A program made the translations under genes and the position numbers. DNA of 32,556 nucleotides from Candidatus Krumholzibacteriota bacterium (GTDB taxonomy: Bacteria; Krumholzibacteriota; Krumholzibacteriia; JAJRXK01): the NCBI GenBank assembly GCA_024276305.1, contig JAJRXK010000086.1, positions 1 through 32,556 on the forward strand. The letters are read 5' to 3'. The notes under the pieces were generated by a model, which saw only the letters and a list, made by a program, of their open reading frames with translations, had not been told where the DNA came from and did no database searches. Below are positions 1 through 32,556 of this stretch, piece by piece. How positions within the stretch are numbered: position 1 is the stretch's first letter; each line of letters opens with the position of its first letter.

Positions 1-2262
1 ACCGGCGGACGAGCGGTCAATGTCTTCGCCAAGAACGGAGCCGGAGAGTTTTCGGCCGTCGGCGTCGACAACGCCTTCTGGTTCGGCACCGATGGCGATT
101 TCAACGACGGCAATCACATCGGCGCCTTCAGCGACGTGGGCCCTGATCGGCAGCACGAGAACTATACCTGGAAGATCGATTCCACTGCGGAGCCCGAAGT
201 GCAGATCACCTTCACTCACCCCAGCGGGCTCGAGAAGACCATCTCCCTCGGCACCAACGAGCCCTACCTGAAAGCGGTCTATCGCACCCATGGTCCGACC
301 CAATGGATCCAGACCGGGATGAGCCCGGGCCTGGTGGACCTCATCTGGAATGCGCAAATGGACCGTATCTGGGCCGCCGATCAGGCGTATATGGGGCGTC
401 GCAATCCGAACACCGGAGCGACCGTCGCCTACGTGCTCGGACAGGGAGGCGCTGCCCACCAGAAAGAGATCTCCGCCACTCTCATGAAAGGCGACGAGAT
501 CTACGGAACCGAGACCTTCGAATTCTATCTCTTCGCCGGATCCACTCCCACTCCGGCCGCGGGTGAGGTCGCGGAATTGCGCAGCCTGGCCAATGGCCTC
601 GTGGACCGGTGGGGCCCCCGCGGCGAGACCGCTACCCTCTTTCCGGGGACAAATCGAATTCGGCTGGTCTTCGACCAGAGGGTGGTGACCGCGGGCGTCG
701 ATCCCACCGGAATCGGAGTCGCGGCGGACAGTAGCGGTGGGGGAGCAATCACCCTGAGCCCCCTCACTACGGTCATCGAATCCGGCAGCTCTGCGATTCT
801 GACTTTCCAACTGACCACGGCCGACGCCGCCGCCATCGATGCCCTGGGGCCCTCACCTTTCTTGACCGTCGAGGCCAAACTCGGTACCGACCTCCAAGGC
901 GTGTCCTGCATGGCCCGCACCTTGGCACTGACGGTCGGCGAAGCGACTGCGGTCACCGTCGACGGGCGCCTCGAGGACAGCGAGTGGCGTGGCCCCTGTG
1001 ATTCGAGCTGGATCGATCCGGTCGGGGACTCCGCCTGGACCAGCGCGAACGAACTCGACGCGGTCTTTGTCCGATGGGACTCGAACTTCCTGTACTTGGC
1101 CATCGACGGGGTAGTCAACGGCAATTCCTGGATCCTCTACCTCGACACCGACCCCGATGGTCCGAACGGACAGGCCGACCTCACCGCCATCGACACTTGG
1201 GAGCGGGGAGCGACCTTCACCGCTCCCGGCTTCCGCCCCGATTTCCAATACGGTTGTTTTCAGCATCAAGGCGCTTCCGACAGCGACAGCTTCTTTCGCA
1301 TCGACTCCGCGACCACCACCACCGATCTCAGCGCTTCGATCGTGAGTGCCTTCGATTCGCAGCACCTCTGGGGAAACAGCGGAGGCAGTGAGCTCGCGAT
1401 TCCCTGGGAGGTCCTCTTCGGCCTTGCCCCCGGGCAGGTTCCCCCCGGGGCGGAGATCGCCTTCGCGGTGAGTCTGGCCTGGGACCCGGAACCCAACGGT
1501 GAACTGGGTGGCGACGTCATCCCCGGAAACGCGGCCACCGGCCTTCCCATCATCAGCCAGAGCGCGCGGGTAGTCATCGACGCCGATGGCGATGGAGTCC
1601 CCGACGCCCCGGACGTGATCGGCCCCCAGCTGGTGGGGGCGACTCTGGGAGTGGTGGTCAAGAAGCTGCCCACCAGCCTGCCCTTGGTCGTGAGCTTCGA
1701 CGAAGCGCTCGAGCCCACTTCCGCGACCTCCCTCACCAATTACACCCTCTATGAAACCGGAAATCCGTCGCAGACCCTGGCGGTGCGCGGAGCGCAGCTG
1801 GTCGGAGATTCGACGCAGGTCTTGCTGACGGTGGAGGAGCCCACGGTCACTCAGACCTATACCCTGAGCGTGGCGAACGCGACCGACACCTCTTGCTCCG
1901 CGAACCGTGTGGCTCTGCAAACGACCCAAGTCAGCTTGCCGCGCCTGACGACCACTCCGCCCGGGACCGCTCTGCGGAGCGCCGTCCTCAGACCCAATGT
2001 CCCCAACCCTTTCAATCCCAGCACACGCATCCGTTTCGCGCTCCCGACCGGGGGAGCCCAACGGGTCGATCTGGAGATCTTCGATCTTCGAGGCCGACGT
2101 GTGCGCACCCTCGCTCGCGGAGAATCTTTCCCTGCGGGTGAACATTCCCGGACCTGGCGCGGCATCGACGATCGAGGCCGTTCCGTGGCATCGGGTGACT
2201 ATGTCGTGCGACTCGTCGCCGACGGCATCACTCGGACTCGAAAGTTGAGCCTCACGAAGTAG
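1..2262 (+). CDS. Secreted multidomain protein with FlgD-like sorting domain (5' partial)
   Basis: The frame is open to the first base of the window, so the N-terminus is missing; a GTG at 136 is internal. 753 residues are visible. The first ~300 are beta-rich and not recognised. About 314-525 resemble a CBM9/DOMON-like sandwich (VTVDGRLEDSEW, then VRWDSNFLYLAIDG and LYLDTDPDGPNG). A calcium-loop-like DADGDGVPDAPD follows, then an SbsA-type Ig-like domain (~540-645). The last ~90 residues form the FlgD-like C-terminal sorting domain (NPFNPSTRIRFALP, FDLRGRRVRTL, ASGDYVVRLVADG), which marks outer-membrane export in FCB-type bacteria. By family knowledge the protein should be extracellular or surface-attached. 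A carbohydrate-related role is inferred from the domain type and from the CBM20-like modules of the next two genes. A catalytic domain, if any, lies outside the window. The stop is TAG and is followed closely by a hairpin. Confidence 0.85.
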   Translation, partial: TGGRAVNVFAKNGAGEFSAVGVDNAFWFGTDGDFNDGNHIGAFSDVGPDRQHENYTWKIDSTAEPEVQITFTHPSGLEKTISLGTNEPYLKAVYRTHGPTQWIQTGMSPGLVDLIWNAQMDRIWAADQAYMGRRNPNTGATVAYVLGQGGAAHQKEISATLMKGDEIYGTETFEFYLFAGSTPTPAAGEVAELRSLANGLVDRWGPRGETATLFPGTNRIRLVFDQRVVTAGVDPTGIGVAADSSGGGAITLSPLTTVIESGSSAILTFQLTTADAAAIDALGPSPFLTVEAKLGTDLQGVSCMARTLALTVGEATAVTVDGRLEDSEWRGPCDSSWIDPVGDSAWTSANELDAVFVRWDSNFLYLAIDGVVNGNSWILYLDTDPDGPNGQADLTAIDTWERGATFTAPGFRPDFQYGCFQHQGASDSDSFFRIDSATTTTDLSASIVSAFDSQHLWGNSGGSELAIPWEVLFGLAPGQVPPGAEIAFAVSLAWDPEPNGELGGDVIPGNAATGLPIISQSARVVIDADGDGVPDAPDVIGPQLVGATLGVVVKKLPTSLPLVVSFDEALEPTSATSLTNYTLYETGNPSQTLAVRGAQLVGDSTQVLLTVEEPTVTQTYTLSVANATDTSCSANRVALQTTQVSLPRLTTTPPGTALRSAVLRPNVPNPFNPSTRIRFALPTGGAQRVDLEIFDLRGRRVRTLARGESFPAGEHSRTWRGIDDRGRSVASGDYVVRLVADGITRTRKLSLTK

Positions 2263-2266
2263 GCGA

Positions 2267-2291
2267 ATTCCGAAGCCTACTGCTTCGGAAT
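2267..2291 (+). terminator. Intercistronic hairpin
   Basis: A perfect 10-bp inverted repeat, ATTCCGAAGC / GCTTCGGAAT, has a 5-base loop. It lies between the TAG of the first gene and the ribosome binding site of the second. There is no T-tract, so it may attenuate or protect mRNA ends rather than stop transcription fully. Confidence 0.55.
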
Positions 2292-2315
2292 CTGCATACA
2301 GGAAGGATGTACCTC

Positions 2316-4802
2316 ATGCGCACGACGTTCCCGCGCCTGGCCACATTCGTCATGGCGGCGCTCTGCACCGTCCTGATGGCAAACGTGGCCGTGGCCCAGG
2401 TTCCTCAGACCATCACCGTCGATGGCACCAATGACTTCGATCCGGCCAATCTGATCGAGGACGATTCCCTCGACACGCAGATTCAGAATTGGTGCACGGC
2501 CGACCCGCAGGACGATGCCCCCATGGACATCGGCAAGGTGTACATCACCAATGACACGAACAACCTCTACATCGGTTTCGACTACTTTCGCGATTGCTTC
2601 TCTTCTCCTCAGGTCAATCTGGGCATCGCCTTCAGCTATGGTGCGGCTGCCGATGGCTCGACGACCGATCCCTTTGCGCGCAAGATCGCGTGGAATACCA
2701 TCGCTCATAAACCGGACAACGTCGTCTACGCGGTGATCGACGGTTTCAACTTCGAGGCCTTCTACGAGTGGCAGGGCACCGCCTGGGCCAATATCGGTTC
2801 GAGCATCAATCCCTCGTATGGTGGTGGCAGCAACGGCCTCGGCATGGCCAATGACCTCGGATTCGAGGAGATTGCGCTTCCGTTGAATGCATTCATCGCC
2901 AACGGATTCCCCGGTCTCGCGGCCGGAGACACCCTTCGGGTCGAGATCTGGATGACCCAGGACGGCACCACCAAGCCGCCTCTCGACGCCGCGGCCAGCG
3001 ACTCCGCTCAGACCTCCACCCCCACCGGAACGATCTTCGATACCGGAACTGCGGTGGAAATGACGAGCTACTTGATCTACGTGGTCCAGAATGCGACCGA
3101 TGTCGATCCTCCGCTCATCACCGATGTGCGAAAGAATCCCTTCGCGAACGCCGAAGTCATCGTGACCTTCAACGAGCCCGTCGACGCCGTGTCCGCAAGC
3201 AACGCCGCAAACTACGCGCTTGCCGGCACCGCCGCCAACGTCTCGGCTGCAAGCCTGGATCTCCTCGCCACGAATGTCGTGCACCTCGCTCTCGACACTC
3301 CCCTCGCGGCCAGCACCACGGTCTTCACTCTGACCGTCAGCAATGTGCAGGACCTCGCCGGAAATGCGATCGCGGCCGGCACTGGAGACTTCGAGTTCGC
3401 GGTCAAGGAGGTCGTCTTCCGAGGCAAGTTCCTGAATTACCTCCAGAACAACGGCACCGGAACCGACGCATTCACCGTCGAAGGGAGCAAGGAGCCCCTC
3501 GATTTCAATCTGGTCTCCGATGGCTTCGCCGACATGACCCAAGTCGACGCCGTCAACGAGATCTGGGAGAACGCAGTGCTGTTCAGCTGGGGCGTGGGGG
3601 CTCCCACCGCGCCGGTGAAAGCCACCAGCTTGGTGGTGGAATGGAAATTCAACCACAACCTTCTCAACTGGGAGTCGGTCGGCAACCGCATCATGACCCT
3701 GGCCACGACCGACTCGGCGTCACGGATCGAAGAGCATTTCTGGAATGATCTCGATCCCTCTCAGTTCACCACTCACGACATCGATGTGGTATTCACGGTG
3801 GACATGAGCGCCCAGAGCCCGATCTCCGGAGACACCATCGAGATCGCCGGCGATCAGTCACCCCTGAGTTTCGCCGCCCCCTACCTTGCCCTCGTCGACG
3901 ACGGCACCGGACAAGATGCGGTGGCCGGGGACCAGATCTTCAGCGGCGTGGTGACCTTCCCCACCGGAAGCCTCAAGAACGTCCAGTACAAGTACGTCTT
4001 CAACGGCGCCTTCGAGTGCTTCGGAGCCAACAACCGAGACGTCTTCCTCAACGATGCGGTCTTCGACACGGTCGGAGGCACGCTCGGTCCCATCGTCATG
4101 CCCCTGCAGACCTTCGATCGCTGTGGAGTGATCGCCGGGGCACTGGAAGTGGTGTTCAGCGTGGACCTGCGCAACTCCATCTACTCCGGATCCTTCACCG
4201 CCCCCGTGGTGGGGCTCGCCGGAGACGTGGCTCCGTTGGTCTTCGATCCGATCAGCTCCGCTCTTCCCATGGCGGATGACGGCACCGGATTCGATGCCAC
4301 CGCTGGGGACCTGATCTATACCGTGTCCGTGACCTTCGCGGACAGCAGCAATGCCAACCTGCAATACAAGTACGTGGTGAACGGAGCCTTCGAGGGGCAG
4401 ACCATGCCCAATCGATCGGTGTTCCTGGACGACACCTTCGACGCAGTCGGGAATCCGCAGATTCTGCCCCTCGATGACGTCCACGTCACCGTACCCACGG
4501 GAGTCGACGGCCCCCCGATGCCCGGACGGACGCTGGCTCTCGAGTCCTATCCCAATCCTTTCAATCCTCAGACCACATTGCGATTCGAGGTGCCCAGCGT
4601 TGGCCGGGTCCGGGTGGAGATCTTTGACTCCCGCGGCCGACATCTTCGCACTCTCGTCGACGGGATTCTGCAGGCCGGCCCGCAGACCCGTATCTGGGAT
4701 GGCCGGACTGATGACGGCCTCGCGGTCGGCAGCGGTGTCTACTTCGCTCGGGTCCTCGCGCCAGGCGCGGCGGCTTCGGTGAAGCTTGTGCTCGTGAAGT
4801 AA
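2316..4802 (+). CDS. Secreted protein with three CBM20-like modules and sorting domain
   Basis: The start is taken at the ATG at 2316. GGAAGG at 2301-2306 is 9 bases upstream of it but abuts the alternative ATG at 2307. The 828-residue product has a signal peptide (MRTTFPRLATFVMAALCTVL...AVAQ), then a CBM9/DOMON-like domain (~28-265; NDTNNLYIGFDYF), an SbsA-type Ig-like domain (~268-365), and three tandem modules (~366-480, 490-600, 611-720). Each module ends in the pattern of starch-binding CBM20/48 folds: WKFNHNLLNWESVGNRIMTL, QYKYVFNGAFECFGANNRDV, QYKYVVNGAFEGQTMPNRSV. The last ~90 residues are a FlgD-like sorting domain (YPNPFNPQTTLRFEVP). No hydrolase motif is visible. I infer a surface or extracellular alpha-glucan-binding protein, probably co-transcribed with the gene upstream. 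The family assignment of the modules rests on pattern recognition only. Confidence 0.88.
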   Translation: MRTTFPRLATFVMAALCTVLMANVAVAQVPQTITVDGTNDFDPANLIEDDSLDTQIQNWCTADPQDDAPMDIGKVYITNDTNNLYIGFDYFRDCFSSPQVNLGIAFSYGAAADGSTTDPFARKIAWNTIAHKPDNVVYAVIDGFNFEAFYEWQGTAWANIGSSINPSYGGGSNGLGMANDLGFEEIALPLNAFIANGFPGLAAGDTLRVEIWMTQDGTTKPPLDAAASDSAQTSTPTGTIFDTGTAVEMTSYLIYVVQNATDVDPPLITDVRKNPFANAEVIVTFNEPVDAVSASNAANYALAGTAANVSAASLDLLATNVVHLALDTPLAASTTVFTLTVSNVQDLAGNAIAAGTGDFEFAVKEVVFRGKFLNYLQNNGTGTDAFTVEGSKEPLDFNLVSDGFADMTQVDAVNEIWENAVLFSWGVGAPTAPVKATSLVVEWKFNHNLLNWESVGNRIMTLATTDSASRIEEHFWNDLDPSQFTTHDIDVVFTVDMSAQSPISGDTIEIAGDQSPLSFAAPYLALVDDGTGQDAVAGDQIFSGVVTFPTGSLKNVQYKYVFNGAFECFGANNRDVFLNDAVFDTVGGTLGPIVMPLQTFDRCGVIAGALEVVFSVDLRNSIYSGSFTAPVVGLAGDVAPLVFDPISSALPMADDGTGFDATAGDLIYTVSVTFADSSNANLQYKYVVNGAFEGQTMPNRSVFLDDTFDAVGNPQILPLDDVHVTVPTGVDGPPMPGRTLALESYPNPFNPQTTLRFEVPSVGRVRVEIFDSRGRHLRTLVDGILQAGPQTRIWDGRTDDGLAVGSGVYFARVLAPGAAASVKLVLVK

Positions 4803-4823
4803 TCGGCTGGGAAGGGGCATTGC

Positions 4824-4860
4824 GGGCGGTCCTGGGCTCTTGGCAGAGGGCCCGCCGCCC
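4824..4860 (+). terminator. Terminator-like hairpin
   Basis: GGGCGG (4824-4829) pairs with CCGCCC (4855-4860). Inside, GGG/CCC (4834-4836 with 4851-4853) and CTCT/AGAG (4837-4840 with 4845-4848) close a TGGC loop. It sits 22 bases after the stop of the second secreted protein and before the promoter of the third, so it probably ends the upstream transcript. There is no U-tract directly after it. Confidence 0.5.
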
Positions 4861-4876
4861 CTCCGCTCCGGCCGTT

Positions 4877-4906
4877 TTGACAATCAGGACCCGTAGGGAA
4901 TACACT
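4877..4906 (+). promoter_or_regulatory. Sigma-70-type promoter
   Basis: TTGACA (4877-4882), an 18-base spacer, and TACACT (4901-4906). The -35 box is a perfect consensus. Transcription should begin near 4913, giving a leader of about 38 bases before the GTG at 4951. The -10 box overlaps the TTG at 4906, which argues against that longer start. Confidence 0.7.
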
Positions 4907-4950
4907 TGGGAGGTTGTTTTCGCCTTTCAAGTCGATCCAGGAGGACCTCC

Positions 4951-6096
4951 GTGAAAAGACTGCTCTTGCTGACGCTCCTGGCTAGCGTCACGCTCTTCTC
5001 CGCCAGCGCCCAGGCGACCATCGACTGGGCTGGAAACGCATTCCCGAACAACGGGCATGTCACCACTCCCACCGGCGACCAGTTCGTCGTGGCCGAAGTC
5101 TTCAAGGCCGGCGTCACCGACACCACCGGCCAAGGTGCTGGAATCAGCGCCGTCATCCAGTACCAGACCGACTTGATGGGTACGCCCGCCACCGTCGCAA
5201 TGAACTACAACGTGGACAAGGGCAACAACGACGAATACCTGGGCAACATTCCCCAGGCCGCACTCTCGGGTGCCTCTTACGTCGATGTTACCGTCCTGTT
5301 CACCGATGCGACCGATGGCTCGGTCTTCGAGATCACCGGAGACCAAGTCGGCAATCCGCCATTGCTGCGCTACACCATCAGCAACGTGCTTCCGAACGAC
5401 GTGGCCGTCACCTTTACTCTGTGCATGAGTGGAATCGCCACCAACGGTGCACCCTGCGTCATCGGAAGTGCTCCGGAGATCGGCAGCTGGGGCACCGGCG
5501 TGACCATGACCAACGTGAGCGGCGACCTCTGGGATGTCACGGTAGTGTTTCTGGCCGGGTCCAATCCTTCCTTCGAGTACAAGTACAAGAAGGATGGCTG
5601 TGCGACCTGGGAAGGAACCGCCAATCGTGCGGTGGTCCTGCCCACGGATGGCACTACTTCTCTCACTCTGGCCACCGATAGCTGGGAGTTCAATCCCATC
5701 GGCTGCGGCCTCGGTTCCGCTCTGAATGCGGACGTGCAGATCTGCTTCAAGATCTGTATGGCAGGAGTCGTGACCACCGGCGACGTTTGCGTCATCGGGA
5801 GCATTCCCGAACTCACCACCTGGTCGGCCGGCGTTCCGCTGGTGAACACCAGTGGCGAGATCTGGGAAGGTTGCATCACCATTCCTGCGGGGACTCCCAT
5901 CCCGCTCAACGTGGAATACAAGTACAAGAAGGATGGCTGCGCGACCTGGGAGAGCGTCGGCAACCGCATCGTGACCGTCGACAACAGCTCTCCGGCCACT
6001 CAGACCCTGTCCGACACCTGGGACAATGGGCCGGGCGTGTGTCTGCCGGTCGCGGTCGAGCAGGAGAACTTCGGGACGGTGAAGGCTCGGTACTAG
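4951..6096 (+). CDS. Secreted protein with two CBM20-like modules
   Basis: The start is GTG 4951. It has AGGAGG at 4939-4944 (6-base gap), lies downstream of a good promoter, and immediately gives a signal peptide (KRLLLLTLLASVTLFSASAQA). The 381-residue protein has an unassigned ~120-residue N-domain and two modules (~149-250 and ~259-372). These match the CBM20 pattern: CVIGSAPEIGSWGTGV ... EYKYKKDGCATWEGTANR, and CVIGSIPELTTWSAGV ... EYKYKKDGCATWESVGNR. Both modules carry matched cysteines (CMSG...C, then KKDGC), suggesting disulfides in an exported protein. There is no catalytic domain and no FlgD-like sorting domain. The chain ends in the short tail EQENFGTVKARY. By family knowledge such modules bind starch or glycogen; an extracellular glucan-binding role is inferred. 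A terminator-like hairpin follows. Confidence 0.88.
   Translation: MKRLLLLTLLASVTLFSASAQATIDWAGNAFPNNGHVTTPTGDQFVVAEVFKAGVTDTTGQGAGISAVIQYQTDLMGTPATVAMNYNVDKGNNDEYLGNIPQAALSGASYVDVTVLFTDATDGSVFEITGDQVGNPPLLRYTISNVLPNDVAVTFTLCMSGIATNGAPCVIGSAPEIGSWGTGVTMTNVSGDLWDVTVVFLAGSNPSFEYKYKKDGCATWEGTANRAVVLPTDGTTSLTLATDSWEFNPIGCGLGSALNADVQICFKICMAGVVTTGDVCVIGSIPELTTWSAGVPLVNTSGEIWEGCITIPAGTPIPLNVEYKYKKDGCATWESVGNRIVTVDNSSPATQTLSDTWDNGPGVCLPVAVEQENFGTVKARY
5578..5951 (+). repeat. Direct repeat from tandem CBM20-like modules
   Basis: The 35 bases at 5578-5612 recur at 5917-5951 with one mismatch (T5601/C5940), a period of 339 bases or 113 codons. They encode the YKYKKDGCATW segment of both modules. The near identity, including third codon positions, points to a fairly recent duplication or gene conversion within the gene. 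Confidence 0.85.
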
Positions 6097-6123
6097 AGCC
6101 CTCGCCCTCCAAACAGGGTGATG

Positions 6124-6157
6124 GAAAAGGGCGTGCCTCCACGGGCTCGCCCTTTTC
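6124..6157 (+). terminator. Terminator hairpin after the CBM20-like gene
   Basis: GAAAAGGGCG (6124-6133) pairs perfectly with CGCCCTTTTC (6148-6157). Three further pairs form inside the loop (GCC 6135-6137 with GGC 6144-6146). It lies 27 bases after the stop codon. The TTTT is part of the stem, as in many A-rich/T-rich bidirectional terminators. Confidence 0.65.
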
Positions 6158-6253
6158 ACGCCCTCCCCAACCGAAGTCCACCCTCTCCTTCGCAAGTCGG
6201 ACTGGGAGTGCTAGCCTGAGGCGGCATCCAATTCCTGCGTCCTCCGAGGCCGA

Positions 6254-8218
6254 ATGAACCACTTCGACGACCAAACTCCTTTCAGCGGTGAGTCCCTGGA
6301 CTTCCAGGAGATGAGTCGCGACGAGCTCCAGTCCAAGCTCTTCGAGCTCCTCACTCTCGTCGAAACCAGTCGCGAATTGCTCCGCGCCCGGGACGCGGAC
6401 GATGTGGCGCGCCGGGTTCTGCTCTCCTCGATCGGAGTTCTCGGCGCCGGATCTGCCTGTGTCCTTCTCCGCGATCCCGAGACCCAGACCCTCCAGGTCG
6501 TCTACGAGCTCGGCCTCGAGCGGCGGCCAGACCTGCACATTCCCATTCCCGAATCCATCGTCGCCGCCTTCACCCGGGAGAGTTCACGCCGACCCTTTCG
6601 TTCGAGAGATCCTCGCAACAGCGGGGCTGCGGCGGCATTCCTCCACGATCTCGGCCCCCAACTCGAAGAGCTCGATCCCGATCTGATCTGTCCCCTGAGT
6701 GGAGGATCTGGGTTGCTGGGCTCTCTCATCCTGGGCCGGCGCCTCTTGGCCGAGGGATATACCTCGAGCGATCTGGATCTCTTCTCCAGCCTGGCCGAGC
6801 TCTACGTCCTGGCCCTCGAGCGCGCCCCCGGATCTCCGCACACCGCGCCGGTCGGCGGCGCCCCCAGTCCTCGTCACGAACGACGCTCCGGAGACAACGA
6901 GTCCCTCACCAGCCTCCGTCGCGAGTATCCGGCGCTGCGAGAGATCCTCGGAGAGAGCGAGGCGATGCAGCGATTTTTCGAAGACCTCGTCGATTTCGCG
7001 GACAGTCGCGCGACCCTACTCATCCAGGGGGAGAGCGGTACTGGCAAGGAACTCGTGGCCAAGGCCATCCACGAGGTGAGCCGGCGACGCAACGGTCCCC
7101 TCGAGATCGTGGATTGCTCCTCGATTCCCAAGGAACTCATCGAGAGCGAGCTCTTCGGACACGTTCGGGGTGCATTCACCGGAGCCGTTCGCGACCGCCG
7201 CGGCGCCTTCGACCTCGCGCACAAGGGGACCATTCTCCTCGACGAAATCGGCGACATGACCCTCGGCTCGCAGACGCGGCTCTTACGAGTTCTCCAAGAA
7301 GGCAAGATCCGTCCGGTGGGAGGCGAGAAGAACCACTCCGTCGACGTTCGAGTGATCGCGGCCACCAATGTCGATCTCCGCGAAGCGGTACGCCAAGGGC
7401 GCTTCCGCAAGGATCTCTTCTACCGCATTCAGGTCTTCCCGCTTCGCCTCCCCCCTCTTCGGGAGCGGCGGGGAGATGTCGAAGTACTTCTGCGGGCCTT
7501 TCTGGATCGCTTCTCGGCGGACGACGGCCGGCCTGCGCCGTCGATCGAACAGGCGGTCGTGGACCGGCTGAACGTCCACTCCTTTCCTGGCAATGTCCGC
7601 GAACTGCAGAATATCGCGGAGGCCCTGGCCATCCGGAGCCGAGGGGCCGGCCAGGTCACCCTCGATCATCTCGAGGACATCTTTCGCAGCATGCAGGTCG
7701 ATTCATCGGCCGACCTCGAAGCACCGTCCGAAGTCCGCTTCTCTCCTCACCCCTTGGTTCCCATTGCCGAGGAAACGCGGCCCTTGGCGGCGGGCCCGGG
7801 GCCCGACTCCACTCCTCTCTCCATTGGAGCCTTCGTACTCTCGGCGTGGGTCGATGCGGCATTCAATCTGCTCGAGGCCAGCCGCCGAGCCCATGCCCGC
7901 CGGCTCGAGGGCGACCGCGTTCCCATTGCCGACCGAGCCCAGATGAGCCACTACCTCGATGGAGAGCTATTGCGCCTCTTCCTGGACCATGGCGACGCGG
8001 ACCGGGCTCTAGCGCCGATCGTGGGAGGCCATCCTCTGCGGCATCGGGCCCGTCGACGCTTGGGTCGACTGATCGCCAAACTCGCCGACGCCGACCCGCA
8101 GGCACCTCTGGCCCACCACTTCCCCCGAATGCCCGAGGAGTATGTGGCGGTTCTGGAACCCCTGCTCCGCCGCGACCGCGACTGGCTCCAGGCCCAGGCC
8201 GAGGCCATCACTCACTGA
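6254..8218 (+). CDS. Sigma-54-dependent transcriptional activator with GAF sensor
   Basis: 654 residues. An N-terminal GAF-like sensor (~35-190) replaces the receiver domain of NtrC-type proteins. The AAA+ domain (~228-460) is intact: Walker A GESGTGKE (259-266), the sigma-54-contacting GAFTGA loop (306-311), Walker B LLDE (D330, E331), and FYRIQVFPLRLPPLRERRGD. It should hydrolyse ATP to open RNA polymerase-sigma-54 promoters in response to a ligand or signal sensed by the GAF domain. The C-terminus is unusual: no clear Fis-type helix-turn-helix is visible. A degenerate candidate lies around 574-605 (LFLDHGDADRALAPIVGG ... LGRLIAKL) within an unusually long ~190-residue tail. The ATG at 6254 has GAGG at 6246-6249. 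The gene is monocistronic between hairpins at 6124 and 8239. A near-consensus sigma-54 promoter lies 400 bases downstream on the other strand. Confidence 0.93.
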   Translation: MNHFDDQTPFSGESLDFQEMSRDELQSKLFELLTLVETSRELLRARDADDVARRVLLSSIGVLGAGSACVLLRDPETQTLQVVYELGLERRPDLHIPIPESIVAAFTRESSRRPFRSRDPRNSGAAAAFLHDLGPQLEELDPDLICPLSGGSGLLGSLILGRRLLAEGYTSSDLDLFSSLAELYVLALERAPGSPHTAPVGGAPSPRHERRSGDNESLTSLRREYPALREILGESEAMQRFFEDLVDFADSRATLLIQGESGTGKELVAKAIHEVSRRRNGPLEIVDCSSIPKELIESELFGHVRGAFTGAVRDRRGAFDLAHKGTILLDEIGDMTLGSQTRLLRVLQEGKIRPVGGEKNHSVDVRVIAATNVDLREAVRQGRFRKDLFYRIQVFPLRLPPLRERRGDVEVLLRAFLDRFSADDGRPAPSIEQAVVDRLNVHSFPGNVRELQNIAEALAIRSRGAGQVTLDHLEDIFRSMQVDSSADLEAPSEVRFSPHPLVPIAEETRPLAAGPGPDSTPLSIGAFVLSAWVDAAFNLLEASRRAHARRLEGDRVPIADRAQMSHYLDGELLRLFLDHGDADRALAPIVGGHPLRHRARRRLGRLIAKLADADPQAPLAHHFPRMPEEYVAVLEPLLRRDRDWLQAQAEAITH

Positions 8219-8238
8219 ATCCCATGCGGACACAGAAA

Positions 8239-8269
8239 CGGGGCGTCCCTCTCGCCAAAGGACGCCCCG
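8239..8269 (+). terminator. Terminator hairpin after sigma-54 activator gene
   Basis: CGGGGCGTCC (8239-8248) pairs perfectly with GGACGCCCCG (8260-8269) around an 11-base loop, 20 bases after the activator stop. It could also stop the leftward transcript expected from the - strand sigma-54 promoter. Confidence 0.65.
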
Positions 8270-8340
8270 CCGGTCCTGATCGCCGCGGCTCGCCGACCGC
8301 AGTGCTGAAGGGCCTCTCGCCCAGACCCCTCAACTGGCCA

Positions 8341-8583
8341 TCAGTGTGGGTTTCTCGACTCCGAGCGGAGTCGGTGAGGAGTTCGCCATCTCCCCGAAAC
8401 CCTCAGAATCTCCTGGGCTGCCTCAACGCCGGTCTTCCGAAATGGCGCAGACCGAATGTGGGTCCAGTGGGGTGGCCTCGACTCGGCGTCGCCTTGCCTT
8501 TTGACTCCCCAGGAGATCCGCCCGTCCGCTCCCGAGAGGGGGCGTTCGAGCTCTGCATCGGGTCCCAAATGATTACGACTCAT
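8341..8583 (-). CDS. Possible 80-residue ORF downstream of sigma-54 promoter
   Basis: ATG (8583) lies about 18 bases downstream of the start point expected from the sigma-54 promoter at 8611-8626 and opens a frame of 80 codons ending in TGA. The product is basic (MSRNHLGPDAELERPLSG at the N-terminus; KTGVEAAQEILRVSGRWRT near the end). I do not recognise it. There is no strong ribosome binding site, only GAGGGG about 17 bases upstream. It may equally be a chance frame inside a noncoding transcript. Confidence 0.25.
   Translation of the reverse strand: MSRNHLGPDAELERPLSGADGRISWGVKRQGDAESRPPHWTHIRSAPFRKTGVEAAQEILRVSGRWRTPHRLRSESRNPH
8356..8373. repeat. Palindrome CGACTCCG-AG-CGGAGTCG
   Basis: 8-bp perfect arms around AG. 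It falls near the end of the transcript expected from the leftward sigma-54 promoter and could be part of a terminator or an RNA hairpin. Confidence 0.5.
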
Positions 8584-8610
8584 GGTCGGAACCCGAACTG
8601 TCCCCTCTAA

Positions 8611-8626
8611 CGCAATGGCGGTGCCA
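8611..8626 (-). promoter_or_regulatory. Sigma-54 (-24/-12) promoter
   Basis: On the - strand the sequence reads TGGCAC-CGCCA-TTGCG. It matches the RpoN consensus TGGCACG-N4-TTGCW, with the invariant GG and GC exactly 10 bases apart. It points leftward, with a start expected near 8600, into a region with no established gene. The only sigma-54 activator gene seen in the window is its convergent neighbour. Confidence 0.65.
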
Positions 8627-8639
8627 GAGTTCCCAACCT

Positions 8640-8790
8640 TCCCCACAAAACGCATAAACAATTGCAATATAGTTTGTTACTCATCATGCGGCGAAGACCA
8701 GGATCCTAGATTTGTGGTGTGTCCTCCCTCACAACTACATTTTTTGTGGTTGCTATTGTAGTCACACCACAGAAAAGTGTTGTGCGGGCT
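8640..8790. other. AT-rich island with nested inverted repeats
   Basis: Base composition drops sharply from the GC-rich surroundings. An outer 9-bp perfect inverted repeat, TGTGGTGTG (8713-8721) / CACACCACA (8763-8771), encloses a second perfect one, ACTACA (8734-8739) / TGTAGT (8757-8762). The two stems abut on the right and are separated by 12 bases on the left. The loop contains TTTTTT. It could be a regulatory RNA, a terminator region for the leftward flavin reductase gene, or a remnant of transferred DNA. No transposase is present. Confidence 0.5.
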
Positions 8791-8820
8791 TCGGGGGCGA
8801 AGACCGTGCTCCGCACCGGG

Positions 8821-9309
8821 TCAATAGCTCAATCCATCGCTGCGAGTGTGCACCGCCGGCGCATCGTCCCGACCGGCCCGCGCCGCGACCACCTCGCCCA
8901 CCACGATGCAGTGGTCCCCGACCTCCATCGATCCGATCCGCCGACACTCCATCCAGGCCAGAGCACCCCGGACCACGGGCAGTCCGGAGGCGCTCCGCTC
9001 GATGTCGTGCCCCTCCAGAGCGTCGACCGCGACCTCGACCCCCTTGTAGTAAGGCCCGAGCTGTTGGCGCTCTGCGGCAGCGATGACACTCACCGCGAAG
9101 CGAGCATCGGGAGCGTCCATCATGGAGCGGATGGCCCGATCCCGACCCAGCCCCACACTCAGGGCCGGCGGTGTGAATCCTGCCTGCATCACCCAGCTCG
9201 CGAGGAAAGCGCCCTCGCGACCCGCATCGTCCCGAGCACTCACGATGAACAGTCCCGAGGGAATGCGCCCGAGAGCTTGGGCCACGGCGGCCCGTCTCTC
9301 ATCATCCAT
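8821..9309 (-). CDS. Flavin reductase-like FMN-binding protein
   Basis: 162 residues, the full length of a single-domain flavin reductase-like split-barrel protein. Typical features are visible: LGRIPSGLFIVSARD near the N-terminus, FLASWVMQAGFTPPALSVGL (where family members contact FMN), FAVSVIAAAERQQ, ALAWMECRR, and the GDHCIVVGEVVAA strand. Family members bind FMN and reduce it or other substrates with NAD(P)H, often supplying reduced flavin to a monooxygenase. No monooxygenase partner is adjacent, so the physiological role is open. ATG at 9309 has GAGG 5 bases upstream in GTGAGGAAGGC. It follows the metalloprotease gene by 38 bases on the same strand and may be co-transcribed with it. Confidence 0.85.
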   Translation of the reverse strand: MDDERRAAVAQALGRIPSGLFIVSARDDAGREGAFLASWVMQAGFTPPALSVGLGRDRAIRSMMDAPDARFAVSVIAAAERQQLGPYYKGVEVAVDALEGHDIERSASGLPVVRGALAWMECRRIGSMEVGDHCIVVGEVVAARAGRDDAPAVHTRSDGLSY

Positions 9310-9347
9310 GCCTTCCTCACCTTTCGTAGGAATCCCAACCGGAGCCC

Positions 9348-11078
9348 TCAGTCCAGGAGGACCACTCTCCGTCGTTGCTCTGTACCCTCGAAATCGACGA
9401 CCAGATAGTACACGCCCGCCACCAGATTCTCGCCCCGATCGTTGCGACCGTCGAAGGCCAGGGGGGCGGAATCACCGGGGCTGCGTACCACTCCCGAGGC
9501 AAGGGTCCGCACCAGACGTCCGCGCAGATCGTAGACCTTGGCGTCGAGCGAACCGGATCGGGACACTTCCACCGCGAATTCGATATTGCTTCCCGCCGGA
9601 GCGGGATTCCTCCCCAGGCGGGTCAACGAGAGCCCCCCCGGCGAGGGGGTGACCCTCGTGGTGTCGGTGGTGCTGAACTCGAAGGAATAGGCCCTCCCTC
9701 CGGCAAGAGTTCCGCTATTACCCACGATGACGGTCACCCGATCGTAGTCGCCGACATCCACTCCCGAAGTACTCAGGGAGCCTGCGGCCGCGGTCAGGGT
9801 CATGGGAAACCACCGCGTCTCGGTGGAGTTCTGCACCAACAGGCCCACCCCCCACGAGGTGGTGGCATCGCCGCTGAAGCGGAGGGTCGCGTCGCCGCTC
9901 CTCGATCGAGCCGAATTGTCGAATTCATGGTATCGAGCCGCCAGAGCGGGAAGAAAAAAGTTCGGCGCCTGATAGTCCTGCGCCGTGGGGATCACGGTGG
10001 TGGGCGCGGTGGGAAAGCTGTCCGCCTCGGAAAAACCGAAGCCCGCGGTGGTCCGAGATCCCGCCGCATAGTTCCACGCCTGATATTCCCCCCAGGACCG
10101 ATCCCAGTCCAAACCCTCGGTGGCAAAGGCACCTCGATAACTGTTCTCCGGAGCCTCCGCATCCAGGACTTGAGCCCGGCGAGCCCAGTAGGTGTGGATC
10201 ACCGGAAAGCCCCACCTCTCCCGCAGGAAATGCTCGAAGGTCGAGTCCTCGTAACTGGCGAGAATGAGTGAGACCGCCGGATCGGAGAAGGGCGATCCAG
10301 CATCGGTCAGATAGTTCGTGTAGTCGTTCACCTGATCGAAGACGACATCCTCCATGAAGGTTGCGTCGAGCTCGAGCCACCCGCCGGGCTCCGACCACAG
10401 GGAGCGCACGTACTGAATCGCATGCTTGAGTTCATGAGCCGCGGTCACCCGAATCCCTCCCCGCACCGGCCCGTCGGGGTCATCCGCGATGAGCCAGGGA
10501 TGGGACTCGTAGAATGCGCGAAAGTCGCGATGGAGGGCGATGAAGGTCCCTCCGGGGAACGGACCGAAATTGGTGAAGCCGTAGAGACTCCCCCCTACCG
10601 ACAACTGCACCACGTAGCGATCGGTCGGTCCGAGAGGAATGGTCTGGAAGCCCAGATCGGTGATCTCGGTCTGCCAGGACTGCTCCATCGCTTCGGCCGT
10701 CCATTCGACATAATCCGGAATCCCACTCGCATCGGCGTCGGTCACCGGCACCGAGTCCGATCCGGCAATGCTGTAGCGGATTTCGAAGTGCCCGCCCGGG
10801 GAGAGATAGACCTGGTCCAAGGCTTTCGGCACCACGAGCCGATCCAGGGTGGCCCGGGCCTTCGACGAGAGCAGTCCGCGAATCCGCTGAGCCTCGAGAA
10901 TCAGAGGCGTGCCACAGCGCAGGGGGAGAGCCTCGTGGGCGTCGATGGCCTCCAGACTCGCTTCGACCTCGGCCACCGTCGATTCCTGCGCAGCTGCACT
11001 CGCCGCTGCGATCGTCCCCAAGAACATGGACCCGACCAAGGCCAGGCCGAGGAGATCGCTCCGAAAGACGAAGTTCAC
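9348..11078 (-). CDS. Secreted zinc metalloprotease with FlgD-like sorting domain
   Basis: The start is set at GTG 11078. It gives an ordinary signal peptide (NFVFRSDLLGLALVGSMFLG ... AAAQ), and GAGG at 11088-11091 is 9 bases upstream. The longer frame to 11183 would bury the signal peptide. Of 576 residues, the catalytic motif is HELKH (215-219) in TAAHELKHAIQY, followed by GGWLELDATFMEDVV. Glu236 or Glu243 may be the third zinc ligand, as in gluzincin-like MXAN_6640-type putative metalloproteases. DADASGIPDYVEW (calcium-loop-like) precedes it. The final ~85 residues form a FlgD-like sorting domain (RNPAPAGSNIEFAVEV, YDLRGRLVRTLASG, VAGVYYLVVDFEG), implying export to the cell surface or medium. 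The substrate is unknown. A TATGCT -10-like element lies at 11143-11148 on this strand (weak). Confidence 0.87.
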   Translation of the reverse strand: MNFVFRSDLLGLALVGSMFLGTIAAASAAAQESTVAEVEASLEAIDAHEALPLRCGTPLILEAQRIRGLLSSKARATLDRLVVPKALDQVYLSPGGHFEIRYSIAGSDSVPVTDADASGIPDYVEWTAEAMEQSWQTEITDLGFQTIPLGPTDRYVVQLSVGGSLYGFTNFGPFPGGTFIALHRDFRAFYESHPWLIADDPDGPVRGGIRVTAAHELKHAIQYVRSLWSEPGGWLELDATFMEDVVFDQVNDYTNYLTDAGSPFSDPAVSLILASYEDSTFEHFLRERWGFPVIHTYWARRAQVLDAEAPENSYRGAFATEGLDWDRSWGEYQAWNYAAGSRTTAGFGFSEADSFPTAPTTVIPTAQDYQAPNFFLPALAARYHEFDNSARSRSGDATLRFSGDATTSWGVGLLVQNSTETRWFPMTLTAAAGSLSTSGVDVGDYDRVTVIVGNSGTLAGGRAYSFEFSTTDTTRVTPSPGGLSLTRLGRNPAPAGSNIEFAVEVSRSGSLDAKVYDLRGRLVRTLASGVVRSPGDSAPLAFDGRNDRGENLVAGVYYLVVDFEGTEQRRRVVLLD

Positions 11079-11217
11079 GTCGTGGATCCTCACTTCGGGG
11101 GGAGCACCAGGGGAAGAAGAGTCGGAGTATCGACCTCGGTTCAGCATACACGTTTCGCGGCCAGAAAGCACGCCAGCGGCCACCCCGTGCCCCTTCGGCC
11201 CGGGCGGACCCTGTGAT

Positions 11218-11298
11218 CTATGCCACCAGAGCCCGCAGGACGAAACCCCGAGCTTGGTCGGTCAACGACTCCAGGCGGTAGTTGCGGTGGGTGAGGAC
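11218..11298 (-). pseudogene. In-frame 3' continuation of the TetR gene past an amber codon
   Basis: Immediately after the TAG (11299-11301) the same frame stays open for 26 codons, VLTHRNYRLESLTDQARGFV..., and ends in TAG at 11218-11220. This reads as the normal last helix of FadR/PsrA-like TetR proteins, which commonly have a Trp-Val-Leu sequence at this position. TAG differs from TGG (Trp) by one base. The continuation would raise the protein from 174 to 201 residues, the usual family size. Confidence 0.6.
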
Positions 11299-11823
11299 CT
11301 AGCTCGTCACCAATTGATCGAGGACTCCGAAGACCATCTGAGCCGCCTGCAGCGGGAAGAGATCGCGGCGCAACTCCCCGCTGGCCTGACCCCGAGCCAC
11401 GATGTCGGCGACCCGGTCGAGGTAGTCCCGGAAGATCTTTCGGCTCACATCTCCCAGGAAATGAGGGCTGTGCCGGAGATCCACCTGAAAGACCGTGGCC
11501 AGATCCCGATCTTCCCCCATATAGCTCAAATGGAGCTCTACGAAACGCCCCAACTGCTCGGCCGCCGAAGACGCCTCGAGCACATAGGCCTCCCCCCGGT
11601 CCCAGAAGGAATCCAGGGCCTGACGCAGGACCTGCGCCAAGAGGTCGTCCTTGCCTTCGAAATAGAGGTAGATCGTGCCGTCGGCGACTCCGGCGGCCTT
11701 GGCGATGTCACTCACCCGGGTCCGATAGAATCCCCGGGCCGCGAAGGCCCGGATGGCGCCTTCGAGAATCTGACGGCGCCTCAGATCGGCTCGACTGCTC
11801 TCGCCCCGGGATTTCGAGTTCAT
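11299..11823 (-). CDS. TetR-family regulator of fatty-acid degradation (FadR-like), probably truncated
   Basis: 174 residues up to an in-frame TAG. The N-terminal TetR helix-turn-helix is complete: RRRQILEGAIRAFAARGFYR, VSDIAKAAGVADGTIYLYFE and the GKDDLLAQVL that follows. The ligand domain contains HLSYMGEDRDLATVFQVDLR and the late helix QAAQMVFGVLDQLVTS, as in acyl-CoA-responsive FadR-type members. The gene is divergent from a beta-oxidation operon with a 20-bp palindrome between them, so it very probably represses that operon and itself. ATG 11823 has AGGG 8 bases upstream. A -10-like CATAAT (11893-11888) overlaps the palindrome. The reading frame continues convincingly past the TAG, so this copy is either a nonsense mutant lacking the last helix or a sequencing error. 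Confidence 0.85.
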   Translation of the reverse strand: MNSKSRGESSRADLRRRQILEGAIRAFAARGFYRTRVSDIAKAAGVADGTIYLYFEGKDDLLAQVLRQALDSFWDRGEAYVLEASSAAEQLGRFVELHLSYMGEDRDLATVFQVDLRHSPHFLGDVSRKIFRDYLDRVADIVARGQASGELRRDLFPLQAAQMVFGVLDQLVTS

Positions 11824-11888
11824 GAGACACGCCCTGGAATGCGGCTGATCGAAGGGGATGCAAGGAATTTGACTTGCGTCCTCTCACA

Positions 11889-11908
11889 TTATGAATGATC
11901 ATTCATAA
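11889..11908. promoter_or_regulatory. Palindromic operator between fadR-like gene and fad operon
   Basis: TTATGAATGATCATTCATAA is a perfect 20-bp palindrome. Its half-sites TGAATGA/TCATTCA are the same as those of the Bacillus FadR box but lack that box's 4-base centre. It covers the -10 of the regulator (CATAAT on the - strand) and lies just downstream of a TTGACT (11869-11874) facing the fad operon. It is well placed to repress both directions. Confidence 0.8.
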
Positions 11909-12068
11909 AATGAAAGCCGAAAATGAGTGTGGAGGCTCTCCGGCCCGCGCTCCACCTCGGCCGTGTCTGCAAGAATTGCCCCATATTCCCATTCTTGGGC
12001 CAGTTCTTGCGAAGGATCCTCCTCTCGAGATGGAGATTCTCGAGCCTACCCCTCCGCGGGAGTTGAAC

Positions 12069-14471
12069 ATGTCCTCAGACTTTGTGCCCTCTGTCTTCCG
12101 ACGGGCCGCCGTGCTGGGTGCCGGGGTGATGGGCCGGGCCATCGCCGCCCACCTCGCCAACGCCGGGCTGGACGTCGTTCTCCTGGACCTGGCCGATCCC
12201 GAGAGCGCCCCCGATGCCTCCCCGACCGAGCGCAGCCGGATCGCCATCGAATCTCTGAAGGCTCTGTCCAAGGACCGGCCTTCCCCCATCTATCACCGGC
12301 AGATTCCCTCGCGGATCGTGGCGGGAAACTTCGACGACAATCTCGACCGACTGCGCGACTGCGACTGGGTGATCGAAGCGGTGGTGGAGCGCCTCGACAT
12401 CAAGGCCTCCCTCTTCGAGAAGATCGCACCCCATCTCGGTCCGACCACGATTCTCACCACCAACACCAGCGGCATTCCCATCGCAGCATTGGCCGAGACC
12501 CTGCCCCCCGAATTGCGGCCGCGCTTTCTGGGAACTCACTTCTTCAACCCTCCCCGCTACATGTACCTCCTCGAGCTCATCGCCGGGCCGCAGACCTCGG
12601 CGGAGGTCGTCGATGCGATGGAGACCTTTGGAGAGTCCGTCCTGGGCAAGGGCGTGGTCCGCGCCAAGGATCGCCCCAACTTCGTCGCCAATCGGGTCGG
12701 CACCTACGGAATGCTCCGGTCGGTGCGCCTGATGCTCGACCAAGGTCTCAACCCCACCGAAGTCGATCGGCTCACCGGACCCCTGATGGGCCGAGCCAAG
12801 AGTGCGACCTTCCGCACCTGCGACCTCGTGGGCCTCGATACTCTTCTCCACGTGGCGGCCAATGTGGTCGAGGGGGCGCCCGAGGATCCCGAGGTCGAGA
12901 CCTTCCAGCCCATCGAGGTTCTCGAGAAAATGGTCGAGAAGAAGCTCCTGGGCACCAAGTCGGGAGGAGGATTCTTCCGCAAGGTGAAGACCGCCGAGGG
13001 CTCGGTCATCGAAGCCCTCGACCTTCAGAGTTTCGAGTACACCGACCGCCCGAAGGTGAAGTTTCCCGAGATCGATGCCGTTCGCGCGATCGAGGATCTC
13101 GACCAACGACTCGTCGCGCTCTTCGGAGCGAAGGGCCGGGGTGCCGACTACTGTTGGGCCGTCCTCCGCGACACTCTCCGCTACGCCGCAGCGGTCGGCT
13201 CCGAAATCGCAGACGACATCGCCTCCATCGATCGGGCCATGCGCTGGGGATTCGGTTGGGAACGAGGGCCCTTCGAGACCTGGGACCTCTTGGGCCTCGA
13301 GAGGGTGGCCCATCGCATGGAGGAGGACCAGCGGCCAGCGCCGCAGTGGGTTCTCGACCACATCGCGACCGGCGCGACTTCCTTCTACGGCGAGACCGAA
13401 ACTCACGCCTACACCCTCGATTTCGACGGGGCGCAGAAGCGTGAACTCGCTCCGAGGCCGGGTGTGCTCTGGCTCGAAGAGGGAGTCCACGGTCCTCGCG
13501 AGATCGAACGCAAGGCCGGTGCCTCGCTCTGGGATCTGGGTGACGGGGTCCTGGGATTCGAATTCCACTCCAAGATGAATGCCGTGGGCGGAGACATCCT
13601 TCAGATGTCGGTCCGGGCGACCGAGCTCGCCGAGCGCGACTTCCAAGCCATGGTCGTGGGCAATCACGGAGCGAATTTCTCCGCGGGAGCCAACCTCGCT
13701 CTGCTCCTGATGTCGGCGGCCGAAGGCGAATTCGATGACATCGATCTGATGATCCGGCAATTCCAACGCATGACCGTGGGACTCCGCCGGTGTGCGCGTC
13801 CGGTGGTGATCGCACCCTTCGGGCTCACCTTGGGCGGGGGCGCAGAGATCACCCTCCACGGAGACCAGGTGGTGGCCTCGGCCGAATTGTACATGGGTCT
13901 CGTCGAAGCCGGGGTGGGGCTCATTCCCGCCGGCGGGGGCACCAAGGAATTGTACTTGCGGATGCTCGATCGACTCGGTCCCCACGCCGATCCCCGGGAT
14001 GCGGCGCGCGAAGCCTTTCAGGTCATCGGAATGGCCAAGGTGGCCACCAGCGCACACGAAGCGAGAGAGCTGGGATTCCTCCGCGATCGGGACACCATCC
14101 TCCTCAACCGCGATCGCTTGCTTCAGGCCGCCAAGGACCGGGCTCTCCAACTCGCGGCGGCGGGCTACGAGCCCCCTCCCCTGCGAGACGAGGTCCCGGT
14201 CGGGGGTGCCGATACCCTCGCCCTCCTCGAGGTGGGCCTCTACAACTTCCATCAGGCACGGCAGATCTCCGACCATGATCGTCTGATCGGAACCAAGCTG
14301 GCGCACATTCTCAGCGGCGGCGCGCACCGCAGCGGACCGAGTCCCCGGCAGGTGAGCGAGCAAGACCTCTTGGACCTCGAGCGAGAGGCCTTCCTGTCGC
14401 TCTGCGGCGAACAAAAGACCCTGCTGCGCATCCAGCACATGCTCCAAACCGGCAAACCCCTTAGGAATTGA
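12069..14471 (+). CDS. fadN: Bifunctional 3-hydroxyacyl-CoA dehydrogenase/enoyl-CoA hydratase (FadN type)
   Basis: 800 residues from ATG 12069, which has GGGAG at 12058-12062 (6-base gap). Longer frames would run through the operator. Domain order is dehydrogenase first and crotonase last, as in Bacillus FadN and unlike E. coli FadB. The NAD fold has GAGVMG (17-22), and the catalytic dyad is His157 (GTHFFNPP) and Glu169. The crotonase part has the HSKMNAV oxyanion segment (His500) and both catalytic glutamates, Glu593 (GGGAE) and Glu613 (GLVEAG), 20 residues apart as in the family. It hydrates enoyl-CoA and oxidises 3-hydroxyacyl-CoA with NAD in the cytoplasm. It is the first gene of a three-gene beta-oxidation operon with the thiolase and acyl-CoA dehydrogenase genes. 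Confidence 0.95.
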   Translation: MSSDFVPSVFRRAAVLGAGVMGRAIAAHLANAGLDVVLLDLADPESAPDASPTERSRIAIESLKALSKDRPSPIYHRQIPSRIVAGNFDDNLDRLRDCDWVIEAVVERLDIKASLFEKIAPHLGPTTILTTNTSGIPIAALAETLPPELRPRFLGTHFFNPPRYMYLLELIAGPQTSAEVVDAMETFGESVLGKGVVRAKDRPNFVANRVGTYGMLRSVRLMLDQGLNPTEVDRLTGPLMGRAKSATFRTCDLVGLDTLLHVAANVVEGAPEDPEVETFQPIEVLEKMVEKKLLGTKSGGGFFRKVKTAEGSVIEALDLQSFEYTDRPKVKFPEIDAVRAIEDLDQRLVALFGAKGRGADYCWAVLRDTLRYAAAVGSEIADDIASIDRAMRWGFGWERGPFETWDLLGLERVAHRMEEDQRPAPQWVLDHIATGATSFYGETETHAYTLDFDGAQKRELAPRPGVLWLEEGVHGPREIERKAGASLWDLGDGVLGFEFHSKMNAVGGDILQMSVRATELAERDFQAMVVGNHGANFSAGANLALLLMSAAEGEFDDIDLMIRQFQRMTVGLRRCARPVVIAPFGLTLGGGAEITLHGDQVVASAELYMGLVEAGVGLIPAGGGTKELYLRMLDRLGPHADPRDAAREAFQVIGMAKVATSAHEARELGFLRDRDTILLNRDRLLQAAKDRALQLAAAGYEPPPLRDEVPVGGADTLALLEVGLYNFHQARQISDHDRLIGTKLAHILSGGAHRSGPSPRQVSEQDLLDLEREAFLSLCGEQKTLLRIQHMLQTGKPLRN

Positions 14472-14517
14472 GGCGACAATGACCAGTTCCCGATAATCAG
14501 GAAACCCCAGGGATGTC

Positions 14518-15672
14518 GTGATCGTCGATGCGGCGCGGACCCCGTTGGGGCGGTCTCACAAGGGCGCCCTGGCCACGGTACGGCCGGACGATCTGGCGGC
14601 ATTCATCGTAGGTGTATTGCTCACTCGCAATGCTGCCCTCGATCGCGAAGACATCGACGACATCATCGGTGCCACCGCATTTCCCGAGGGGGAGCAGGGC
14701 TACAACATTGGGAGAGTCGTCGCCCAACGCGTCGGCCTGGCCGACCATGTCCCCGGCATGCAGCTCAATCGTTGGTGTGCATCGGGTCTCGAGAGCGTGG
14801 CCACGGCCCACGCCAAGATCACCGCGGGAATGGCCGATGTCATCGTGAGCTTCGGCGTCGAGAGCATGACCTGCATTCCCCTCGGCGGAAAGAGCTTCAC
14901 CCCGAATCCCTACCTCGCCAAGCACCATCCGGGCATGTACCTCGGCATGGGTCTGACCGCCGAGAATCTCGTGGACCAACACCAGATCACGCGGGAAGAC
15001 CAAGATGCCTTTGCTCTGCGCAGCCACCAGCGAGCCCTGGCCGCCGAGGAACGCGGAATCTTCGCCGACGAACGCGTGCCCTATCCGCTCGAAGCGGTCA
15101 CCGGAGTCAGCGAGATGTCCCTCTCCATCGACGAATGTCCTCGTCGCGACACTTCGGCCGAAGGCCTCGCCAAACTGCGACCCGTCTTTCGCGACGGCGG
15201 CACCGTCACCGCGGGAAACTCCTCGCCTCTCACCGATGGTGCCGCTGCCGTGTTGCTGATGACCGACGAAAAGAGGCGCGAGCTCGGCCTGCCCATCTTG
15301 GGTCGCCTGCGCAGTTATGCGGCAATCGGAGTCCCGCCGGAGATCATGGGCATCGGCCCCGTCGCGGCGGTGCCGAAGGCCCTCGAACAAGCGGGGTGGA
15401 CGCAGGACGAGATCGAATGCTTCGAGCTCAACGAAGCCTTCGCGGCCCAGTCCATCGCCGTGATTCGCGAGCTTGGCCTCGACGAGGACAAAGTGAATCC
15501 CAATGGCGGCGCCATCGCGCTCGGACATCCCCTCGGATGCACCGGAGCGCGGCTGGTGGCGACACTCTTGCATCACATGAAACGAGAAGGGCAGTCCAAG
15601 GGCGTCGTCACGATGTGCGTGGGCGGCGGTCAGGGCGCAGCCGGCTGTTTCGAGAGGAGCGAGGAAGAATGA
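14518..15672 (+). CDS. fadA: Acetyl-CoA acyltransferase (thiolase)
   Basis: Degradative thiolase: it cleaves 3-ketoacyl-CoA with CoA. From GTG 14518 (AGGG at 14509-14512, 5-base gap) it has 384 residues. The nucleophile is Cys87 in NRWCASG, with His337 in ALGHPLG and Cys367 in [11 protein letters not shown]. The N-terminal [20 protein letters not shown] closely follows the FadA/YusK pattern. The start is odd. A better-placed ATG at 14479 (GAGG, 5-base gap, right after the upstream stop) is in the same frame but meets TAA at 14494-14496 after five codons. The GTG start drops the first two or three residues of the usual DVVIVD strand. The last codons overlap the next gene as ATGA. Confidence 0.93.
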
Positions 15673-17456
15673 GTGCAGAGACCAAGACCGTGAAGACCGG
15701 GGGGTCGTTCCTCATCGAGGACACCGCGCCCGAAGACGTGTTCACTCCCGAGGATTTCTCCGAAGAGGCACAACTCCTGGGTCAGACCACCCGAGAGTTC
15801 ATCGCCAACGAGGTCGAGCCCCTGCTCGATCGGCTCGAAGCCATGGAGGAAGGCCTGCTCCCTTCGCTCCTGAAGAAAGCCGGCGAGATCGGGTTACTGG
15901 CCACGGATGTACCCGAGGCCTACGGCGGACTCAACGTCGAGAAGTCCTCGACCATGCTCCTGGTCGAGAGTCTGGCCCGGGGGGGGAGCTTCAACGTGGG
16001 CCACGGCGCTCACACCGGCATCGGAACGCTCCCCATCGTCTACTACGGGACCCAGGAACAGAAGGACGAGTGGCTCCCCAAGCTCGCCACTGGCGAAGCC
16101 ATCGGAGCCTATGCCCTCACCGAACAGGGGAGCGGCAGCGACGCCCTTGCCGCCAAGACCACCGCGGTCCTCGACGGCGAGGAGTGGGTTCTCAATGGTG
16201 AGAAGATGTTCATCACCAATGCGGGCTTCGCCGACCTGTTCATCGTCTTCGCCAAGGTCAATGGTGAAGACTTCACTGCCTTCATCGTCCCGGCCACCGC
16301 TCCCGGAGTGTCGACCGGCGCCGAAGAGCACAAGATGGGCATCAAGGGGAGTAGTACCAGAGCCCTGGTCCTGCAGGACGCACGCATTCCAAAATCGAAC
16401 TTGCTCGGAGAGCAGGGCAAGGGCCACCACATCGCCTTCAACATCCTCAACGTGGGTCGATTCAAGTTGGGAGCCGGCGCGGTCGGGGGCATGAAGTTGG
16501 CGTTGGACACCTCGGTCGAATACGCGACCCAGCGCGAGCAATTCGGTCGTCCCCTCACCGGCTTCCCTCTGATCCAGGGAAAACTGGCCGACATGACCGC
16601 CTTGACCTTTGCTTCGGAGAGCGCCCTCTACCGCACCGCAGGTCTTCTGGACGAGGCCATCGCTCGCGTGGACAAGTCCGCTGAAGGCGCAGACCGCAAG
16701 ACCATCGAGGCCATCGGGGAGCACTCCATCGAGTGCTCGATCATCAAGGTTCTCGCCAGCGAGGTGCTTGACTTCTGTGTGGACGAATGTGTCCAGATCT
16801 TCGGCGGTTACGGTTTCGTCAGCGACTATCCCGCGGAGCGACTCTACCGCGACGCCCGGATCAATCGCCTCTACGAAGGAACCAACGAGATCAACCGAAT
16901 GGTCATCGTGGGAATGCTGTTGAAAGCTGCGGCCAAGGGCAGCTTGCCTCTCTTCGCTGCGGCCAAGGCGGTGCAGGCAGACGTGCTGAGCGTGACCGGC
17001 CTGGGCGAAGTCCTCTCGACCGAAGACTACAGCGACGCCACCGACCTCGTGGCCCGCGCCAAGAAGGCGCTGCTTCTCGTGGCCGGAGTGGCCGCTCTCA
17101 AGTATGGTCCCAAGCTCGAGCACGAGCAGGAAGTGTTGGCCTGGGTAGCCGACATGGTCATCGAGACCTTCGCCGTGGAGTCCGCAGTCCTGCGCGCTCG
17201 CAAGTTGCAAGCGGCCGGAAAGGACACTCCGATGATCCGTGCGATCATTTCGGTGCTGATGTCACGGTTGAGCCAGCAGCTCCTGGCCAAGGGCACCGAG
17301 GCGCTGAGTCACATCAGCGAGGGGGATGACCTGAGGATGCAGCTCTCGGGAATGAAGCGCTTCACCAAGTTGGCCGAACCCATCGATACCGCGACTGCGC
17401 GCCGGACCATCGCCAAGATGCTGGTGACCGCGGGCAAGTATCAAGTGCCGGCCTAG
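15669..17456 (+). CDS. fadE: Acyl-CoA dehydrogenase (FadE/YusJ-like, long form)
   Basis: 595 residues, starting at ATG 15669, which overlaps the thiolase stop by 4 bases (translational coupling; GAGGAAG just upstream). It has an acyl-CoA dehydrogenase core of ~400 residues with FAD/substrate segments YALTEQGSGSDA and FGGYGFVSDYPAERLYRDARI. The catalytic base is Glu403 in RLYEGTNEI. A ~190-residue C-terminal extension resembles VLCAD-type and Bacillus FadE enzymes. It catalyses the first, flavin-dependent step of beta-oxidation and passes electrons to ETF; no ETF genes lie in the window. Together with the two preceding genes this gives the full core cycle. Several hairpins follow in the convergent gap before the efflux operon. 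Confidence 0.95.
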   Translation: MSAETKTVKTGGSFLIEDTAPEDVFTPEDFSEEAQLLGQTTREFIANEVEPLLDRLEAMEEGLLPSLLKKAGEIGLLATDVPEAYGGLNVEKSSTMLLVESLARGGSFNVGHGAHTGIGTLPIVYYGTQEQKDEWLPKLATGEAIGAYALTEQGSGSDALAAKTTAVLDGEEWVLNGEKMFITNAGFADLFIVFAKVNGEDFTAFIVPATAPGVSTGAEEHKMGIKGSSTRALVLQDARIPKSNLLGEQGKGHHIAFNILNVGRFKLGAGAVGGMKLALDTSVEYATQREQFGRPLTGFPLIQGKLADMTALTFASESALYRTAGLLDEAIARVDKSAEGADRKTIEAIGEHSIECSIIKVLASEVLDFCVDECVQIFGGYGFVSDYPAERLYRDARINRLYEGTNEINRMVIVGMLLKAAAKGSLPLFAAAKAVQADVLSVTGLGEVLSTEDYSDATDLVARAKKALLLVAGVAALKYGPKLEHEQEVLAWVADMVIETFAVESAVLRARKLQAAGKDTPMIRAIISVLMSRLSQQLLAKGTEALSHISEGDDLRMQLSGMKRFTKLAEPIDTATARRTIAKMLVTAGKYQVPA

Positions 17457-17521
17457 GCCCCCGATCGACCGGGGCTCCGCGGAGGCGTTGACTCGGTCCG
17501 CGGCGGACAGGACGTGGAGGA

Positions 17522-17541
17522 GGTACGTCCCCCGACGTACC
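17522..17541. terminator. Hairpin 1 between fadE and emrB
   Basis: GGTACGTC / GACGTACC, 8 perfect pairs around CCCC, 66 bases after the fadE stop. It is the first of three hairpins between two convergent operons. Confidence 0.5.
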
Positions 17542-17546
17542 CAGGT

Positions 17547-17578
17547 AGCGGGCTCGCGGCGCATGCCGTGAGCCCGCT
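17547..17578. terminator. Hairpin 2 between fadE and emrB
   Basis: AGCGGGCTC-G-CGGC (17547-17560) pairs with GCCG-T-GAGCCCGCT (17565-17578) around GCAT. The stem has 14 pairs including one G-T. It is a strong candidate bidirectional terminator. Confidence 0.6.
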
Positions 17579-17619
17579 GCGGCATCCACGCCGGCTCGAG
17601 CCACCGCTCGAGAAGGTCC

Positions 17620-17636
17620 ACGGTCGAAACGACCGT
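17620..17636 (-). terminator. Hairpin 3, just after emrB stop
   Basis: ACGGTCG / CGACCGT around a 3-base AAA loop (TTT on the - strand), beginning 2 bases after the efflux permease stop codon. It probably marks the end of the efflux operon transcript. Confidence 0.5.
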
Positions 17637-17638
17637 CC

Positions 17639-19222
17639 TCAGTGCGCGGCCACCCCCTTCGGCCGTCCTCGGGCTTTTCCGGCGATCAGGGCCAGAGGAA
17701 CGAAGGTCAGAAAGACCAGACTCAAGAGAAAGAAGACATCGTCGTAGGCCATGACGTAGGCCTGACGCTGCACCTCGAGGTCCAGGATGTGGTGAGCCAG
17801 GATCTGATTGGTCTGTGGATCTTGCCCGCTCACCGCCCCGAGGGCCTGCCGCATTCCCTCCAGCCGTTCCACGAAGCCCGAGCTCAGGGCCGAAAACCCC
17901 TCCGCCAATCGGGCGTGGTGGAATTGAGATCTCTGCGCGAGAACCGTCGACGAGATCGCGATGCCGATGGATCCTCCTTCGTTTCGCATGAGATTGAAGA
18001 GCCCCGTCGCCGACCCGATCTGTTGGGGCTCGAGCTTCACGAAGGCCGAGGCGGTCAGCGGAACGAAGAGGAATCCCAGCCCCAGTCCTTGGAGCACCCG
18101 GCCGAGCATCATGTAGTCGAAGGTCGACCCCAAATCCACGAAGCGCAGGAGGAAGGTCCCCAAGCCATTGGCCAGGGCTCCCACGACGATCAGGGCTCGG
18201 GTGTCCACTCTACCCACGAGGACTCCCACCGCGAACATCGAAACCAGCGAGGCCACTCCCCCCGGACTCAGGAGTAGCCCGGCCCAAGTGGCGGTATAGC
18301 CCAACATGGTCTGAGCGAAGAGCGGAAGCATTGTGAAAGATCCGTAGAGACCGAATCCCAGCAAGAACATCAAGGTCGTCCCCACCGTGAATTCGCGGCT
18401 GCGAAAGGCCGAGAGATCCACCAGTGGTCGACTTGCCGTGACCGATCTCCAGACGAAGAGCGCCAGACCCAAGAGAGTGAAGAGCCCCAACCACTGGATG
18501 AAGGGGCTGTGGAACCAGTCGTAGCGTTCGCCTCGGTTCAGGAGGATCTCCAGACTTCCCAATCCGATCGCGATGAAGCCGAAGCTCCACAGGTCGACCT
18601 TCCCCTTCGCACGGTGCAGGTAGCTGGGATCGTGCACGTAGATCCACGCCAGGAGGAGCCCCAGCACTCCGATCGGTCCGTTGATGTAGAACACCCATCG
18701 CCAATCGATGGCATCGGTGATCCAACCGCCCAGAGTCGGACCGATGATCGGCCCGAAGACCACGCCGACACCGAAGATCGCCATCGCCTTGCCGTGTTCC
18801 TCGGTGGGAAAGGATTCCAGGAGGATGGCTTGGGACATGGGCACCATCGCACCCCCTGCGAATCCCTGGATCACTCGCATCGCAATGAGTGCCGACATCG
18901 AGAACGCAGCCCCTGCCCCCATCGAGGCCACCACGAAGATGAAGAAGCAGGTCAGGTAGGTTCGCTTGCGTCCGAAATAGTTTCCGAGCCACCCGCTGAG
19001 AGGCAGAATGATCGCATTGGCCACCAGATAACTGGTGATGACCCAAGTCACTTCATCCTGTCCGGCCGAGAAAGTGCCCTGAATGTGCGGTAGGGCCACA
19101 TTTGCCACCGAGGTATCGATGACCTCGACCAAGGTGCCGATCATGACCGTCAGCGCCACCACGTATTTGTTCGCGACAGCCTCGACCGCGGAGCTCCCGG
19201 ACTTCATGACCCCGGCACTCAT
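17639..19222 (-). CDS. emrB: DHA2-family multidrug efflux MFS permease (EmrB-like)
   Basis: 527 residues, 14-helix DHA2 type. The first helix carries VIDTSVANVALPHIQG, the EmrB signature. Motif A is GWLGNYFGRKRTYL, and the antiporter motif C-like segment is GVVFGPIIGPTLGGWI, followed by DWRWVFYINGPIG. Proton-driven efflux of hydrophobic compounds is expected, working with the adaptor and outer-membrane channel encoded directly upstream. Its ATG overlaps the stop of the adaptor gene by 4 bases, consistent with coupled translation. The natural substrate cannot be read from sequence. Related pumps export drugs, bile salts or long-chain fatty acids, and the neighbouring fad block makes the last of these thinkable but unproven. 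Confidence 0.94.
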   Translation of the reverse strand: MSAGVMKSGSSAVEAVANKYVVALTVMIGTLVEVIDTSVANVALPHIQGTFSAGQDEVTWVITSYLVANAIILPLSGWLGNYFGRKRTYLTCFFIFVVASMGAGAAFSMSALIAMRVIQGFAGGAMVPMSQAILLESFPTEEHGKAMAIFGVGVVFGPIIGPTLGGWITDAIDWRWVFYINGPIGVLGLLLAWIYVHDPSYLHRAKGKVDLWSFGFIAIGLGSLEILLNRGERYDWFHSPFIQWLGLFTLLGLALFVWRSVTASRPLVDLSAFRSREFTVGTTLMFLLGFGLYGSFTMLPLFAQTMLGYTATWAGLLLSPGGVASLVSMFAVGVLVGRVDTRALIVVGALANGLGTFLLRFVDLGSTFDYMMLGRVLQGLGLGFLFVPLTASAFVKLEPQQIGSATGLFNLMRNEGGSIGIAISSTVLAQRSQFHHARLAEGFSALSSGFVERLEGMRQALGAVSGQDPQTNQILAHHILDLEVQRQAYVMAYDDVFFLLSLVFLTFVPLALIAGKARGRPKGVAAH

Positions 19223-20223
19223 CGCTCTGCCGCCCCGTCACGCGTGTCGATGGTCACCCGAACGGAGAGCCCCAAGCGCCGGCTGTTCTCCGGGAGTGCA
19301 TCGAGATCGAAAGCGATTCGGACCGGGACTCTCTGCACCACCTTCACCCAATTCCCGGTGGCATTCTCCGGAGGGAGGAGCGAGAACACCGAGCCACTTC
19401 CCGCTCCGATGCTCTCCACCCGCCCCTCGAAGCTCCGCTCTCCGTCCACATCCACCGTGAATTCCACGGGTTGACCCACTCGAATCCGGCTCAGCTGGGT
19501 CTCTTTGAAATTGGCCTCGATCCAGACCGCCCCATTCTGGAGGTGGGCGATGCGGAAGAGCGGCTGCCCCGCTGCCACCACCGCTCCCACCTGCGCGTTC
19601 TTCTCCGCCAACACCCCACTCGTGGGAGCCACGATCGTGCAGTAGGAGAGGCGCAGTTCGGCTTCGGCCACCGCCGCTCGCGCTCTCTCGATCTCCCGTT
19701 CGTCCACGGAGCGCCCGGCCCGGACGGCCACCAGGGCCTTTTCGGCGGCCAGGACCTGGGCCGCGGCGACTTCGGAAGCCGCCCGAGCCTGGTCGTACTG
19801 GCGTCGCGCGGTCGAGCCTCGCTCCTCCAGATTCTGGAACCGCTCCAGATCTGCGTTCTTCAACCGAGCATCGGCCCGTGCCGCATCGAGTTCTGCCTCG
19901 GCGCGCGCGATCTGCGCGTCGCGGCGCACCAGGCTTGCCTCGGCCTTGGTCAGGGAGGCACGAGCCGCATTCAGAGCCTGTTCGAAGTCTCGCGGATCCA
20001 GCCGCGCGAGGACCGTACCCGCCTCCACCCAATCGTTCTCCCGATAGCGCGTGGTCAGGATACTTCCCGGGACCCGGCTCGCGACGAGAGTCACGTCGCC
20101 CTGCAAGTAGGCATTGTCCGTGGCCGGATAGATCTGGCGATGGCGCCAGTTGCGCACACCGAGTCCCACGATCGCCGCAGCGACCACCAGAATCGCGACC
20201 AAACCCAGAACTCTGCGTGACAT
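19219..20223 (-). CDS. emrA: HlyD/EmrA-family membrane fusion protein
   Basis: 334 residues: a short cytoplasmic start, one membrane anchor (VLGLVAILVVAAAIVGLGV), then a periplasmic adaptor. The adaptor has the biotinyl-lipoyl-like half ATDNAYLQGDVTLVASRVPG, a long coiled-coil hairpin rich in Ala/Glu/Arg (~75-165), and the closing half LSYCTIVAPTSGVLAEKNAQ, followed by the beta-barrel segment VWIEANFKETQLSRI. This arrangement is typical of EmrA. It bridges the inner-membrane permease and the TolC-like channel. It starts 1 base after the channel gene's stop and ends overlapping the permease start. Confidence 0.94.
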   Translation of the reverse strand: MSRRVLGLVAILVVAAAIVGLGVRNWRHRQIYPATDNAYLQGDVTLVASRVPGSILTTRYRENDWVEAGTVLARLDPRDFEQALNAARASLTKAEASLVRRDAQIARAEAELDAARADARLKNADLERFQNLEERGSTARRQYDQARAASEVAAAQVLAAEKALVAVRAGRSVDEREIERARAAVAEAELRLSYCTIVAPTSGVLAEKNAQVGAVVAAGQPLFRIAHLQNGAVWIEANFKETQLSRIRVGQPVEFTVDVDGERSFEGRVESIGAGSGSVFSLLPPENATGNWVKVVQRVPVRIAFDLDALPENSRRLGLSVRVTIDTRDGAAER

Positions 20224-20224
20224 C

Positions 20225-21568
20225 TCAGTTCTCCTTGGATGAGGTCATGGGGATGGCCGCAAAGGCCCGAACCAGGTCGGAACCCACTGCAGCCGCCAAT
20301 TGGGCCCGAAGCAGGTAGGATTGGGCTCGACGATCGAGAACGTCGAACTCGGACTGAGCCAACAGACTCTCCGCGTCGAGAACATCGCTGGCCCGAGCCA
20401 AACCCTCTCGATACTGATCTTCCACGATGCGGTAATTCTCCGCCGCAGCCGCCACATTCTGCCGCGCGGTGGACTCTTCGCGACGGCTCTGGTCGTAGGA
20501 GCGTGCGAGCTTCTCGACTTCCACCTCCACTCGCCGTTGGACCTCGGTCCTCGCCCGACGGCTCTCCCGGAGAGAGGCCACCGCCCGCGCTCGGTCGGCC
20601 CGACGGCGACCGCCGTCGAAGAGTTCCCACTCCAAGCCCACATAGGCTTGATTGAGGGATTCGTAGACCAGGTAGTCGTTCTGTTGCCAGGAGTGCGACA
20701 CGCCTGCCACCAACTCGGGCCAGCCCTCGCGACGGGTGAGGTCGTAGCCGACTTCCGCTTGGCGCTCTCGAGCCCCCGCGGCCCGGAGCCTCGCATTGGC
20801 TTGGAGCGCGCGCTGCAGCTGATCCTCCACTTCTCCCGAGAGAGGCGGCAGGGAAGGAAGGGAGTCCGGAACCGTCCATTCCGCCGAGGGCCCGCCCCCC
20901 ATGGTCCTCGCGAGTTCGAGCAGGGCCACTCGTTGGTCGTTCTCGAGGCGGGCAACCGCGTCCTGGATTCGGCGAAGCTGGACCTGGGTTTCGAGCAGAT
21001 CGTTGCGGGCCACCAATCCCTGTTCGTAGAGGTCGCGCACCACCTCGAGGTGTTCGTTCAGGGATTCCTCCCGCCGGTCGAGAACCGCTCTCCTCCCCTG
21101 CAGGGTCACCGCCCTGAGGTAGGCGTGGAGAGCCGCGACCTGCTCCTCCTGGACCAGGGCCCGTCCCTTCTCCGACGCGACCTCTCGTCCGATCTCCGCG
21201 ACCTTCACCCTGCGCCGACGGCGTCCGCCGTCGTAGATCAGTTCCCGCAGATCGAGTTCGTACTGCGCATTCCGTTGATTCGTGGTCGGAAAGGTGAAGC
21301 CACTCTCGGGGTCGGTGACCTCGATCTGGTTGTCACGCGCCACATAGCGAGCCCGAAGATTCAGACTCGGCCACCAGGCCGACTCCGACCGCGACAAATC
21401 CGACTCCGCCCGTTGCAGCGAAGCCTCCGCGCGGACCGCGGCCATCGAGTGTTCTTCCACCCGCCGCAGGACTTCCGCGGCCGAGAGAGTCTCGGCCGCC
21501 CTCACCCGCGGGCACCCGACGCAGAGCGCAATCAAGAGAATTGTTGCCGTCTTCGCAGTGTTGACCAT
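20225..21568 (-). CDS. tolC: TolC-family outer-membrane efflux protein
   Basis: The start is ATG 21568, which overlaps the stop of the MarR gene by one base (TGATG) and follows GGGAGGCAGGAG. The 447-residue protein has a signal peptide (MVNTAKTATILLIALCVG ... VRA). Its two-fold repeated coiled-coil structure is typical of outer-membrane efflux proteins: SESAWWPSLNLRARYVARD in the first half and TRREGWPELVAGVSHSWQQN in the second, each followed by long Arg/Glu/Ala-rich helices and a GLVARNDLLETQVQLRRIQD or GLARASDVLDAESLLAQSEF segment. It should form the trimeric outer-membrane exit duct for the EmrAB-like pump. A longer frame upstream belongs to the MarR coding region and is not used. Confidence 0.93.
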   Translation of the reverse strand: MVNTAKTATILLIALCVGCPRVRAAETLSAAEVLRRVEEHSMAAVRAEASLQRAESDLSRSESAWWPSLNLRARYVARDNQIEVTDPESGFTFPTTNQRNAQYELDLRELIYDGGRRRRRVKVAEIGREVASEKGRALVQEEQVAALHAYLRAVTLQGRRAVLDRREESLNEHLEVVRDLYEQGLVARNDLLETQVQLRRIQDAVARLENDQRVALLELARTMGGGPSAEWTVPDSLPSLPPLSGEVEDQLQRALQANARLRAAGARERQAEVGYDLTRREGWPELVAGVSHSWQQNDYLVYESLNQAYVGLEWELFDGGRRRADRARAVASLRESRRARTEVQRRVEVEVEKLARSYDQSRREESTARQNVAAAAENYRIVEDQYREGLARASDVLDAESLLAQSEFDVLDRRAQSYLLRAQLAAAVGSDLVRAFAAIPMTSSKEN

Positions 21569-22047
21569 CACTCCTGCCTCCCGGCTTCGGGGCCGCTCTC
21601 CTGGGCTCGCCCCATGGTGTGCAGAATCGCATTGGAGACCATGCGATCGAGGAGCTCCGTTGCGGCGCGCTCTTCGGCGGCCGTGAATCCGCGGGTCAGA
21701 ATGGTGTTCCAGGATTCGAGCCCCGCCAGAACCTCCGGCCACAGGCGTCGCGCCTTCGGGGTGAGGAGGATCCGATTGCGCCGGGCGTCCTGGCCATCGA
21801 TCTCCCGTCGCAGGAATCCCAGGCCTTCGAGGCGCGAGAGGGATCGAGCCACCGCGCTCTTGTCCATCAGCAGGCGCTGCGCGAGCTCTTCCTGGGAGAC
21901 GCCATCCCCGTCCATCACCATCGATCCCAGGAATTGGAGGTGGGCCTTTCCGATCCCGTGACCCGCGAACTCACTGCGGACGAAACGATCCGCGTGACGA
22001 TCGAGGATGGAGATCAGACGACCGAGATATCGCCGAGGATCGTGCAT
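21568..22047 (-). CDS. MarR-family transcriptional regulator
   Basis: 159 residues from ATG 22047, which is preceded by GGAGGAGG with a good gap. The longer frame to 22140 would cross the promoter. The winged helix is clear: ISILDRHADRFVRSEFAGHG, GVSQEELAQRLLMDKSAVAR, LSRLEGLGFLRREIDGQDAR and RILLTPKARRLWPEV. It is the first gene of the marR-tolC-emrA-emrB operon and should repress its own promoter until an efflux substrate binds. The 16-bp palindrome in that promoter is its likely operator. Confidence 0.93.
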   Translation of the reverse strand: MHDPRRYLGRLISILDRHADRFVRSEFAGHGIGKAHLQFLGSMVMDGDGVSQEELAQRLLMDKSAVARSLSRLEGLGFLRREIDGQDARRNRILLTPKARRLWPEVLAGLESWNTILTRGFTAAEERAATELLDRMVSNAILHTMGRAQESGPEAGRQE

Positions 22048-22078
22048 GATTCCTCCTCCCAACATGTCCGAGCAGGCG

Positions 22079-22107
22079 ATTACAGTTGCATATGCAACTA
22101 ATTGCAC
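22079..22107 (-). promoter_or_regulatory. Promoter of the marR-efflux operon
   Basis: On the - strand there is a TGTAAT -10 box (22084-22079), a 17-base spacer, and a weak -35, GTGCAA (22107-22102). The spacer holds the 16-bp palindrome. The start point is expected near 22072, giving a ~25-base leader. Confidence 0.55.
22084..22099. promoter_or_regulatory. MarR operator palindrome
   Basis: AGTTGCATATGCAACT is a perfect 16-bp palindrome between the -10 and -35 of the efflux operon. Both its size and its place are typical of MarR-family repressor sites, although no binding data support it here. Confidence 0.75.
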
Positions 22108-22165
22108 CGGCCAAATTAATCCAAGTCGTGAAAGCCGCAAGAGGGTCTGCCCGAAGAAATGTCCG

Positions 22166-22192
22166 GGCCCGCGATCCGGAAGGATGCGGGCC
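22166..22192. repeat. Strong hairpin upstream of efflux promoter
   Basis: GGCCCGC-g-ATCC (22166-22177) pairs with GGAT-GCGGGCC (22182-22192) around GGAA, giving 11 pairs with one bulged G. It may be the terminator that shields the efflux promoter from leftward typA transcription. Confidence 0.5.
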
Positions 22193-22458
22193 AGAGAACG
22201 GGCGGTGGGATCCCGGCATCAGGGGGGACAGCAGGCGCTGACGCCGCTCATCCGCCACCTCTGAGGACCTCCCCGCCTCCCAGTAAAGGAGTTCCTTGGA
22301 GCCGGCCTCCGATGCAGCGACGCAGCGCCTGCCGTCCCCTTCCCTTGCGAACTCGGGGCCAACCCCTCGGACCGGGCCGCCTGCGGACCATCGGGCCGAA
22401 AACGCAGCGAATCCCCAACAGAACCCCAACCGGAGAGGACCGGCTCGAAGGGAGGGGT

Positions 22459-22513
22459 GTCCGGAATCGGACAGTCGCTGTCCGGGGTCCCGGACGAGTG
22501 CGAGATTCCGGAC
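22459..22513 (-). other. Alternative hairpins in the typA 3' region
   Basis: Outer arms GTCCGGAATC (22459-22468) and GATTCCGGAC (22504-22513) are perfectly complementary. Inside them, GGACAG-TCG-CTGTCC (22469-22483) and GTCCGG...CCGGAC (22480-22495) overlap by four bases and cannot form together. The block begins 40 bases after the typA stop. Confidence 0.5.
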
Positions 22514-22553
22514 GGAGGTGGAAGCTCCACGGCGGGCCCGCGGGGTGGGGACC

Positions 22554-24368
22554 TCAGCTGGGGCTGAGCTTCCTCTTCTTGGCCACCGCCCGGCGACCGA
22601 CCTCGGTCAGGATCGCCTTGCGAATGCGGATGTGGTGAGGAGTGATCTCCACGTACTCGTCATGGTTGATGTACTCGAGGGCTTCCTCGAGAGACATCTT
22701 GAGCGCGGGTGCGATCTTCATCTTCCGGTCCGAGCCGGCCGCCCGCATGTTGGTGAGCTGCTTGGCCTTCTGAGCGTTGACGACCAGGTCCTCGTCCTTG
22801 TTGTTCTCGCCGATGACCTGCCCCGCGTAGAGCTCCTCGCCAGGATCGACGAAGAAGGTTCCCCGATCCTGCAGGGCGTCGATGGCGAAGGCCACCGCGG
22901 CCCCGTTGGACATGCTCACGATGCTTCCGGTCTGCCGTTCGGGAATGCTCCCCTTGAAGAACTCGTATTCGAAGAAGCGATGGTGCATGACGATCTCCCC
23001 ACCCGTGGCCTGGAGCATTCGACTTCGGAAGCCGATCAGCCCCCGGCTGGGAATGTGGAATTCGAGCCGGGTCCGTCCCTCGCCCTGCTCCATGTTCACC
23101 ATCTCGCCACGACGCGAACCGGCATACTCGATGACCGTTCCTGCGAGTTCGGAAGGAAGATCGACCTTCAACACCTCGATGGGTTCGGCCTTCCGACCGT
23201 CGATTTCCCGGTAGATCACTTGGGGCTGGCCCACCATGAACTCGTATCCCTCACGCCGCATGGTCTCCATCAGAATCGACAGATGCAGAACCCCTCTACC
23301 ACTGACCTTGAAGGTGTCCGCACTCGCGGTCTCCTCCACCCGAAGCGCGACATCCCGCTCGGACTCACGCCAGAGGCGGTCGCGGACTTGGCGACTGGTG
23401 ACATACTTGCCGTCCTGCCCGTAGAAGGGGCTGTCGTTGACCAGGAAACTCATGCTGAGGGTCGGCTCGTCGACGGCGATGAGCGGCAGGGGTTCGGGAT
23501 GTTCGAGATCCGCGAGGGTGTCGCCGATATCGACATTGTCGATTCCCACGACCGCGCAGATGTCGCCACACTGCACCTCCGTCACCTCGCGACGCCCCAG
23601 ATTGTCGAAGACCGAGACCTGTTTCACTTGGGTGGTCACCCGACTGCCATCACGCTTGAGCATGGCCACGCGGTCCTTGGCTCGGAGCACCCCGCGGACG
23701 ATGCGACCGATGCCGATGCGACCGACGTAGTCGCTGTGATCCATGGCCGCCACGAGCATTTGGAACGGGCCGTCCACCACCGGCGGCGGCGGAATGTATT
23801 CCACGATGAGATCGAGAAGAGGCGCCAGATCCTTCCGTTCGTCTTCCAACTCCGCCACCGCCCAACCATCTCTCCCCGCGGCATAGACCCCGCGGAATTC
23901 GAGCTGGTGGTCACTGGCATCGAGTTCGCAAAAGAGGTTGAAGACCTCGTCGAGCACCTCGTGCGGACGGGCCCCGGCCCGATCGACCTTGTTGATCACC
24001 ACCAGAGGCGTGAGGCCCAGTCCCAGAGCCTTTTGCAAGACGAAGCGGGTCTGGGGCATGGGTCCTTCGAAAGCATCGACGAGGAGAAGGACTCCGTCGG
24101 CCATCTTCAGGACGCGTTCGACCTCGCCTCCGAAGTCCGCATGGCCCGGAGTGTCGATCAAGTTGATCCGAGTATCGCCGTAGGCGACGGCGAAGTTCTT
24201 GGCGGTGATGGTGATCCCGCGTTCGCGCTCGAGATCATTCGAGTCCATGATCCGCTCCTGCACCTCCTGATTCTCACGGAAGGCATGGCACTGTCGAAGG
24301 ATCTGATCGACGAGAGTGGTCTTGCCATGGTCGACATGGGCAATGATGGCAACATTTCGAATCTGCAC
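22554..24368 (-). CDS. typA: Ribosome-associated GTPase TypA/BipA
   Basis: 604 residues, normal family length. The translational GTPase domain is intact: G1 [10 protein letters not shown], switch [16 protein letters not shown]3 [13 protein letters not shown]4 NKVDR. EF-G-like domains follow, with the BipA-specific C-terminal region ([24 protein letters not shown]-type [38 protein letters not shown]). It acts on the ribosome in assembly and in stress or low-temperature growth. The start is placed at GTG 24368 ([15 protein letters not shown]), matching the usual MQIRN start, with AAGG 8 bases upstream. The GTG at 24377 adds only three residues. It lies 85 bases downstream of the phosphatase gene on the same strand and may share its transcript. 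Confidence 0.96.
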
Positions 24369-24453
24369 GAAGAACACCTTTTCTGGAACGAAAGACGGGC
24401 CGAGGCTGCCCGGAGAGACACTCGACGACGGGCGGCGAGGCGAGAACTAGATC

Positions 24454-25128
24454 CTAACTCTGAGCGTAGAGGTCGAGGAGTTCCTCGAAGCTGTCCACGA
24501 TGCCATCCGCCCCGAGACGAGCGACTTGGTCCCGGGGAGTGAATCCCCAGGTCACGGCAATCGTGGTCAGCCCCAATCTCCGTCCGGCCAGAACATCGTT
24601 GCGGCTGTCGCCCACCATCCAGATCCGCGACGGGGAGAAGTCCTCCATCCCCAATTCGTGGAGTGCAATCTCCAACAATCGAGCTTCGGGCTTCACCGGA
24701 ACCCGGGGACGCGCACCCACCACCGCTCCCAAATGGGGCCGCAGCTCGAGCGCGTCGGCGATGCGATCGGCCATGGGCTGCGGTTTGTTGGTGACGATCG
24801 CGCGAGCCGCGTCCTCCATGCGGGACAGACCACCTTCCACCCCCGGGTAGGGCCGGGTCAGGGTGGTGCACTGGCCCAGATAGTGTTGGCGGAAGCTGCG
24901 GAGGGCTTCCGAGACATCGGCATCCGCTCCCACCGAGTGGAGGCAGCGCTCGAGGAGGCGCCGCGCACCGTCGCCGATGTACGAAGCCACTTCCTTCTCT
25001 CCCAGCGCCGGCAGCCCGTACTCCGCCAAGGTCGCATTGGCCGAGACGGTGAGATCCGCCACCGAGTCCACAAGGGTCCCATCGAGGTCGAAAAGAACGG
25101 CCGCAGGCCGCGGGAGGGGATGCTTCAT
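24454..25128 (-). CDS. gph: HAD-family phosphoglycolate phosphatase-like hydrolase
   Basis: 224 residues, the normal size of the Gph/PGP group. Motif I is LFDLDGTLVDS (nucleophile and acid Asp), motif II IVTNKP (Thr in place of Ser), motif III Lys in RVPVKPEARLL, and motif IV MVGDSRNDVLAGRRLG. The alpha-helical cap of type C1 lies between motifs I and II (YGLPALGEKEVASYIGDGAR). It most likely dephosphorylates 2-phosphoglycolate or a similar small phosphoester in the cytoplasm. Exact substrate assignment in this family is uncertain. ATG 25128 is the first start in frame. typA follows on the same strand. Confidence 0.88.
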   Translation of the reverse strand: MKHPLPRPAAVLFDLDGTLVDSVADLTVSANATLAEYGLPALGEKEVASYIGDGARRLLERCLHSVGADADVSEALRSFRQHYLGQCTTLTRPYPGVEGGLSRMEDAARAIVTNKPQPMADRIADALELRPHLGAVVGARPRVPVKPEARLLEIALHELGMEDFSPSRIWMVGDSRNDVLAGRRLGLTTIAVTWGFTPRDQVARLGADGIVDSFEELLDLYAQS

Positions 25129-25236
25129 GGCGCCAAGCTAAGCTCCCCCCGGGGAGATGACCACCTCGCGAGCGGCCACCGTGGCTGCGCGCCCTTCGCC
25201 GGAGAGGCTCGGAACCACCGTTGGCCCGGCATCTCC

Positions 25237-25266
25237 TTGACTTTCCCGGGGTCCAAGCAGCATGCT
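25237..25266 (+). promoter_or_regulatory. Candidate promoter of the SPOR gene
   Basis: TTGACT (25237-25242), an 18-base spacer and CATGCT (25261-25266). The -35 is 5/6 of consensus and the -10 is weak. A start near 25272 would lie downstream of the ATG at 25262, supporting the ATG at 25292. Confidence 0.4.
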
Positions 25267-25291
25267 GCGGCCCAGAGAGAGGAGGATTGCC

Positions 25292-25945
25292 ATGGCAGAT
25301 TCGACCCCGGTCCCCGACCGACGCCCCCTGATCTACGGCTTGATGGCGATTGTGATACTACTCGCGGCCACCGTCCTGTTCTGGCCCAGCGCAGAGGACG
25401 AGGGCACCCCCACCATGGTGCTCACTCCCGAATCACTGCAGATCGTCTCGGAGTCGAGCCCCACCGCCAATTCCGGGACCACGGAGACGGGAAGCGAAGG
25501 CGCGATCACCGCCCAGGATCTCAGCCCGGAGCCTCTGCCCCTCGGCGAGACCGACATCGTCGATGCTCCCTCCTCCCCCGCCTCGGGGATGCGGGTCGAA
25601 GGCATTCCGGCCGACCCCCAGGACCAACGCCGCCCCCCTCGTCCACTCCCCCTTCCGACCACCGCCAATCCCCAGTCCCCTTCGTCGACGATGACCGATC
25701 GGCCCGACGACGAAGGGGAATATGTCCTCAATGTGGGGAGCTTCCGAGATCGTTCGAACGCGGACCGTCTTGTACTTGACCTACAGCACAAGGGCGTCCC
25801 CGCTCATGTCCGGGCGGCGGATTCGGCTGGAAACAGGGTCTACCGGGTCCAAGTGGGCTATTTCGCTTCGAGCGGACGAGCGGCTTCCTACGCCGAGGAA
25901 TTGAAGCAGAGGCTCGGAATCAGCGCCTGGACCAGTCGCCGCTGA
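25292..25945 (+). CDS. Membrane-anchored SPOR-domain protein
   Basis: 217 residues from ATG 25292, chosen for GAGGAGG at 25279-25285 (6-base gap). The upstream ATG at 25262 has no such site. It has a short N-terminal cytoplasmic part, one membrane helix (~13-31, [19 protein letters not shown]), a long Pro/Ser/Thr-rich linker, and a C-terminal SPOR domain (~142-217): [20 protein letters not shown] and [24 protein letters not shown] domains bind denuded peptidoglycan at division septa, and the layout is that of FtsN/DedD-like proteins. A role in cell division or cell-wall remodelling is inferred. No division genes are adjacent. Confidence 0.87.
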
Positions 25946-25963
25946 ACCCGGCCGGGGAATCCC

Positions 25964-25992
25964 TTACGGACCTGGTCGGCCGGGGCTATATT
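25964..25992 (+). promoter_or_regulatory. Candidate promoter of the E1 gene
   Basis: TATATT (25987-25992) is 5/6 of the -10 consensus. TTACGG (25964-25969), 17 bases upstream, is a weak -35. The leader to GTG 26115 would be ~115 bases. Confidence 0.4.
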
Positions 25993-26114
25993 GTGAAGGT
26001 TCGGCGACCGAGCGGACCCCCTGGACATCGTCCCGGAGTAAAGGATCTGCAGGAAGCCCCTGGCCCGGCTTCCCCGGCCCCTTGCCCCCCCACATTCTGA
26101 TCGAGGAACAGATC

Positions 26115-28229
26115 GTGACCGAAGCGAAATCGAAGAAGTCCGAGCCCCGGACCCTCGCGCCCGATGAGTTGCTCTCCGCCTACGAGAACATGTACACCTC
26201 CCGTGCGATCGATGACGAGGAGATCACTCTCAAGCGCAAGAACGAGTACTTCTTTCAGATCTCCGGGGCGGGCCACGAGGCGATTCTGACCGCCGCAGGA
26301 CGCATCCTCCGCCCCGCTCAGGACTGGTTCCTCCCCTACTACCGGGACCGTGCCCTCTGCCTGCAGCTGGGAATGACGGCGGAGGAGATGTTCTTGGAGG
26401 GAGTGGGCGGTCTGGAAGATCCCAATAGCGGAGGCCGGCAGATGCCCTCCCACTGGGGTCACGCCGGTCTCAACATCGTCAGCAAGAGCAGCTGCACCGG
26501 GATGCACGCCCTGCACGCGGTGGGAGTCGCCGAGGCCGGGCGTTATCTCGAAATGGTCGATGCCGCCCGAGAGCTCGGCTCGACCTTCGAAGACGATGAA
26601 GTGGTCTACATGTCGATCGGTGATGGGTCGATCAGTGAGGGCGAATTCTGGGAGGCCCTCAACAGCGCCTGCAACCTCAAGCTTCCGGTGCTGATCCTGG
26701 TGGAGGACAACGGTTATGCCATCTCCACTCCCCGCAGCGTCCAGATCAGCGGGATTGCCGTGAACGAACAGGTGGCCTCCTATCCGAACCTCAAGATCCT
26801 CGACTGCGATGGGACCGATTTCGAGGAGAGTATTGCGGCGATGGAGGAGGCGGTGGATTGGTGCCGCGCACGGAAGGGACCGGCCTTGGTGCGGGCCCGA
26901 GTGGTCCGTCCCTACTCCCACTCCATGAGCGACAACGAAACCCTGTATCGCACTCCCTCCGAGATCGAGGCGGACCGGCAGCGGGATCCTCTGCCGCGGA
27001 TGCGTCGAACGCTGATCGAGAGGAAGATCGCGACCGCCGAGGAGCTCGACACTCACGAAGCGGCTTGGCGCAAGGAAGTCTCCGAGGCATCCCAGCGTGC
27101 ACGGGCTCGGGCGAAGCACCAGCCGGAACACGTCTTCCTTCATCTCTACAGCGAATCCGTCGATCCCACGGCCCAGACCTTCGCCACCGACCCCGATCCC
27201 CAGGGCGATCCGGTCTACATGCTCGAGTCCATCAATCGCGTCCTCCACGACGAGATGAAGAAGAATCCGAATGTCGTCGTCTTCGGAGAGGACGTGGCCG
27301 ACGCCACGAACGAAGAGGCGCTCGACCAGTGCAAGGGCAAGGGAGGCGTGTTCAAGGCAACCCACGGTCTCCAGCGCAGTTTCGGCGCCGCCCGGGTCTT
27401 CAACGCGCCATTGGCCGAAGCCAATATCGTCGGGCGAGCCGTGGGCATGGCCACCCGCGGGATCAAACCGGTCGTGGAGATCCAATTCTTCGACTACATC
27501 TGGCCGGCCTATATGCAGATCAAGAATGAACTCGCCATGATGCGGTGGCGCAGCTTCGGACATTGGAAGGCGCCGGTGGTGATTCGGGTGGCCAGCGGAG
27601 GCTATCTCCAGGGTGGGGCGATCTACCACAGCCAGAGCGGAGTGAATCTCTTCACCAGCTTGCCCGGTCTGCGAGTGGTCATGCCCTCGAATGCGGTGGA
27701 CGCGGCGGGTCTTCTGCGCACCGCCATTCGCTGCGATGATCCGGTCCTCTTTCTCGAGCACAAGCACCTCTACCGTCAACCCCACGGCAAGGGCTCCTAT
27801 CCGGGACCGGAATACACCATTCCCCTCGGGAGAGCTCGGCTCCACCGCGAGGGCAGCGATTGCACCATCGTCACCTACGGGGCGACCTTGAGACGGAGCG
27901 AACTCGCGGCACGGGAGTTGGAAAAAGAAGGATACGACGTGGAGATCCTGGACCTCCGGAGTCTCTCCCCTTGGGACCACGAGGCCGTGGCCGAGAGCGT
28001 GAAGAAGACCAACCGCTGCCTGGTGGTCTACGAGGACAATCTGAGCTTCGGTTTCGGTGCAGAAGTCGCGGCCTGGATCGCGGACGAACTCTTCGAGTGG
28101 CTCGACGCGCCGGTGGTGCGGGTCGCGGCCAAGGACACGCCCGTCGCCTACCAGCCCGACAGTGAGAACTTCATCCTCCCCCAAGTGGAGGACGTCGCCG
28201 CCGCGCTGCACCGCCTGCTCGAATTCTGA
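26115..28229 (+). CDS. Fused alpha-beta 2-oxoacid dehydrogenase E1 component
   Basis: 704 residues. The alpha half has the thiamine-diphosphate motif [10 protein letters not shown] (169-178) ending in EDN (Asn199). The beta half starts near residue 365 ([33 protein letters not shown], then [20 protein letters not shown]). In most bacteria these are two genes; here they are one chain, as in the branched-chain 2-oxoisovalerate/pyruvate E1-like fusions found in some phyla. It decarboxylates a 2-oxoacid and passes the acyl group to a lipoyl E2. No E2 or E3 gene is nearby, so the substrate (branched-chain oxoacids or pyruvate) is not settled. GTG 26115 is preferred for GAGG at 26103-26106. The TTG at 26082 lacks a ribosome binding site. 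Confidence 0.92.
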
Positions 28230-28235
28230 GCGGCC

Positions 28236-29693
28236 TCAGATGTAGCGACCCACGGGGATGTTGCGAATCACCGGGTCGATGGTTTCCTCGATCGAATCGA
28301 GGTATTCGCCGGACTCGCGATGGCGGCGGCTGAGCTCGACCAATTCGAGACTGTTCGGCGTGGCCCCGGACTCGTCCTGCAGGATGCGCACCACCGGACG
28401 ATCCCGCAGCTCCAAGTGGACGTCGACCACCAGGCCGATCCGTCCACTGCGGAGCTTGACCGTGCTTCCGATGGGATACTCTCCCATCACCTCGCAGAAG
28501 ACCTCGATGAACTCGGGATTGAAGTTCGCGCCGCCCTGCTTGCGCAGCATTTCCAGAACCTCGGTGGGCCGAGCCTGGTTCCGATAGGGCCGAATGGTGG
28601 TGAAGGCGTCATAGACGTCAGCGATGCGGACGATCTGGGCCCCGTCTTCCACCGGGTTCTGATGGACCTGAGGGTAGCCCGTCCCGTCGTAGGCAATGTG
28701 ATGCTTGAGGGCGATGTTCGGCGCCAGATCACCACCCACGCCGCCTTCGCGGAGGATCTCGTAGCCATCGCGGGGATGGCGCTTCATCACCAGCCATTCC
28801 TGCGGGGTGAATCGACCCGGTTTGTTGAGGACGTCGATCGGAGTGTAGAGCTTTCCCACATCGTGGATGAGCGCCGCAACCCCGAAGTCATGGAGATCCT
28901 GTCCCTTCCAACCCAGGGCCCGAGCGATGCAGATCGAGAGCAGGCCCACATTCACCGAATGATCATAGGTGTAGGCGTCATGGCGGCGGAGGCTGGAGAG
29001 GATGAGGGCGATCTCGGCATTGCCTCCCAGCTTGTCCAGGAGGTGGACCAGCCCCGCGGCCGTACCTCCCGAAGCCTCCCCCGAGGGATCCTCCTGATCC
29101 TTGGCCAACTCTTCGATCGCCGAGGTGATCTCGGCGACGTCCTGGCGAATCCTGCGTCCAGCATCCGGACCCTCGTCGAGGACCTCGCCGAGGCGACTTC
29201 GCTTCAGAATCTGGGGCGATGGACCGCGCCGCGACTGGGATTCCCGGTGCAACTCGATGTGCCGGAGCTTTGCCAGCTCTGCGGGGTCCGCCGCGGCGGT
29301 CTTCGTCTGCAGAATGCGACAGAGCACCACCAACTCGAGCTCCGTGAGCCCCTCCCGGAAGGTCACGGCATGGTATCCCTTGCGATGGAACATCCTCAGG
29401 AATTGGCGGACGACCTTGGGAGGATCTCGGTATTCCGCCCGGTCGAGGAAGAGCCCCTCGGCTTCGAAACGGACGTGCACCGGGCCCGACTTCAGAGTCT
29501 CGAGCAGGTCTTGGCGGAGGTCTCGGACCTGGTAGCGGACTTCGGTGTCGAACCAGGACCTGCGTTTGGCCGAGATCAGCAACGAACAGAAGCGTGCGGT
29601 GATTCGCACGAGGCGATCGACGACTCCTTCCTCGCCGAAAGAAGAGTGGTCTCGATCGAGATCCATCGCGGGATCGATGATGTTTCGTCGCAT
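28236..29693 (-). CDS. HD-GYP domain protein, probable cyclic-di-GMP phosphodiesterase
   Basis: 485 residues. The N-terminal ~215 residues are helical and unassigned (VRITARFCSLLISAKRRSWF, GYHAVTFREGLTELELVVLC). The HD-GYP domain follows: His245 in YDHSVNVG, His277-Asp278 in IHDVGKL, a Lys/His pair in VMKRHPRDGYEIL, and HHIAYDGTGYP (331-341), with Ile where most members have Glu after HH, then RIADVYDAF. The GYP signature and metal residues are present, so hydrolysis of cyclic-di-GMP is likely. The C-terminal ~80 residues (IGSTVKLRSGRIGLVVDVHL, RPVVRILQD) form a small beta domain seen in other HD-GYP proteins. It ends 6 bases from the end of the convergent E1 gene. There is no strong ribosome binding site at ATG 29693. 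Confidence 0.88.
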   Translation of the reverse strand: MRRNIIDPAMDLDRDHSSFGEEGVVDRLVRITARFCSLLISAKRRSWFDTEVRYQVRDLRQDLLETLKSGPVHVRFEAEGLFLDRAEYRDPPKVVRQFLRMFHRKGYHAVTFREGLTELELVVLCRILQTKTAAADPAELAKLRHIELHRESQSRRGPSPQILKRSRLGEVLDEGPDAGRRIRQDVAEITSAIEELAKDQEDPSGEASGGTAAGLVHLLDKLGGNAEIALILSSLRRHDAYTYDHSVNVGLLSICIARALGWKGQDLHDFGVAALIHDVGKLYTPIDVLNKPGRFTPQEWLVMKRHPRDGYEILREGGVGGDLAPNIALKHHIAYDGTGYPQVHQNPVEDGAQIVRIADVYDAFTTIRPYRNQARPTEVLEMLRKQGGANFNPEFIEVFCEVMGEYPIGSTVKLRSGRIGLVVDVHLELRDRPVVRILQDESGATPNSLELVELSRRHRESGEYLDSIEETIDPVIRNIPVGRYI

Positions 29694-29708
29694 GGTCGGA
29701 CTCGAGTT

Positions 29709-29720
29709 TTCTCCGGAGAA
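29709..29720. promoter_or_regulatory. Palindrome in the HD-GYP leader
   Basis: TTCTCCGGAGAA, a perfect 12-bp palindrome, lies 15 bases upstream of the HD-GYP start codon. It could be an operator or a leader hairpin. The remaining ~200 bases to 29919 show no gene. Confidence 0.35.
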
Positions 29721-29919
29721 TGATGGGTCTCTAGGGAAGCGGGGAGCCTCTAGGCGAACAGCAATTGCTACGCCAGAGGAGGAGACGAATTCTCGGCGAA
29801 GGGGTCGAGTCGGCGGTCCAGAGGAAGGACGGTGGCGAAGGACGTCTCACCCTTCCTTGATCTTCCTCGAAGCGGCAGATTCTTTCCCGACCCGAAGCGG
29901 CCCACGAGGAATCCGAGTC

Positions 29920-30294
29920 TCAGCGCCGCGGTCCTCGGGCGAGGAGAATTGCCGCTCCCCAGAGCAGATCCGCAATGACGAAGCTCCAATAGGCCACGGC
30001 GCCCGCCGGCTGGTGCCAGATCACGATCCCCGCGATTCCGACGGCCCCCCACCACCGCAGGGCAACGCAGGCCCGCACCAGCGAATCCTCCAACGCCCGG
30101 GCCGCCACGAGGTAGACCACGGGAGCCATCCAGAGCGGCAACGCGGCCAATCGGAAGAGAAAGGGATCGGTCGGACGTGGGTGGTCGAAGACGGTGAAGA
30201 GAGCGTCGGGCATCGCCAGAAGGAGCCCCAAGGCCCCGAAGTCGAAGACCGCACTCAGAATCAGGACCGCACGAAGTCGGGGTTCAGCCTTCAT
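29920..30294 (-). CDS. Small four-helix membrane protein
   Basis: 124 residues with four likely membrane helices: LRAVLILSAVFDFGALGLLL, LFRLAALPLWMAPVVYLVAA, CVALRWWGAVGIAGIVIW and AYWSFVIADLLWGAAILLA. No enzymatic motif is visible and I do not recognise a named family with confidence. It starts 9 bases after the stop of the small basic protein upstream (TAGaatgtccgcATG), so the two are probably co-transcribed. The following ~225 bases to the HD-GYP gene hold no ORF. Confidence 0.65.
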   Translation of the reverse strand: MKAEPRLRAVLILSAVFDFGALGLLLAMPDALFTVFDHPRPTDPFLFRLAALPLWMAPVVYLVAARALEDSLVRACVALRWWGAVGIAGIVIWHQPAGAVAYWSFVIADLLWGAAILLARGPRR

Positions 30295-30303
30295 GCGGAC
30301 ATT

Positions 30304-30564
30304 CTAGACGGAACCGGTCCCCTGCGTCTCGGCTGACTTCAATCGGCGCAGAGCCTCTGCGGAGAGCGTGAGCTTCTCTCCCTGGTCGGGTCGACGCGTG
30401 GGCGCCGACCCCTTGACCGTAGATGAGGCGCCGCCAGCCCGATCTCGCGACGCCGGCGTGGGCGATCCGACTTTCCTCAGTGGCCCTCCGGAGCGCGGGC
30501 GTTCGACCACCCGCAGGCCCCGCAAGACCCCAAAGATCACATCGTTTCCCAACGCCAATACCAT
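30304..30564 (-). CDS. Small basic protein of unknown function
   Basis: 86 residues. ATG 30564 is preceded by GGGGAG with a 5-base gap, a good ribosome binding site that favours this frame over a longer overlapping one to 30652. The chain begins MVLALGNDVIFGVLRGLRVV, has a basic, Pro/Ser-rich, probably disordered middle, and ends KLTLSAEALRRLKSAE. A short LSxEAL-type tail of this kind appears in several small flagellum-associated proteins (FlgM-like and others). A flagellar link is only a suggestion, helped by the rod-like gene 1 kb away. Confidence 0.5.
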   Translation of the reverse strand: MVLALGNDVIFGVLRGLRVVERPRSGGPLRKVGSPTPASRDRAGGASSTVKGSAPTRRPDQGEKLTLSAEALRRLKSAETQGTGSV

Positions 30565-30669
30565 GGGAGCTCCCCTCTGGATTCTCCATCGACCCCAGAA
30601 CTAGCAATGTCGGGGCCGAAGCGCCGTCAAGGATGGGAGAAGGTCGGGCCAAGAACGGAAGCGGGGACC

Positions 30670-31398
30670 TCAGATCTTCATCAGCACTTCGACGGAGCCC
30701 CCGAGAGCGTCCTCACAGAGAAATCCCTCCGCCAATTCGCATCGGATCCGCAGACCCATGTGCTCTCTCCAGAGCATCAGGACCTCCAGCACTCCCCTCG
30801 ATCCCCTCCGGATCTCCATTTGGCTTCGATAGGCCTGAATGGCAGCTTCCAAGGCATCTCGATGGGCACTCACATCGACCACGAAGCTGGGAGACTGATC
30901 GTCGGGAAGCATGTAGTAGAAGAGTCGCCGGACGGTGTGCGGGGGAAGCTCCCCGAAGAGCTTCCGGAAGCGGGCCAGCTTGGTGGCCTCTCTCACCAGC
31001 ATTCCGGTGGCCAGATGATCCACGTTGGAGCGTCCATCCAGGGCACCCGCTCTCCCGTGGGGATAGGGTGCGAAGACCAGCTGGGGACGATATCGCCGAA
31101 GGGCCCGGGCAAGACGGTGACGGTCTTCCAATCGGTCCTCGACTCCTCCGTCCGGCAGCTCCCACACCTCGAGGCCACAGCCCAAGATCTCCGCCGCGGC
31201 TCGGGCCTCCTCCCGACGGGTGGCCGCATCTCCATAGGTCCCCAACTCCCCCTGGGTCATCACCAGGATGGCGACGCGCTGACCGGCCGCTCTCAGTGCG
31301 GCCACGGTTCCGCCCATTCCCATTTCGACATCGTCGGGGTGGGCGCCCACGCAGAGGACATCGACCGTGGAGTTCTGCTCGTCGTGGGAGAGGTTCAT
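30670..31398 (-). CDS. bshB1: PIG-L/LmbE family deacetylase, BshB1-like
   Basis: 242 residues. AHPDDVEMGMGG (His20, Asp22, Asp23) is the zinc and catalytic motif of the family, and TQGELGTYGDAATRREEARAA is the usual second segment. The C-terminal part (LFYYMLPDDQSPSFVVDVSA, AIQAYRSQM) follows bacillithiol-biosynthesis GlcNAc-malate deacetylases (BshB1). It would remove the acetyl group from GlcNAc-malate in the cytoplasm. Odd point: the second zinc motif, normally HPDH, reads NVDH (125-128) after an ~8-residue insertion rich in Gly/Arg, so a conserved active-site His is Asn here. No bshA or bshC is in the window. No strong ribosome binding site is seen at ATG 31398. Confidence 0.82.
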   Translation of the reverse strand: MNLSHDEQNSTVDVLCVGAHPDDVEMGMGGTVAALRAAGQRVAILVMTQGELGTYGDAATRREEARAAAEILGCGLEVWELPDGGVEDRLEDRHRLARALRRYRPQLVFAPYPHGRAGALDGRSNVDHLATGMLVREATKLARFRKLFGELPPHTVRRLFYYMLPDDQSPSFVVDVSAHRDALEAAIQAYRSQMEIRRGSRGVLEVLMLWREHMGLRIRCELAEGFLCEDALGGSVEVLMKI

Positions 31399-31501
31399 GG
31401 AGGCAGCCTACTCAAGAAGCGGGCTTCTTGTCTCGCCCGAATCCATCGGTCCCACCCTCGGCTGGGGATCGGTGGGCAGGGTTTGGAGGTCGCCCCACGA
31501 A

Positions 31502-31533
31502 CGCAGGGCCGTGACTCGAGTCACGGCCCTGCG
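31502..31533. terminator. 32-bp perfect palindrome, terminator-like
   Basis: 16-base arms, CGCAGGGCCGTGACTC and its exact complement, meet without a loop at 31517/31518. In RNA this is a 14-pair stem with a tetraloop. It lies between the rod-like gene and bshB1 on the - strand. Probably a terminator, though unusually perfect. Confidence 0.6.
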
Positions 31534-31542
31534 GTGGGGACC

Positions 31543-31561
31543 CGGGAATCAGTGATTCCCG
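31543..31561 (-). terminator. Second hairpin after the rod-like gene
   Basis: CGGGAATCA-G-TGATTCCCG has 9-base arms around one base and begins 15 bases after the rod-like gene's stop. It is in tandem with the 32-bp palindrome. Confidence 0.5.
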
Positions 31562-31576
31562 TTCGGACACGCGGCC

Positions 31577-32014
31577 TCACCCAAACGCGTCGAAGAGTGT
31601 TCCCATGGATTCCGATCCCCGCCGATAGGCGGCGATCAAGGCTTCGCTGCTCCGCACGGCCTCGTTCATGCCCAGCTGCTCGGTGACGAGGTCCACGTCG
31701 TTCTCCTCGAAACGAGATCGTGCAACCGTCGCTTCGGGATTCGAAGAAGGTGCGGAGAGTGTGTCGGTCGATGAGTCACTGCGCTCCGGCGAAGTCCCTG
31801 CCTCGGGAGTGGACCGGGAATCGACCTCTCCAAGCTCAGCATTCTCCCGCGCGACCGAGACGTCGACGCCACCTTGTGGACGCTCGCTCGTCCGGGGAAC
31901 GAGGCGCTTGGCACCAGAGGTCCTCGCGTTGGCGATATTGCTGGCATGCGCGTCCATTTTGGACTGCATCGCCGTCAACCCGCTGGCAATGACGGATGAG
32001 AGAACCACTCTCAT
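31577..32014 (-). CDS. Flagellar basal-body rod-like protein
   Basis: 145 residues from ATG 32014 (GGGAGAGAGGAGG directly upstream); the longer frame is discarded. The N-terminus SSVIASGLTAMQSKMDAHAS followed by NIANARTSGAKR is the flagellar rod/hook signature, and the C-terminus VDLVTEQLGMNEAVRSSEAL...GTLFDAFG is the matching C-terminal helix (compare FlgC/FlgF families). The middle is a Ser/Thr/Glu-rich linker (~45-100) where FlgC has a beta-structured insert. Rod proteins assemble in the periplasm as part of the flagellar axial structure. No other clear flagellar gene is adjacent, so it may be a stray paralog, part of a scattered flagellar gene set, or a protein re-used for another purpose. 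Confidence 0.75.
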   Translation of the reverse strand: MRVVLSSVIASGLTAMQSKMDAHASNIANARTSGAKRLVPRTSERPQGGVDVSVARENAELGEVDSRSTPEAGTSPERSDSSTDTLSAPSSNPEATVARSRFEENDVDLVTEQLGMNEAVRSSEALIAAYRRGSESMGTLFDAFG

Positions 32015-32063
32015 CCTCCTCTCTCCCAACGCACTCTCCGCGAAAGAACCGCACGCTCTCCCG

Positions 32064-32120
32064 CGAGGGTACAACCCTCTCTCCCCGCCCTCGCCCGGGG
32101 CGGGAAGAGAGGTTCCCTCG
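32064..32120 (-). terminator. Extended hairpin after the TonB receptor gene
   Basis: CCTCTCTCCCCGCC (32076-32089) pairs with GGCGGGAAGAGAGG (32099-32112) with one mismatch. Outside it CGAGGG (32064-32069) pairs with CCCTCG (32115-32120). It lies in the 190-base gap between the receptor stop and the rod-like gene and very likely ends the receptor transcript. Confidence 0.6.
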
Positions 32121-32204
32121 TGCGCTCTGGAAAGTGGTATCGGCAGATCGTGCCGGATCTTGAGGAAAATCTTTCCTACCGGCCAAGAATGTCCGGACGA
32201 CTCC

Positions 32205-32556
32205 TCAGAGTTCCGCGCGAATCCCAAGACGGGTGAAACGACCACGACCCCCGACCCCGATGGCCTCTTCGTAGTCGGTGTCGAAGAGGTTCTCCACTGC
32301 TCCTTCGAAGCGCAACCCCGACCCGACTCCGGTCGAGACCGCGAAATCCACCCGAAGGAACTCCTCTCGATCCCGCGGACCCGTGGGTACCGACGAGTCG
32401 GGAACGCGTCCCTGGTAGAAGAGCCCGAGATTGATGTGGTCGTCCTCGCGGAGAGCCCAGTCGAGATGAACGCTGGCATTCCACTCCGGCCGGTCGAGGA
32501 GAGGCCGGCCAGTGGCTCGCACTTCGGTGTGGGCTTGGCTCAACTGACCCCACAGC
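32205..32556 (-). CDS. TonB-dependent receptor, C-terminal end (5' partial)
   Basis: The frame stays open to the right edge of the window (LWGQLSQAHTEV...), so only the last 116 residues are visible; a TTG at 32543 is not the start. The visible part consists of alternating amphipathic strands of an outer-membrane beta-barrel: NASVHLDWALREDDHINLGL, FLRVDFAVSTGVG, and the typical ending FEGAVENLFDTDYEEAIGVG followed by RFTRLGIRAEL. The VENLFDxxYE segment and a chain end in a hydrophobic strand are hallmarks of BtuB/FepA-type receptors. It takes up a chelate or cofactor using TonB energy. The ligand cannot be told from this fragment, and any riboswitch upstream would be outside the window. Confidence 0.85.
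   Translation of the reverse strand, partial: LWGQLSQAHTEVRATGRPLLDRPEWNASVHLDWALREDDHINLGLFYQGRVPDSSVPTGPRDREEFLRVDFAVSTGVGSGLRFEGAVENLFDTDYEEAIGVGGRGRFTRLGIRAEL

Follow-up and report, generated by a model that had tools for sequence, protein, structure and literature searches.

Sigma-54-dependent RNA genes are known that lie beside or near the gene of a sigma-54 activator (bEBP). In Vibrio, the regulatory RNA gene qrr1 adjoins luxO, the gene of its bEBP, and has sites for the activator upstream of it (PMC8043402); in Enterobacteria, the glmY-qseE-qseG-qseF locus encodes a small RNA whose sigma-54 promoter is activated, at upstream sites, by a bEBP of the same locus (PMC8745638, PMC6075780); and in Pseudomonas the sigma-54-dependent RNA CrcZ adjoins the bEBP gene cbrB (locus from PMC8871633).

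We analyzed a stretch of 32,556 nucleotides from a Candidatus Krumholzibacteriota bacterium (hereafter the window), in which the sequence at 8611-8626 very probably serves as promoter for a structured noncoding RNA of about 370 nt that depends on sigma-54 and is under the control of the adjoining activator. This confidence covers the RNA and its control, and not the mechanism (sponge or pairing) by which the RNA would act. The promoter, the RNA structure, the repetition of its loops, their conservation, and the linkage to the activator are established by computation, and the best reading, drawn by analogy, is that the RNA represents a new family served by a promoter-beside-activator design that is already known.

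The sigma-54 site, the neighboring activator, and the upstream region

The minus strand at 8626-8611 reads TGGCACCGCCATTGCG, with the exact GG-N10-GC spacing of a −24/−12 promoter, confirming the RpoN promoter reported in a preliminary description of this DNA. That description considered the motif rare by chance, which is an overstatement when used as the only evidence: across the 3.5-Mb genome there are 11 exact copies vs. 8 of the pattern reversed as a control, and the window has no excess of near-matches (29 vs. 22 ± 5). The motif alone is therefore weak proof, and we dropped its frequency as evidence for a promoter; it is the comparison across genomes that makes the site convincing. We compared four genomes, termed family f1, comprising the source genome (G000), one of the same genus (G001), and two of other genera (G002 and G003). 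All four have a −24/−12 site at the equivalent place, matching 9-10 of 10 consensus bases, ∼340-400 nt from a shared 3′ hairpin and on the strand that makes them converge with the gene of the orthologous activator; in G001-G003 the sites, upstream of that hairpin and on the same strand, read TGGCATTGTGGTTGC, TGGCACCTCCAGTGC, and TGGCACCCGTATTGC. The GG and GC elements are thus kept beside the orthologous activator in 4/4 genomes, and the probability that an equally good site arises within 150 nt in shuffles is <0.0005, 0.001, 0.008, and <0.0005 for the four. One gene in the source genome encodes RpoN.

The neighboring gene (6254-8218, plus strand) is a sigma-54 activator, as the preliminary description held, encoding a GAF domain followed by an AAA+ domain (Pfam Sigma54_activat, E 2e-66) with an intact GAFTGA motif and by an orphan C-terminal domain of 135 aa (7811-8215, plus strand), which is predicted to be all-helical (pLDDT 93.5). 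Orthologs share 56-63% identity within f1 and 38-40% with a second family, f2, of two genomes; the closest named full-length relative is from a Candidatus Krumholzibacteriota MAG (OFTM315, L034). The C-terminal domain has no match in Pfam and none in the PDB by fold (best E 0.96) or by sequence (best E 0.12), and the Pfam and PDB fold searches found no recognized DNA-binding fold in it. Its profile matches exactly 6 of 80 phylum genomes, namely the four f1 and the two f2 genomes. Directly upstream of the activator, at 4906-6096 (plus strand), lies a gene whose product has two CBM20 (starch-binding) stretches.

A probable enhancer (upstream activating) region occupies 8714-8784 (minus strand), 90-160 bp upstream of the −24 element, where enhancer sites for sigma-54 activators are usually located. 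It contains CACAAC/GTTGTG and GTGGTG/CACCAC words, which form an imperfect inverted repeat and lie at −158, −144, −109, and −93 in the window. The best CACAACA-N5-TGTTGTG in the window, at 8730-8748, has two mismatches, a level of match reached by three sites genome-wide, and the same-genus genome G001 has only two perfect copies in 4.6 Mb, both just upstream of the promoter. CACAAC/GTTGTG words are found at −90 to −160 of the f1 promoters, often as inverted repeats; their enrichment reaches significance in G000, G001, and G003 but not in G002 (P 0.35). Judging from sequence, the CACAACA/TGTTGTG repeats are probable candidate enhancer sites, to which the adjoining activator would bind. The promoter had been called an orphan, a label that is wrong, since its partner RNA is conserved and it has probable enhancer sites.

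The gene on the other side of the RNA varies. A conserved DUF6055/FlgD_ig-type gene is directly next in G001 and G003, and a CoA-binding-like protein, identified by reading the sequence, is encoded there in f2. Only in the source genome does a flavin reductase gene (8821-9309, minus strand) stand between the control region and the DUF6055/FlgD_ig-type gene; it is absent from the corresponding place in G001 and G003.

A predicted structured RNA and its spread across genomes

Leftward sigma-54-dependent transcription would run from ∼8600 to ∼8235 and yield a predicted structured noncoding RNA of about 370 nt (8233-8601, minus strand), with its start placed ∼11 nt past the GC element. From start to hairpin, the fold z in the source genome is −6.1 to −6.65 on the minus strand vs. 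−1.2 on the plus strand, and without the hairpin region −3.3 vs. −0.7; background windows of 370 nt in the first part of the contig have a mean z of −0.8 (sd 1.3). The RNA strands of G001, G002, and G003 give −5.1, −3.2, and −6.5, and predicted f1 RNA lengths are 341-399 nt. Two other 370-nt segments of the window, 11656-12025 and 5551-5920 (both plus strand), reached a z of about −5.4 with only 20 shuffles, and in G003 (L031), unlike the other genomes, the opposite strand is equally stable (z −6.9).

All four f1 species have three domains in common, preceded on their 5′ side by a core with an invariant GGCAAGGC and CCCCA. In the window the core domain (8408-8517, minus strand) is closed by AUCUCCUGGG/CCCAGGAGAU and holds GGCAAGGCRGCG (8486-8499) and CCCCAC (8467-8473), both of them conserved. 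Domain A (8348-8402, minus strand) consists of a closing stem, a GGCGA-loop hairpin, and a second hairpin, with pairing and compensatory changes in the four genomes; domain B (8276-8344, minus strand) follows the same plan, its second hairpin being also GGCGA-looped in this species. Domain C (8239-8269, minus strand) is a terminator-like 3′ hairpin with a UUGGCGAGAG loop, and it was the only part matched in other family genomes (84-97% identity) when the intergenic region was used in a DNA search. Of 39 pairs in helix arms chosen partly by hand, 18 have undergone compensatory changes, and across the four f1 genomes 155 of the 156 cells remain paired. RNAalifold unaided predicts 35 pairs, 11 with changes on both sides, and both sets of counts come from four close sequences with kinship ignored; for the 5′ half of the RNA, the MAFFT alignment was too gappy for RNAalifold to be used. 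Furthermore, each RNA has 4-5 GGCGA-type hairpin loops against 0.08-0.21 in shuffles. The eight inspected of the 13 genomic copies of TTGGCGAGAG are not hairpin loops, giving no sign of mRNA targets with the same hairpin. Rfam covariance models gave no match at the gathering score and only chance-level matches (E 1-10) at a relaxed threshold, excluding Qrr, GlmY, CrcZ, CsrB, 6S, and other Rfam families.

The hairpin at 8239-8269 had been taken for the activator's terminator. Nothing in the sequence indicates this, and the T-rich tail is on the minus strand: TTTCTG in G000, CTTCTTTTT in G002, TTTTTTTT in G003, and TGTTTTTTT in G004, with the T-tract missing or weak in G001 and G008. Where present, the tail lies 3′ of the hairpin on the RNA strand, so the hairpin would end the leftward RNA.

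When the phylum genomes were searched with a covariance model of domains A-C, each of the four from f1 gave one strong copy and none of the remaining 76 gave a convincing one. Matches outside f1 with E 9e-4 to 0.75 (L126-L134) were rejected after partial inspection, as they resemble unrelated terminators or coding DNA. In both f2 genomes a GG-N10-GC site stands in the equivalent position and orientation, together with a structured region of 230-240 nt that has diverged (z −3.0 and −2.4) and a GC-rich 3′ hairpin. Their promoters are weak, with 8 and 7 of 10 consensus bases (shuffle P 0.05 and 0.51), but by sequence reading each is followed, after 12-14 nt, by the first block that the RNAs share. 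The layout of promoter, RNA, and hairpin beside the activator is thus found in the same six genomes that carry its C-terminal domain. Together, the domain profile and the f2 layout show that the activator is accompanied by an RNA with this layout in 6/6 genomes, all of which keep the convergent arrangement. The two f2 RNAs (L014 and L015) are identical over an unbroken stretch of 30 nt, GGGCTGCTGGGTAGCACGCGAGCTGCCGAG, and carry C-rich CUCCCC hairpin loops that might pair with Shine-Dalgarno sequences.

Proposed action and rival explanations

We propose that the GAF domain would sense a signal, upon which the activator, probably via its C-terminal domain, would bind the CACAACA/TGTTGTG repeats 90-160 bp upstream and open the RpoN polymerase complex at 8611-8626. 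The leftward RNA would then be made, end at the hairpin at 8239-8269, and presumably act in trans, since there is nothing downstream to control in cis. In the mechanism we prefer, the repeated GGCGA-loop hairpins may act by titrating an RNA-binding protein, or target mRNAs may base-pair with the loops and with the C-rich CCCCA element; we put this forward tentatively, and which protein would be titrated or which mRNAs paired is a guess. A bolder version, which we consider rather unlikely, is that the RNA founds a new class of sponges whose GGCGA loops sequester an RNA-binding protein, forming a dedicated module with an activator whose C-terminal domain recognizes only this locus or even binds this very RNA.

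The preliminary description had allowed for a regulated small RNA, a small peptide, or a transcript antisense to the 3′ end of the activator. The first option is well supported, with promoter, structure, and 3′ hairpin conserved wherever the orthologous activator occurs; the other two fare poorly. That the RNA is a local antisense or collision partner, damping the activator through its 3′ end as negative feedback, would suit the convergent arrangement in 6/6 genomes and an RNA end only ∼20 nt from the activator stop codon. The RNA stops short of that codon, however, leaving little or no overlap with the activator coding sequence, and it conserves paired structure, not complementarity, so antisense action is unlikely to be its main function; collision feedback, moreover, would need neither 370 nt of conserved structure nor repeated loops, and we consider this explanation improbable. 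A small protein is the least credible product of the site. The 80-codon ATG frame downstream does exist (8583-8341), and either it or a longer variant could be the product, but its conservation did not hold up: in relatives, similarity is limited to short fragments of 19 residues or fewer, which leaves the peptide unsupported, there is no conserved frame or Pfam match, and the sequence changes keep RNA pairing instead.

It is nearly as implausible that the site is a chance sigma-54-like sequence, with structure incidental to GC-rich DNA between convergent genes. The lack of genome-wide enrichment of the motif would agree with such an origin; against it, the promoter, 3′ hairpin, compensated helices, and repeated loops are conserved across genera whose activators are only 56-63% identical. 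A CsrB/RsmZ-type sponge for CsrA has a small chance of being correct, slightly below that of the antisense explanation, as the RNA has multiple hairpins with repeated loops and CsrA is encoded in 5/6 genomes. However, the repeated loop is GGCGA and not GGA, which occurs in one hairpin loop only of the f1 RNAs, and G002 has the RNA yet CsrA was not found there.

Comparison with described RNAs

CsrB and RsmZ are sponge RNAs with many hairpins presenting one repeated loop motif, and CrcZ has repeated protein-binding motifs. With CsrB/RsmZ the RNA described here shares the multi-hairpin form with a repeated loop, the motif being GGCGA here and GGA in theirs. With cbrB-crcZ it has in common a predicted sigma-54 dependence and the adjoining bEBP gene; the sponge function is CrcZ's and is only proposed here. 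CrcZ sequesters Crc/Hfq, whereas the repeated element of this RNA is a GGCGA hairpin loop, and the hallmarks of CrcZ are missing, with no AANAAYAA motif in the RNA and Hfq not found in any of the six genomes (6/6). Neither of the best-known sponge partners thus fits well, given the failure to find Hfq in the six genomes or CsrA in G002, and loops that are not GGA.

The resemblance to the RNAs encoded near their activators lies in the design of the locus. Like qrr1-luxO, the locus pairs an RNA, here predicted to be sigma-54-dependent, with an adjoining bEBP gene and upstream sites, which are candidate sites here; qrr1 is divergent from luxO, whereas this RNA is convergent, about 370 nt long, and multi-domain, and it has no match to the Qrr family of Rfam and no Hfq found alongside it. 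With glmY-qseF it shares a small RNA with a sigma-54 promoter and a bEBP gene in one locus, but glmY precedes the regulator genes and shares their strand, and the RNA here has a different structure and no Rfam match. Of the features that mark an RNA beside its own bEBP, the locus has a −24/−12 promoter, conserved in 4/4 f1 genomes and weak but positioned in the two of f2, and an adjoining activator that carries GAFTGA, with an rpoN gene present in the genome; the upstream sites are candidates.

If this reading is correct, the locus adds an RNA family that is new, along with a repeated loop motif that is also new, in a phylum for which a check of six genomes turned up no Hfq, and the RNA is a concrete, testable candidate whose GGCGA loop could serve as a bait sequence for an RNA-binding partner. 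It would also place the design of a bEBP beside its own sigma-54-dependent RNA in an uncultured phylum, the examples we found (qrr1, glmY, and crcZ) all being from gammaproteobacteria.
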